A stretch of 64,000 nucleotides of DNA. Origin: an uncultured bacterium. Its GTDB lineage: Bacteria; Bacillota; Clostridia; Oscillospirales; Oscillospiraceae. Positions 1 to 64,000 of the stretch are shown piece after piece (position 1 is the stretch's first letter; every line of letters begins with the position of its first letter). Where the stretch lies: NCBI GenBank assembly GCA_947176765.1, contig CAMWRX010000001.1, positions 1 to 64,000 on the forward strand, written 5' to 3'. Below the pieces are notes generated by a model. It saw nothing but the letters and a program-made list of their open reading frames with translations, was not told where the DNA came from and searched no databases. The position numbers and the translations under genes are program-made.

Positions 1-101
1 GGCGCGGGGGCATAGGCCTCGTACTCGTCCACCAGCATGGCCTTACCGGCGTCCACCTCCACCTCGTAGGTGCGGCCGTTCAGGGTCACTTTATATTTCA
101 T
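1..101 (-). CDS. Biotin/lipoyl carrier protein, N-terminal part (truncated by window edge)
   Basis: Minus-strand translation from the ATG at 101 gives MKYKVTLNGRTYEVEVDAGKAMLVDEYEAYAPA; directly follows oadG- and oadA-like genes. Not in the ORF track. Confidence 0.75.
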   Translation of the reverse strand, partial: MKYKVTLNGRTYEVEVDAGKAMLVDEYEAYAPA

Positions 102-102
102 T

Positions 103-465
103 TCACTTGACCTCCTTAATGGACTTGAAGCGCAGCTCGTTCAGCGGCTTGCCCATCTTGTCGGCTACGATCGCCATAATCATGGCGGCCTCCTTGTCGG
201 GCACGTCGAACAGCTTGACCTCGCCGGCGCTGCCGGGGGCCGGGGGCGACGCTACGCTGGACGGAGCCGCGGGGGCGGCAGGCGCAGCGACTGCGGGGAC
301 GGGAGCCTCGGCCTTTTTGTTGGTAGCGGCCATGGCCTTACCCGTGAGGATGACCACAGCCAGCAGCAGGATCAGGCCGACAAACACCACAGCATAGCCC
401 AGCACGGCGGTGACACCAGCCTTGGCCATCTCCTCCAGGGAAATGATAAGAGCAACAGTATTCAT
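103..465 (-). CDS. OadG-family sodium-pump decarboxylase gamma subunit
   Basis: Single TM helix, Ala/Pro-rich linker and short C-terminal domain; located between decarboxylase alpha and biotin carrier genes. Confidence 0.75.
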   Translation of the reverse strand: MNTVALIISLEEMAKAGVTAVLGYAVVFVGLILLLAVVILTGKAMAATNKKAEAPVPAVAAPAAPAAPSSVASPPAPGSAGEVKLFDVPDKEAAMIMAIVADKMGKPLNELRFKSIKEVK

Positions 466-476
466 ACCGCTCCCCC

Positions 477-1880
477 TTACGCCTCAGTGATGGTGTAGGT
501 GGCGATGTTCTCCTCCTTGGCCAGACGGTCCTTGAAGAATTTCTCGGCCTGGTCGGGGAAGCAGATATAGCTCATCACGTCCTCCTCGGAACGGCACAGG
601 TCGCCGAGGGCCTCACGGGCGGCCTTGAACTCCTCGCCGGTGCGCTTGGCGTCCTCGATGCGGCAGTCGGTGGGCTTGCCGCCCTCGCCCAGGATCTTGG
701 TCTCCAGCTCGGGGCTGACGGGGGCGGGAGCGATGCCGTACTCGCCCTTGAAGTAGTTCTTGATTTCCTTGGAGATCTGCTTGTAGCGCTCGCCCATCAG
801 GACGTTGGTGACGGCCTGGTTGCCCACCATCTGGGACAGCGGGGTGACCAGCGGGGGGTAGCCCAGGTCGGCGCGGACGCTGGGGATCTCGGCCAGGGCG
901 GCGTCGAACTTGTCCATGGCGTTCAGATCCTTCAGGTTGGCGATCATGTTGGACAGCATACCGCCGGGCACCTTGTACACCAGGGCCTGGGAGTCGGTGG
1001 CCATGCTCTTGGGGTTGATGAGGCCGGAGTCCACATACTTCTGCTTGATGGGCTTGAAGTAGTCGTTGACCTTGTTGATGACGTCCTCGTTCAGGCCGTT
1101 CTCGATGCCGTACTGCTCCATAGCGTAGAACATGGTCTCGGTGGCGGGCTGGCTGGTGCCGTTGGAGAAGCAGGAGGTGGCGGTGTCGATGACGTCTACG
1201 CCGGAGTCGATGGCCTTCATCAGGGTCATGTAGGCCATGCCGGTGGTGCAGTGGGTGTGCAGGATAATGGGCATATCGCCGATGGCGTCCTTGATGCCCT
1301 TAATGAGGCCCTCCGCCTCGTAGGGGCTCATGGTGCCGGCCATGTCTTTCAGGCAGATGGTGTCGAAGCCCATGTTTTTGAGCTCCTTGCACATCTCCAC
1401 GTACTTGGCCACGGTGTGCACCGGGCTCTGGGTGTAGGAGATGCAGCCGGAAGCCACGGTGCGCTTGTTGGCGTACTTCTTGGTGGCCTCCAGGGCGGTG
1501 GTGATGTTGCGGAAGTCGTTCAGGGCGTCAAAAATGCGGATGACGTCGATGCCGTTCTTGATGGACAGCTCCACGAACTTCTCCACCACATCGTCGTGGT
1601 AGTGCTTGTAGCCCAGCAGGTTCTGGCCGCGCAGCAGCATCTGCAGGCGGGTGTTGGGCATATTCTTGCGGATATTGCGCAGACGCTCCCAGGGGTCTTC
1701 GCCCAGGTAGCGCAGGCAGGAGTCGAAGGTGGCGCCGCCCCAGCACTCCACCGAGTAGTAACCGGCCTTGTCCATGGTGGACAGGATGTCGGCGTAATCG
1801 GAGTAGGGGAGACGGGTGGCCATCAGGGACTGGTTGGCGTCACGTAATACGGTCTCCGTGATCTGAACCTTTTTCTTCAA
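477..1880 (-). CDS. oadA: Oxaloacetate decarboxylase alpha subunit / pyruvate carboxylase subunit B-like carboxyltransferase
   Basis: KKKVQITETVLRDANQSLMATRL... carboxyltransferase motif. Start reassigned to the TTG at 1880, preceded by GGAGG (ggaggtgtttccatTTG); the longer ORF upstream is implausible. Confidence 0.9.
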   Translation of the reverse strand: MKKKVQITETVLRDANQSLMATRLPYSDYADILSTMDKAGYYSVECWGGATFDSCLRYLGEDPWERLRNIRKNMPNTRLQMLLRGQNLLGYKHYHDDVVEKFVELSIKNGIDVIRIFDALNDFRNITTALEATKKYANKRTVASGCISYTQSPVHTVAKYVEMCKELKNMGFDTICLKDMAGTMSPYEAEGLIKGIKDAIGDMPIILHTHCTTGMAYMTLMKAIDSGVDVIDTATSCFSNGTSQPATETMFYAMEQYGIENGLNEDVINKVNDYFKPIKQKYVDSGLINPKSMATDSQALVYKVPGGMLSNMIANLKDLNAMDKFDAALAEIPSVRADLGYPPLVTPLSQMVGNQAVTNVLMGERYKQISKEIKNYFKGEYGIAPAPVSPELETKILGEGGKPTDCRIEDAKRTGEEFKAAREALGDLCRSEEDVMSYICFPDQAEKFFKDRLAKEENIATYTITEA

Positions 1881-1908
1881 ATGGAAACACCTCCAAATTT
1901 CTCTTTTC

Positions 1909-2110
1909 CCATCGAAAAAGCCTGCGGCTTTTCCGATGGAGGGGTTGCGGCCGACTGCGTACGCCCTGCGGGCACACTTGCGGCCGAGGGGTGTTTTTGG
2001 GGTCAGCAAAGCCGCCCCAAAAACAAGTCTCATTTTATTTGCGCCTGCGGGCGCAAACTCTGCGAGGCTTTTTACGGACGGAAAGCGCCGCGCTTACGGC
2101 GCGGCGCTTT
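1909..2110. repeat. Cluster of five inverted repeats (hairpins) in the oadA-pckA intergenic region
   Basis: Hairpin arms at 1909-1939, 1963-1973, 1992-2025, 2038-2057 and 2082-2110, read directly from the sequence; three share a CCTGCGG core. Confidence 0.8.
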
Positions 2111-2138
2111 GCCGCCAGTTTTTCAGGCTAAAAACGTC

Positions 2139-3743
<1,605 letters not shown>

Positions 3744-3820
3744 AGAAAGTTCCTCCTCTAAATTATAGTATATTCTTCAGCGCCCGGGCCCGAAAACGGA
3801 GACGGACGCGAGCTAATGGT

Positions 3821-3848
3821 GCCGGTGGGAAAACCATCTCCCACCGGC
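3821..3848 (-). promoter_or_regulatory. Hairpin in the putative pckA 5' leader
   Basis: GCCGGTGGGA...TCCCACCGGC, 10-bp perfect arms between a TATACT-like -10 and the pckA RBS. Confidence 0.4.
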
Positions 3849-4038
3849 TACCCAGTATAGCATAACCGCCCGGTTAAATCCATGATATTTTGGGCTTAAA
3901 TGTTAAAGTTTCCACAAAATCAGCGATTTAACCAACCGATTTTGGGAACAGCAGGGAGAAATGGGAGCATTTTGACGAACCGGGAAAGAGGGGAAAAATC
4001 TAACCATCCAGAGTTTGGGAAAAGGACGGGCAAAAAGC

Positions 4039-4076
4039 AAATCTCCCGCCCTCCGGGTGGGAGAACGGGAGATTTT
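4039..4076 (-). terminator. Rho-independent terminator downstream of the ferredoxin gene
   Basis: AAATCTCCCG...CGGGAGATTTT inverted repeat. Confidence 0.6.
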
Positions 4077-4089
4077 CGTGTTTCACAGA

Positions 4090-4260
4090 TTACTCGGCCT
4101 CGATCGCGCCCATGGGGCAGGTGCCCTCGCAAGCGCCGCAGTCGATGCAGGCGCCGGCGTCGATTTCCATGTGATCGCTGCCCATAGAGATCGCGCCCAC
4201 GGGGCAGGCAGACTCGCAAGCGCCGCAGGAGACGCAGGCGTCACCAATTTTACGTGCCAT
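4090..4260 (-). CDS. 2[4Fe-4S] ferredoxin (56 aa)
   Basis: Minus-strand translation MARKIGDACVSCGACESACPVGAISMGSDHMEIDAGACIDCGACEGTCPMGAIEAE: two CxxCxxCxxxCP clusters; RBS GGAGG upstream. Below the ORF track length cutoff. Confidence 0.95.
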   Translation of the reverse strand: MARKIGDACVSCGACESACPVGAISMGSDHMEIDAGACIDCGACEGTCPMGAIEAE

Positions 4261-4306
4261 GTAACATACACCTCCAAAGCAATGTTAATGTTTTGAACCG
4301 TTTCTT

Positions 4307-4334
4307 ATTGTACCACATCTTTTGAAAAATGCAA
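4307..4334 (-). promoter_or_regulatory. Putative sigma-A promoter for the ferredoxin gene
   Basis: Minus strand TTGCAT-N16-TACAAT. Confidence 0.5.
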
Positions 4335-4429
4335 TATGAAATTTTGACAGGCAGAAATGTATAATTTGGGCAAAAATTTCCCATCCTTGCCAAGTGACGA
4401 TATTCCACCGGACGATGGGAGTGGAACAT

Positions 4430-6523
4430 ATGGAACGGCTGAGCATTTTTCAAAGATTGCGGGGTTTTTTTATGATGGATCGGGACAAAGGGCGGCAGAC
4501 GCCTCAAAATACAGCCGGGCGGCCGGGGGGCGATCCCCAGGCCCTCTACCGGGAGGAGCGGCCCCGCGCCCGGGAAGGGGCGGAGACCCGCCTCACCGAC
4601 CGGTTTTCCCGGGATCTGACCCGGATGGCGGCGCTGGGCGCGCTGGACCCCCTGGTGGGCCGGGAGCAGGAGGTGGGCCGGGTGATCCAGATTCTGGCCC
4701 GTCGCACGAAAAACAACCCCGCCCTCATCGGCGAGCCGGGGGTGGGCAAGACGGCGGTGGCGGAGGGGCTGGCCCTGCGCATGGCATCCGGGGCGGTGCC
4801 TGAGCCCCTGCGGGGCAAGCGGCTGCTGAGCCTGGACCTGGTGTCCATGGTGGCGGGCACCAAGTACCGGGGCGAGTTTGAGGAGCGGGTGAACCAGGTG
4901 CTGGCCGAGGTCAGAAGGGCGGGCAATGTGATCCTGTTTTTGGACGAGCTCCATAATATTGTAGGGGCGGGCTCCGCCGAGGGGGCCATCGACGCGGCCA
5001 ACATCCTCAAGCCCGCCCTGAGCCGGGGAGAGATCCAGGTGGTGGGCGCCACCACATTAGAAGAGTATCGCAAGTATATCGAGAAGGACGCGGCCCTGGA
5101 GCGGCGGTTCCAGCCCGTGCGGGTGGCGGAGCCCACTCTCGAGCAGGCCAAGGCCATCCTGCGGGGGCTGCGCCGCCGGTATGAGGAGCATCACGGCCTT
5201 ACTATTTCCGACGAGGCCATCGATGCGGCGGTGGAACTGTCCCAGCGCTATCTGCCCGACCGCTTTCTGCCGGACAAGGCCATCGATCTCATTGACGAGG
5301 GCGCGGCCCGGATGCGGGTAGAGGAGGAGGTGCCCATCACCCTCCGGGCCCTGTCCGACCGGGCGGAGCGGGCGGCCCGGGAAAAGGCCCAGGCCATCGC
5401 CATGCAGGATTTTGAGCGGGCCGCCATGCTCCGGGACGCGGAGGCGGACTTCCGCCGGGAGCTGGACCGCAAGCAGAGCCGCCAGAAGGGCGGAACCTCC
5501 CGGGAACTGGGCCGGGAGGAGATCGCGGCGGTGCTGGCCCAGTGGACGGGCATCCCCCTGGAGTCCATTACTAAGGGAGAAGCCCGCCGTTTGCTGGAGC
5601 TGGAGGGGGAGCTTCACCGCAGGGTAGTGGGGCAGGATCAGGCGGTGTCCGCCGTGGCGGCCGCCATCCGCCGGGGACGGGTGGGGCTGAAGGAACCCAA
5701 CCGCCCCATTGGGGTATTTCTGTTTATGGGCCCCACCGGCGTGGGCAAGACGGAGCTGTGCCGCGCCCTGGCGGCGGCGCTGTTCGGCAGCGAGGACGCG
5801 CTGATCCGCTTTGATATGTCGGAATATATGGAAAAGCACGCCACGTCCAGGCTGGTGGGTTCCCCTCCGGGCTATGTGGGCCACGAGGAGGGGGGGCAGC
5901 TCACCGAGCAGGTACGCCGCCGTCCCTGGTCGGTGGTGCTGTTTGACGAACTGGAGAAGGCCCATGACGATATGCAGAACATCCTCCTCCAGGTGATGGA
6001 GGACGGCCAGCTCACCGACGGCCAGGGCCGCAAGGCGGACTTCCGAAACACGGTGGTGGTGATGACCTCCAACATCGGCGCGCAGAAGCTGGTGAGCAAG
6101 TCCCCCCCTCTGGGCTTTGCCGGAGGAAACTCAGACGACAAGCGCCGGGAGGCGGTGATGGCGGAGCTGAAGGGCCGGTTTAAGCCGGAGTTCCTCAACC
6201 GCTTGGACGAGGTGATCCTGTTTGACCGCCTGGAGCGCCGGGACATGGAGCGCATTGCCCTGCGGATGCTGGGCAGCGTGCGGGGCCGGCTGTCCGAGCT
6301 GGGAGTGGATCTGGATGCAAAATGGGAGGCGGTGTCCCTGCTGGCCGACCCAGGGCTCGAGCGGGAGCAGGGGGCCCGGCCCATCCGCCGCGCGGTGCGC
6401 CGGAGGGTGGAGGAGCCCGCCGCCGATCTGCTGCTGTCCGAGCAGCTGGGAGAGGGGGACACCCTGTGCCTGGCCGTGGAACGGGAAAACATTGTGCTGC
6501 GGGCGGAAAAGCGGCAGGTGTGA
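4430..6523 (+). CDS. ClpC/ClpA-like AAA+ ATPase (two AAA modules, UVR-like segment, no Clp N-domain)
   Basis: [50 protein letters not shown] (UVR-like), [18 protein letters not shown] at 4430 preceded by GGGAG. Confidence 0.9.
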
Positions 6524-6537
6524 CAGGCTGCGGATAC

Positions 6538-6575
6538 AAAAAGCACAAGGGGCTCAGTGCCCCTTGTGCTTTTTT
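6538..6575. terminator. Bidirectional terminator between clp-like and yjdF-like genes
   Basis: AAAAAGCACAAGGGGC-TCAGT-GCCCCTTGTGCTTTTTT. Confidence 0.9.
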
Positions 6576-6973
6576 CTGTGCTTCTCCTGCCGGAGGGCCA
6601 GCTTCCGCTCCCGCTCGGCCTCCCGGCGCTCTTTGGAACCGGCTTCCCGCTGTGTTTTCCGCTGCTCCCGCTGGAGCTGGAGGGCCTGCTGGGCCTTCGT
6701 CCCCGTCCCGGCGGGCTGGACGGCTTTCCGAGCCTCCCGCCGCGCCCGTTTCGGGTTGATCGCCCGATCTGGAGTCGGCCCGCCCGCCACAGGGGGGCTG
6801 AATTCCAGCTCCCGCCAGTGGGACTGGAAGTAGTCCAGAACCTCCTGATCCTTAGGCTCACCGCCGAAGATGACCTTGCACACCCGGCAGCCGTCCTCCT
6901 CTTCCCGCTGGTACAGGCCCACCCAGAAAGGGGCCTCAAAATAGACGGTCAGCCTTGCCTTGGATACGCACAT
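6554..6973 (-). CDS. yjdF: YjdF family protein (DUF2992)
   Basis: MCVSKARLTVYFEAPFWVGLYQREEEDGCRVCKVIFGGEPKDQEVLDYF... with basic Lys/Arg-rich C-terminus, recognised as YjdF-like. Confidence 0.8.
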   Translation of the reverse strand: MCVSKARLTVYFEAPFWVGLYQREEEDGCRVCKVIFGGEPKDQEVLDYFQSHWRELEFSPPVAGGPTPDRAINPKRARREARKAVQPAGTGTKAQQALQLQREQRKTQREAGSKERREAERERKLALRQEKHRKKHKGH

Positions 6974-6978
6974 ATTCA

Positions 6979-7080
6979 GTTGTCCTCCTTAAAAATTGCT
7001 TCACGGAGAAGGGACAACCAAGGAGGCAGGTTACTGGCGGGAGGGAGGGCTCCCGCGCCCCGACTACCCGACGGGGACTG
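6979..7080 (-). ncRNA. Probable yjdF-type riboswitch / structured 5' leader
   Basis: Immediately upstream of a YjdF-family gene; stems 7037-7043/7050-7056 and 7058-7062/7072-7076; anti-SD CCUCCUU (7020-7026) complementary to the SD AAGGAGG (6984-6990). Confidence 0.6.
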
Positions 7081-7274
7081 TGTTTTTATCTCCGCGTCTG
7101 GGGATATGATAGCACGCCGGACGAAAAAAGTACACAGGCGGTTGTATGCCGTTCTACCCTTTTTCCAAAAAATTTCCCCATTCACAAAAAATCCATAGGC
7201 AGGGGGAAAAATTTGTGATATAATACCCCCTAACTGCAAACCGCAATCATGATATTATAGGGGAGGGAAGAGCG

Positions 7275-8636
7275 ATGAAGCGGCGTTTTCTGCTGGCGGT
7301 GCTGGGCGCTGTGATGGAGCTCAGTCTGAGCGGCTGTATTTTCAAGCCGGTGGACGACCTGTATGCCCTGCCCGTTCTGCCCCAGGAGTACCGGGATCTT
7401 CAGAGCACCATCAACGCCACCATGAGCGAGCTGGGGGCGGAGTACGCCACCATCAATTACGGCAGAAATACCTCCACCGTCCAGCTGCTGGACATGGATG
7501 GCGACGGTGAGCAGGAGACGGCGGCGGTGTTCCTTCGGGTGACCTCTGCCGATGAGAAGCCCATGCGGGTGTGTCTATTCCGGCAGGGGGAGGATCAGAC
7601 CTACCGCAAGGCCCACATATTGTCGGGAGAGGGCACCACCATCAACTCTGTGGCCTATGAGGATCTCACTGGGGACGGCAGCCGGGAGATGATCGTCAGC
7701 TGGCAGCTCAGCGCCGGCGTACACATTTTATCCGCCTACAGCTTCAGCGGCGCGGGGGCCAACGAGCTGATGAGCACCACCTACAACGAGGCGTATACCA
7801 CCGTGGATCTGGATCAGGACGGCAGCCGGGAGCTGCTGGTATTCCAGCAGGATACCACCGGCGAGGGATATAATCTGGCGGAATACTATGACTATCAGAA
7901 CGGCGTGATGGTGCTGGCGTCCACCGCCCCCCTGTCGGACGGCCTGAAAGACGTGACGGCGTCGGAAGCGGGGCTGCTGTCCGACGGAAAGCTTGGGGTA
8001 TACGTCACCCTGAAGCTGGAGAACGGCTGGCTCACCGATATCCTCACGCTGGAGCCCGACGGGCTGGTCAATGTCACCCGGGATGAGGAGAGCGGCGTGA
8101 GCCTGGCTACCGCGTGGACCAACACCGAGGCGACCACCGCCGACATCAACAGCGACGGGGTGTACGAGATACCCCGGCCCCAGCAGCTCACGCCGCCGGA
8201 CCCGGAGAGCACCACCAATCAATACCTCATTTACTGGCAGCAGGTGGATTCCAACGGCAAGAGCGCCACCAGCGGCATCACCTACCATTCCTTCACCGAC
8301 GGCTGGTATCTCACCCTGCCCAACGGCTGGGACATCAATAACATCACCGTGGCCCGGGATGACGTCCTCAGCGGCCGGGGCGAGCGGGCGGTGGTATTCT
8401 ACTACTGGCCGGATCGCGAGGAAAGCGAGCCGGAGAAATTCCTCACCATTTACTGTCTCACCGGAAACAACCGGAGCACCCGCTCCCAATTGTCCGGCCG
8501 GGTGGTGCTCTACAGCGACAGCAGCGCTATTTACTGCGCCGCGCTGGATCAGTCGGTATGGGACTGCGGTTTGGATGAGGCGGAGCTGGCCAACCGGTTT
8601 AAACCCATCCTGGCGGATTGGTCGGCAAACAAATAA
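7275..8636 (+). CDS. Putative lipoprotein with repeated D-x-D-x-D-G calcium-loop-like motifs
   Basis: Signal peptide plus LSGC lipobox; LDMDGDGEQE, EDLTGDGSRE, VDLDQDGSRE and ADINSDGVYE repeats. Confidence 0.75.
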   Translation: MKRRFLLAVLGAVMELSLSGCIFKPVDDLYALPVLPQEYRDLQSTINATMSELGAEYATINYGRNTSTVQLLDMDGDGEQETAAVFLRVTSADEKPMRVCLFRQGEDQTYRKAHILSGEGTTINSVAYEDLTGDGSREMIVSWQLSAGVHILSAYSFSGAGANELMSTTYNEAYTTVDLDQDGSRELLVFQQDTTGEGYNLAEYYDYQNGVMVLASTAPLSDGLKDVTASEAGLLSDGKLGVYVTLKLENGWLTDILTLEPDGLVNVTRDEESGVSLATAWTNTEATTADINSDGVYEIPRPQQLTPPDPESTTNQYLIYWQQVDSNGKSATSGITYHSFTDGWYLTLPNGWDINNITVARDDVLSGRGERAVVFYYWPDREESEPEKFLTIYCLTGNNRSTRSQLSGRVVLYSDSSAIYCAALDQSVWDCGLDEAELANRFKPILADWSANK

Positions 8637-8678
8637 TATGGCAGCGATGTAATTTAGAAAGTGGGGGAACGGTTTATC

Positions 8679-9368
8679 ATGCGCAAGGTACTGGTTTTGG
8701 AGGACGAGACCAATATCCGCAGCTTTGTGGTCATCAACCTGAAGCGGGCGGGTTATGATACCATTGAGGCCGGCACCGGCGAGGAGGCGCTGGCCCAGAT
8801 CCAGAAGAATCCCGACATACAGGTAGCCCTGCTGGACATCATGCTCCCCGGGGAGATGGACGGCTTCGAGGTGTGCCGCCGCATCCGGGCGGGCAATTCC
8901 CAGATGGGCATCATCATGCTCACCGCCCGCACCCAGGAGATGGACAAGGTCAGCGGCCTGATGACCGGGGCGGACGACTATGTGACTAAGCCTTTTTCCC
9001 CGGCGGAGCTCACTGCCCGGGTGGACGCGCTGTTTCGCCGGACGGGAGGCGTGCCCGTGCAGGATCTGGACGAGCTGAGCCAGCCCCCGTTCCTGCTCAA
9101 TACCCGCAACCGCACGCTGGAGAAGAACGGCAAGCGGATCAAGCTCACCCAGGTGGAGTATTCCATCGTGAAGCTGTTTATGGAGAATCCGGGGAAGGCC
9201 CTGGCCCGGGAGGAGATTTTGGAGGCCGTCTGGGGCAAGGAGTATCTGGGCGAGCTGAAGATCGTGGACGTGAATATCCGCCGCCTGCGCATCAAGTTGG
9301 AGGATGATCCCCAGAATCCCGCCCACATCAGTACGGTGTGGGGCTACGGGTACGAATGGGAAGTGTAA
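8679..9368 (+). CDS. OmpR/PhoB-family response regulator
   Basis: MRKVLVLEDETNIRSFVVINL..., phospho-acceptor LLDIMLPG, C-terminal winged helix. Confidence 0.93.
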   Translation: MRKVLVLEDETNIRSFVVINLKRAGYDTIEAGTGEEALAQIQKNPDIQVALLDIMLPGEMDGFEVCRRIRAGNSQMGIIMLTARTQEMDKVSGLMTGADDYVTKPFSPAELTARVDALFRRTGGVPVQDLDELSQPPFLLNTRNRTLEKNGKRIKLTQVEYSIVKLFMENPGKALAREEILEAVWGKEYLGELKIVDVNIRRLRIKLEDDPQNPAHISTVWGYGYEWEV

Positions 9369-9409
9369 TTGACCCTGTGAGACGCTGAACAGAGAGGGGG
9401 GACGGAAGG

Positions 9410-10921
9410 ATGGATACGGAAAATCGGCGGAAGAGGAAAAAAAGCCCGCCGATTACGCCCAAGCGGGAGGGAGACCCGGCGGAGGAACCCCAGATGGAAG
9501 CCCCCGCCAAGATTCGGCGCCGGGGACGGCTGCGCCGCCGCTGGCTGATGAACACCCTGGCCGTCACCCTGGTGGTGGTGGCCTTTGCGGTGAGCGCGTT
9601 CTCCATCGCCATGTACAGCTATTATACCTCTACCATCCTGGCTACGCTGGAGAGCAAAGCCCAGACCGCAGCCGGGATGTTCCGCAACTATACCGAAACC
9701 AACTATCTCGCCACCGCGCGGCAGTTTGTCAATCAGTTCGAGGAAAAGACCGTGATTGAGGTGCAGATCCTCAACGCCGACGGGCGGGTGAAGATCTCCT
9801 CTATGGTAGGCATCTCCGGCGCCAGCGTCAACAGCCCCGATACGACCTCCGCCATCAGCCTCAAGCGGGTGCGTACCTTTGAGGGAATCGACCCGGACAC
9901 CGGCGACAGCGTGATCTCCGCCTCGGCCCCGGTGATCTATAATGGCACGGTGGTGGGTGTGGTCCGCATGGTCACCTCTCTGCGGGAAGTGCAGAATCAG
10001 ATGATCCGCATAGTGGCGGTCACCTCCGCCATCGGGCTGTCTATCCTGATCGTCATGGGGATCATTGCCTCCTATTTCATCCGCTCCGTGCTGGATCCGG
10101 TGATCCGGGTGACGGAGACCGCCAAGCGCATCGCCGCGGGCAGCTACGGTGTGCAGATGGAAAAGCGGTCCGACGATGAGATGGGTGAGCTGGTGGACAG
10201 CATCAACGATATGTCCATGAAGATTGATCAGGCCGAGCGAACCCAGTCGGAGTTTATCTCCTCTGTCTCCCACGAGCTGCGTACCCCCTTGACCGCCATC
10301 AACGGCTGGGCTGAGACGCTGTATAGCGGCGAGGTCCGGGGGGCCGCCGACGTGAAGAAGGGGATGGGCATCATCGTGTCCGAGGCCCAGCGGCTGACCC
10401 GCATGGTGGAGGAGCTGCTGGAGTTCTCCCGGATGGAGACAGGGCGGTTTAATTTGTCTGTGGAGCCCATCGACATCCTGGCGGAACTGGAGGACGCGGT
10501 GTACACCTACCGGGAGTTCTTCCGCCGCAAGGGGCTGGAGCTGGACTACACCGAGTGTACGGAAGAGCTGCCCATCATCAGCGGCGACCCGGAGCGGCTG
10601 CGGCAGGTGTTCTGCAACCTACTGGACAACGCGGACAAGCACGGCGGCTCAGGAGGCCGGGTGGAGGTGTCCGTGGGCCGGGAGGAGGACGAGGTGGTCA
10701 TCCGCATCCGGGATCACGGCCCCGGCGTACCGGAGGACGAGCTGCCCTTTATCAAATATAAGTTCTACAAGGGCTCATCCAAGGCCCGGGGCTCCGGCAT
10801 CGGCCTGGCCGTGTGCGATGAGATCATCAACAGCCACAACGGCAGCCTGGACATCGGAAACGCCCCCGGCGGCGGATGTGTGGTTACCATCCGTCTGCCC
10901 ATCGGAGTGGAAAGCGTGTAG
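9410..10921 (+). CDS. Membrane sensor histidine kinase (HAMP-HisKA-HATPase)
   Basis: Two TM segments, HAMP, FISSVSHELRTPLTAINGWAETL H-box, NLLDNADKH N-box, GSGIGLAVCDEI. Confidence 0.93.
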   Translation: MDTENRRKRKKSPPITPKREGDPAEEPQMEAPAKIRRRGRLRRRWLMNTLAVTLVVVAFAVSAFSIAMYSYYTSTILATLESKAQTAAGMFRNYTETNYLATARQFVNQFEEKTVIEVQILNADGRVKISSMVGISGASVNSPDTTSAISLKRVRTFEGIDPDTGDSVISASAPVIYNGTVVGVVRMVTSLREVQNQMIRIVAVTSAIGLSILIVMGIIASYFIRSVLDPVIRVTETAKRIAAGSYGVQMEKRSDDEMGELVDSINDMSMKIDQAERTQSEFISSVSHELRTPLTAINGWAETLYSGEVRGAADVKKGMGIIVSEAQRLTRMVEELLEFSRMETGRFNLSVEPIDILAELEDAVYTYREFFRRKGLELDYTECTEELPIISGDPERLRQVFCNLLDNADKHGGSGGRVEVSVGREEDEVVIRIRDHGPGVPEDELPFIKYKFYKGSSKARGSGIGLAVCDEIINSHNGSLDIGNAPGGGCVVTIRLPIGVESV

Positions 10922-10957
10922 GGCCGGATCAAATATCGAACAAAAGTTCAAAAACTC

Positions 10958-10986
10958 TTGCGTTTTTCCGCCGCTTCTGATATACT
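10958..10986 (+). promoter_or_regulatory. Putative sigma-A promoter upstream of the DUF1385 gene
   Basis: TTGCGT-N17-TATACT. Confidence 0.6.
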
Positions 10987-11018
10987 GTGGAAAAGCGGCG
11001 GGACAGAGGAGACAGGAC

Positions 11019-11981
11019 ATGGCAAAACGAGATACAAATACCCCCTTTAAGACGAGCTGCGGCGGACAGGCGCTGATCGAGGGCATCCTCATGCAGGGCC
11101 CGGGGAAACGGGCTATGGTGGTGCGCGGGCCGGACGGCGGGCTGACCATTGAGGAGGAGGCCGCCAAGCCCCGGTCGGGGCTGGCCAAGCTGCCCTTCAT
11201 CCGGGGACTGTTCATCTTCGGCGGCTCCATGGTTCACGGCATGAAGGCGCTGATGCGCTCCGCCGAGCTGTCCGACGACGGCAGCATGGAGGAAGAGCTG
11301 ACGGGCCTGGATAAGTGGATCAGCGACCATTTTGAGGAGAAAAAAGCCATGAGCATTATCATCACCCTGGCGGCGGTGATTGGCATCGCCTTTTCCGTGG
11401 GACTGTTCATCCTGCTGCCCACCGCTCTGACAGGGCTGATCGGGCTGGCGTGGACGACCATGCCGCTGTGGGTGCGCTCGGTGATCGAGGGTGTGCTGAA
11501 GGTGGTCATCTTCATGACCTACCTCTATCTGTGTTCCAAAATGAAGGAGATCCACCGGGTATTCGAGTACCACGGAGCGGAGCATAAGACCATCTACTGC
11601 TATGAAAACGGCCTGGAGCTGACGGTGGAAAATGTCCGTAAACAGCCCCGGCATCACCCCCGGTGCGGCACCAGCTTCCTGTTCGTGGTCATCACGGTGT
11701 CCATTTTCCTGTCCATTGTGGTGTTCACCCCGCTGGAAATTGAGAATACCTTTTTGCGCATGGCGCTGCATCTGCTGATGCTGCCGGTCATCGTGGGGGT
11801 GACTTATGAGTTCAACCGCTTTGTGGGCGGCCACGACGGCCCGGTGTGCAGAGTCCTGCGGGGGCCCGGTATGTGGATGCAGAACTTCACCACCTTTGAG
11901 CCGGACGATTCCATGATTGAGGTGGGGATCGAGGCGCTGAAGCGGGTGCTGCCCGAGGAAAAGGGCACCGACAAGTGGTGA
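11019..11981 (+). CDS. DUF1385 (YqhQ-like) membrane protein
   Basis: TSCGGQALIEGILMQGPGKRAMVVRGPDG... and FEYHGAEHKTIYCYENG motifs; start reassigned to the ATG at 11019. Confidence 0.85.
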   Translation: MAKRDTNTPFKTSCGGQALIEGILMQGPGKRAMVVRGPDGGLTIEEEAAKPRSGLAKLPFIRGLFIFGGSMVHGMKALMRSAELSDDGSMEEELTGLDKWISDHFEEKKAMSIIITLAAVIGIAFSVGLFILLPTALTGLIGLAWTTMPLWVRSVIEGVLKVVIFMTYLYLCSKMKEIHRVFEYHGAEHKTIYCYENGLELTVENVRKQPRHHPRCGTSFLFVVITVSIFLSIVVFTPLEIENTFLRMALHLLMLPVIVGVTYEFNRFVGGHDGPVCRVLRGPGMWMQNFTTFEPDDSMIEVGIEALKRVLPEEKGTDKW

Positions 11982-12012
11982 GAAAAGACTGAAACAGAGA
12001 GGGTGAGAGCCC

Positions 12013-12900
12013 ATGCCCGCCACCTATAACGACCTATATCTGGACGCCCGGAAGGCCCTGAAGGGGACGGGGGTGGAACAGGCCCAGCTGGAGGCCCAGG
12101 AGCTGCTGTGCTTTGCCTCGGGCAAGAGCCGGGGGGAATTTCTCCGGGATCTGCCGCTATACGCCTCCGACGAGGTGGAGCGCCGCTTCCGGGGCCTGCT
12201 GGAGCGCCGCCTGAAAGGGGAGCCGGTGGCCTATCTCATCGGTGAGTGGGAATTCTACGGCCTGACTCTGGACGTCTGCCGGGATGTGCTCATCCCCCGG
12301 CCGGACACCGAGACGCTGGTGGAGCGGGGGATCCTGTTTGTCCGGGATCTGCCGGACGGGACGCGGGTGCTGGATCTGTGCGCCGGCAGCGGCTGCATCG
12401 GTCTTGCCATCGCGGATAACTGCCCCAACACCAGAGTGATTCTGGCGGAGTGGTGGTCGGACGCCCTGCGGGTGGCCCGGCAGAATATCCTGCGTTGCGG
12501 TCTTTCCCAGCAGGTTACCGCCGCCCAGGTGGACGCATTGGAATCTCCGCCCCGGCTGCTGCGGGATTTTGATTTGATCTTGTGTAATCCCCCCTATATC
12601 CCCACGTTGGAGGTGGGGCGGCTGGATCCGTCGGTTCGGGACTACGAACCCCGCATTGCCCTGGACGGCGGCGAGGACGGCTTGAAATTCTACCGGGCCG
12701 TCGCGAAAAAGTGGAAGTGCGCCCTGAAGCCCGGGGGAAAGCTGATTTTTGAAGTTGGCTACGACCAGGCCCCGGCGGTGCGGGCCATCATGGCGGAGCA
12801 GGGCTTCGCTGATATTCAGACCACCATGGATCCCGGTTTGCACTGGCGGGTGGTGGAAGGAAATACAGATTGGAGGGCCGACGATGAAAAAGTGGTATGA
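12013..12900 (+). CDS. prmC: Peptide chain release factor N5-glutamine methyltransferase
   Basis: VLDLCAGSGCIGLAIA SAM motif and CNPPYIP catalytic NPPY; follows the DUF1385 gene. Confidence 0.92.
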   Translation: MPATYNDLYLDARKALKGTGVEQAQLEAQELLCFASGKSRGEFLRDLPLYASDEVERRFRGLLERRLKGEPVAYLIGEWEFYGLTLDVCRDVLIPRPDTETLVERGILFVRDLPDGTRVLDLCAGSGCIGLAIADNCPNTRVILAEWWSDALRVARQNILRCGLSQQVTAAQVDALESPPRLLRDFDLILCNPPYIPTLEVGRLDPSVRDYEPRIALDGGEDGLKFYRAVAKKWKCALKPGGKLIFEVGYDQAPAVRAIMAEQGFADIQTTMDPGLHWRVVEGNTDWRADDEKVV

Positions 12901-13231
12901 CGAGGAATACGAATTTGAGGTCGAGGTAATCGGCTTCCTTCACGGCGACCACACGGAGCGGTACTGTCGGAATGGCGAGGAAATTGGGGACAAATACACC
13001 TGTACCTACGGCTGCCCCGTCAACCAGGACGGACACGGCATCTGCCCCAAGCTGATGATGGTCATGTTCCCGGTGATGGAGGCGGTCCGGAGCGGCGGCG
13101 ATTTGGAGAACATCGGCGGGGACAGCCCGAACAGCAAGGTGTTCGTATGCCCGGACGGCTGCGTCATGTTCCGGCTGACCGCAAAGAAGCTTGGAAACGA
13201 GAATTTTTTCAAGGGGAAGTTTTTTGACTAG
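12884..13231 (+). CDS. TIGR04076-like Cys-rich small protein
   Basis: MKKWYDEEYEFEVEVIGFLHGDHTERYCRNGEEIGDKYTCTYGCPVNQDGHGICPK...VCPDGCVMFRL; start overlaps the prmC stop. Confidence 0.5.
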   Translation: MKKWYDEEYEFEVEVIGFLHGDHTERYCRNGEEIGDKYTCTYGCPVNQDGHGICPKLMMVMFPVMEAVRSGGDLENIGGDSPNSKVFVCPDGCVMFRLTAKKLGNENFFKGKFFD

Positions 13232-13256
13232 CCTTTTTATAAAAAGGAGTACGAAC

Positions 13257-13691
13257 ATGGCTGTGGAGATCAAGAGCGAGCGCATATCCGCCGAAGAATA
13301 CATTGAATTCTTGAAAAGGACGGATTTGGGTTCGCAGTATCCGAAGGAGCGGTTTGAGGAGCGCATCCAAAAGCTGGTGCAAAACGCGTCTGTCAGCCTG
13401 ACCGCGCGGGACGCCGATGGAAAAATCATCGGGGTATGCTTTGGCATTACGGATTTTGCGTACTGGCTGTTTATCACTGATATTGGGGTTGACCGGGCCT
13501 GTACCGGGCAGGGCATTGGCAGGCTGCTGATGGAACAGGCCCACGAGGCCGCAGGTGGGAAAAAGGACATTGCCGTGTATTTATGTGCCAATACGAACGC
13601 CCTTCCGTTTTATGAAAAGCTCGGCATGGCCCGCGCGGACGATGTGATGGAATATAACCACATTGAATGGACGGGCTTTAAAGTGGAGTAA
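13257..13691 (+). CDS. GNAT family N-acetyltransferase
   Basis: ITDIGVDRACTGQGIGRLLMEQAHEAAG acetyl-CoA-binding motif; ATG at 13257 with AAGGAG upstream. Confidence 0.85.
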   Translation: MAVEIKSERISAEEYIEFLKRTDLGSQYPKERFEERIQKLVQNASVSLTARDADGKIIGVCFGITDFAYWLFITDIGVDRACTGQGIGRLLMEQAHEAAGGKKDIAVYLCANTNALPFYEKLGMARADDVMEYNHIEWTGFKVE

Positions 13692-13794
13692 ATATCGGAT
13701 TAAGTCCGGTTTATAGGACTGTAGAGAGAGTAATATATGGGACAGCAAGAGGCCGGCAGACTCCAAACGCGCCGGCGGGAAAGGATGATTGTAC

Positions 13795-14895
13795 ATGGCA
13801 GACAAGAAAAAGCAGGTGGAATCCGCAGCTCCCGCCGCGGACAAAAAGAAAGCGCTGGACACCGCCATCGCGCAGATCGAGAAGGACTTCGGCAAGGGCT
13901 CCATTATGCGCTTGGGGGAGAACACCCACATTGTGGTGGAGGCTATCCCCACGGGCTCGCTGTCCCTGGACATTGCGCTGGGCATCGGCGGTGTGCCCAA
14001 GGGGCGTATCATTGAGATTTATGGCCCCGAGTCCTCCGGTAAAACCACCCTGGCCCTGCACATCGTGGCCGAGGCCCAGAAGCGGGGGGGCGAGGTGGCT
14101 TTCATCGACGCCGAGCACGCCCTGGACCCCACCTACGCTCGGGCCCTGGGGGTGGACATCGACTCCATGCTGATTTCCCAGCCGGACACCGGCGAGCAGG
14201 GCCTTGAAATCTGCGAGGCCCTGGTGCGCTCCGGCGCCATCGACGTGGTGGTGGTGGACTCGGTGGCGGCGCTGACCCCCCGGGCGGAGATCGAGGGGGA
14301 CATGGGCGACAGCCATGTTGGCCTGTTGGCCCGGCTCATGAGCCAGGCCCTGCGCAAGCTGGCCGGATCCATCGCCAAAACCAACTGCATCGTCATCTTC
14401 ATCAACCAGCTGCGCGAAAAGGTGGGCGTTATCTACGGCAACCCAGAGGTGACCACCGGCGGCCGGGCGCTGAAGTTCTACTCCTCTGTGCGCATGGAAG
14501 TGCGCCGCATCGAGGCCATCAAAAACGGCAGCGAGATCATCGGCAACCGCACCCGGGCCAAGATCGTGAAGAACAAAGTGGCGCCCCCCTTCCGGGAGGC
14601 GGAGTTCGAGATCATGTACGGTGAGGGCATTTCCAAGCTGGGCGAGCTGGTGGATCTGGCCGTCAAGCTGGATATCGTGCAGAAGTCCGGCTCCTGGTTC
14701 TCTATGGGGGAGACCCGGGTGGGCCAGGGCAAGGACGCGGTGAAGAAGTATTTCCAGGACAACCCGGAGATTGCCGGGAAGGTGGAGGCGGAGGTGCGGG
14801 CCAACGCCTATAAGCTGATGAGTCCCCAGTCCCAGGTCGCCGCCCGTGCCGCGGGCCGCGCGGTGGACGTGTCCGCGGATGATTTTGAAGGCTAA
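13795..14895 (+). CDS. recA: Recombinase RecA
   Basis: [54 protein letters not shown]. Confidence 0.99.
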
Positions 14896-14910
14896 GGAAA
14901 GGGCGATAGG

Positions 14911-15246
14911 ATGGATACAGATTCTTTGAAATTAGAGTTGAAAAAGCGGTATATTTCTACTTATCAAGAGTGTAAAAAGTTTGGATATACGCCTACACGC
15001 TTTTTGAACATGGTTAGTAGCAGAGACGATATTATTATGGTTACCAGGCAGTTGATTTATAAAGATGGTGGAACGTTGGGTTTTGAAACGCTCCGCCAGA
15101 ATGGTCGGTTGGATTTATCGGTAGAGAGGATTATTTTAGAGGAAAAATTTCGTGATTTATTTATAAAAGAAGACCTGGTTACAGCATATAATCGTTTAGA
15201 AGAATATGGATATCCAGACTTGGATCAGATTGATAAACCGAAATGA
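14911..15246 (+). CDS. Hypothetical protein, AT-rich ORF between recA and recX
   Basis: Intact 111-aa ORF MDTDSLKLELKKRYISTYQECKKFGYTPTRFLNMV...; composition clearly more AT-rich than its neighbours. Confidence 0.75.
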   Translation: MDTDSLKLELKKRYISTYQECKKFGYTPTRFLNMVSSRDDIIMVTRQLIYKDGGTLGFETLRQNGRLDLSVERIILEEKFRDLFIKEDLVTAYNRLEEYGYPDLDQIDKPK

Positions 15247-15938
15247 AGATCGAAAAACTGGAGCCCTCCAAGCACAAAGAGGGCCGCTGGCTGGTGTGGC
15301 TGGATGATGCCTCCATCGTCCGTGTGGGCGAGGGGGACGTGGTGTCCCTGGGTCTTTACGCCGGGAAGGAGCTGTCCGACGAGGAGGGCGAAGCCCTTGC
15401 CGCCGCCGGGGAGCGTTCAAAACTCATGGAGCGGGCGGTGGGGCTGCTGTCCCTGCGGCCCATGTCCCGGCGGGAGCTGCTGGACAAGCTGTGCGCCCCG
15501 CCCCGGCAGAAAAAAGATAAGTACCCCTATGACAAGCTGGACGACGCCCCTGACCCGGAGCTTTTGCAGGCCCAAAAGGAGGCCGTCCGGGAGCGGGCCG
15601 AGGCGGTGGCTGACCGGCTCACCGAGCTGGGGTTGCTCAATGACGGGGAGTACGCCCGCATGGTGGTGCGCCACTACGCCGCCAAGGGCTACGGCCCCCG
15701 AAAGCTCCGGGACGAGCTGTACCGCCGGGGGGTTCCCCGTTCGTTCTGGGAGGACGCCATGGAGGAGCGGGAGCCGGACGACAGTCAGATTGACAAGTTG
15801 GCGAGGCAGAAGCTCCGCGGGACCGAGCCTACTCGGGAGAATTTGAAAAAAGTATCCGACTATCTGGCCCGCCGGGGCTATGGATGGGAGGAGATTTCCG
15901 CCGCCCTGGAGCGGCTCCGGGAGGAGGAATGGGAGTAA
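15243..15938 (+). CDS. recX: Regulatory protein RecX
   Basis: ERAVGLLSLRPMSRRELLDKL...LTELGLLNDGEYARMVVRHYAAKGYGPRKLRDELYRRGV. Confidence 0.92.
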   Translation: MKIEKLEPSKHKEGRWLVWLDDASIVRVGEGDVVSLGLYAGKELSDEEGEALAAAGERSKLMERAVGLLSLRPMSRRELLDKLCAPPRQKKDKYPYDKLDDAPDPELLQAQKEAVRERAEAVADRLTELGLLNDGEYARMVVRHYAAKGYGPRKLRDELYRRGVPRSFWEDAMEEREPDDSQIDKLARQKLRGTEPTRENLKKVSDYLARRGYGWEEISAALERLREEEWE

Positions 15939-17263
15939 TGGGTTATAAAGTGGCGTTCCAGTCCCTGGGCTGCGCCAAAAACCTGGTGAACACCGAGCAG
16001 ATGATGGCCCTGTGCCGGGACGCAGGCTTTACCGTCACCGGCGACCCGGAGGGGGCGGACGTGGCGGTGCTGAACACCTGCGGCTTCATTGAGTCGGCGA
16101 AGAGCGAGGCCATTGACAGCATTCTGGAGCTTGCCGCGCTGAAAAACGAGGGAAAGCTGAAAAAGCTGCTGGTGGCTGGCTGTCTGGCCCAGCGCTACCC
16201 GGATGATATCCGCGCCGAACTGCCCGAGGTGGACGGCCTTTTAGGCACCGGCAGCTACACCGACGTGGTGTCCGCCGTGGAGCAGCTCATGGCGGGGGAG
16301 AGGCCGGAGCAGTTCGGCGACATCCACCGCACCTATGAGGACGGGGAGCGCTGGGTGACCACGCCGCCCTACACCGCCTATCTGAAGATTGCGGAGGGGT
16401 GTTCCAACGGCTGCGCCTTCTGTGTCATCCCCCGTTTGAGGGGGAAATACCGAAGCCGTTCCCTGGAAGCCCTGCTCGCCGAGGCGGAAGGGCTGGCCCG
16501 CCGTGGGGTGAAGGAGCTGATCGTCATCGCCCAGGACATCACCCGGTACGGGCTTGATCTGGGGGATGGCACGACGCTTGCCAAGCTTCTGACCGAGCTG
16601 TGCAAGCTGGATTTCCACTGGATACGGCTCCACTACCTCTACCCGGAGGCGGTAACCGACGAGTTGATCCAGGTCATTGCCCGGGAAAAGAAGATTGTCC
16701 ACTATCTGGACATCCCCATCCAGCACGCCAATGACGGCATCTTGAAGGCCATGCGCCGCCGGAGCACAAAGGCGGAGATCGAAGCGCTGTTTGCCAAGCT
16801 TCGCGCCGCCATGCCCGACGTGGTCATCCGCACATCGCTGATCTGCGGTCTGCCCGGAGAGGGTGAGGCGGAGTTCGAGGAGCTGTGCGACTTCCTGCGG
16901 GAGCAGAAGCTCCAGCGGGCGGGGGTGTTCCAGTTCTCCCCAGAGGAGGGGACGCTGGCCGCCGCCATGGAAAATCAGGTGGATCCCGAGACAGCGGCCC
17001 GCCGGGTGGAGCTGGTGGTGGATCTCCAGTCCCGGATTATGGACGGGTACAACGAGGACCGGCTAGGCACGTGCATGGAGGTTCTCTGCGAGGGCTTTGA
17101 CGGGGAGGCAGGCTGCTATGCGGGCCGCACCTACGCCGACTCAGTGGACATTGATGGCCGGGTGCTGTTTACGGCGGCGGGCCTGATCCCGGCGGGGGAG
17201 TTTGTGTGGGTGCGCATCACCGGCGTGTCCGACGGCGACCTGACTGGGGAAATGGAGGGCTGA
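15938..17263 (+). CDS. rimO: Ribosomal protein S12 methylthiotransferase RimO
   Basis: MGYKVAFQSLGCAKNLVNTEQM..., radical-SAM CSNGCAFCVIPRLRGKYRSR; TAATG overlap with recX. Confidence 0.95.
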   Translation: MGYKVAFQSLGCAKNLVNTEQMMALCRDAGFTVTGDPEGADVAVLNTCGFIESAKSEAIDSILELAALKNEGKLKKLLVAGCLAQRYPDDIRAELPEVDGLLGTGSYTDVVSAVEQLMAGERPEQFGDIHRTYEDGERWVTTPPYTAYLKIAEGCSNGCAFCVIPRLRGKYRSRSLEALLAEAEGLARRGVKELIVIAQDITRYGLDLGDGTTLAKLLTELCKLDFHWIRLHYLYPEAVTDELIQVIAREKKIVHYLDIPIQHANDGILKAMRRRSTKAEIEALFAKLRAAMPDVVIRTSLICGLPGEGEAEFEELCDFLREQKLQRAGVFQFSPEEGTLAAAMENQVDPETAARRVELVVDLQSRIMDGYNEDRLGTCMEVLCEGFDGEAGCYAGRTYADSVDIDGRVLFTAAGLIPAGEFVWVRITGVSDGDLTGEMEG

Positions 17264-17272
17264 GCGTTGGAG

Positions 17273-17848
17273 ATGCTGTACCACGTCTCGCCCACGCCGG
17301 GGCTGACGGTGCTGAAGCCCAGCGTGACGAAATACTTCGGCAAGCCGAAGCAGGTGTGCCTGACGGCCAGCCTGCCCATGGCCCTGATGTACGGGATTCG
17401 ACACTTCGAGTACACCTACGGCTACACGAGGGATGGAAGGATCTATTATGAGGAGTACTTCCCCAATGCCTTGGAGGAGCTGTATCGGGGGAAGGCGGCT
17501 TCCCTTTACACCTGTTCCCGCAGGCCGGATATGGAGACGACCCAAATCCCCAATGAGTACGTCACCCCAAGTGGGGTGACCGTGGATGCGGAGCTGCCGA
17601 TTCCAGACGTCTGCGAGGCCCTGCTGGAGCAAGAGCGGCTGGGGGCGCTGAAAATCGTCCGCTGGAACGAGATGGATGAAGGGCGGCGGCGCTGGGTCGT
17701 CCGCGCCGAGGCGGACACCATCCGGGAGAATGGCCTGCTGGCCCGGCCCGATGACCCCTTTGCCCGTTATATGCAGGAGAAGTATCCGGAGAGCTGGGCA
17801 CTCGCCGCGGAGGGCCTCCCCGGCGAGTTGAAACATAACCAGTGCTGA
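17273..17848 (+). CDS. Hypothetical protein, possible ADP-ribosyltransferase-like fold
   Basis: MLYHVSPTPGLTVLKPSVTKYFGKPKQVCLTASLPMALMYG...; alternative TTG start at 17267. Confidence 0.7.
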   Translation: MLYHVSPTPGLTVLKPSVTKYFGKPKQVCLTASLPMALMYGIRHFEYTYGYTRDGRIYYEEYFPNALEELYRGKAASLYTCSRRPDMETTQIPNEYVTPSGVTVDAELPIPDVCEALLEQERLGALKIVRWNEMDEGRRRWVVRAEADTIRENGLLARPDDPFARYMQEKYPESWALAAEGLPGELKHNQC

Positions 17849-17866
17849 ACATGAAGGAGGAAAACC

Positions 17867-18403
17867 ATGAACTTACCTAACAAACTGACCATGATGCGTG
17901 TCATCCTCATCCCCGTGTACCTGGTGCTGTGGCACCTGGAATTTCCCGGCAACAACTACGCCGCCCTGGCCGTTTTCGTTGTGGCCAGCCTCACCGACTT
18001 TTTGGACGGCTATATCGCCCGAAAGAACAACCTGGTGACGGATTTCGGCAAGTTCATGGATCCCTTGGCGGATAAGATGCTGGTGCTCACCGCCATGACC
18101 TGCTTCTGCGCCATGGATCGCTTCCCGGACTGGGCGCTGGTCATTGTCATGGCCCGGGAGTTCGCCGTGTCCGGCCTGCGGCTGGTGGCGGTGGACAACG
18201 GCCGCGTGATTGCCGCCGGGTGGTCGGGCAAGGTCAAGACCTTCTCGACCATGGTTTGCCTGTGCCTGATGCACCTGACCATCCTGCCCATTCCCACCGA
18301 GGTGCTGGACTGGGTGTGCGTCATCGTCATTGCTGGCACCACCCTGTACTCCGGCGTGGAGTACTTTGTGAAGAACCGGGACGTACTCAACTGGAACAAG
18401 TGA
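17867..18403 (+). CDS. pgsA: CDP-diacylglycerol-glycerol-3-phosphate 3-phosphatidyltransferase
   Basis: MNLPNKLTMMRVILIPVYL..., DFLDGYIARKNNLVTDFGKFMDPLADKML CDP-alcohol phosphatidyltransferase motif. Confidence 0.96.
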   Translation: MNLPNKLTMMRVILIPVYLVLWHLEFPGNNYAALAVFVVASLTDFLDGYIARKNNLVTDFGKFMDPLADKMLVLTAMTCFCAMDRFPDWALVIVMAREFAVSGLRLVAVDNGRVIAAGWSGKVKTFSTMVCLCLMHLTILPIPTEVLDWVCVIVIAGTTLYSGVEYFVKNRDVLNWNK

Positions 18404-18420
18404 TTTGATTGGTCAAAAAG

Positions 18421-18452
18421 CTCCGGCCCGCACTATGCGCGGGCCGGACTTT
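18421..18452. terminator. Terminator between pgsA and pit
   Basis: TCCGGCCCGC-ACTAT-GCGCGGGCCGGA followed by CTTTTTT. Confidence 0.85.
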
Positions 18453-18453
18453 T

Positions 18454-19401
18454 TTATCCCATCATCACCCTGGTGAGCAGGAAGGCCATGGCCCCGCAGG
18501 CGGGGAAGGTCAGCGCCCACGCTCCTGCCATCTGGACCATGACCCGCCGGTCTGTCCCCCGGCCCGCGCCGCAGATGGCGGCGACTTTGGCGTGGGTGGT
18601 GGAGGCGGGCAGGCCCAGGGCGGAACAGATGAACAGTACCAACCCCGCGCCCAGATCGGCGGCAAGGCCGTCGTCAGGGGAGAGGGAGGCCAGCTCTGAG
18701 CCCACCTTTTCCACGATGGGCTTCCCGCCCAGGGCGGTGCCCAGGGCCATCACCCCGGCGGTGAGCAGGGCCAGCCTCAGCCGGGAGGCGTCCGTATCTC
18801 CGCCCAGCCCGCCGGTGAGCAGCAGCAGGGCTAAAAATTTTTGCCCGTCCTGCACGCCGTGGAGCAGGGCGGTGAGGGCGGCCCCGCCTTTTTGCCAGAC
18901 CGCTGGACGGCGCACCCGCCCCGTCAGTGCCTGCCGGAATACTCTGCCAGCCAGCACCCCGGCAGGCAGGGACAGAGCAAGCCCCGCCAGCGCCCGGATC
19001 CACGCCCCGGCGCTTAAGCTGGCAGCTCCCGCGCCCAAAGCGACAGCTCCGCCGGACAGCCCAGCCAGCAGGGCGTGGCTCTCGCTGGTGGGCAGGCCGA
19101 ACCGCCACGCCGCTACCGACCACAGCACAATGGACAGCAGGGCGGCGTTCAGCGCGGCGAGCGCCGTTTGGGGGCTGGAGAAGGCCACCAGTTCCCTCAT
19201 AGTATCCGCCACGGCGGGAAAGCGCAGGCAGGCAAAAATGGCCCCAATGAAGTTGCACACCGCCGCCAGGGCCACCCCCCGGCGAAAGGACAGCGCTCCC
19301 GAGCCCACGGCGGTGGCGATGGCGTTGGGTGCGTCGGTCCAGCCGTTGACGAAAATTACCGCCAGTACCAGCAGGCGGGCGAGATGGACGGTCATGGTCA
19401 T
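18454..19401 (-). CDS. PiT-family inorganic phosphate transporter
   Basis: VNGWTDAPNAIATAVGSGALS and GLPASTTHAKVAAICGAG signature; start ATG at 19401 with a GGGAG RBS. Confidence 0.88.
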   Translation of the reverse strand: MTMTVHLARLLVLAVIFVNGWTDAPNAIATAVGSGALSFRRGVALAAVCNFIGAIFACLRFPAVADTMRELVAFSSPQTALAALNAALLSIVLWSVAAWRFGLPTSESHALLAGLSGGAVALGAGAASLSAGAWIRALAGLALSLPAGVLAGRVFRQALTGRVRRPAVWQKGGAALTALLHGVQDGQKFLALLLLTGGLGGDTDASRLRLALLTAGVMALGTALGGKPIVEKVGSELASLSPDDGLAADLGAGLVLFICSALGLPASTTHAKVAAICGAGRGTDRRVMVQMAGAWALTFPACGAMAFLLTRVMMG

Positions 19402-19546
19402 GGCACTCCCTCCCGGGGCAAGCGTATGAGGGGCGGAGAGGAAGATATGCAAAATTTTTGAAAAAATAAAAAGGGTTTTCGATTTTTACGGGGTATAAGA
19501 GATAGACAGCGATTTTGCCTGAGCGAAAGAGGGGGAGGGATACGGC

Positions 19547-20557
19547 ATGGAACAGACCATTCGGGAGCGCACCGAGGAGCTGGAGCGGCAGACCCTGTCG
19601 CCCCGGGCCTGCCTGTCGGCCAATTCCAAGGGGCGGACGGTGGCCATTGCCCCCTGTCCCATGCGTACCTGCTTCCAGCGGGATGTGGATCGGGTGGTGC
19701 ACTGTAAGTCCTTCCGGCGTTTGAAGCACAAGACCCAGGTGTTCCTCCAGCCAGAGGGCGACCACTACCGCACCCGGATGACCCACACCCTGGAGGTGTC
19801 CCGGATCGCCCGGACGATGGCGCGGGGACTGCGGCTCAACGAGGATCTCACCGAGGCCGCCGCCCTGGCCCACGACCTGGGCCACACCCCCTTCGGCCAC
19901 GCCGGGGAGCGGGCGCTGTCCAGAATGGTGGAGGGGGGCTTCCGTCACTACGAGCAATCCCTGCGGGTGATCGACCGGCTGGAAAACGACGGCGCGGGGC
20001 TGAACCTGAGCCATGAGGTGAGAAGCGGCGTGCTGTGCCACACCGCCGGGCCGGTGGCGGACACCCTGGAGGGACAGTTGGTGCGGTTTGCCGACAAGAT
20101 CGCCTATATCAACCATGACATCGACGACGCCATGCGGGGAGGTATCATCTTTCCCACCGATATTCCTGTCCACATCTCCCAGGTCCTGGGCTATACCCAC
20201 GGCGAGCGCATCGAGACGCTGACCATGGACATTATCCGGGCCAGCGCTGAGGGGGACGTGATCCGTCAGTCGGAGTCGGTGGCAAAGGCCATGGCGGAGC
20301 TGAAGGAGTTCATGTTCCAGTCAGTCTACTTCAACCCCCTGGCCAAGGGGGAGGAGGGCAAGGCGGAGGACATGATTTGCCTGCTTTTCGAATACTATTG
20401 CAAGCATACGGACAAGCTGCCGCCGGAATATCAGGATATTCTGGTGCGGGAGGGGACGCAGCGGGCGGTGCTGGACTATATCGCGGGTATGACGGACACC
20501 TACGCCGTGGAACAGTTCAGCGGCCTGTTCATTCCGATGAGGTGGGTGGTCAAATGA
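19547..20557 (+). CDS. dgt: Deoxyguanosinetriphosphate triphosphohydrolase (HD domain)
   Basis: FRRLKHKTQVFLQPEGDHYRTRMTHTLEVSRIAR...LAHDLGHTPFGHAGE. Confidence 0.93.
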   Translation: MEQTIRERTEELERQTLSPRACLSANSKGRTVAIAPCPMRTCFQRDVDRVVHCKSFRRLKHKTQVFLQPEGDHYRTRMTHTLEVSRIARTMARGLRLNEDLTEAAALAHDLGHTPFGHAGERALSRMVEGGFRHYEQSLRVIDRLENDGAGLNLSHEVRSGVLCHTAGPVADTLEGQLVRFADKIAYINHDIDDAMRGGIIFPTDIPVHISQVLGYTHGERIETLTMDIIRASAEGDVIRQSESVAKAMAELKEFMFQSVYFNPLAKGEEGKAEDMICLLFEYYCKHTDKLPPEYQDILVREGTQRAVLDYIAGMTDTYAVEQFSGLFIPMRWVVK

Positions 20558-21183
20558 CGGAATACCTTGTCCCCTCCCGCCCCTCCGAGACAGAGTTCAC
20601 CGAGAAACGCTCCACCTTCATCGGCCACGTCTGGCCGGTGGAGACGGAGGACGAGGCCCGCGCCCGGATTGACGAGATGAAAAAGAAATATCACGATGCC
20701 CGGCACAACTGCTGGTGCTATCTCATCAAGGATGGCCCGGTGCGCTACTCCGACGACGGCGAACCCCAGGGCACCGCCGGCCAGCCCATGCTGGGGGTGT
20801 TCCAGAAGGAAGGGGTCACCAACGTGTGCTGCGTGGTCACCCGGTACTTCGGCGGGGTGCTGTTGGGCGCGGGCGGCCTGGTGCGGGCCTACACCCAGAG
20901 CGCCAAGGATGCGCTGGACGCGGCGGGCATTTCCGTCGTCCGCCGCTGGGTGGCTATGGAGGTGCCCTGTACCTACAGCCAGTTTGAGGAGGTGCGCCGG
21001 GAGGTGTTCCACTTCGGCGGCGTGGTGGAGGGCGCGGATTACGGCGCGGATGTGCTGCTGTCTGTGCTGATTCCGGAGGAGCGCGCGGAACTGTTCACCG
21101 CCCACCTGTTTGACGCTTCCGCCGGGACGATTGAGGCGCTGGAATCGGGAGAAGCCTTCCGCGCGGCCCCTTTGGAGCGTTAA
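20554..21183 (+). CDS. YigZ/IMPACT family protein
   Basis: DDGEPQGTAGQPML...VVTRYFGGVLLGAGGLVRAYTQSAKDAL; ATGA overlap with dgt. Confidence 0.92.
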   Translation: MTEYLVPSRPSETEFTEKRSTFIGHVWPVETEDEARARIDEMKKKYHDARHNCWCYLIKDGPVRYSDDGEPQGTAGQPMLGVFQKEGVTNVCCVVTRYFGGVLLGAGGLVRAYTQSAKDALDAAGISVVRRWVAMEVPCTYSQFEEVRREVFHFGGVVEGADYGADVLLSVLIPEERAELFTAHLFDASAGTIEALESGEAFRAAPLER

Positions 21184-21239
21184 ATTCCCAAAACTGTGAT
21201 AAAAACTGGTAATTTTGGCTAATATCAAGAGGTGAGACC

Positions 21240-23021
21240 ATGGCCATTCCCGAATCTTTCCTAGATGATCTCAACGGGCGGCTGAACATTGTGGACGTGG
21301 TCTCCGCCTACCTGCCCCTGAACAAAAAGGGGGGCAACTATTGGGGATTGTGCCCTTTCCACCATGAAAAGACCCCCTCTTTCTCCGTCAACGAGTCCAG
21401 GCAGAGCTTCCACTGCTTCGGCTGCGGCAAGGGGGGCGGCGCCATCCGCTTCGTTATGGAGATGGACAGCCTGTCCTTTCCCGAGGCGGTGCGCAAGCTG
21501 GCGGAGCGGGAGGGGATGCAGGTGCCAGACGACAGCCCCGTGGACGGGGCATGGAGGGAGAAGCGCAAGCGCGTCCTGGAGCTGAACCGCGAAGCCGCCC
21601 GGTTCTACCGCGCTATGCTGGCTGATCCCCGAGGATCGGCAGTGGCGTCCTACATCCGGGACAAGCGGCGCATCAGCCCCAAGTTTTCCGCCCGGTTCGG
21701 CCTGGGAGCTGCCCCGGAGGGCTGGAACAGCCTCATCACCGCCATGCGGGACAAAGGCTACGATAAAGCGGATCTCATCGACGCCGGGTTGGCCGTGGCG
21801 GGGAAAAACGGCGGCGTGTACGACAAATACCGCAACCGCTTGATGCTTCCCGTCATCGACACCCGGGGGGACGTGATCGGCTTCACCAGCCGGGTGATGG
21901 ACGATTCCACGCCCAAATACCTGAACACCCCGGAGACCGCCATTTTCAAAAAGCGCTCCATCCTGTACGGATTAAACTACGCGAAAAAAACCAAGCGCCC
22001 CAACTTCATTCTGGTAGAGGGCAACATCGACGTCATCACCCTCCATCAGGCGGGCTTTGACAACACGGTAGCCACGATGGGCACGGCCCTCACCGAAGAG
22101 CACATCCGTCTGCTGGAGCGGTACACAAAGGAACTGGTGCTGTGTTACGACAACGACGCCGCCGGGGAGGACGCCACTCAGCGGGCCATCGCCCTGCTGA
22201 AGAAGTCGGAGCTGTCCGTCAAGGTGCTCCGCCTGCCACGCCGCCGGACGGCGGAGGGTGAGCTGGTGAAGCAGGACGCGGACGATTTCATCAAAAACCA
22301 CGGCCCCGGAACCTTTGAGGATTTGATGGCTCACAGCGCCAACTCGGCGGAATACCGCCTGAGCGCGGTGCAGGCTCAGTTTGACCTGAGCCGGGATGAC
22401 CAGCGGGCGCAATACCTGCTGGCCGCGGCGGAGGTGGTGGCCGGGCTGCCCAGCCCTGTGGAGCGGGAGATATACGCCGGCCGGTGCGCCGAGGCGGCCA
22501 AGGTCTCCAAGGAGGCGGTGCTCCAGGAGGTGGAGCGTCTGCGGAAAAAGCAGCGCTGGCAGGCCAGGAAGCAGGAGGAGCGCCAGAGCCTCGTTCCCAC
22601 ACGCCAGATCCAGCCCAGAGACCGAAGTCTGCGATATGCCAACGTCCGCTCCGCCCGCGCGGAAGAGGGCATTTTGCGGGTGGTGCTGCTGGATGGGGAG
22701 TTTTTCCGGGAACTGGACGATCTTACGCTGGAGCACTTTTCCTCGCCGCTGCTGGGCCGCGCGTTCGCGCTGCTGCGGGAGCGGTGGCGGGCAGGCAAAA
22801 GCGTCGCTTTCGCGGCGATGGAGGGGCAGTTTACTCCGGAGGAGATGGATCAGCTTTCCGCCGCCGTCCAGGAGCCTCAGCCCCGGAATACCGCCGGGGA
22901 GGCGCTGGAGGACTATAAGCGGGTGATCCTGCTGGAGCACAGCAGGGCAGACATATCAGATGAAAAAGATTTGGATGATCTGAAACAGGTACTCAAACAG
23001 AAAAAAGGTTTTGGAGGATGA
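21240..23021 (+). CDS. dnaG: DNA primase
   Basis: N-terminal zinc finger CPFHHEKTPSFSVNESRQSFHCFGCGKGG and TOPRIM region. Confidence 0.97.
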   Translation: MAIPESFLDDLNGRLNIVDVVSAYLPLNKKGGNYWGLCPFHHEKTPSFSVNESRQSFHCFGCGKGGGAIRFVMEMDSLSFPEAVRKLAEREGMQVPDDSPVDGAWREKRKRVLELNREAARFYRAMLADPRGSAVASYIRDKRRISPKFSARFGLGAAPEGWNSLITAMRDKGYDKADLIDAGLAVAGKNGGVYDKYRNRLMLPVIDTRGDVIGFTSRVMDDSTPKYLNTPETAIFKKRSILYGLNYAKKTKRPNFILVEGNIDVITLHQAGFDNTVATMGTALTEEHIRLLERYTKELVLCYDNDAAGEDATQRAIALLKKSELSVKVLRLPRRRTAEGELVKQDADDFIKNHGPGTFEDLMAHSANSAEYRLSAVQAQFDLSRDDQRAQYLLAAAEVVAGLPSPVEREIYAGRCAEAAKVSKEAVLQEVERLRKKQRWQARKQEERQSLVPTRQIQPRDRSLRYANVRSARAEEGILRVVLLDGEFFRELDDLTLEHFSSPLLGRAFALLRERWRAGKSVAFAAMEGQFTPEEMDQLSAAVQEPQPRNTAGEALEDYKRVILLEHSRADISDEKDLDDLKQVLKQKKGFGG

Positions 23022-24332
<1,311 letters not shown>

Positions 24333-24336
24333 ATGA

Positions 24337-24371
24337 CACCGCCCCCGGCCAATGGCTGGGGGCGGTCTTTT
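24337..24371. terminator. Bidirectional terminator after rpoD
   Basis: ACCGCCCCCGGCC-AAT-GGCTGGGGGCGGT then CTTTTC. Confidence 0.85.
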
Positions 24372-24898
24372 CAGTATTCCAGCTTCACAATCTGCCCGTT
24401 GGACGGATGCGGGATGTCCAGGACATACTGCATGAGCGTTCCGTGACAGGCCACGATGACACAGCGAAAGTCTTTGTATCTGTCCAGCACGGCAAAAACC
24501 CGCTTCTTCATCTGCTCGACGGACTCCCACGAGGGTGTCTCGCCCTCCGGATGATGCCCATGGTTGTCGTGCAGCGCCTGATAGCACTGATTGGCTTCCT
24601 CCTGCGGCAGATACTCATAATCAACGGCATCCGACAGCCACTCATGGAGGTCGGTTTCCACCCGGATGTCCAGTCCCAGCTCCTTTGACAGGATGGCGGC
24701 GGAGTGCAGTGTCCGGCCATAGGGGGATGAGATAATCAGCTCTGCGTCCTTCAACCGCTTGTCGAGGGCGGCGGCTTTGATCTGCCGGACACCAAGCTGG
24801 GACAGTGTCAGCATATTGAAGCCCCGTCCTTGATAAATTTTCGTGTTTGCCTCCGAAAAGTCCGCTTGCCCATGGCGGATAAAATAAAATGTAGTCAT
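24371..24898 (-). CDS. Histidine phosphatase (phosphoglycerate mutase) family protein
   Basis: MTTFYFIRHGQADFSEAN RHG motif. Confidence 0.88.
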   Translation of the reverse strand: MTTFYFIRHGQADFSEANTKIYQGRGFNMLTLSQLGVRQIKAAALDKRLKDAELIISSPYGRTLHSAAILSKELGLDIRVETDLHEWLSDAVDYEYLPQEEANQCYQALHDNHGHHPEGETPSWESVEQMKKRVFAVLDRYKDFRCVIVACHGTLMQYVLDIPHPSNGQIVKLEY

Positions 24899-24913
24899 TC
24901 TGCTCCCTCCTTG

Positions 24914-25804
24914 TCACCGAAATACCCGGTTGAAGTCCCGGGGCATCTTGGCCTTGAAGGTAATCTGTTCCCCGGTGGCGGGGTGGGTGAAGGACAGCTC
25001 GTTGGCGTGGAGGCACAGCCGTCCGATGGGGTTGGTGCGGGCGCCGTACTGCTTGTCCCCGGCCACGGGATGGCCCATCTCCTTCATATGGACGCGGATC
25101 TGGTTTTTCCGCCCCGTCTCGATATTGATGTCCAGCAGGGCATAGCCGCCCCCGGCTTTCTTCACCTCGTAGCTGGTAATGGCCTCTTTAGCGTTGGGGC
25201 CGGGCCGGCCGGAGAAGCTGAGGTGGGTTTCCGTCTCCACCAGATAGGAGCGGATGGTATCCCGGTCCGGCTTGGGCACACCCTCCACCACCGCCAGGTA
25301 GCCCCGGCGAGTGATGATTTCGTTCCACTTGCTCTGAAACAGCTCCTTGGTCTCAGCGTCCCGGGCAAACATCAGCACCCCAGACGTGTCCCGGTCCAGC
25401 CGGTGGAGAATAAAAATGCGGTCGTCCACCCGGCGGCTCTTTACGTAGTCGGTGACCATGTGGTAGGCGGTGCGGGTTTTCTCCTTCTCGGTGGCCACGC
25501 TGAGCAGTTTGGCGGGTTTGTTCACCACGATGAGGTGCTCGTCCTCATAGAGGATGGGGAAGGGCAGCGCGTCCGCCCGGGGGGCGGAGGAGAGGAGGAT
25601 GGTCACCTTTTGGCCGGGGCTCAGGAGTGTGTCAAACTGGGAGACGGGCACGCCGTCCACCGCGATCAGCCGCCGGGACAGCAGGGATTTTACATTGTTC
25701 CGGCTCTTGCCCTTCACGCTGGCCAGCAGGAAGGGGAGCAGGGTGGTGGGTTCGCCCACCGTATAGACAGGGGCTTCGGCCCGGCGTTTGTGGTTGTGTT
25801 CCAT
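24914..25804 (-). CDS. RluA-family pseudouridine synthase
   Basis: S4-like N-terminus, HRLDRDTSGVLMFARDAETKELFQ catalytic motif; start ATG at 25804. Confidence 0.92.
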   Translation of the reverse strand: MEHNHKRRAEAPVYTVGEPTTLLPFLLASVKGKSRNNVKSLLSRRLIAVDGVPVSQFDTLLSPGQKVTILLSSAPRADALPFPILYEDEHLIVVNKPAKLLSVATEKEKTRTAYHMVTDYVKSRRVDDRIFILHRLDRDTSGVLMFARDAETKELFQSKWNEIITRRGYLAVVEGVPKPDRDTIRSYLVETETHLSFSGRPGPNAKEAITSYEVKKAGGGYALLDINIETGRKNQIRVHMKEMGHPVAGDKQYGARTNPIGRLCLHANELSFTHPATGEQITFKAKMPRDFNRVFR

Positions 25805-25957
25805 AGAATCCGCCTTTCTGTGTTTTCCCGCCGCAGGGAGGGGAAACCGTATCATTGGAGACATTGTATCACAGCATTGGGGAAAAGTCTATGAAATTCC
25901 AGCGGGACAAGCAAGACCGGCTTCTTTCCGTCATAAGCTTCCCAGAGGTGATGCATC

Positions 25958-26233
25958 GTGAGAGAAAAGGAGGGCCTGCTGCTCCGGGTGTCCCGAATGT
26001 TTGATCTGCCCGCCGACGCGTTGGCGGGGGAGCCTCGGGTGGAGGTGGTGGGGAGCGGCGAGCTGCGCATGGGCCCCCATCGGGGTATTCTGGCCTATGG
26101 AGAGTCGGAGATCCACATATCCGGCGGGTCGTTGGTGGTGCTGGTGCGGGGCAGCGGCCTGGAACTGCGGGCTATGACCCCGGAGGAGCTGCTCATCACG
26201 GGAACCATCACAGCCGTAGAATTTGTGAGGTAG
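25958..26233 (+). CDS. yqfC: Sporulation protein YqfC
   Basis: YabP/YqfC-type small protein directly upstream of a yqfD-like gene. Confidence 0.88.
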   Translation: MREKEGLLLRVSRMFDLPADALAGEPRVEVVGSGELRMGPHRGILAYGESEIHISGGSLVVLVRGSGLELRAMTPEELLITGTITAVEFVR

Positions 26234-26237
26234 AATT

Positions 26238-27494
26238 ATGAAAAAGCTCATTAACCTGCTGCGGGGATATGTGATACTGGAGGCGGCCGGGGCCTTCCCT
26301 GAGCGGCTTTTGAATCTGTGCGCCCAGAACCGGCTGCAATTCTGGAAGTTGAGTTGGATCGATGAGACCAGCTTTACATTCCGCATTGCGCTCAGTGATC
26401 GAAAGCGGCTGGACGAGCTGGCCCGGCGCTCTATGTGCCAGCTCACCGAGCGGGGCCGCCGGGGGGCGGCGGTGGAGGCGGAGCGGATCATAGAGCGCCG
26501 CTGGGGCTTTTTGGCGGGGCTGGCGGTATGCTTTCTAGCGGTTAGCTTCCTGTCCCGGTTTCTGCTGGTCATTGAGGTGGTGGGCAATGAGACGACCCCC
26601 ACCGCTGTCATCCTGTCCCAGCTCCAGCGAGTGGGGGTGCGGCCCGGGGTCTACGGCCCTTCCATCCCGGAGAAGGAGGCCGCTAACGCCGCCTTGCTGG
26701 GGCTGCCGGAGCTTTCCTACCTGGCCATCAATATCTACGGTACCCGGGCGGAGGTGGTAGTTCACGAGGCGGAGAAGAAGCCCGAACTGCTGGAGGAGGA
26801 TATTCCCACCGACGTAATCGCCAAGGCGGACGGCATCATCGAAGAGATCCAGGCGAACTCGGGTAGGGCCATGTTTCAAGATGGGGACATCGTGGCCAAA
26901 GGGGAGGTACTCATCAGCGGGGATTTGGATTTAAAAGAACCTGAATATGGCACAGTGGATCTGGGGCATCTGATCGTACACGCCGCCGGGTCTGTCACAG
27001 CCCGGACGTGGCGCACGTTGGAGGAGACAATCCCCCTCACATACCAGGCAAAGATGTACACCGGAGAGGAGCAAACAAAGTACGGCATAAAAATTTTGTG
27101 GAACGACCTGGATTTTTTTGAAAACAGTAGCATTTCCCAGGGCAGATATGATAAAATAACCAGGACTGAGCAGTTGACTCCCTTTGGCCGTTCCGTGCCC
27201 GTCTGGGTGACTACGACGACTTTGCGCCCCTACACCCTGGAGGAGCGGCCCATAGACGGGGAGGAGGCCGCGGCCCGGCTGGAGCGGGCTCTGCTGGCCC
27301 GGCTGGAGGAGCTGCTGGCGGCCAACGGGGGAGAGGCCCTGCGCACCGATTTTGTCACCAAGGAGGAGGGCGGGCTTCTCACTGTCACCCTGCTGGCGGA
27401 GTGCCGGGAGGAGATCGGACGCACTGTGGAGCGGGAAGGGGAAGTGGGACGTATCCCCGGTACGCCCCAGGAGGATACCAAAGACAGCGGCTGA
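26238..27494 (+). CDS. yqfD: Sporulation protein YqfD
   Basis: LINLLRGYVILEAAGAFPERLLNLCAQNRLQFWKL...; yqfC-yqfD-phoH order. Confidence 0.93.
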   Translation: MKKLINLLRGYVILEAAGAFPERLLNLCAQNRLQFWKLSWIDETSFTFRIALSDRKRLDELARRSMCQLTERGRRGAAVEAERIIERRWGFLAGLAVCFLAVSFLSRFLLVIEVVGNETTPTAVILSQLQRVGVRPGVYGPSIPEKEAANAALLGLPELSYLAINIYGTRAEVVVHEAEKKPELLEEDIPTDVIAKADGIIEEIQANSGRAMFQDGDIVAKGEVLISGDLDLKEPEYGTVDLGHLIVHAAGSVTARTWRTLEETIPLTYQAKMYTGEEQTKYGIKILWNDLDFFENSSISQGRYDKITRTEQLTPFGRSVPVWVTTTTLRPYTLEERPIDGEEAAARLERALLARLEELLAANGGEALRTDFVTKEEGGLLTVTLLAECREEIGRTVEREGEVGRIPGTPQEDTKDSG

Positions 27495-27517
27495 GCGCCG
27501 CATAGAGGAGTGTACGC

Positions 27518-28495
27518 ATGACAGAGCAGAGCATCAGCATCGAGCGGATGGAGGAGGCCGTCAACCTGTTCGGCCTGTTTGACGAGAATATCCGGCTCAT
27601 TGAGCAGGAGTTGGACGTTTCGGTGGTCAACCGGGAGTCCAACCTGAAGATTTCCGGCGAGGGCGAGAACGTCATGCTGGCGGTGAAGGCCATCCAGGGC
27701 CTGCTCACCCTGTCCGCCAAGGGGGAGGCCATCGGCCAGCAGAACGTGCGGTATATCATCGAACTGGTTCGCTCCGGCAACGAGGGCAAGATCGCCCAGC
27801 TGGCCGGGGACGTGGTGTGCGTCACCGCCAAGGGCAAGCCAATCAAGGCCAAAACCATCGGTCAGCAGAAGTATGTGGACGCCATCAAAAACAACACCGT
27901 CACCATCGGCGTGGGCCCCGCCGGCACGGGCAAGACGTACCTCGCCGTGGCGGCGGCGGTGGCGGCTTTCCGGGAGAAGCAGATTAACCGCATCATCCTG
28001 ACCCGTCCCGCCGTGGAGGCCGGAGAGCGGCTGGGCTTCCTGCCTGGGGACTTACAGTCCAAGGTCGATCCCTATCTGCGCCCGCTGTACGACGCGCTGT
28101 TTGATATGCTGGGGGCGGAAACCTACCAAAAATACCTGGAGCGGGGGAATATCGAGGTGGCCCCCTTGGCCTATATGCGCGGGCGGACGCTGGACGATTC
28201 CTTTATCATTTTAGACGAGGCCCAGAACACCAGCCGGGAGCAGATGAAAATGTTCCTCACCCGGCTGGGGTTTGGCTCCAAAATCGTCATCACCGGCGAC
28301 GCCACCCAGATCGACCTGCCGGTGGACAAGGTGTCCGGCCTGAAGGAGGCCATGCGGGTGCTGAAGGGCGTGGAGGATATTTCCATTTGCCAGCTCACCG
28401 GGGCAGATGTGGTGCGGCACGTCATCGTCCAGCGGATCATCAAGGCGTATGAGGACGATGAGAAGCGCCGTGCCGCTAAGAGAGAGAGACGTTAA
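27518..28495 (+). CDS. phoH: PhoH family ATPase
   Basis: VGPAGTGKTYLAVAAAVAAF, ILTRPAVEAGERLGFLPGDLQSKVDPYLRPLYDAL. Confidence 0.95.
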   Translation: MTEQSISIERMEEAVNLFGLFDENIRLIEQELDVSVVNRESNLKISGEGENVMLAVKAIQGLLTLSAKGEAIGQQNVRYIIELVRSGNEGKIAQLAGDVVCVTAKGKPIKAKTIGQQKYVDAIKNNTVTIGVGPAGTGKTYLAVAAAVAAFREKQINRIILTRPAVEAGERLGFLPGDLQSKVDPYLRPLYDALFDMLGAETYQKYLERGNIEVAPLAYMRGRTLDDSFIILDEAQNTSREQMKMFLTRLGFGSKIVITGDATQIDLPVDKVSGLKEAMRVLKGVEDISICQLTGADVVRHVIVQRIIKAYEDDEKRRAAKRERR

Positions 28496-28509
28496 GAGGA
28501 GAAATCGCC

Positions 28510-29007
28510 ATGTCCAAACATGAGATCATTATCTCTGCCGAAACAGATGTGCCGGAGGGTGCGGAGGAATGTCTCCGCCAGGCCATCCTAGCCGCGCTTG
28601 ACGGGGAAGGAGTGGATGTGCCCTGTGAAGTTAATGCCCTTGTCACCAATGACGCGGGCATCCACCGAATCAACTTTGATATGCGGGGGGTAGACGTACC
28701 CACCGATGTATTGTCTTTCCCCATGTTCGACCTGACCCCGGGGGACAAGCCCAGGTCGGACGATGCCGACCCGGCCACCGGTCTGGTGCCCCTGGGGGAT
28801 ATGTGTATTTCCATGGAGCGGGTTCAAGCCCAGGCCAAGGAATACGGTCACTCCAACCGCCGGGAGCTGGCGTATTTAGCCGTCCACTCCATCCTGCATC
28901 TGCTGGGCTATGACCACCTGGACGAGGGGCCCATGAAGGCCCAGATGCGCGAAAGAGAGGAGAGCATCATGAAGGAATTAGGATTAGAGCGGGAGAAAAA
29001 TACATGA
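28510..29007 (+). CDS. ybeY: Endoribonuclease YbeY (rRNA maturation)
   Basis: DVLSFPMF...HSILHLLGYDHLDEGPM zinc-binding motif. Confidence 0.95.
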   Translation: MSKHEIIISAETDVPEGAEECLRQAILAALDGEGVDVPCEVNALVTNDAGIHRINFDMRGVDVPTDVLSFPMFDLTPGDKPRSDDADPATGLVPLGDMCISMERVQAQAKEYGHSNRRELAYLAVHSILHLLGYDHLDEGPMKAQMREREESIMKELGLEREKNT

Positions 29008-29864
29008 AAATGCGCTATGCTTTGCTGGCGGCAGCCCTGTCGCTGCTGCTGGCCGGATGCCAGGCGGAGGAGCCGGTAGAGACCGTGTCTGTGCCGCTGG
29101 GTACGGCTACTCCGATGAAGGAATCTGCGCCGTCGGAAGCGCCATCCCCAACCCAAGACCCGCTGGAGGAGCTTTTGGCCCGACAGCCCATCGACGACGA
29201 TCACGACGCTTTCCTGGTGGACACTGGGGGCAGACTGGGAACGCTGCTGGTGACAGCGGAGCTGGAGGAGCGGGGGCCGGAGCCGAAACCAGAGTGGGAG
29301 TCGTGGGAATACCCAGTGTGCTTTACTGTTTGGAATCCCAAGGATATAAGCCAACCAATCCAGAAGCTGGAAGGGACAACTTGGGGGACATATCATTGGC
29401 ATGAGGTGGTGGACGCTAACTTTGACGGGTACATGGATTTCAGCTATATGTATGCCATGGGAAATCAGCCGAATTACTGGTATCTCTGGGGTTGGGATGA
29501 GGACGCGGGGCAGTTTGTGGAAGTGCCGGAGTACAGGGAGATATCCTCGCCCCGCTGCAACCCGGAGACAGAGGTGATCGACGGCTGGGCCCGCTACAGC
29601 GGCGGTGGGGACGGCCTGACCACCTTCTACCGCTGGGAGGATGGAGCGCTGGTGTGCATCCGGCGGATCGAGACGGGGTACGATGATGAAAACCGGATAT
29701 ACGTAGATGAAGTGTCCTATTTCCCTTCCTGGATCAAAGTAGAGGATCGGATCGACGGGGAGCTGACCCAGGTGTACTACCAGTATTTTGCGCCGGATGC
29801 AGGAACTGATTTCTTTCCGGAACGGTTTAAATGGGAAAATCTGGACTATCACGGCGAAAACTAA
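29004..29864 (+). CDS. Putative lipoprotein of unknown function
   Basis: MKMRYALLAAALSLLLAGCQAEEP signal peptide and lipobox; ATGA overlap with ybeY. Confidence 0.75.
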   Translation: MKMRYALLAAALSLLLAGCQAEEPVETVSVPLGTATPMKESAPSEAPSPTQDPLEELLARQPIDDDHDAFLVDTGGRLGTLLVTAELEERGPEPKPEWESWEYPVCFTVWNPKDISQPIQKLEGTTWGTYHWHEVVDANFDGYMDFSYMYAMGNQPNYWYLWGWDEDAGQFVEVPEYREISSPRCNPETEVIDGWARYSGGGDGLTTFYRWEDGALVCIRRIETGYDDENRIYVDEVSYFPSWIKVEDRIDGELTQVYYQYFAPDAGTDFFPERFKWENLDYHGEN

Positions 29865-29895
29865 AATGCTCAAAGAAAGTTGAGGATTACCTAAC

Positions 29896-30789
29896 ATGAA
29901 CATCAAGAAAAGCGGCATTATCACCATCTGCGGACGGCCCAACGTGGGCAAGTCCACCCTGACCAACACGCTGGCGGGGGAGAAAATTGCCATCGTCTCC
30001 CCAAAGCCCCAGACCACCCGAAACCGTATCTGCGCCGTTCTCAACCGGGGGGAGAGCCAGTTCGTGTTCGTGGACACGCCGGGCCTGCACCGCGCCCGCA
30101 CCCGGCTGGGGGACTATATGGTCAAGGTGGTGCGCCAGTCGGTGGCGGATGTGGACGGCGTCATGCTGCTGGTGGAGCCGGTAGACCACATCGGCGGGCC
30201 GGAGCAGGAGCTGATTGACCGCATCCGCGCGCTGGGCGCCCCCGCCGCGCTGGTTATCAACAAGATTGACACGGTGGAGAAGGAAAAGCTGCTGGCAGTG
30301 ATGGCGGTGTACGGCGCGGCCTATGACTGGGACGCGGTGGTGCCCATCTCGGCGAAAACCGGCGAGGGTGTAGATGAACTGCTGGAGGTGCTGGGCGGCT
30401 GGCTGCCCGAGGGGCCCCAGCTGTTCCCCGACGGGGCAGTCACCGACCAGCCGGAGCGGCAGATCATGGCGGAGATCGTCCGGGAGAAGCTGCTGCGGGA
30501 GCTGGACAAGGAGATCCCCCACGGCACGGCGGTGGAGGTGACCAAGTTCTCCCAGCGGGACAACGACATCATCGACTGCCATGTGACTATATATTGTGAA
30601 AAAGCCTCCCACAAGGGCATCATCATCGGCAAGGGCGGGGCCATGCTGAAGAAGATCAGTACCCAGGCCCGGCAGGATATGGAGGCGTTCATGGGGGCCA
30701 AGGTGTATTTGGAGACATGGGTGAAGGTGAAGGAGAACTGGCGGGACAACCCAGCGGCCATCCAGAATTTCGGGTATACTGAGGACTGA
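29896..30789 (+). CDS. era: GTPase Era
   Basis: SGIITICGRPNVGKSTLTN, DTPGLH, C-terminal KH domain HKGIIIGKGGAMLKKI. Confidence 0.97.
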   Translation: MNIKKSGIITICGRPNVGKSTLTNTLAGEKIAIVSPKPQTTRNRICAVLNRGESQFVFVDTPGLHRARTRLGDYMVKVVRQSVADVDGVMLLVEPVDHIGGPEQELIDRIRALGAPAALVINKIDTVEKEKLLAVMAVYGAAYDWDAVVPISAKTGEGVDELLEVLGGWLPEGPQLFPDGAVTDQPERQIMAEIVREKLLRELDKEIPHGTAVEVTKFSQRDNDIIDCHVTIYCEKASHKGIIIGKGGAMLKKISTQARQDMEAFMGAKVYLETWVKVKENWRDNPAAIQNFGYTED

Positions 30790-30792
30790 GCT

Positions 30793-31473
30793 ATGGTAGA
30801 CATCGAAAATTGGATGAAAGAGCTCACCGGGAAGCTGACGGATGAGTTTGGCCCCCGGCTGTTGTTCCTGGGACTCCAGGGCAGCTACGGTCGGGGAGAG
30901 GCCAACGAAGACAGTGACATCGACGTGGTAACAGTGCTGGATCGGGTGGAGTTGGCCGACCTGGACGCCTACCGGGCCATTGTGTCCGCCATGCCCGAGG
31001 GGGAGAAAGCCTGCGGTTTCCTGTGCGGGGCGGCGGAGCTGAAGAGCTGGCCGAAATACGACCTGCTGGGGGTGGCCCGGGACACCCGGGACGTGTACGG
31101 AAGCCTGGCGGAGCTGCTGCCCCCTTTGGACCGAAACGACCTGGCGGACGCGGTGGCCGTGGGTGCGTCTGGACTGTATCATGCTGCGGTTCATACCTAC
31201 CTCTACGGGACGAAGGAGAAACGGCCGCAGTTTTTGGCAAACGCCCACAAAAGTATTTTCTTCGTCCTGCGTGCCCAGCACGAGCTGCGTACCGGCGAAA
31301 ATGTGCGGGCGAAGAAGGATCTGCTGACCCGGCTTTCCGGTGATGAGCGGAAGATCTTGGAGCTCGGCCTGACCAAGCAGGGAGCCGGAGAGCCGCTGGA
31401 AACCGCTTTTGCCCGTCTGCTGCGCTGGAGCGCCTCCGCCATAGCGGAGGCAGAGGACGCAAAAATTCCCTGA
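30793..31473 (+). CDS. Nucleotidyltransferase (MNT-like) with C-terminal helical, possibly HEPN-like, domain
   Basis: LQGSYGRGEANEDSDIDVV nucleotidyltransferase motif; helical C-terminal half. Confidence 0.72.
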   Translation: MVDIENWMKELTGKLTDEFGPRLLFLGLQGSYGRGEANEDSDIDVVTVLDRVELADLDAYRAIVSAMPEGEKACGFLCGAAELKSWPKYDLLGVARDTRDVYGSLAELLPPLDRNDLADAVAVGASGLYHAAVHTYLYGTKEKRPQFLANAHKSIFFVLRAQHELRTGENVRAKKDLLTRLSGDERKILELGLTKQGAGEPLETAFARLLRWSASAIAEAEDAKIP

Positions 31474-31524
31474 CATAATCCGCCCGCCCCTGCCCATGCT
31501 AACCATGGACAGGAGGGACGGCAG

Positions 31525-31707
31525 ATGATGAACGAACCGTATTGGGGCCTGTTTTGGACGACTGGGATGCCGGAGGCCTGGCTCATGAGCCGAGAGCGGA
31601 TGGGGCAGATGAAGAATGATGCCGGGCCGGGGGCGGAGGGTACAACCGCCGACGTCCAGCCCGGCCCATTGGACGACATTCCAGGCAGACCCGGGGGTTT
31701 CACCTGA
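31525..31707 (+). CDS. yqzL: YqzL-like small protein
   Basis: 60-aa ORF MMNEPYWGLFWTTGMPEAWLMSRER... between era and recO, the usual yqzL position. Confidence 0.6.
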   Translation: MMNEPYWGLFWTTGMPEAWLMSRERMGQMKNDAGPGAEGTTADVQPGPLDDIPGRPGGFT

Positions 31708-31757
31708 ATTAAACCGCCTGACGGCGCTTCGCCGGGGCGGTACATAGGAGCGTCGCT

Positions 31758-32519
31758 ATGCACTTGACAACGAACGCCCTCGTGCTGCGCGAGGTGAATT
31801 ACAAGGAATCGGATAAGATACTCACCCTGCTCACCGAGAAGGAGGGCAAGCTCACCGTGTCCGCCCGGGGATGCCGGAAGAAGGACAGCCCCATCGCCTC
31901 CGGCTGTCAGCTGCTGGCCTGGGGGGAGTTTACCCTGTATGAGTACAATGGGCGGTGGGCCGTGAAGGAGACCGCGTCCGAGCGGCTGTTTGATGGGGTA
32001 CGGGGGGATTTGGAGAAGATCGCCCTGGCCAGCTACTTTGTAGAAGTCACCGAAGCTTTGGCCGAGGAGGGCCAGCCAGACCCCGGCTTGCTGGCGGTGA
32101 CGCTGAACTGCCTCCACGCCTTGGATAAGCTGCCTGTGCCCCTGCCCCAGGTGAAGGCCGCCTTTGAGTGGCGGTCTATGGCCCTGGCGGGGTATGAGCC
32201 CCAGATTGCCCGGTGCGGTGTGTGCGGGCGGGAGCAGCCCCGCGAGCCCCACATCCATTTGGGTGAGGGCACCGTCCACTGCGGCACCTGCCGGGACAAG
32301 CTGGGGGAGGGGGTGTCTATGCCGCTGACTACGGCGGCGCTGGCCGCCCTGCGGCACATCACTTGGGGGCCCCGGAAGCGTCTGCTGTCCTTCCGGCTGG
32401 ACGGCGAGGGGTTGCAAAAGCTGTCCGACGCGTCGGAAGCGTACCTGATGACCCGGCTGGAGCGGGGGTTTCGGACGCTGGACTTCTACAAGAAAATTAC
32501 TTACAAACCTTCGTTATAA
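31758..32519 (+). CDS. recO: DNA repair protein RecO
   Basis: TTNALVLREVNYKESDKILTLLTEKEGKLTVSARGCRK plus C-terminal zinc-binding Cys residues. Confidence 0.95.
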   Translation: MHLTTNALVLREVNYKESDKILTLLTEKEGKLTVSARGCRKKDSPIASGCQLLAWGEFTLYEYNGRWAVKETASERLFDGVRGDLEKIALASYFVEVTEALAEEGQPDPGLLAVTLNCLHALDKLPVPLPQVKAAFEWRSMALAGYEPQIARCGVCGREQPREPHIHLGEGTVHCGTCRDKLGEGVSMPLTTAALAALRHITWGPRKRLLSFRLDGEGLQKLSDASEAYLMTRLERGFRTLDFYKKITYKPSL

Positions 32520-32534
32520 ATTGAGGAAAAGATC

Positions 32535-34919
32535 ATGACGCAATTATTTGAAAAATCCATCGAGACCTTGGAGCTGCCCCGTGTGCTGGCCCTGCTGGCG
32601 GACGAGGCGGCCACCGAGGAGGGCAAGGAGCGCTGTCTGGCCCTGCGGCCGCTGGATGTGCAGAACGATGTACACCGCCTGCAAAAGCAGACCTCCGCCG
32701 CCTTTGACCTCTTGGTGAAGCACGGCACGCCCTCCCTGTCTGGCGTGAAGCCGGTGGCTGCGGCCCTCCAACGGGCGGATCGCGGCGGCGCGCTGAATAC
32801 CCGGGAGCTGCTGGACATTGCCCAGGTGCTGCGCTGCGCGAGGAGCGTCCGGGAGTACGGCGCGGGGAATGGCGAGGTCAAAACCGTGCTGGACGGCTAC
32901 TTTGAAAGCCTCACCGCCAACCGCTTCCTGGAGGACAAAATCACCGGCTCCATCCTCAGCGAGGACGAGATCGCCGACGCGGCCTCCCCGGAGCTGGCCG
33001 ACATCCGGCGGCACATCCGGGCGGCGGCGGGGAAGGTGCGGGACGTGCTGAACCGGCTCATTTCTTCTAACCAGTCCAAGTATTTGCAGGACGCCATCAT
33101 CACCATGCGGGGGGGCCGGTACGTGGTGCCCGTCAAGAGCGAGCACAAAAACGACATCCCCGGCCTGGTGCATGACGTATCCGGCTCGGGCGGTACCTTC
33201 TTCATTGAGCCCATGGGGGTGGTGAACGCCAACAACGAGCTGCGGGAGCTCCAGGCCAAGGAGCAGAAGGAGATCGAGCGCATTCTGGCGGAGTTGTCCG
33301 CCGACTGCGCCGGGTTCAAAGCGGACATTGAGGACGACTACCAGACCCTGGTGTCCCTGGACTGCATCTTTGCCCGGGCCAAGCTGTCTTCCGCCATGGG
33401 GGCTATGGAGCCGGCGCTGGGCAGCCACATCGAGCTGCGCCGTGCCCGCCATCCCCTGCTGGATTCCAAGACCGCCGTGCGCAACGACCTGACCCTGGGC
33501 GGCAAATTCGACACCCTGGTCATCACCGGCCCCAACACCGGCGGCAAGACGGTGACGCTGAAAACCCTTGGCCTGCTCACCCTGATGGCCCAGTGCGGCC
33601 TGCACATCCCGGCGGCAGACGGCTCCACTGTCAAAGTGTGCTCCGCCGTGCTGGCGGACATCGGGGACGAGCAGTCCATCGACCAGTCCCTGTCCACCTT
33701 TTCCTCCCACATGACCAACATTGTGGCCATTTTGGAGCAGGCGGACGACGAAACGCTGATCCTGTTCGACGAGCTGGGCGCGGGCACCGACCCGGTGGAG
33801 GGCGCGGCCCTGGCCGCCGCCGTCATCGAGTCCGCCCGGGGGATGGGGGCCACGGTGGCCGCCACCACCCACTACGCCGAGCTGAAGGTGTATGCCATGA
33901 CCACCGCCGGGGTGGAGAACGCCTCCTGCGAGTTTGACGTGGAGACGCTGGCCCCCACCTACCGGGTGCTCATCGGCATCCCGGGCAAGTCCAACGCCTT
34001 TGCCATCTCCCGGAGATTGGGCCTGCCCGACTATATCATCCAGAAGGCCGCAGACCGCATCAACGCGGAGAACGTGCGCTTTGAGGACGTGCTCAGCCAA
34101 TTGGACATCCAGCGCCAGGCCATGGAAAAGGAGAAGGAGCAGGCGGCTAAGCTGCGCCGGGAGATGGAGGAGGCCCGGGCCCAGGCGGAACAGTACCGCG
34201 CCCACATTGAGGAGGAGCGGCGAAAGGCCACCGAGAAGGCCCAGGCGGAGGCCCGCTCCATCATCGAGCAGGCCCGTGACGCCGCCGACCAGACCTTTAA
34301 AGAGCTGAATGAAATGCGCCGCCGCCAGGAGCAGGCCAAGGAATGGGTGGACGACAACGAGCAGAGGGCCGAGCTGCGCCGGAAGCTGAACGAGGCGGAC
34401 GCCGCCCTGGGGGGCAAGAAAGAGGATCTGCCGCCCCCGCCGCCCACCCGAGACGCCGTAGTAGGCGACACGGTGGAGCTGGTGAAGATGGGCACCCAGG
34501 CGGAGGTTGTCGGCATCAATAAGGACGGCACCATCCAGCTCCAGGCGGGTATTTTGAAGATGAAGGCCAAGCAGAGCGAGGTGCGGGTGCTGGAGGATGT
34601 CACCGCCCGGAAGAAGCAGAGCGCCAAGGATAAACAGCGCAATGCCGCCGTGAGCCGCCCCTTCCGGGCTGCGGCCGCCAAGGCGGAGCTGGACCTGCGG
34701 GGGATGATGGTGGACGAGGCGTTGGGGGCGGTGGACCTGTTTTTGGACAACGCCCTCATGGGCAAGCTGGAGACGGTGACCATCATCCACGGCAAGGGCA
34801 CCGGCGCGCTGCGCAAGGCGGTGCGGGAGCACCTGAAAAAGAGCCGCTACGTGAAGGAATTCCGCCCCGGCGTGTACGGCGAGGGCGAGGACGGCGTGAC
34901 CGTTGCCACGTTGAAATAA
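32535..34919 (+). CDS. mutS2: Endonuclease MutS2
   Basis: VITGPNTGGKTVTLKTLGLLTLMAQ, LFDELGAGTDPVEGAALA, C-terminal Smr domain TIIHGKGTGALRKAV. Confidence 0.97.
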   Translation: MTQLFEKSIETLELPRVLALLADEAATEEGKERCLALRPLDVQNDVHRLQKQTSAAFDLLVKHGTPSLSGVKPVAAALQRADRGGALNTRELLDIAQVLRCARSVREYGAGNGEVKTVLDGYFESLTANRFLEDKITGSILSEDEIADAASPELADIRRHIRAAAGKVRDVLNRLISSNQSKYLQDAIITMRGGRYVVPVKSEHKNDIPGLVHDVSGSGGTFFIEPMGVVNANNELRELQAKEQKEIERILAELSADCAGFKADIEDDYQTLVSLDCIFARAKLSSAMGAMEPALGSHIELRRARHPLLDSKTAVRNDLTLGGKFDTLVITGPNTGGKTVTLKTLGLLTLMAQCGLHIPAADGSTVKVCSAVLADIGDEQSIDQSLSTFSSHMTNIVAILEQADDETLILFDELGAGTDPVEGAALAAAVIESARGMGATVAATTHYAELKVYAMTTAGVENASCEFDVETLAPTYRVLIGIPGKSNAFAISRRLGLPDYIIQKAADRINAENVRFEDVLSQLDIQRQAMEKEKEQAAKLRREMEEARAQAEQYRAHIEEERRKATEKAQAEARSIIEQARDAADQTFKELNEMRRRQEQAKEWVDDNEQRAELRRKLNEADAALGGKKEDLPPPPPTRDAVVGDTVELVKMGTQAEVVGINKDGTIQLQAGILKMKAKQSEVRVLEDVTARKKQSAKDKQRNAAVSRPFRAAAAKAELDLRGMMVDEALGAVDLFLDNALMGKLETVTIIHGKGTGALRKAVREHLKKSRYVKEFRPGVYGEGEDGVTVATLK

Positions 34920-34957
34920 AGGAAATCCCCTTTTCATTTGAAAAGGGGATTTCCTTT
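34918..34957. terminator. Strong bidirectional terminator after mutS2
   Basis: AAAGGAAATCCCCTTTTC-ATTT-GAAAAGGGGATTTCCTTT, perfect 18-bp arms. Confidence 0.95.
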
Positions 34958-34961
34958 ACAG

Positions 34962-35348
34962 CTAAAGCAAATTGGTGAGGGTGGGCAGCTCCGCCTCCAC
35001 CAGCAGTCCCAACTGAGTCAGCAGCCGGGCGTTGACGGCGGCGTACTCAGCGGGCTGCTTTTCGCCGCCCTCCAGGAAGGCCAGGGCCTCGTCCATGGAG
35101 ATCTGGATGGCGTCGGTGTCGGCATGGCGCAGGGTGATGTGGAGATAGCCTTCGCACTCCATCCAGCGATCCTTTGCCTGGTGGGTGAGGCGGGCGGCGC
35201 CCTCCCAGTCCTCCCGCTCTACCAGCTCCTGGGCCTGGGTGAGCTGATCAGTGAGCTGGCTGATGACGCGGTTCAGCTGCCAGGTGTGCAGGCCGGACAG
35301 GGCGGCCAGCAGGGCAATCAGCCCGATGGAGAGATACAGCCGCTTCAT
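34962..35348 (-). CDS. DUF4363 family protein
   Basis: MKRLYLSIGLIALLAALSGLHTWQLNRVISQLTDQLTQAQELVEREDW...; overlaps the DUF421 gene by 4 bp. Confidence 0.7.
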   Translation of the reverse strand: MKRLYLSIGLIALLAALSGLHTWQLNRVISQLTDQLTQAQELVEREDWEGAARLTHQAKDRWMECEGYLHITLRHADTDAIQISMDEALAFLEGGEKQPAEYAAVNARLLTQLGLLVEAELPTLTNLL

Positions 35349-36028
35349 TTTGCCGCCTCCTTTTTGGGTATGCAGTAGGTGGTGCCCACTTCGTCCACGG
35401 TGAGCAGGAACGCCTGCCGGTAGGAGTGCAGGCCGTGGCTGGCCAGCTGCTTTTCCAGCCAGACAGGCTCATAGCCCAGCCCCTTCAGGTTGTGTTCCAG
35501 CAGATGCCCGTCGCTGACCAACACCACCGGCAGCCCGGTTTCCTGGGTGGATACCCCCATCTGGGCGGCGGTGACGGGCTTTTCTGCGGCGAAGGGCAGC
35601 ACGGAAAGCTGCCCGTTGGTTTCCAGCAGTGCGAACTTGATGGATTTGAAGTCGGCGTAGCCCTGGATGCGCAGCTCCTCCATCAGCTCGTCCAGAGTGA
35701 GGCGGTTCTTTTTCAACTCCGCCTCCAGCACCTGGCCGTTTTCCACCACGATGGAAGGCCGTCCGCACAGCAGTGCCCGGAACCGAATGGACCGGGTGCA
35801 GAGCACCGAAATGATGGTGGACAGGGCCAGCAGCACCACAATGGGGATCAGTCCCCACAGCAGGGGGATGCCGTTGTCCTGCATGGGGACGGAGGCCAGA
35901 TCGGCGATGATGAGGGTGAGCACCAGCTCGGAGGGTTCCAGCTGGCCGATCTGATGCTTGCCCAGCAGCCGGATGCCCACCACAATGAACAGGTAGAGCA
36001 CCACGGTGCGTATGAGTACCACAAACAT
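35345..36028 (-). CDS. DUF421 (YetF-like) membrane protein
   Basis: RLLGKHQIGQLEPSELVLTLIIADLASVPMQD, KNRLTLDELMEELRIQGYADFKSIKFALLETNGQLSV; start reassigned downstream of GGAGG. Confidence 0.88.
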   Translation of the reverse strand: MFVVLIRTVVLYLFIVVGIRLLGKHQIGQLEPSELVLTLIIADLASVPMQDNGIPLLWGLIPIVVLLALSTIISVLCTRSIRFRALLCGRPSIVVENGQVLEAELKKNRLTLDELMEELRIQGYADFKSIKFALLETNGQLSVLPFAAEKPVTAAQMGVSTQETGLPVVLVSDGHLLEHNLKGLGYEPVWLEKQLASHGLHSYRQAFLLTVDEVGTTYCIPKKEAAK

Positions 36029-36239
36029 AAAAACCTCCATGCGCTCGGGCGGGGTTGTCGTTGGGATGTTCCGCCTTCCAATCGGTACGTGATTTGGATT
36101 CCTATAATATGTGGAAAATGACCGAGAGATATTCTTGTTTTTTTTGGAGAAATACGGTAAAATAAAGAGCATTCCGAACAATGACATGGAAGAGACAGCG
36201 GGAAGGGCGCCCCGACGGGACAGGATGAGGTGAGAGGGT

Positions 36240-36914
36240 ATGCGCTATCATCGGATGAGGTTTGACATCTGGCTGACCCTGCTGATCGCCTTTGGGATCA
36301 GCGTGGGTGCGGTAAGGGTGGCGGAAGTGATTTTAGCCGAAACCTATAAGAGCTATGTGGAAAAGCATACGGTGGCCGACGGGGACATCGGCGGCAGGGC
36401 AGGGAAGGATGTGTTCCGCGCCCAGAGTGTGGACGATCTGCTCAGCCACGACACATTTACCATTGTCTCCCCGGGCATCGAGTACCGCAACCGCGGGGCG
36501 GGCTACTACGGCAATTATTATATGCACGCGGTGACTCTGCCCTCCGGCGAACGGGTGGCCGTTGTCATCAACATGGAGAGCGTCCAGTACGACGGGGAGT
36601 ACTACTCCAGCGAGCATACCCTGCCCGTGGGCCGGGTGGTGCACGAGGATCTCACCTTCAATGAGAATTTTATCCATCAGATCGAGTATTCCGAACCCTT
36701 GAGCCGCACCGATTTCTATGTGGATATGCTGGGAGTTGGCGGCAAGGCCAGCCAGGAGGTTTACACCAGCGGCTACACCAGTGTGGTGCAGATGGTCACG
36801 ATCCTGGTGTGCTTCCCGCTCATCCACGCCTTGGGGGCCAGGATTGGGCTGTTCCCCTACTTCTTTGCGCCCCGGAAGAAAAAAGGGGAGGAGCAGAAAG
36901 GGGAGTGGGACTGA
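36240..36914 (+). CDS. Hypothetical membrane protein (two TM segments with extracytoplasmic domain)
   Basis: N-terminal and C-terminal hydrophobic helices, basic C-terminal tail. Confidence 0.65.
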   Translation: MRYHRMRFDIWLTLLIAFGISVGAVRVAEVILAETYKSYVEKHTVADGDIGGRAGKDVFRAQSVDDLLSHDTFTIVSPGIEYRNRGAGYYGNYYMHAVTLPSGERVAVVINMESVQYDGEYYSSEHTLPVGRVVHEDLTFNENFIHQIEYSEPLSRTDFYVDMLGVGGKASQEVYTSGYTSVVQMVTILVCFPLIHALGARIGLFPYFFAPRKKKGEEQKGEWD

Positions 36915-36974
36915 CGGGCCGGACCGGCTGTCCAAGGGAACAAGGGAGAATGTCCAAATGTTCTAAAAAGGAGA

Positions 36975-37574
36975 TTGTTTAAAATGAACACGAAACCTGT
37001 GAAAAAGATCAATATCGTCTATCTGCTGCTGGTGATTGCCGCGCCCATTGCGGTGATCGCGCTGGGCGGCCTGATCGGTTACTATTTCTTCCGTGATGGC
37101 GGCGCCGGGGCGGTGGTGTGTTTTATGGGCCCCACGCTTCTGTCCGTGGCGTGGTGGATCCTGGGCCCCACCACCATCTGGAACCAGCAGAAAAAGCAGA
37201 TGATGAAGCAGCTCGACGACCAGGGGTTTAACCGCAACCAGACCTTCTACGGCAGCAACCAGACCGTGGCGGTGGATATACGCCAGGGCAAGGTGGCCTT
37301 GCTGTTGTTCTGGAATCCCTTTGAGCAATATGTCATGCCTGCCAGCCGCATTACCAGGGCTTGGACGAATGACGGAGCAGGCGGTGCGGGCTTCATGCGC
37401 GGCACCAGCCGGGTGAGCTTCCTGTTCCTCATCGACGGGGTGAGGGTGCGGGTAAACACCTTCACCTCTAATCAGCGCTGGAGGATGGACGACCCGAAGA
37501 TCCTAGAGGCCATCTCCAAGGCGGACATGATGGTACAGGTGCTGGACGCGGCCAGACAGGCGTCGGGGGACTGA
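36975..37574 (+). CDS. Hypothetical membrane protein
   Basis: Two TM segments near the N-terminus followed by a soluble domain; intact ORF. Confidence 0.65.
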   Translation: MFKMNTKPVKKINIVYLLLVIAAPIAVIALGGLIGYYFFRDGGAGAVVCFMGPTLLSVAWWILGPTTIWNQQKKQMMKQLDDQGFNRNQTFYGSNQTVAVDIRQGKVALLLFWNPFEQYVMPASRITRAWTNDGAGGAGFMRGTSRVSFLFLIDGVRVRVNTFTSNQRWRMDDPKILEAISKADMMVQVLDAARQASGD

Positions 37575-37575
37575 A

Positions 37576-37926
37576 ATGGGCCTGATTGACAAAATGCTGG
37601 CCAGGTTCCAGGACAACTGGTGCAAGGGCTGCAAATGTGAGATGGAGAAGGCTCGCAAGCAGTTGTTCGCGCTGCCCGGTATGACGGTGGGCAATTATGT
37701 GCGCCATGAGGATGCGGGCTATTACAAGAAGCATCTGCGCATGGTGGACAAAAAGGCGGACATCCCCCCGGGAATGTACGCCTGTGGGGCGATCCAGTAC
37801 CGTTGCCCTGAGTGCGGCAGACGGCTGACCAAGCTGGAGCTGTTCCTCCCGGTGCGGGATGAGGAGAAGCATGAGATACCCGTCCTGTTTGAGCACGGGG
37901 AATTGGACGATTTTTTGTGGCTGTAA
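37576..37926 (+). CDS. Hypothetical protein with Cys pairs (zinc-ribbon-like)
   Basis: [16 protein letters not shown]... and [18 protein letters not shown]. Confidence 0.65.
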
Positions 37927-37982
37927 AATACAAATCGGCGGAGTTGCCAATGCAGTCCGCTGAGAGAAAAGGGAGAGAGCGT

Positions 37983-39524
37983 ATGAGCCATCAGCTTGTG
38001 ATCGTGCTGGATTTCGGCGGGCAGTACAACCAGCTCATCGCCCGGCGGGTCCGGGAGTGCGGCGTGTACTGCGAGGTCAAGCCCTACACCACCCCTCTGG
38101 CCGACCTGAGGGCCATGGAGCCCATCGGGATCATTTTTACCGGGGGGCCTAACTCCGTCTATCTGGAAAACTCCCCCCAGGTCAATCCTGAGATCTTCAC
38201 CTGGGGCGTGCCCATTTTGGGCATCTGCTATGGCTGCCAGCTGATGGCCCACCATCTAGGGGGGCGGGTCACCGCTGCCCAGGATGACTCCGCCCGGGAG
38301 TACGGCAAGACCGTCACCTATTTTGAGACGGGATGCAGGCTGTTCAAGGGTCTGCCGGAGACGGGCATCACCTGGATGAGCCACGGGGACTACATGGAAA
38401 AGGTGCCCGAGGGCTTTGCCCTCATGGCCCACTCGGACGCCTGCCCCAATGTGGCCATTGCCGACGAGAGCCGGGGCTTCTACGGCGTGCAGTACCACCC
38501 TGAGGTGAACCACACCGAGCGCGGCGTGGACATGATCCGCAACTTCCTCTATGAAGTGTGCCATGCAGCCGGAGACTGGACCATGGAGGACTATAAGCGC
38601 ACCGCCGTAGCCGCCCTGCGGGAGAAGATCGGGGACGGCAAGGTGCTTCTGGCCCTCAGCGGCGGTGTGGACTCCTCCGTGGCGGCGGCCCTGTTGGCCG
38701 AGGCGGTGGGGGAGCAACTCACCTGCGTGTTTGTGGATCACGGCCTCATGCGGAAAAACGAGGGGGACGAGGTAGAGGCCGCGTTCTCCAAATGGGCCAT
38801 GAACTTTGTCCGGGTGGACGCAGAGGGACGGTTCCTGGCTAAGCTGGCTGGGGTGGACGAGCCGGAGCGGAAACGGAAGATCATTGGCGAGGAGTTCATC
38901 CGGGTGTTTGAGGAAGAGGCCAAAAAGGTGGGGACCGTGGACTTTTTGGCCCAGGGCACTATCTATCCCGATGTGATTGAGTCCGGGGCGGGGGACGCCG
39001 CCGTCATCAAGAGCCACCACAACGTAGGCGGCCTGCCGGACTATGTGGACTTCAAGGAGATCGTGGAGCCCCTGCGCCTGCTGTTCAAGGATGAGGTGCG
39101 CCAACTGGGCCGGGAGCTGGGTCTGCCGGAGTACATGGTGGTGCGCCAGCCCTTCCCGGGGCCGGGTCTGGCCATCCGGGTGATCGGAAATATCACAAAG
39201 GACAAGCTGGACATCCTCCGGGAGGCGGACGCCATTTTCCGGGAGGAGATGGCGAAGGCGGGAGAGGAGAAGAATTTGAGCCAGTTCTTCGCCGCCCTGA
39301 CCAATATGCGCTCCGTGGGGGTGATGGGCGATGGGCGAACCTACGATTACGCCATCGCTCTGCGGGCGGTGACCACCGACGATTTCATGACGGCGGACTG
39401 GGCGCGGATCCCCTACGAGCTGCTGGATCGGGTGTCTGTGCGCATTGTTAACGAGGTCAAGGGGGTCAACCGGGTGCTGTATGACATCACCTCCAAGCCC
39501 CCGGCGACGGTGGAACTGGAATAA
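37983..39524 (+). CDS. guaA: GMP synthase (glutamine-hydrolysing)
   Basis: [54 protein letters not shown]. Confidence 0.98.
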
Positions 39525-39536
39525 GCCGTATGAACA

Positions 39537-40262
39537 ATGAAGACGATTATCATTACGCTGCCCACGTCAGGGAACAAGGTGCCAGTTGAGCTTGAGCGCA
39601 AGAAGATGAAAACCTGCCGACTGAAAGTTTACCCGGAGCAAACGGTCAGACTATCCATTCCGATTAGGGTTTCGACAAAATGGGCCGAAACCTTTTTGAG
39701 AGAGAAGAGCGGGTGGATAGAGGCAAAGCTGGAGTTCTTTCAAAAGGCAGCCGGCGCTGCGGCGAAACGTGGGATCAGGAATGGATCCTCCATAAAGCTG
39801 CTCGGAGAAGACATGACCTTAGTCGTGTCAGACTGTGGAAAGGATTATGTCTATCAAGAAGAGAAAAAGATTCACATTTGCGCACGGGATACGGACAATC
39901 AGGAGAGGGTTAAAGCCGTATTTGAAACATGGTGGCGCGGTCAGGCAAAGACTATCCTGGAAGAACGGGTCGATGAATGGTATCCTGTGATAGAAAAATA
40001 TGGCATAGAGAAGCCCCGCGTCTCGGTACGCAAAATGCGTACGCTATGGGGGAGCTGCAGCGTTCATCGGAAAGTGGTGACGTTCAATTTTTCTCTGATC
40101 CAAGCCCGCATTCCGTGCGTAGATTATGTGGTCTTACACGAACTTGTTCACTTCTTATATCCGAACCACAGCAAGGGCTTTTATGATTTTCTGAGCGATC
40201 ATATGCCGGACTGGAAAGAGCGCAAAAGCAGGTTAAACCAAGAAGTGGTTCCGGGGCTGTGA
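39537..40262 (+). CDS. YgjP/SprT-like zinc metallopeptidase (DUF45/M48-type)
   Basis: LWGSCSVHRKVVTFNFSLIQARIPCVDYVVLHELVHFLYPNHSKGFYDFLSDHMPDWKERK. Confidence 0.88.
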   Translation: MKTIIITLPTSGNKVPVELERKKMKTCRLKVYPEQTVRLSIPIRVSTKWAETFLREKSGWIEAKLEFFQKAAGAAAKRGIRNGSSIKLLGEDMTLVVSDCGKDYVYQEEKKIHICARDTDNQERVKAVFETWWRGQAKTILEERVDEWYPVIEKYGIEKPRVSVRKMRTLWGSCSVHRKVVTFNFSLIQARIPCVDYVVLHELVHFLYPNHSKGFYDFLSDHMPDWKERKSRLNQEVVPGL

Positions 40263-40388
40263 GGCAGGGGGAAGCCGGCTGCCGCGAAAGTCATCAGCTT
40301 AAAAAAGTCACGAAAGGGCTTGCGTCCGGCGGAAAAGAATGGTACATTATTTCCTATAGAGAGCGCTTCAGACGAGGAGATGTGATGG

Positions 40389-42635
40389 ATGATGAAAGAC
40401 CAGCCCAGCGCTGCCCCCGCGCCCAGCGCCAGTCCATGCTATGTCAACCGTGAGCTGTCTTGGCTCCTGTTTAATCAGCGTGTGCTGGAAGAGGCGGAGG
40501 ATCCCGCCAACCCTCTGTGTGAGCGGCTGAACTTCGCCGCCATCTTCCAGAGCAATCTGGACGAGTTTTACATGGTGCGGGTGGGCGCGCTGATGGATAT
40601 GATTCAGACGGGGGCCGTCGATGATAAGACGGGGATGACCGGCGCTGAGCAGACTGCCGCTGTTCTGACGAAGACCAAAGCGTTTCTGGCGGAAAGGGAT
40701 CGGATCTGCAAGAACCTTCTGCGGGAGCTGGCGGTTTATGGCGCGGAGATGTGCCGCTTTGGCAATCTACAGGATAAGACACAGTCCTTTTTGGAGAAGT
40801 ATTTTACCTCCAATGTGCTGCCCCTTCTGTCACCTCAGATCATCGGGCGCAAACAGCCCTTCCCATTCCTGAAGAACAAAGAAATCTACGCGGTGGCCAT
40901 CCTCAAGACCAAGAGCAGCGGCGAGCGCATGGGTATCGTCCCCTGCGGAGAGGGTGTTTTGCGCCGGCTGATTCCCATTCCTGGGGAGGGGCAGCGGTTT
41001 GTGCTGGTCGAGGAGCTCATTGCCAACTTCCTGCCCAAGCTGTTCGTCCACTATAAGGTGGAGGACACGGTGTTGATCCGTCTGGTGCGCAGCGCGGACA
41101 TCCATCTGGACGACGCCTCGCCGGAGATGGACGATATGGCGGCGGATGAGTACCGCAAGACCATGGAGAAGATGATCCGCCGCCGCAAGCGGCTCCAGCC
41201 GGTGAAGCTGGACTACCAGGGCAAGCTCACCGACACCGTGCGGGACAGCCTGTGCCGCTGCCTGGGCCTGTCCAAAAAGCACCTGTTTGCCAGCGAAATC
41301 CCTCTGGATCTGTCGTTCCTTGGTGCATTGCGGGATATGCTTCGGGATAAGACGGAGCTGTTTTATCCCCGCCGGGTGCCTCAGAATTCCCCCAACGTGG
41401 ATCCCCTGATTTCCATGACGGAGCAGATCCGCCGTCGGGACGTGATGCTCACCTATCCCTACGAGAGCGTCCGGCCATTGCTTCGGCTCTTGCAGGAGGC
41501 GGGGCAGGACCCGGAGGTGGTGTCCATCAAAATGACCCTCTACCGGGTGGCCCACAACAGCAAGATCGTGGAGGCTTTGGTGGATGCCGCCGAGAACGGC
41601 AAGGAGGTCGTGGCTCTGGTGGAGCTGCGCGCCCGATTCGATGAGGAGAACAACATCGGCTGGTCTCGGGTGCTGGAGCGGGCCGGGTGCCGGGTCATCT
41701 ATGGTCTGGACGGGCTGAAGGTTCACTCCAAGCTGCTGCTCATTACCCGACAGCACCATGACCAGGTGGAGTACACCACCCAGATCGGCACTGGAAATTA
41801 CAATGAGGACACCGTGCGGTTGTACACCGACTACGCCCTCATGACCGCCAACCCCGAGATCGGGGCGGACGCAGCCCAGGTGTTCAACGCCCTGTCCATG
41901 GGCGAGGTGCTGGAGGAGAGCCGCCATCTCATGGTGGCCCCCGCCTGCCTGCGGCCCAAGCTGCTGGCCCTCATGGACCGGGAGATTGAGCAGGCAAAAG
42001 CCGGGGAGCCAGCTTATCTGGGCTTCAAGCTCAACGGCCTCACCGACAAGGTCGTCATCGACAAGCTCATTGAGGCGTCCCAGGCCGGGGTGAAGATCGA
42101 CCTGGTGATCCGGGGCATCTGCTGTCTGGTGAGCGGCATTCCCGGGATGACGGAGAACATCCGCGTTGTCAGCATTGTGGGCCGTTATCTGGAGCATGCC
42201 AGGATCTATATTTTCGGCGAAGGGGAGCGCCGCCAGGTGTATATCTCCTCGGCGGACTTTATGACCCGCAATACCACCCGGCGGGTAGAGGTGGCCGCGC
42301 CCGTTTATGACAGCGATTTGCGCGCTCATCTGGAGCAGATGTTCCAGGATCAGCTCCGGGATACCGCCAAGGGCCGCGTCCAGCAGCCGGACGGCGAGTA
42401 CATCCGGGTTGAGGGTGAGCCCTTCAACGCCCAGGAGTATTTCTGCGACCAAGCCTATGCCGGCGCGTGGGGGCTGTCTCGACCCCAGGAGACTGTGCGC
42501 GTCCCCGCCGCTAAAACGACGGGGAAACGGCCTGAACCTGCGGCAAAAGCGGTTCCCGCTGCCCCAAAGCGGCCAACTGTCAAGATCCAAACCCGCAGCT
42601 CGGGCCTGCTGGGCCGTATTTTGGGGCGGGAATAG
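40389..42635 (+). CDS. ppk1: Polyphosphate kinase 1
   Basis: YVNRELSWLLFNQRVLEEAEDPANPL, IKMTLYRVAHNSKIVEAL, VHSKLLLITR. Confidence 0.96.
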   Translation: MMKDQPSAAPAPSASPCYVNRELSWLLFNQRVLEEAEDPANPLCERLNFAAIFQSNLDEFYMVRVGALMDMIQTGAVDDKTGMTGAEQTAAVLTKTKAFLAERDRICKNLLRELAVYGAEMCRFGNLQDKTQSFLEKYFTSNVLPLLSPQIIGRKQPFPFLKNKEIYAVAILKTKSSGERMGIVPCGEGVLRRLIPIPGEGQRFVLVEELIANFLPKLFVHYKVEDTVLIRLVRSADIHLDDASPEMDDMAADEYRKTMEKMIRRRKRLQPVKLDYQGKLTDTVRDSLCRCLGLSKKHLFASEIPLDLSFLGALRDMLRDKTELFYPRRVPQNSPNVDPLISMTEQIRRRDVMLTYPYESVRPLLRLLQEAGQDPEVVSIKMTLYRVAHNSKIVEALVDAAENGKEVVALVELRARFDEENNIGWSRVLERAGCRVIYGLDGLKVHSKLLLITRQHHDQVEYTTQIGTGNYNEDTVRLYTDYALMTANPEIGADAAQVFNALSMGEVLEESRHLMVAPACLRPKLLALMDREIEQAKAGEPAYLGFKLNGLTDKVVIDKLIEASQAGVKIDLVIRGICCLVSGIPGMTENIRVVSIVGRYLEHARIYIFGEGERRQVYISSADFMTRNTTRRVEVAAPVYDSDLRAHLEQMFQDQLRDTAKGRVQQPDGEYIRVEGEPFNAQEYFCDQAYAGAWGLSRPQETVRVPAAKTTGKRPEPAAKAVPAAPKRPTVKIQTRSSGLLGRILGRE

Positions 42636-42696
42636 CGTACACTGTTGATACAGCCGGAAAGGCTAAAATATATCGTTTTGGAAGGGAGCACGTATT

Positions 42697-43782
42697 ATGA
42701 AACGGATTGGATTACTCACCAGCGGCGGCGACTGCCAAGCGCTTAACGCAACCATGCGCGGTGTGGCCAAGGGCCTCTACAACATCTATGGCAATGAAGT
42801 GGAGATCGTCGGTTTTATCGACGGCTACAAGGGCCTGATGTACGAGGACTACAAAAAGCTGACCCCCATTGACTTTACCGGCCTGCTCACCCGGGGCGGC
42901 ACCTTCCTGGGTTCCAGCCGCCAGCCCTTCAAGCTGATGCGGGAGCCCGACGCCAACGGCCTGGATAAGGTGGAAGCCATGAAATACACCTACCGCCGGC
43001 TGCGGCTGGATTGCCTGGTGGTGTTGGGCGGCAACGGCAGCCAGAAGACCGCCAATCTCCTCAGCGAGGAGGGGCTGAACGTTATCGGTCTGCCCAAGAC
43101 CATTGACAACGACCTGTGGGGCACCGACATGACCTTCGGCTTCCAGAGCGCCGTGGACATTGCCACCAACGTGATCGACTGCATCCATACCACCGCCGCC
43201 TCCCACAACCGGGTGTTCATGGTGGAGATCATGGGCCATAAGGCGGGCTGGCTCACTCTGAATGCGGGCATGGCCGGCGGCGCGGATATCATCCTCATCC
43301 CCGAGATCCCCTACAATATCGACGCTGTGCTGGCCAAGATCAACCAGCGCGCTGCCTCCGGCAACGGCTTCACCATTCTGGCGGTGGCCGAGGGGGCCAT
43401 GTCCCAGAAAGAGGCCGCCATGTCCAAGAAGGAGTACAAGAAGCATATGGCGGAGCTGCTGGAGCAGTACCCCTCCGTGTCCTACGCCATCGCCGACAAG
43501 ATCTTGAAAAAGACCGGCAAGGAAGTCCGCGTCACCGTCCCCGGCCATATGCAGCGGGGCGGCAATCCCTGTGCCTATGACCGGGTGCTGTCCTCCCGCC
43601 TGGGTGCTACCGCCGCACAGATGATCGACCGGGGCGAGTTTGGCAACATGGTGGCCATCCGCGACCGGGTCATCACCTCCGTGCCCCTCAAGGAGATCGC
43701 GGGTAAGCTCAAGACCATCGACCCCAAGTCCGACATCATCGCCGAGGCCCGGCTGCTGGGCATCAGCTTCGGCGACGAGTGA
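42697..43782 (+). CDS. 6-phosphofructokinase, group III-like
   Basis: MKRIGLLTSGGDCQALNATMRGV..., LGGNGSQKTA, LPKTIDNDLWGTD. Confidence 0.92.
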   Translation: MKRIGLLTSGGDCQALNATMRGVAKGLYNIYGNEVEIVGFIDGYKGLMYEDYKKLTPIDFTGLLTRGGTFLGSSRQPFKLMREPDANGLDKVEAMKYTYRRLRLDCLVVLGGNGSQKTANLLSEEGLNVIGLPKTIDNDLWGTDMTFGFQSAVDIATNVIDCIHTTAASHNRVFMVEIMGHKAGWLTLNAGMAGGADIILIPEIPYNIDAVLAKINQRAASGNGFTILAVAEGAMSQKEAAMSKKEYKKHMAELLEQYPSVSYAIADKILKKTGKEVRVTVPGHMQRGGNPCAYDRVLSSRLGATAAQMIDRGEFGNMVAIRDRVITSVPLKEIAGKLKTIDPKSDIIAEARLLGISFGDE

Positions 43783-43844
43783 TAGACAAGGGAGTTCGGG
43801 TGGCCTCTATATTGACACCTGCCCTTAAAGAAGCAAGACCTTTC

Positions 43845-43879
43845 GCGGGCAGTAACCTGTGTTGCTGCCCGCTTTATTT
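43845..43879 (+). terminator. Rho-independent terminator after the phosphofructokinase gene
   Basis: GCGGGCAGTAAC...GTTGCTGCCCGC followed by TTTATTT. Confidence 0.75.
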
Positions 43880-43904
43880 GATCGAGAAATAGGAGGAAAT
43901 CAAA

Positions 43905-44573
43905 ATGAATTTTCTGAAAAAACTCAGCTATGTCGGTTTTGTTCTAATCATATTTGGTGTGGCGGCCCTGTGGATCTCTCTGGGAGACACCATCATCTCC
44001 TTCAAGCAGGCCAAGGACTTTGAGGATGTCTTGGATGGGGATGTGGCCGCGGGGGATCATGTGTCAGGACAGGTGATCTTTCTGCTGGATCCCTTTGCCA
44101 GTATGCAGACCTGGACAAAGAATTCCAAGACCGGCTCCGTCACGCCGAAAAAGACCTCTTCCCAGTACTATGTCCTGCCCGGCGGGGAGGGGTATGTGGG
44201 GCTGACCGTCCATTCCAAAGATTTTTCTGTGGCGGACAAGCTGGTGGACCAGACCTACGACTATCTGAACGACTACACAATGCCTACGGAGGAGCTAACT
44301 GTCGACGCCTGTGTGGTCGTCATGGAAGAGGAGCTGGCCGAGATGTTCCGGGAGGAGATGAAGGAGTACTACGGCTATACAGATCAGGATCTGGATGATA
44401 TGGGCCCCATTCTGATGATAGAGCCCCGCAACTTTACCGCCGTCCGGATTGTCAGCGGTGTGGGCGCGGCGCTCATTGCGGCGGGCGTGATCGTCATTAT
44501 CCTGCACTGGCGGAGGATGAGCGCTGAGATCCGCAAGGAAAAGGAGGAGGCGCCCGGCCCCGACCTGGACTGA
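43905..44573 (+). CDS. Hypothetical membrane protein (two TM segments)
   Basis: N-terminal TM, extracytoplasmic domain, C-terminal TM and charged tail. Confidence 0.65.
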   Translation: MNFLKKLSYVGFVLIIFGVAALWISLGDTIISFKQAKDFEDVLDGDVAAGDHVSGQVIFLLDPFASMQTWTKNSKTGSVTPKKTSSQYYVLPGGEGYVGLTVHSKDFSVADKLVDQTYDYLNDYTMPTEELTVDACVVVMEEELAEMFREEMKEYYGYTDQDLDDMGPILMIEPRNFTAVRIVSGVGAALIAAGVIVIILHWRRMSAEIRKEKEEAPGPDLD

Positions 44574-44615
44574 CGCGGAGCGGGCGGCTGTCGTTTTGGT
44601 ATTCAGAATATCCGC

Positions 44616-44643
44616 TTGACAAGCGGCGGAAATGTGATAAAAT
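44616..44643 (+). promoter_or_regulatory. Putative sigma-A promoter of the T-box/alaS operon
   Basis: TTGACA-N16-TAAAAT. Confidence 0.6.
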
Positions 44644-44654
44644 AAAAAGGCTGT

Positions 44655-44862
44655 GACGGAGTTAAGTCTGCTGCGCCGCGCACAAGCGAGAGGGGAGAGT
44701 GGAAGCCCTCGCGCCAAGCGGGTGGACGTGCCACTCCCGAGCATTCCCGGGATGACCGGGACGTGGGTTCGCGTTAAGGACGCAATGAGATGCGCCGTTT
44801 CGGCGTAAATCAGGGTGGTACCGCGGTTTTTCCGCCCCTGGCCAATGCCGGGGGCGGTTTTT
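44655..44862 (+). ncRNA. T-box leader (tRNA-Ala-responsive) with terminator
   Basis: T-box core AGGGTGGTACCGCGG at 44812-44826; terminator CCGCCCCTGGC-CAAT-GCCGGGGGCGG-TTTTT; candidate Ala specifier GCC at 44730-44732; alaS downstream. Confidence 0.92.
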
Positions 44863-44878
44863 GTTTGGAGGTGCTGAA

Positions 44879-45130
44879 ATGCCCCAAGTGAAGCTGACCA
44901 TCACACACAGTGAATGCCGGTGCGGTTATCACAAAGCGGGAGAGGAATTCATCATCGGCGACTTCTGTCCGCCTTTGTGCCATGAGCTCTGGCACACGGT
45001 CTATCCCTCGGTATACGCGCTGCTGAACGGGGCAGTGCTGGACTACGGCCTGGAACACGCCCCGCAATTTGACGCGAAGTGCCCCGACGGGGGCAGAGTT
45101 TGTGTCCACGGTGAAGTAATTGATCAATAA
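44879..45130 (+). CDS. TIGR04076 family small Cys-rich protein
   Basis: MPQVKLTITHSECRCGYHKAGEEFIIGDFCPPLCHELWHTVYPSVYALLNGA...AKCPDGGRVCVHGEVI; RBS GGAGG upstream. Confidence 0.72.
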   Translation: MPQVKLTITHSECRCGYHKAGEEFIIGDFCPPLCHELWHTVYPSVYALLNGAVLDYGLEHAPQFDAKCPDGGRVCVHGEVIDQ

Positions 45131-45155
45131 AAATGATAAATTGGAGGTAATTCCC

Positions 45156-47831
<2,676 letters not shown>

Positions 47832-47843
47832 GGGGGCATTTTT

Positions 47844-48023
47844 GTGTTTCCCCAAGACCCCTATATCCTATTAAGCTATGTAAACACCAAGCTCCGGGAT
47901 GAGTATTCCTCCTTGGACGCGCTCTGTGACGGGCTGGACGAGGACAAAGCGGAGCTGGTGGGTAAACTGTCCGGGGCGGGCTATGCCTACGACCCGGACA
48001 GCAACCAATTCAAACCCGTCTGA
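47844..48023 (+). CDS. DUF4250 family protein (59 aa)
   Basis: GTG start; MFPQDPYILLSYVNTKLRDEYSSLDALCDGLDEDKAELVGKLSGAGYAYDPDSNQFKPV. Below the ORF track cutoff. Confidence 0.8.
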   Translation: MFPQDPYILLSYVNTKLRDEYSSLDALCDGLDEDKAELVGKLSGAGYAYDPDSNQFKPV

Positions 48024-48036
48024 AAGGAGAAACTTC

Positions 48037-48366
48037 ATGCTGATTGATTTTTCCGCCATGGAGGCGGAGGTCATCCCCAATTTTGTAGGCGGCGAGGGGG
48101 AACTCCACGCCAAGATGCACGTGGACGAGCGCAACCGCATTTTGCACGGCATCCTGCCTCCCGGCTCGTCCATCGGCTACCACACCCACGAGACCAGCAG
48201 TGAGATCGTCTATATCCTGTCCGGCACCGGGAAGGTGAAGGTGGAGGACGGCGAGGAGCCGCTGAAGGCCGGGGACTGCCACTACTGCCCCAAGGGGCAC
48301 GCCCATTCTCTCATTAACAACAGCGACGGTCCGCTGGAGTTCTTCGCCGTGGTGCCACAACAATAA
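48037..48366 (+). CDS. Cupin domain protein
   Basis: LPPGSSIGYHTHETSSEIVYILSGTGKVKVEDGEEPLKAGDCHYCPKGHAHSL; ATG at 48037 with AAAGGAG. Confidence 0.92.
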   Translation: MLIDFSAMEAEVIPNFVGGEGELHAKMHVDERNRILHGILPPGSSIGYHTHETSSEIVYILSGTGKVKVEDGEEPLKAGDCHYCPKGHAHSLINNSDGPLEFFAVVPQQ

Positions 48367-48394
48367 GAATCCTGACAATAAAGGAGGTTTACCC

Positions 48395-48754
48395 ATGTCC
48401 GACGTGTTGAGATATGACCCAAATTGTCTGTTTTGCAAAATCATCAAAGGGGAGATTCCCTCCAACAAGGTGTATGAGGACAACCTCTGCTATGCCTTCT
48501 ATGACATTGACCCCCAGGCCCCTGTCCATTTTTTGGTCATCCCCAAGGCCCATATTGGCTCCTGCGGGGAGATCACTAAGTGGAACTCCGCTGTTGTCGC
48601 CCACTGCTTCGAGGTCATCTCCAAGGTGACCAAGGACCTGGGCATCACCGACTTCCGGGTGGTGTCCAACTGCGGCGAGCAGGCGGGGCAGTCCGTCCCC
48701 CACCTCCACTTCCACGTGCTGGCGGGTCGGGATATGACCTGGCCTCCCGGTTAA
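48395..48754 (+). CDS. HIT family protein
   Basis: CLFCKIIKGEIPSNKVYEDNLCYAFYDI...GQSVPHLHFHVLAGR. Confidence 0.95.
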   Translation: MSDVLRYDPNCLFCKIIKGEIPSNKVYEDNLCYAFYDIDPQAPVHFLVIPKAHIGSCGEITKWNSAVVAHCFEVISKVTKDLGITDFRVVSNCGEQAGQSVPHLHFHVLAGRDMTWPPG

Positions 48755-48763
48755 CAAGTGTTG

Positions 48764-48804
48764 TAAAGTCCGTCCGCTTTACAGAAAGCGGACGGACTTC
48801 TTTA
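48764..48804 (+). terminator. Terminator after the HIT gene
   Basis: AAAGTCCGTCCGCTTT-ACAG-AAAGCGGACGGACTTCTTT. Confidence 0.85.
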
Positions 48805-48832
48805 AGAAAATTTTAGAATTCCTTTCGCATTT

Positions 48833-49591
48833 TTGCTATTTTGCCATGATATGCTTAGCATAACAAAGGAGGCGGTAAGCGTGACAAAAGAAACTGTAAT
48901 GGCCGCGGCCAGAAGCCAGGCAAGGGAAGAGGCCAAAGCGGCGGCCGCCAAACCTCTCACTGCCTATCGGGTGTTTTGGCTGTTTTTCATCGCGGGCCTT
49001 GCGGGCGATCTGATCGAGGTAGTGTTCTGGTGGGCGACCCGTGGGGAGCTCATCAGCCGCAGCAGTCTGCTGTATGGGCCGTTCAGCCTGGTATGGGGCT
49101 TGGCGGCGGTTCTGCTTACTCTGGTATTTCAACGCATGGATGACCAGGGGGCGGTGCGGATTGTGCTTGTGGGCACGGTGCTGGGCGGCGCCTATGAATA
49201 CATATGCTCCTGGTTTCAGGAGGTGTTGTTCGGGGCCTATTTTTGGGATTACCGCCATCTGCCTTTGAATTTAAATGGACGGATCAACCTGGTGTTCTGC
49301 CTGTTTTGGGGTTTTGCCGCTTTGGTATGGGTACGGCTGGTCTTTCCGGCAATGTGCGCCTTGATCGACCGTGTACCCAGGCAGACAGGGCGGCGGGCGG
49401 CCGCAGCGGCGGCGGTACTTTTGGTGTGCAGCACCGTGATATCCGCCGCGGCCTTATACCGGATGGATCAGCGGAGGGCGGGAGTGCCCGCCATGGGTGC
49501 GGTGGCCCGCTTTTTGGACAAAACCTATCCGGACAGCAGGCTGAAGGATCGGTATCCCAACATGGGCATTTTGGACGAGATCGGATGGTAA
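48833..49591 (+). CDS. CmpB-type putative ABC transporter permease family membrane protein
   Basis: FWLFFIAGLAGDLIEVVFWWATRGELISRSSLLYGPFSLVWGLAAVLLT...YEYICSWFQEVLFGAYFWDY; true start may be downstream (about 48881-48899). Confidence 0.72.
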   Translation: MLFCHDMLSITKEAVSVTKETVMAAARSQAREEAKAAAAKPLTAYRVFWLFFIAGLAGDLIEVVFWWATRGELISRSSLLYGPFSLVWGLAAVLLTLVFQRMDDQGAVRIVLVGTVLGGAYEYICSWFQEVLFGAYFWDYRHLPLNLNGRINLVFCLFWGFAALVWVRLVFPAMCALIDRVPRQTGRRAAAAAAVLLVCSTVISAAALYRMDQRRAGVPAMGAVARFLDKTYPDSRLKDRYPNMGILDEIGW

Positions 49592-49597
49592 AGAAAA

Positions 49598-49625
49598 GTC
49601 GTCCCGATTTTTCGGGACGGCTTTT
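49598..49625. terminator. Terminator between the CmpB-like gene and the FAD/Rieske oxidoreductase gene
   Basis: GTCGTCCCGA-TTTT-TCGGGACGGC then TTTTT. Confidence 0.8.
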
Positions 49626-50951
49626 TCATGCTTTTGAGTGTTTTGGCGGGGGATGGGGCAGATCCCCGGTGGCGGGGCCGTCCAGCAGCTGCCCTCCTTC
49701 GGCAAAGCGGGAGCCATGGCACGGACAGTCCCAGGAATGCTCTTGGGGATTATATTTGAGGGCGCAGCCCAGATGGGGGCACCGGGGCCGGGTGGGGGTG
49801 AGCAGATTTAGTGAGCTTTCCCCGGCGTTGACTGCCAGTTGGGGATGAAACACAGAACGGGATGGAGAAAATACCTCCTGATAGGGGCAGTCTCGGCCCA
49901 AAATCAGGTCAGTCACCAGATTTGCGGCGACTATGGAGGAAGTCATTCCCCACTTGTTGAAGCCGGTGACGACATACAGCCTGGGGAGGCGTGGGGAGTA
50001 TAGGCCGATATAGGGCGCGCCGTCCAGCGTCATGCAGTCCTGGGCGGCCCAGCGGCAGACCGGCTGGGCGCCCGGATAATGGCGGCGGGTAAAGTCCTCC
50101 AGCACGGCCCAGCCGCCGCCTTGTTTGCCTGTGCGGTGCCCGCCGCCTCCCAGCAGGAGCAGATTGTGATCATTGCGGAAGGATAGTCCCTTGCCGCTCC
50201 CGTCCACATACATCCCATCCAGATTCGGCCCGCCCTCTAAGGCCAGCACATAGGAGCGGCTCTGGTACATTTTCAACCAGTAGCATCCGAATTTGTTGAG
50301 AAAAGGGAAGTGGGTGGCAACCACAATATGATCCGCCCGGATTCTGCCGCCACCAGTCACCGCTTCTCCTGTTTTAACCTCCAGCACCCGGGTGTGCTCA
50401 AATATCTTCAATCCGTTTAGCAGTCCGGCGGCGAATTTCAGCGGATTAAACTGGGCCTGGCGGTCAAACCGTACCGCTCCGGCCACGGGGAAGGGGAGAG
50501 GAACTTTGTCCGCCAGAACGGCGGGATGACCCAGTTTATCCAGGGCGGCCAGCTCCTGTTCCAGTTCCTTCCGACTGTCCAGGGAGTAGACATAGCTGGG
50601 CCTTTCCTCAAAATCACAGGGAATATCCCGGCATAAGGTGCGGAACCGTTTCAAAGCCGCCTGATTGGCCTCCAGATAGGCCCTCGTCCGCTCTGGGCCG
50701 AACTCCTTCAGCAACTTGTGGTAAATCAACCCATGCTGGACGGTGAGTTTGGCGGTGGTATTTTTCGTCACCCCGCCGCATAGCCGTCCCGCTTCCGCCA
50801 ATACGCAGTCCACACCGGCTTGGGTCAGTTCATAGGCGCACAGCAGTCCCGCGAGCCCGCCGCCGATGACCAGCACATCGGCGCGGATGTCGTTCCGCAG
50901 CGACTCAAATTTGGGCAGATGAACGGTTTTCTCCCATATAGATTCCATCAA
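49626..50951 (-). CDS. FAD-dependent oxidoreductase with C-terminal Rieske [2Fe-2S] domain
   Basis: ADVLVIGGGLAGLLCAYELTQAGVDCVLAEAGRLCGGVTKNTTAKLTVQHGL; C-terminal CPHLGCALKYNPQEHSWDCPCHGSRF. Confidence 0.92.
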   Translation of the reverse strand: MMESIWEKTVHLPKFESLRNDIRADVLVIGGGLAGLLCAYELTQAGVDCVLAEAGRLCGGVTKNTTAKLTVQHGLIYHKLLKEFGPERTRAYLEANQAALKRFRTLCRDIPCDFEERPSYVYSLDSRKELEQELAALDKLGHPAVLADKVPLPFPVAGAVRFDRQAQFNPLKFAAGLLNGLKIFEHTRVLEVKTGEAVTGGGRIRADHIVVATHFPFLNKFGCYWLKMYQSRSYVLALEGGPNLDGMYVDGSGKGLSFRNDHNLLLLGGGGHRTGKQGGGWAVLEDFTRRHYPGAQPVCRWAAQDCMTLDGAPYIGLYSPRLPRLYVVTGFNKWGMTSSIVAANLVTDLILGRDCPYQEVFSPSRSVFHPQLAVNAGESSLNLLTPTRPRCPHLGCALKYNPQEHSWDCPCHGSRFAEGGQLLDGPATGDLPHPPPKHSKA

Positions 50952-50995
50952 CTCACCTCTTTTCCCTAGTATGTGTGGATTTGAGGCGAATCATA

Positions 50996-51030
50996 AGCAA
51001 AAAAAGAACCGCTTTTGCGGTTCTTTTTTT
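50996..51030. terminator. Terminator after the gtrA-like gene
   Basis: AAAAAAAGAACCGC-TTTT-GCGGTTCTTTTTTT. Confidence 0.85.
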
Positions 51031-51031
51031 G

Positions 51032-51454
51032 TCAATCAGTTTTCTGCTTGAAAATGATGAATTTGCTCAACACATAGTTCACCACCACCACTACCACGTT
51101 GGCGGCAAGCTTAACCGCGAGATGGTTGCAGTGCAGCGTATCCACGAAGAACCACATGATGGCCATCTCCAGCCCCAGAGAGAACAGCCGGGCGGCCACC
51201 ATCTGCCACAGCTCCCGAAGAGCCACCCGCCAAGCCCAGTCTCTGGAGCGGAATACGAACAGCTTGTTGACGAAGTAGGCGAACAGTACGCTGATTGCCC
51301 AGGCGATGACGGTGCTGGTGAGGTAATAGATGTGCATAACCTCGGTGAGCAGGGTATAGGTAACGTAGTTGACAACAGTGGTCATGACGCCCCAGAATAC
51401 ATAGCTGATTGGCTCCCGGTGCTTGCGCAGCAGGGCCAGAATGGTATCGAACAT
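51032..51454 (-). CDS. GtrA family membrane protein
   Basis: FWGVMTTVVNYVTYTLLTEVMH...FAYFVNKLFVFRSR...NYVLSKFIIFKQK; start reassigned to the ATG at 51454. Confidence 0.88.
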   Translation of the reverse strand: MFDTILALLRKHREPISYVFWGVMTTVVNYVTYTLLTEVMHIYYLTSTVIAWAISVLFAYFVNKLFVFRSRDWAWRVALRELWQMVAARLFSLGLEMAIMWFFVDTLHCNHLAVKLAANVVVVVVNYVLSKFIIFKQKTD

Positions 51455-51524
51455 AATATTCTCCTCATTTGAAAGGATAGCGTATCCGCGAGGGCAAAGG
51501 ACGCGCGGGACGGGCTTCGGCCGC

Positions 51525-54470
51525 TCAGCGCAGCAGTTGGCCCACATCCTCCATCCCGCGCTGGGTGAGAAAGACAGCCAGGGGGGACTGCCGCAGCACC
51601 TCGCGGATGTCGCATGACAGCGTATCGGCCTCGCCGGTCGTCCGCACCACGCTGGTATAACTGTGGAAGCTGTACATACTGCTGAAGCTCTGCCCAAGCT
51701 GACCGTACATTGCGCCATAAGCCCCCTGGAGCCGGGTGACCCAGCGGCGGTCGGCGGCGAGGACAGTCATAGCGGCCCGGGCTGCCTCTCGGGAGGTGAG
51801 ATCCAGGGCGTCCAGGCGCAGGGCCCGGGCGGAGACCCGGAACCGGGGCAGCGTCACGGCGCCGTCCCCCACTTGGAGGGAGAGTCCCTTCTGCGTCCAA
51901 AGCTTGGCTCCGCCAATATCCGTTCCGGCGGACACCTGAACTTTTCCGCAGTTGCCGAACAGGCAGCCGCCGATGTCTCCGTCAGGCCCGCCTCCCTGGG
52001 CCTTTACCACCCGGGCGGAGCCGGTGATGACAATGTCGCCGCACGCCCCCTGGATACCCGCGCCGATGGCGGCGGCGCAGCAGGCGGCCTGGGCGGTCAC
52101 TGTGCCGCCTTGAATGCGGATGTCCCCTACAGGCGCGCCCAGCGCTCCGCCAATGCCGGCGCCGCCCCCGACCCCGGTGGCGGTGATTACCCCGCCGCGG
52201 ATGAGAATGGGGCCGGTGCGCTCCCGGCCCACGCTGCTGTCCCGGCCGATGCCCGCCCCGCCGGCTCCGCCGGTGGCGGTAAGAGTTCCATCGGGCGCTC
52301 CATTGGCGGCTTTGACCTGGTCAATGCGCAGAGAGGTGCCGTCCCCCAGGGATATGCCGGCGCAGCCTGTGCCGCTTTCAAAAACATTGTCTGTCCCGCG
52401 CTGCAAAAGCAAGGTCACATCGTTTCCGCGACCCAGGTTGAACGCTCTGCCGGACGGCACTCGGCATTCCACGCCGTTCAGGATCAGTTCCACCGCGCCA
52501 ATGCCGTCGGCCAGGGAAATCCTGCCGCTGAAGGGCAGTTGGTTTCCGTCAGTCCCGGCGCCTCCGGCGATGGCGGTCACCTCTCTGGACAGGATATGAA
52601 GGGTGCAGGTTTCCTCCTCGTAGTGCCAATCCACGTCCTGCTCGCCGCCGGTGACGGTGAACGGGTTGGGATGCATGGAGGTCTCCCGAAAGCTCCCCGA
52701 TTTTTCGTCCCAACGCACATAGATATAACGTGTCCTGGGGTGCCCCGCCTTATCCCTTCCCCGGAGGGCAATGGTGTGGGCGGGCCATTTCTCGTCGGAA
52801 TTCTGCTTCAGCAGCCAAAGCCGGACGGGATCCATCTGATCTTCTCGCAGGATCAATTGTCCCTGTCTGCCGTCCACTACCAGGGAGGTAATGGAGCTCC
52901 ATTCCGGAAGCAGCGTTTTCCATACGATGTCAAATGGGGTCAGAGGTTCTCCCTGGGCGTTGTGTACGGCGATTCCCTCCGCCGCCAGCAGGGAGACGGG
53001 GCCGTCCACCACCACTGAGACTGCCGAGGCTCCATTGGCCTCTTCGGTCAGCGCCACCGCGCCTCCAATCAGCCGCAGGACGCTGGACGCCCCGCCCCCG
53101 AGACCGCCGATGCGCAGCAGCCCGCCGCCATCCACGGTGAGGGTCACGCCGTCTTGTAGCTGGACCTGGGCCAGCGTGTTCTCTCCCACACTGAACACCC
53201 GGGTCTGGGCGGATTCCGCGGTCAGCAGGGGGGAGTTTATCTGCTGAAGGGTTACCGTCCCCGAGCCGGCAAGCCGGAGCGCTGGGTTCTCTTGGCCTTC
53301 CTGGTTCAGCCCCCGGAGGATCATATGTTCCGTTCCGTCTATTGTTAGTGAACTGGCCTCTGGGTCAAAGGACACAGCCGACAGATCCGGGCCCGACACC
53401 TGAACTGTTTCCAGTTCCAGCGTTTCCATTGGAAGGGCCGCCTCCTGTGCTTCCGCTGATGTAGCGATTCCGTCCAGCAGATCCATCAGCCCGTCTCCGG
53501 AACCGCCCAGGGCGGCCAGCAAATCCATCAGCATTTCCAGATCTCCGCCGCCGTCCCCCGCCAGGAGAGCCAGCATAGAGGGCATGGACAGAAGATCGTC
53601 GCCGGACAGCAGCAAATCCATTAAAAAAGTATCCAGCCCTGGGGCTGTGCCCCCGGTGAACTGGGCCTGAAAATCCTCCAGGCTGGTAAATGTGCCGCCG
53701 GTCAGCAGTTCCAATGCCTGATCCGGCGAAATGCCGTCCGCCACCATCTCCAGCAGTTGTCGCAGTCCCTCCGCCGCCTGGGCCGGATCCGTTGCCCCAG
53801 ACGGCGTACCGCCGGAAATCACCGCGCCCAGATAGAGCGCGGCCAGATAGCCCGCGGCGGAGCTGCTCTCCAGAGGCAGCTTTCCCAGAGCGGCCAGCAG
53901 CTCAGCGCCGCTGGCGGAGCCGTCCACCCCCAGCGCTGCCAGAAGCGCAGCTTTGTCGGGGGCGCTATCCATCCCCCGGAGCAGCCAGGAGGGGAGGCTT
54001 TGAACCCCTTCCTGTCGGGCGGAAAGGCCGTCTATCACCGCGTCTACCAGCTCGTCCAGGCCGTCTACGGCCTCACCGTCCTGAAACAGCCCCGCTTCTA
54101 CGCCGTCTTGGGCGATGCGCTCGATCTCCCCACGCAGCTGCTCCAGCTCCGCCTGGAGGGCGGCGCGATCCAACCGGCCGTCCCCTGCGGCCTGCCGGGC
54201 CAGTTCTTCCATGCGGCCCAGGTTGTCCTCCACTTCCGCCAGGGCGGCTTCCCCCGACTGAAGTGTACGGCGGCCCTCCCGGGCCTGCCGCCCCGCCTGG
54301 GTCACCCGGGTCATCAACTGCCGCAGGGTTTCCGAGACGGTGGCCGCCGCCCGGTTGGGGTTGGCCGCTTTCTGGGTCTGGCCCGTACCGGCTTGCTTCT
54401 CTGTCTTATCCGTCCTCTGATACCGGGACACGGCCAGTTCTCTGTTTCTGCGAATACTGAGCTCTCCCAT
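51525..54470 (-). CDS. Flagellin-like ends enclosing a large beta-helix-like central domain (981 aa)
   Basis: N-terminal AGRQAREGRRTLQSGEAALAEVEDNLGRMEELARQAAGDGRLDRAALQAELEQLRGEIERIA resembles flagellin D1; C-terminal SREAARAAMTVLAADRRWVTRLQGAYGAMYGQL...IREVLRQSPLAVFLTQRGMEDVGQLLR resembles the flagellin C-terminus; centre has GGAGGAGIG/IRGGVITATG repeats; no signal peptide. Confidence 0.7.
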   Translation of the reverse strand: MGELSIRRNRELAVSRYQRTDKTEKQAGTGQTQKAANPNRAAATVSETLRQLMTRVTQAGRQAREGRRTLQSGEAALAEVEDNLGRMEELARQAAGDGRLDRAALQAELEQLRGEIERIAQDGVEAGLFQDGEAVDGLDELVDAVIDGLSARQEGVQSLPSWLLRGMDSAPDKAALLAALGVDGSASGAELLAALGKLPLESSSAAGYLAALYLGAVISGGTPSGATDPAQAAEGLRQLLEMVADGISPDQALELLTGGTFTSLEDFQAQFTGGTAPGLDTFLMDLLLSGDDLLSMPSMLALLAGDGGGDLEMLMDLLAALGGSGDGLMDLLDGIATSAEAQEAALPMETLELETVQVSGPDLSAVSFDPEASSLTIDGTEHMILRGLNQEGQENPALRLAGSGTVTLQQINSPLLTAESAQTRVFSVGENTLAQVQLQDGVTLTVDGGGLLRIGGLGGGASSVLRLIGGAVALTEEANGASAVSVVVDGPVSLLAAEGIAVHNAQGEPLTPFDIVWKTLLPEWSSITSLVVDGRQGQLILREDQMDPVRLWLLKQNSDEKWPAHTIALRGRDKAGHPRTRYIYVRWDEKSGSFRETSMHPNPFTVTGGEQDVDWHYEEETCTLHILSREVTAIAGGAGTDGNQLPFSGRISLADGIGAVELILNGVECRVPSGRAFNLGRGNDVTLLLQRGTDNVFESGTGCAGISLGDGTSLRIDQVKAANGAPDGTLTATGGAGGAGIGRDSSVGRERTGPILIRGGVITATGVGGGAGIGGALGAPVGDIRIQGGTVTAQAACCAAAIGAGIQGACGDIVITGSARVVKAQGGGPDGDIGGCLFGNCGKVQVSAGTDIGGAKLWTQKGLSLQVGDGAVTLPRFRVSARALRLDALDLTSREAARAAMTVLAADRRWVTRLQGAYGAMYGQLGQSFSSMYSFHSYTSVVRTTGEADTLSCDIREVLRQSPLAVFLTQRGMEDVGQLLR

Positions 54471-54548
54471 CTCATGGGCCCCCTTTCGCCAGGCGGCAAA
54501 AGCCGTTTCCTCTTTTTATCAATATCGTCTCATTGGCGGGAAAAAATA

Positions 54549-54585
54549 AGCTTCCTCTTTTGGCAGACAGCCGAAAGAGGAAGCC
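54549..54585 (-). terminator. Terminator of the PHP-family phosphatase gene
   Basis: Minus strand GCTTCCTCTTTCGGC...AAAAGAGGAAGC followed by TTATTTTTT. Confidence 0.85.
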
Positions 54586-54598
54586 TATTTGTCCATGT

Positions 54599-55393
54599 TT
54601 ATGATTTGGGCCCCAAACCCTCCACATAGTCCAGTGGGGTGATCCCTAGATCCAAAAGCTGTTCTCTTGCAGTGGGCAGGCAGTCGTCCCAAACCTGGTT
54701 GGGCTCATGGCAGTCGGAACCGATAATGACCGGGATGCCGGAGCCCACCACTTTGTCCCAGAACTTTTGGTGGGGATACATCAGCCGGGGGCCGTCTGGA
54801 TAGTCATGGATTCCCCGCCGCAGGCCGTTGGCGTTATATTCCAGGATCACGCCATTGCGGTGGGCGGCTTCGATGATGATCTCCGATGCCTGATCACAAT
54901 TCCGATCCCAGGCAAACTGTCCCAGCGCAAAAAGATCCGGATGCGCTACTATGCGGAAGTAGCCAGTTTTCAGTGCCGCCGCGATCGCCCGGGCATATGC
55001 TACGTAGTCCCCGGTGTTTTGGGAGTAAAAGATGTTGTGAAGTTCGCCATGGGCGTCCGGATAGAAATGCTCACCCAGAATCAGATAATCCAGCTTTTTC
55101 TTGGTCAGAAGTTCCTCGTAATAGGGGTGATATTTTGAAAGATATTCGATCTCCAGCCCCTTGTACAGAGTAACATCCGGGCGATATTCCTGAGCCAGCC
55201 GGTCGACGGCGGCGAGGTAATCATCCAGTTCCGCATAGGACATTCGCAGGCCATAATCATAGTCGGGGAAGGGGGCGTGATCGGAAAATCCCAAGATGGA
55301 AATGCCCGCTTTTATCGCTTCAAGTATGTAATCACGCTCAGTTCCCTGGGCGTGGCGGCATCGCTGGGTATGGGTATGATAGTTTGCCTTCAT
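54599..55393 (-). CDS. PHP-family histidinol-phosphatase-like protein
   Basis: MKANYHTHTQRCRHAQGTERDYILEAIKAGISILGFSDHAPFP; start reassigned to the ATG at 55393. Confidence 0.9.
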   Translation of the reverse strand: MKANYHTHTQRCRHAQGTERDYILEAIKAGISILGFSDHAPFPDYDYGLRMSYAELDDYLAAVDRLAQEYRPDVTLYKGLEIEYLSKYHPYYEELLTKKKLDYLILGEHFYPDAHGELHNIFYSQNTGDYVAYARAIAAALKTGYFRIVAHPDLFALGQFAWDRNCDQASEIIIEAAHRNGVILEYNANGLRRGIHDYPDGPRLMYPHQKFWDKVVGSGIPVIIGSDCHEPNQVWDDCLPTAREQLLDLGITPLDYVEGLGPKS

Positions 55394-55509
55394 AGAACTT
55401 CTTCCTTCCGCCGCCGGCATCCGTCCTCTGGCGGGTCTGCCGGATTTTCGATCTAATTATGCGATAAACACGGTGAATTTGTCTATGGGAAACGAAAGTG
55501 TAAATGATA

Positions 55510-55552
55510 AAGCCCCAGAAGTGCCGCCCGGTTTTGGGGCGGGCTTCTGGCT
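55510..55552 (-). terminator. Putative terminator of the proBAC operon
   Basis: Minus strand CCAGAAGCCCGCCCCAAAACCGGGCGGCACTTCTGG then GGCTTTAT. Confidence 0.6.
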
Positions 55553-55570
55553 GGACAGCGCGGGAAAACG

Positions 55571-56404
55571 TCAGGGCTTTTGCAAGGCCAGCTCCAGCGT
55601 TTTTTCATAGGCGGCGATGACCGCCTCCATCACCGCGCCGCGAAACCCGGCCTGCTCCAGGGCCCGGACGCCCTGGATGGTGGAGCCGCCGGGGGAGCAG
55701 ACGGCGTCCTTCAGAACGCCGGGGTGCTGGCCGGATTCCAAAACCAATTTTGCGGAGCCTGCCAGCATCTGGGCGGCAAGCTCCATCGCTTGGGCCCGGG
55801 GCAGACCGCAGGCCACGCCGCCGTCCGCCAGGGCCTCAAGAAATAGATCCGCAAAGGCCGGGCCGCAGCCGGACACGGCGGATCCGGCGTCCATCAAACG
55901 CTCCGGCAGGGCGGAAAAGCGGCCCGCCCCAGCCATGGCATCCAGAAACAGCCGTTCTTCCTCACTGGTGACATTCTCTGCGCAGGTATAGAGGATCATT
56001 CCCTCGCCAATAGAGGCCGGGGTGTTTGGCATGATGCGGATGACAGGATAGTCCACACCCGCCAGCTCCTGAATCTGGCCGATGCTCAGTCCCGCGGCCA
56101 TGGTTACCAGGAGGAAGCGATCCTGCCGCGCCGCCAGCGCCGGGCGCAGTTCCGCCAGCAGATCCGCCATCATCTGGGGTTTCACGCCCAGGAAGATGAA
56201 ATCCGCCCATTCCGCCGCGTCGGCGGCGTTGGATACTCCGCAGTCCAGTTCCTCCGCCAGGGCTTCCGCCTTCTCCGGCGTACGGTTAGCGAGACGGACG
56301 CAGTCTCCGGGAATCTTCCGCCGGGCCGCGCGGGCCAGCGCCCCGCCCATATTTCCAGTGCCGATGAAACCCAGCTTCACAGTGTTGAGTGCGCTATCAC
56401 ACAT
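55571..56404 (-). CDS. proC: Pyrroline-5-carboxylate reductase
   Basis: VKLGFIGTGNMGGALARAA...VCSPGGSTIQGVRALEQAGFRGAVMEAV. Confidence 0.96.
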   Translation of the reverse strand: MCDSALNTVKLGFIGTGNMGGALARAARRKIPGDCVRLANRTPEKAEALAEELDCGVSNAADAAEWADFIFLGVKPQMMADLLAELRPALAARQDRFLLVTMAAGLSIGQIQELAGVDYPVIRIMPNTPASIGEGMILYTCAENVTSEEERLFLDAMAGAGRFSALPERLMDAGSAVSGCGPAFADLFLEALADGGVACGLPRAQAMELAAQMLAGSAKLVLESGQHPGVLKDAVCSPGGSTIQGVRALEQAGFRGAVMEAVIAAYEKTLELALQKP

Positions 56405-56415
56405 ATCATTTCCTC

Positions 56416-57663
56416 CTATCTGACCTGTCCCTCGCCGTAGATGACGTATTTGCAGGAGGTCAATTCCTCCAGCCCCATGGGGCCCCGGGCGTGCATTTTC
56501 TGGGTGGAGATGCCGATCTCCGCCCCCAGGCCGAATTCGCCGCCGTCAGTAAAGCGGGTGGAGGCGTTGACATACACCGCCGCCGCGTCTACCGTGTCCA
56601 GGAAACGCTGGGCCTTGAAATAATTCCTGGTAATGATGCTCTCGGAGTGCTGAGTGCCGTGGGCGTTGATGAAGGCGACAGCCTCCTCCATGTCCTTCAC
56701 GGTGCGAACCGCCAGAATGTAGTCGTCATACTCCGCGTCCCAGTCGCTGTCCTGCGCTAAAACGCCCCGGTCGCCAAGGATGCTCAGCGCCTTTTCGTCG
56801 CAGCGGAGCTCCACTTTGTAGCTATCCAGCAGAGGGACGGCCTTCGCCAAAAACGGCTCCAGCACATCCTCCTGGATCAAAACACACTCTACCGCGTTGC
56901 ACACCGAGGGCCGGGAGCACTTGGCGTTGCAGAGAATCTCCGCCCCCATATCCAAATCCGCCTCGTCGTCGATGTAGATGTGGCACACGCCCTCGCCGGT
57001 GCGGATGACGGGGACGCTGGCCTCCCTTGCCACAGTGCGGATCAAATCTGCGCCGCCCCGGGGGATCAGCACGTCCACATATCCATCCAGGTGCATCAGT
57101 TCCTTTGCTGTCTCGCGGCTGGTGTCCTGCACCAGGGAGATGCAATCCTCCGGCAGGCCCACGGAGGCCAGGGCCTCCCGCATCAGGGCCGATACACAGC
57201 GGTTGGAGCGGATGGCTTCTTTTCCGCCCCGGAGAATGCAGGCATTGCCTGATTTCAGGCACAGGGCCGCCGCGTCCACGGTGACGTTGGGGCGGGCCTC
57301 AAAGATAATGGCGATGACCCCAAGGGGCACCCGCCGCCGACTGATGATAAGCCCGTTGGGCCGGGTTTCCGTCTTGTCCGCCGTTCCGATGGGATCCGGC
57401 AGGGCGATCACCTGCCGTACGCCGTCCACGATCCCAGCAATCCGCGATGGCGTCAGGGTCAGCCGATCCAGCATGGCGGAGCGCATTCCCGCCTCCCTGG
57501 CGGCGGCCACATCCTCGGCGTTGGCGGAAAGCCATTCCGCCTGCCGCTCTGTCAGGATCTGTGCGATGGCCTCCAGGGCTTGGTTCTTTTTCGCCGTCCC
57601 GGCGGTGGAAAGGGTATAGGCGGCGGCTTTTGCCAATCCGCCCTGAGTTTGCAGTGTGGTCAT
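56416..57663 (-). CDS. proA: Glutamate-5-semialdehyde dehydrogenase
   Basis: RVPLGVIAIIFEARPNVTVDAAALCLKSGNACILRGGKEA; start reassigned to the ATG at 57663. Confidence 0.96.
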   Translation of the reverse strand: MTTLQTQGGLAKAAAYTLSTAGTAKKNQALEAIAQILTERQAEWLSANAEDVAAAREAGMRSAMLDRLTLTPSRIAGIVDGVRQVIALPDPIGTADKTETRPNGLIISRRRVPLGVIAIIFEARPNVTVDAAALCLKSGNACILRGGKEAIRSNRCVSALMREALASVGLPEDCISLVQDTSRETAKELMHLDGYVDVLIPRGGADLIRTVAREASVPVIRTGEGVCHIYIDDEADLDMGAEILCNAKCSRPSVCNAVECVLIQEDVLEPFLAKAVPLLDSYKVELRCDEKALSILGDRGVLAQDSDWDAEYDDYILAVRTVKDMEEAVAFINAHGTQHSESIITRNYFKAQRFLDTVDAAAVYVNASTRFTDGGEFGLGAEIGISTQKMHARGPMGLEELTSCKYVIYGEGQVR

Positions 57664-58469
57664 TGGGCTATCCTCCCTGAAATAAATCTTGTCCCAATAT
57701 TCTGTCCCTCCACGATGCCGTAGAGATTCTCCAACTTGGCCCCATTGGTGATTACCATGTCGAATCCGGCGGCCATGGCCACCCGGGCGGCGGAAAGCTT
57801 TGTCGCCATGCCGCCGGTGCCCCGCCAAGTGCCCGCGCCGCCGGCCATCTCCAAAATCTCCGGCGTCAGATCCGTGACCTGATGGAGGAGTCTGGCCTCC
57901 GGATGGGTTTTGGGATCCGCGTCATACAGCCCATCAATGTCGCTGAGAAGGATCAGCAGATCCGCGCGGCACAGCCCAGCTACAATGGCAGACAGGGTGT
58001 CGTTGTCGCCCAAAACCTTGTGGTGTCCTGTCTCGATCTCGGCGGAGGAGACGGAGTCGTTTTCGTTCACCACAGGGATGACCCCCATGGAGAGCAGGGC
58101 GGAGAATGTACCCCGCAAATGCTCAGCCCTGTCTGGATTATCTACGTCGTCCCCGGTCAGCAGAATCTGGGCCACGGATTGATTGTATTCAGCGAAAAGC
58201 TTGTCATAGATGTGCATCATCCGGCACTGGCCCACCGCCGCCGCAGCCTGCTTCATCCGCAGCTCTCTGGGCCGCTCGGGAAGTCCCAGGCTCTCTGTGC
58301 CCACGGCGATGGCGCCGGAGGATACCAGAATGATCTCGTGGCCCAGGCCATGGAGATCCGCCAGTGTGCGGGCTAAGCGCTCCATACTCCTGAGATCCAA
58401 GCTTCCGGAGTCATGGGTGAGGGTGGATGTGCCCACCTTGACTACGATACGCTGCTTTTTCCCTTCCAT
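57660..58469 (-). CDS. proB: Glutamate 5-kinase
   Basis: RIVVKVGTSTLTHDSGSLDLRSMERLARTLADLHGLGHEIILVSSGAIAVG; ATGA overlap with proA. Confidence 0.96.
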   Translation of the reverse strand: MEGKKQRIVVKVGTSTLTHDSGSLDLRSMERLARTLADLHGLGHEIILVSSGAIAVGTESLGLPERPRELRMKQAAAAVGQCRMMHIYDKLFAEYNQSVAQILLTGDDVDNPDRAEHLRGTFSALLSMGVIPVVNENDSVSSAEIETGHHKVLGDNDTLSAIVAGLCRADLLILLSDIDGLYDADPKTHPEARLLHQVTDLTPEILEMAGGAGTWRGTGGMATKLSAARVAMAAGFDMVITNGAKLENLYGIVEGQNIGTRFISGRIAQ

Positions 58470-58511
58470 CTCTTTGTCCTCCCGGTGATTTTTACGAGGT
58501 ATCCGTTACGG

Positions 58512-58554
58512 ACAGACGGCTGTCAAGGGGAGGCCCCGCTTGACAGCCGTCTGT
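58512..58554. repeat. Perfect long hairpin between khpA and proB
   Basis: ACAGACGGCTGTCAAG-GGGAGGCCCCG-CTTGACAGCCGTCTGT, 16-bp perfect arms without an obvious T-tract. Confidence 0.85.
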
Positions 58555-58577
58555 GCTGTGCATAAATGCGTTTGGCT

Positions 58578-58808
58578 TCAGTCAACAATGTCGACCGAGA
58601 GCTTTTTGCCCTGGCGCTGGGCCACCGAGCGCATCAGCGCGCGGATCTCCTTGGCGATGCGGCCCTGACGGCCGATCACTTTGCCCATATCGCCGGGGGC
58701 CACCCGGAGCTCCAGCACCGTCTCGGCGGGCGTCTCGTATTCGGAGACGGACACCGCGTCGGGATCGTCCACCAGGCTGCGGGCGATATAAATGAGCAAT
58801 TCCTTCAT
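58578..58808 (-). CDS. khpA: KH domain RNA-binding protein KhpA (YlqC)
   Basis: MKELLIYIARSLVDDPDAVSVSEYE...VAPGDMGKVIGRQGRIAKEIRALM. Confidence 0.93.
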   Translation of the reverse strand: MKELLIYIARSLVDDPDAVSVSEYETPAETVLELRVAPGDMGKVIGRQGRIAKEIRALMRSVAQRQGKKLSVDIVD

Positions 58809-58826
58809 GTGGCCTCCAGATTCTGA

Positions 58827-59063
58827 TTACATACCGGCCTTTTTCAGCAGGTCGCGCACCGTATCGGTAGGCTGAGCGCCGGCTTTGACCCAGGCCTGGG
58901 CCCGCTCCACGTCGATGTTGACGGCGGCGGGATTCTGGCGGGGATCATAGGTACCGATCTCCTCGATAAAGCGGCCGTCCCGGGGATAGCGGGAGTCGGC
59001 AACCACCACGCGGTAGAAGGGGGCCTTCTTAGCGCCCATGCGGCGCAGACGAATCTTAACCAT
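58827..59063 (-). CDS. rpsP: 30S ribosomal protein S16
   Basis: [41 protein letters not shown]. Confidence 0.98.
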
Positions 59064-59147
59064 TGTATATTCACCTCCAAAAGTTGTTCGTTCATTTATG
59101 GTAAATGCCCTACAAAAAGAGCAGAACCAACAAGTTGTTGTGTTTCT

Positions 59148-60488
59148 TTAAAACGGCAATCCCATGCCCTTGAACTTTCCAAACAGCCCCTTGGCCTTCT
59201 TGGGGTTTGCAAACTGCCGGGTAAGCTGCTGGATCATGTCAAACTGCTTCAGCAAACGGTTCACATCCACCACTTGGGTGCCGGAACCGGCGGCGATGCG
59301 CTTTTTCCGGCTGGAGTTGAGGATGTTGGGGTTCTCCCGCTCATAGGGGGTCATGGACTGGATGATGGCTTCAATGCGGGCCAGGTTGCCCTCGTCCACC
59401 GACAGATCCAGCTTTTTGCCTCCCATGCCCGGAAGCATTCCGGCAATATCCTGCATGGAGCCCATGCTCTTGAGCTGGATGAGCTGGTCATAGAAGTCGG
59501 CCAGGGTGAACTTGTTCTTGCGCAGCCGCTCCATCTGCTCGGCAGCTTTTTTGGCGTCCAGGTTCTGCTCCGCCTTTTCAATGAGGGAGAGCACGTCGCC
59601 CATGCCCAGGATACGGCTGGCCATGCGGTCGGGGTGGAACACCTCCACCGCGTCCAGCTTTTCGCCGATACCCGCGAACTTGATGGGCTTGCCGGTGACC
59701 GCCCGGATGGAGAGGGCCGCGCCGCCCCTGGCGTCGCCGTCCAACTTGGTGAGCATCACCCCGTCGATGTCCAGCGCGTCATCAAAGGCCTTGGCGGCGG
59801 TGACCGCGTCCTGGCCGATCATGGCGTCCACCACCAGTAGGATTTCGGTGGGGGAGACGGCCTCTTTGATGCGCCGCAGCTCGTCCATCAGCGCCTCGTC
59901 CACATGAAGCCGTCCAGCGGTGTCCAGGAACACCATGTCGTTTCCGTGCTTTTTGGCGTGCTCTACGGCGGCCTTGGCGATGTCCACCGGGTCGATCTGG
60001 CCCATCTGGAACACCGGAATGTCCAGTTGCTCGCCCACGACCTCCAGCTGTTTGATGGCGGCGGGGCGGTACACGTCGCAGGCGGCCAGGAGGGGGCGCT
60101 TGCCCTGCTTTTTCATCAGCCCCGCCAGCTTAGCGCCGTTGGTGGTTTTGCCCGCGCCCTGAAGGCCTACCAGCATGACAATGGTGGGCGGGGCGGAGGA
60201 GATAGCCAGCTTGCTGTCGCCGCCCCCCATCAGGGAGGTCAGCTCCTCGTTGACAATTTTGACAATCATCTGGGCGGGAGTGAGGGATTCCATCACGTCC
60301 TGTCCCACAGCCCGCTCCGTGACAGAGGCCACGAAGCTCTTGACCACTTTGAAGTTTACGTCCGCCTCCAAAAGGGCCATTTTAATCTCCTTCATGGCCT
60401 CTTTTACGTCGGCCTCGGAGAGCCGGCCCTTGCCGCGCAGGCGCTTAAAGACGGCGGACAGCTTGTCGGTGAGACTTTCAAATGCCAT
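59148..60488 (-). CDS. ffh: Signal recognition particle protein Ffh
   Basis: MLVGLQGAGKTTNGAKLAGLMKKQGKRPLLAACDVYRPAAIKQL; Met-rich M domain. Confidence 0.98.
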   Translation of the reverse strand: MAFESLTDKLSAVFKRLRGKGRLSEADVKEAMKEIKMALLEADVNFKVVKSFVASVTERAVGQDVMESLTPAQMIVKIVNEELTSLMGGGDSKLAISSAPPTIVMLVGLQGAGKTTNGAKLAGLMKKQGKRPLLAACDVYRPAAIKQLEVVGEQLDIPVFQMGQIDPVDIAKAAVEHAKKHGNDMVFLDTAGRLHVDEALMDELRRIKEAVSPTEILLVVDAMIGQDAVTAAKAFDDALDIDGVMLTKLDGDARGGAALSIRAVTGKPIKFAGIGEKLDAVEVFHPDRMASRILGMGDVLSLIEKAEQNLDAKKAAEQMERLRKNKFTLADFYDQLIQLKSMGSMQDIAGMLPGMGGKKLDLSVDEGNLARIEAIIQSMTPYERENPNILNSSRKKRIAAGSGTQVVDVNRLLKQFDMIQQLTRQFANPKKAKGLFGKFKGMGLPF

Positions 60489-60493
60489 AACAG

Positions 60494-60865
60494 TTACTCC
60501 TGCGCCAGTTTGGCCGCGTTTTCCTTAATCGTTCGGGCAATCTCATCCAGCATGGCGTCGTTGTAGCTGCGCCGGTCCACCGCTTGAAGCAGCCGGTCAG
60601 CGGCGGCATCAATGGCGGCGATAGCCGCCCTAGACTGCTGGAAGCGGCGGATGATGTGGGTTTTGTCCTCAATTTCTGTCATAGCCGCCTCGGCCCGGAC
60701 GATGACATCCCGCACACCCTGGCGGGAGATGCCGTAATTCTCCGCGATTTCGGCCAGAGAGAGATCCTCATTGTAATAGAGGTCGTAGAATTCCCGCTGC
60801 CGCTCAGTGAGCAGATCGCCGTAAAAATCAAACAGCATGGCCATACGGTATGCCTGATTTTTCAT
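60494..60865 (-). CDS. ylxM: YlxM family DNA-binding protein
   Basis: MAMLFDFYGDLLTERQREFYDLYYNEDLSLAEIAENYGISRQGVRDVIVRAE; adjacent to ffh. Confidence 0.94.
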   Translation of the reverse strand: MKNQAYRMAMLFDFYGDLLTERQREFYDLYYNEDLSLAEIAENYGISRQGVRDVIVRAEAAMTEIEDKTHIIRRFQQSRAAIAAIDAAADRLLQAVDRRSYNDAMLDEIARTIKENAAKLAQE

Positions 60866-60919
60866 GGAACCCCGCCTCCACAAGATGTTGTGTAAAGTTA
60901 ATAAGCTTTACAATGCGAT

Positions 60920-60948
60920 ACTATATCACAACCCACACTAAAAGTCAA
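60920..60948 (-). promoter_or_regulatory. Putative sigma-A promoter for ylxM-ffh
   Basis: Minus strand TTGACT-N17-TATAGT. Confidence 0.7.
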
Positions 60949-61076
60949 GGCGAAAATACCATGTTTTTCAAAGTGTTCAGAAAAAATTTACCTTGCGGGG
61001 CAAAATAACAGGTGTCAAATGGAAGCGGATGATGTATAATACTACCTTAGAGTAAAATTGCAAGAGGAGGAACACT

Positions 61077-62357
61077 ATGCGGCAGCATTGGAAACGGCTG
61101 GCGGACGGGGTAGAGTTGGCGGTAAACCAAACCGATAAGTTCAAGACCGGCCTTCTTGGGGTGACCCTTACCATCCCTCTTGATGCGGATACCGCCACCG
61201 CCGGGGCGTTGATTCCGGAGGTGCTCGGCCGGGGCAGTCGGAACTATCCGGATATGGAGAAGCTTTCCGCGGCGGCGGACGCGCTGTATGGCGCATCCCT
61301 GGGCCCCGTGGTGCGGCAGCGGGGGGAGAGCCAATGCGTCAGCTTTTTGTGCAGCTTTATTGATGACCGCTATGCCCTGGACGGGTCGGCGGTGCTGGAG
61401 CCAGCGGCCAAGCTGATGGGGGAGGTGCTGCTGGATCCAGTCCTCCAGGATGGCGTGTTCCGCCGGGACTATGTGGAGTCGGAGGGCGCAAACCTGGCTG
61501 ACCGCATTCAGGCCCGGGTGAACGACAAGCGGAGTTGGGCCGTGTTCCGCCTTATTCAGGAGATGTGTGCTGGGGAAGCCTATGCGGTGGACAAGCTTGG
61601 GAACGCGGATCAGGCCAAAGACATGAAGCCGGAGATGCTGTGGGCGGCCTACCGCTCTCTGTTGTCTGGGGCCAAGGTGAACTTTTATTATGGAGGCGGA
61701 GCCCAGCCGGAGCGGGTAGAGGACGCGGTTCGGCGTGCGTTTGCCCCATTGCTGACAGGGCGGGATGCCCCGGTGTGCTGTCAGGTGATTGCGGAGCCCA
61801 AGGGCCCTGTCCGTACGGTGACAGACGCTATGGACGTGACCCAGGGCAAACTGGCCATGGGCTTTCGCACCGGCGGGATTACCGTGGAAAGCGATGATTA
61901 TCCTGCCCTGCTGGTGTGCAATACGCTGTTCGGTGCCGGCGCCAATTCCAGACTGTTCCTCAATGTGAGGGAGAAAATGAGCCTGTGTTACTATGCCTCT
62001 TCTGCGCTGGACAAGCTCAAGGGGCTGATGGTGGTGTCCTCCGGGGTGGAGTTTGCCCAGTTTGACCGGGCCCAGGAGGCCATTCTGAAACAGTTGGACG
62101 AAGTGCGCCGGGGCCGCTTTTCCGGTGAAGAACTGAATGCCGCCATCCGCTCGGTGGTCACCGATCTGAGAGGGCGGCAGGACAGCCAGGGGCAGATGGA
62201 GGACGACCGGCTCACCGGCCTGCTGTTTCACTGTGCCGCCGGGGAGGGAGAGGCCCTCGCCCAAGAGGTGGAGCGGGTCACAGCCGACCAGGTGGCGGAG
62301 GTCGCCCGAAAGCTGAAGCTGGATACTATATACCGCCTCACAGGGAAGGAGGGCTGA
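61077..62357 (+). CDS. yfmF: M16-family peptidase-like protein (YfmF-like)
   Basis: HWKRLADGVELAVNQTDKFKTGLLGVTLTIPLDADTATAGALIPEVLGRGSRNYPDM; paired with a second M16 gene; a TGTATAATACT -10 lies upstream. Confidence 0.82.
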   Translation: MRQHWKRLADGVELAVNQTDKFKTGLLGVTLTIPLDADTATAGALIPEVLGRGSRNYPDMEKLSAAADALYGASLGPVVRQRGESQCVSFLCSFIDDRYALDGSAVLEPAAKLMGEVLLDPVLQDGVFRRDYVESEGANLADRIQARVNDKRSWAVFRLIQEMCAGEAYAVDKLGNADQAKDMKPEMLWAAYRSLLSGAKVNFYYGGGAQPERVEDAVRRAFAPLLTGRDAPVCCQVIAEPKGPVRTVTDAMDVTQGKLAMGFRTGGITVESDDYPALLVCNTLFGAGANSRLFLNVREKMSLCYYASSALDKLKGLMVVSSGVEFAQFDRAQEAILKQLDEVRRGRFSGEELNAAIRSVVTDLRGRQDSQGQMEDDRLTGLLFHCAAGEGEALAQEVERVTADQVAEVARKLKLDTIYRLTGKEG

Positions 62358-62360
62358 GCT

Positions 62361-63632
62361 GTGGACAAATTGGAGTACACCGCCTTGGGTCAGACAGTGT
62401 ACCACTGTGTGCTGCCCAACGGGCTGAACATATATGTGGACGTGCGCCCCGAGTACACCAAGCAGTTCGCCTTTTTCGCCACCCACTATGGAGGAATGGA
62501 TCTGCGCTTCCGGGATGAGGACGGCAGCTGGCTGGAAACGCCGGCGGGGGTGGCTCATTTTCTGGAGCATAAGACCTTTGATATGAAGGATGGCAACGCC
62601 CTCCAGCTTATGGCCGCCAACGGCACCGATCCAAACGCGTTTACTTCCTTCAACATGACCGGATATTATTTTGACGGCGTGCGGGGCTTTGAGGAAAATC
62701 TGCACACCCTGCTGTCTTTCGTGTCGGTGCCTTGGTTTACCCAGGAGAGTGTGGACAAGGAGCAGGGCATCATTGCCCAGGAAATCCGAATGTATGAGGA
62801 TGACCCCGCCAGCGAGGTGTTTGAGGGGCTGAAAGCAGCTATGTACACCCGCCATTCGGTGCGAACCCGGATTGCTGGAACAGTTGAATCCATCTCCCAC
62901 ATTACGGCGGACACCCTTTACCAGTGTCACCGAACCTTTTATCGGCCAGGAAATATGGTGCTGTGCGCGGCGGGCAATATTGACCCCCAGCGGGTGGCGG
63001 ATATTGCCCGGGAGGTGCTGTCTGACGCGCCTGCCGCCGCAGCGGTTGTAGATCACGGCCAGCCGGAGCCGGCGGAGGTAGGGGAAACGTTCACCCGCCG
63101 GACCATGCCGGTTTCCATCCCCATGTTCGCCCTGGGATTCAAGGGAACGCCCGCAGCCGAAGGGACGGGTCTGCGCCAGCGGCTGGTGGCCGAGCTGGTG
63201 TGCGACGTGCTGTTCAGCCCCTCCGCGCCGCTTTATAACCGTCTCTATGAGCAGGGACTGCTGAACGGCTCCTTCGGCAGCTCTTACTACGCCTTCCCCG
63301 GCTGCGCCTGGATCATGGCGGAGGGGGAGAGCCGGGAGCCGGAGCGCGTGAGGGACGAGGTGCTGAAGGAGGCTGCCCGCCTGGGGGCAGAGGGTATCGA
63401 CCAGGCGCTGTGGGATCGGCTGAAAAACGCGGCTTACGGTTCCATGGTGCGCCACCTCAATTCCATGGAGGATACCTGCATTGAGCTGGCCGAGGCCCAC
63501 TTCAATGGAGAGGATTATCTCAGCTTCCCCCAGGTATTCCAGAGCATTGATCGCGCCGACGGCGAGATGCTGCTGCGGGAGTGGTGCGTGGAGGAGCGAA
63601 CAGCCTTATCGGTGATTGAACCGGAAGAATAA
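62361..63632 (+). CDS. yfmH: M16-family peptidase (YfmH-like)
   Basis: FFATHYGGMDLRF...GVAHFLEHKTFDMKDGNALQLMAANGTDPNAFTSF (HxxEH-type HFLEH motif). Confidence 0.88.
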   Translation: MDKLEYTALGQTVYHCVLPNGLNIYVDVRPEYTKQFAFFATHYGGMDLRFRDEDGSWLETPAGVAHFLEHKTFDMKDGNALQLMAANGTDPNAFTSFNMTGYYFDGVRGFEENLHTLLSFVSVPWFTQESVDKEQGIIAQEIRMYEDDPASEVFEGLKAAMYTRHSVRTRIAGTVESISHITADTLYQCHRTFYRPGNMVLCAAGNIDPQRVADIAREVLSDAPAAAAVVDHGQPEPAEVGETFTRRTMPVSIPMFALGFKGTPAAEGTGLRQRLVAELVCDVLFSPSAPLYNRLYEQGLLNGSFGSSYYAFPGCAWIMAEGESREPERVRDEVLKEAARLGAEGIDQALWDRLKNAAYGSMVRHLNSMEDTCIELAEAHFNGEDYLSFPQVFQSIDRADGEMLLREWCVEERTALSVIEPEE

Positions 63633-63654
63633 ACAGACATAGAGAGGAACGACC

Positions 63655-64000
63655 ATGACAAATACAGTCTTTTTTCCTGGCCTTGGGCTGGAATTTGAGC
63701 TGAACCGGGTGGCATTTTCCGTTTTCGGCCACAATATCTATTGGTACGGCATCATCATCGCGACGGGCTTTCTGCTGGCGGTAGCCTACGGCCTGTGGCG
63801 GGCGCCCCGGTTCTCCATGGATCCGGACGTCATTACAGACGCCATCTTTGTGGTGGTGCCGTCGGCCATCATCGGCGCCAGAGCCTATTACGTGATCTTC
63901 AACCCCGCGGTCTGCTTTACGGCGGACGGTTCCTTCAGTCTGCTCAACGCTGTCGCCTTCTGGGACGGCGGCCTGGCCATCTATGGCGGCGTTATCGGTA
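63655..64000 (+). CDS. lgt: Prolipoprotein diacylglyceryl transferase, N-terminal part (truncated by window edge)
   Basis: MTNTVFFPGLGLEFELNRVAFSVFGHNIYWYGIIIATGFLLAVAYGLWRAPRF...GARAYYVIFN...WDGGLAIYGGVIG. Not in the ORF track. Confidence 0.93.
   Translation, partial: MTNTVFFPGLGLEFELNRVAFSVFGHNIYWYGIIIATGFLLAVAYGLWRAPRFSMDPDVITDAIFVVVPSAIIGARAYYVIFNPAVCFTADGSFSLLNAVAFWDGGLAIYGGVIG

Follow-up and report, generated by a model that had tools for sequence, protein, structure and literature searches.

The window analysed here, a stretch of 64,000 nucleotides from an uncultured member of the Oscillospiraceae, raises the question of what role may be played by a protein that has flagellin-like ends and a very large insert, and whose gene stands apart from any flagellar cluster. 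The 30 ORFs of the window scanned with Pfam are housekeeping genes or have no assignment, and no flagellar genes are found among them; the initial annotation's remark that no flagellar genes lie nearby is thus true of the window, but not of the genome, which has a separate flagellar set. The gene, here called P0001, was confirmed as predicted, and its protein can be divided as follows:

51525..54470, minus strand: P0001, a single gene for a flagellin-family protein of 981 aa, ORF with an ATG start
54342..54470, minus strand: residues 1-43, in place of the flagellin nD0; basic motif MGELSIRRNR and a variable linker
54075..54341, minus strand: residues 44-132, nD1 helical hairpin of flagellin (Flagellin_N)
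53601..54023, minus strand: residues 150-290, putative flagellinolysin peptidase remnant; HExxH absent, WxxEG changed to WLLRG
52671..53426, minus strand: residues 349-600, beta-rich region (strands in the model)
51891..52670, minus strand: residues 601-860, beta-helix-like domain with PNPFTVTGG...GGAGIGG repeats
51528..51890, minus strand: residues 861-981, flagellin cD1 (KGLSLQVGD...) and a diverged cD0

The flagellin-like ends

The AlphaFold model of the protein, built from 22 orthologues, has a mean pLDDT of 71.5 and a pTM of 0.43, values at which the packing between domains is not established; it begins with a disordered stretch (residues 1-49, pLDDT < 50), forms a helical hairpin (45-95 and 102-125) and then a short-helix bundle (139-333), is built of beta strands between 349 and about 846, and has a last helix near the C-terminus (894-938), the extreme end being poorly modelled. 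As had been claimed at the outset, the N-terminus carries no Sec signal (over the first 48 residues, no 19-residue segment exceeds a hydropathy of -0.63), and no hydrophobic N-terminal stretch is present in any of the 22 orthologues.

The flagellin character of the N-terminal arm is borne out by several comparisons: Flagellin_N (PF00669) matches residues 18-122 with 44.2 bits (E 2.6e-11, cut-off 26.6) and is matched by all 22 aligned orthologues; the top PDB sequence match to the protein is a flagellin (E 1.5e-10); and the hairpin is aligned by Foldseek to flagellin structures with probability 1.0 and an rmsd of 1.1-1.6 Å over 66-80 columns, the corresponding E-values exceeding 0.1 because the aligned portion of the model is small. 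Alignments of single segments were judged against the best of 500 shuffles, and the main partner was L111, a canonical flagellin of 1,238 aa from the relative G093 (G093:C58, 1509-5222, plus strand; Flagellin_N 130 bits, Flagellin_C 92 bits), to which the nD1 of P0001 aligns with 67.4 bits (best shuffle 20.8). For the C-terminus the result is more nuanced: Flagellin_C of Pfam is not significant for the P0001 protein taken alone, but the segment aligns above shuffles to L111 (44.3 versus 25.0 bits) and to the FliC of its own genome (28.9 versus 23.5), and the C-terminus of the orthologue L072 aligns to flagellin with 67.8 bits (shuffles 22.3) in a match that extends to the final residue, and also matches NCBIfam flagellin C-termini. 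With matches to flagellin found both in sequence and in structure, P0001 is, on these comparisons, a real flagellin homologue, and its nD1 and cD1 are homologous to those of flagellin. 

Filament flagellins follow the pattern MxIxxN...EKLSSGxxIN in nD0 and NILxQ...VLxLL in cD0. The nD0 segment of P0001 gave no alignment with either of two flagellin nD0s tested, and in the family it is richer in Pro/Gly (4.3 versus 1.1 in flagellins, per 36 residues). Its first ten residues are well conserved (mean pairwise identity 0.76, compared with 0.35 for the linker 11-43) and form a motif, [MV]xxLx[IV] followed by a basic run and usually MGEL[ST][IV]RRNR, which has no second copy elsewhere in the genome and is possibly an export signal. 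At the other end, the cD0 is diverged and less hydrophobic than in flagellins (mean -0.36 versus +0.21); its register is ungapped in L062 and L072, the match to L111 extending to the final residue in both, and the retention of its length and register in these distant orthologues makes an assembly or chaperone function possible.

These features bear on the view that P0001 is a giant filament flagellin, which is unlikely given an nD0 that lacks similarity to flagellin D0 and is modelled as disordered. The same segment argues against a less demanding version, in which P0001, as a minor or tip-proximal subunit, would co-assemble with FliC by way of D1 contacts, so that part of the filament carried the beta-helix, as do the reduced hydrophobicity of the cD0 end and the presence in the genome of a separate canonical FliC of 590 aa; nonetheless, the D1 arms and the cD0 register are retained, L111, the relative nearest to it in shared domains, is a full flagellin, and flagellinolysin sits in the filaments of Clostridium haemolyticum (PMC5595980), so that this possibility, although unlikely, is the one to be taken most seriously among the alternatives considered here.

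The peptidase remnant and the beta-helix

The insert of about 750 residues reported in the initial annotation does contain a beta-helix, but of the ~220 residues that separate nD1 from the beta-rich part, residues ~150-290 are better described as the remnant of a flagellinolysin-type peptidase. L111 carries, besides a beta-helix of its own, the motifs HEMIH (at 317) and WFIEG (at 349), and reaches 184.9 bits with the flagellinolysin model (NF033876), just below the cut-off of 205; P0001 and L111 have four collinear segments in common, namely nD1, the peptidase from WxxEG on, the NPFT[VI]TGG beta-helix and cD1. The remnant aligns to residues 340-520 of L111 with 53.9 bits (best shuffle 21.2), and NF033876 matches the isolated fragment with an E-value of 1.3e-4 over profile positions 201-277, the whole P0001 protein reaching 30.7 bits on the same model. 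The HExxH motif is found in none of the 29 P0001-family sequences; three of them (L062, L066 and L067) retain the Glu of WxxEG, the third zinc ligand, which is replaced by Arg in P0001 (WLLRG). Since a fold search with the model of the isolated remnant matched no solved structure, the claim of a peptidase remnant rests on sequence.

The match of these residues to the half of the peptidase that follows HExxH leads to the reading that P0001 looks like a D0-degenerate, catalytically dead flagellinolysin-type flagellin, and we infer that it descended from such a flagellin through loss of the catalytic half; the four common segments may also reflect a convergent sharing of modules. In the tree, the P0001 family forms one clade (support 100/100, 27 rows), which joins the flagellins nearest to L111, with weak support and via a very long branch.

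No Pfam model matches residues 133-620, and the Gly/Ala ladder described in the initial annotation proves to be real, residues 601-820 being modelled as strands with a block pLDDT mostly of 78-96. The beta-helix aligns to that of L111 with 49.7 bits (best shuffle 28.1); the fold search with the whole model gave for it only weak pectate-lyase-like and Cthe_2159 matches (E > 0.1), nor was any useful match obtained when PDB sequences were searched with the family's middle-region profile. In L060, L064, L065 and L072 the helix has a reduced GGAGIGG part or lacks it, so that this part appears dispensable in some lineages.

Similar helices occur in the same genus on proteins of different kinds. L074 (G033:C83, 2456-8434, minus strand) is a canonical flagellin of 1,993 aa (Flagellin_N 123.6, Flagellin_C 76.6 bits) whose hypervariable region includes six Listeria-Bacteroides repeats as well as an extended GGAGIGG beta-helix; L114 (G028:C18, 713-9625, minus strand) has 2,970 aa, a Sec-like signal, an SLH-like C-terminus and beta-helix repeats resembling those of P0001. 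The occurrence of the GGAGIGG helix both behind a Sec-like signal and within a flagellin suggests one type of cargo using more than one export route. P0001 itself was rejected as a Sec-exported beta-helix adhesin, having no signal, in contrast to L114.

Regulation, distribution and selection

Two elements precede the gene:

54523..54548, minus strand: sigma28 (SigD)-type promoter of P0001, TATTTTTT-N11-GACGATA, with the same spacing as the fliC and cheA promoters
54550..54584, minus strand: terminator, a near-palindromic 15-bp stem and then TTATTTTTT, between the upstream PHP-domain gene and P0001

The promoter lies 52 bases upstream of the start codon, and its -35 region overlaps the T-run of the terminator-like stem, which the terminator scan lists on the plus strand, the minus-strand reading being identical. 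The fliC promoter of the same genome reads TAAAGTTT-N11-GCCGATA, and the common pattern TAWWNTT-N12-GMCGATA, loosened to take in the GACGATA of P0001 and to that extent mildly circular, occurs four times in the genome (upstream of P0001, of fliC and of the cheA operon, the fourth site being within an ORF) and not once in the reversed control. Support independent of the loosened pattern comes from distant orthologues, which have exact GCCGATA -10 elements; a sigma28-type promoter precedes the gene in 25 of 28 relatives, the pattern being unmatched in L062 (one base off), L066 and L067, and the motif is retained in orthologues despite differing upstream sequence. Taken together, these matches strongly support expression of P0001 from the sigma28 regulon.

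Neighbouring genes are held in common only among the five closest genomes, on which ground an operon or synteny partner was rejected; lacking conserved neighbours beyond these genomes, P0001 behaves as a stand-alone gene that has a promoter to itself. Elsewhere in the window (61047-63497, minus strand) there is an ORF of 816 aa with no Pfam match, the reality of which is uncertain, as it overlaps ORFs of the plus strand.

The source genome contains, away from the window, an apparently full flagellar set. A Flagellin_N search of the genome gave two matches, P0001 and the canonical flagellin, and FliD, FlgK, a FlgL-like protein, FliW, FliS and CheA are also encoded; the search for flagellar genes proposed in the initial annotation thus recovers fliC, a FlgL-like gene, flhA and a sigma factor adjoining flhA. 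P0001 was consequently rejected as an orphan flagellin of a non-motile cell. A hook-associated protein of the FlgL/FlgK type was likewise rejected, the FlgL model TIGR02550 giving 25.7 bits against a cut-off of 127.2 and the FlgK and FlgL-like genes, separate from P0001, being present next to fliW. Downstream of the genome's own fliC, in L004 (G000:C3:44001-62000), an extended series of sugar-nucleotide and transferase-like genes was noted by eye, which suggests a flagellin glycosylation island.

Orthologues of P0001 were found in 15 genomes of the same genus, the source genome included, and a GTDB scan returned 29 loci of the family, 28 of them more or less complete, in records that are all labelled Oscillospiraceae (Lawsonibacter, Oscillibacter and Pseudoflavonifractor among them) or more vaguely Bacillota/Clostridia. 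One of these loci, L073, comes from a cultured carrier, Pseudoflavonifractor sp. 60. Within the genus, the gene occurs in 15 of 17 genomes with flhA and in none of 20 without it (Fisher p 1.5e-8, shared ancestry being ignored), and the two flhA-positive genomes from which it is absent are both incomplete (87 and 71%). When a sample of 401 genomes of the family was searched with the middle-region profile, 17 were matched, and exclusion of G093, with its flagellinolysin-type flagellin, left 16 carriers, 15 of which have flhA (p 6e-10, again ignoring shared ancestry); in the remaining carrier, G424 (84% complete), genes of the FlgE and FlgC types are present. As about 73 sampled genomes with flhA are without P0001, it cannot be counted among the general parts of the flagellum. 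Five loci of the same genus (L145, L146, L147, L148 and L149, e.g. L149:1013-1207, plus strand) contain stand-alone short ORFs (those with a clear start have about 64-68 aa) whose similarity is confined to the nD1 hairpin (residues 63-121) and whose upstream sequences, as far as read, show no sigma28-like promoter.

Selection on P0001 is purifying: whole-protein dN/dS values lie between 0.12 and 0.26, and those of the beta-helix, the most constrained part, between 0.04 and 0.13. The loss of two signature parts, D0 and the protease, could be taken as a sign of a decaying pseudogene or an annotation accident; this idea, to which practically no weight is given, is ruled out by the selection just described, and the conserved promoter and the reading frames, which in almost every complete locus of the family are intact and about 880-1030 aa long, speak against it as well.

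The position of the strongest constraint is relevant to two further proposals. Flagellin ends are the usual targets of FliS and FliW, both encoded in the genome, and P0001 might accordingly be imagined as a factor of assembly or regulation, acting within the cell or at the junctions and binding FliS, FliW or FlgL, for example, by its flagellin-like ends, an idea with which the cD0 register kept in distant orthologues would agree; it is improbable, however, as it is the beta-helix that is most constrained, as close relatives of this helix occur in L114, with its Sec-like signal, and in the flagellin L074, and as, FlgK, FlgL and FliD all being present, no junction role is vacant. The second proposal concerns immunity. 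Residues R, L, Q and E, aligned with the known TLR5 contact residues of Salmonella flagellin, are present in the P0001 protein, but the Q and E positions vary among orthologues (Q/E/R/K and E/K/R/S/G, respectively), as would be expected from ordinary D1 packing. That P0001 is a secreted immune-modulating flagellin, making TLR5 contacts through nD1 without D0-dependent activation, can be argued by analogy with Campylobacter FlaC, a secreted non-motility flagellin (PMC4863622), and with 'silent' flagellins, which bind via nD1 without the activating cD0 site (PMC11285207); such a role has little probability, the strongest constraint falling on the beta-helix rather than on nD1.

Probable role and relation to known systems

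The reading preferred here, to which a probability of roughly 0.6 is given, is that P0001 belongs to the late flagellar regulon, is exported via the flagellar T3SS and, rather than building the filament, displays its conserved beta-helix, probably for adhesion or for binding a ligand. According to this scheme, P0001 would be transcribed with the late (sigma28/SigD) flagellar regulon and its product exported via the flagellar type III apparatus, the flagellar-type route already suggested in the initial annotation and considered probable in view of the flagellin-type arms and the absence of a Sec signal; because its nD0 is gone, the protein would not polymerise with FliC, and would leave the cell or remain loosely associated with the filament, where the beta-helix would bind a ligand such as a glycan or a mucus component. 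P0001 would then resemble a flagellin of the flagellinolysin type which, after losing both its protease and its polymerising end, was retained for its surface domain.

No description of the family was found in a search of open-access papers, and comparison with known systems places P0001 in the flagellin superfamily, its domain order being closest to flagellinolysin and its likely behaviour closest to FlaC, while it is a member of neither. Flagellinolysin (NF033876; Eckhard et al. 2017, PMC5595980) likewise has a collagenase-like gluzincin domain set between flagellin arms, the part of that domain beyond HExxH is recognisable in P0001, and L111 has a P0001-type beta-helix after its HExxH domain; P0001 differs in that the HExxH half is gone, the third ligand has changed from E to R, the nD0 is lost and the model score, 30.7 bits, is far below the cut-off of 205. 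Giant flagellins (PMC6248924) resemble it in the large insert between the D1 arms, but P0001, with 981 aa, falls just below the 1,000-aa definition, has an insert more conserved than the typical flagellin hypervariable region, and has lost its nD0, which, unlike in giant flagellins, makes filament formation doubtful. FlaC of Campylobacter (PMC4863622) is flagellin-like, not expected to build a filament and probably exported by the flagellar T3SS, as P0001 would be; it is without most of D2/D3, whereas in P0001 some 730 residues are inserted and the nD0 is lost, and secretion of FlaC has been measured, whereas that of P0001 is predicted. A cell-surface flagellin homologue of Sphingomonas (PDB 3k8v, 3k8w, 2zbi), having the flagellin fold and a cell-surface location assigned by the depositors, is among the best PDB matches to the nD1 of P0001, the region to which the comparison is confined; unlike P0001, its entries describe no beta-helix or peptidase remnant.

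Extended to the whole family, the proposal is more tentative, and is put at slightly less than an even chance: its members, derived from flagellin and bearing the new N-terminal motif in place of the usual start, would constitute a distinct flagellar-T3SS cargo, that is, non-polymerising and non-catalytic beta-helix binders, secreted or at the surface, of flagellated gut Oscillospiraceae.

Flagellins usually conserve their ends and vary their middles. The P0001 family reverses this pattern, its D0 end being lost and its exposed beta-helix being the most constrained part, which argues that the exposed domain is the function of the family; annotation by Flagellin_N alone would count proteins of this type as filament flagellins in surveys of gut flagellins.
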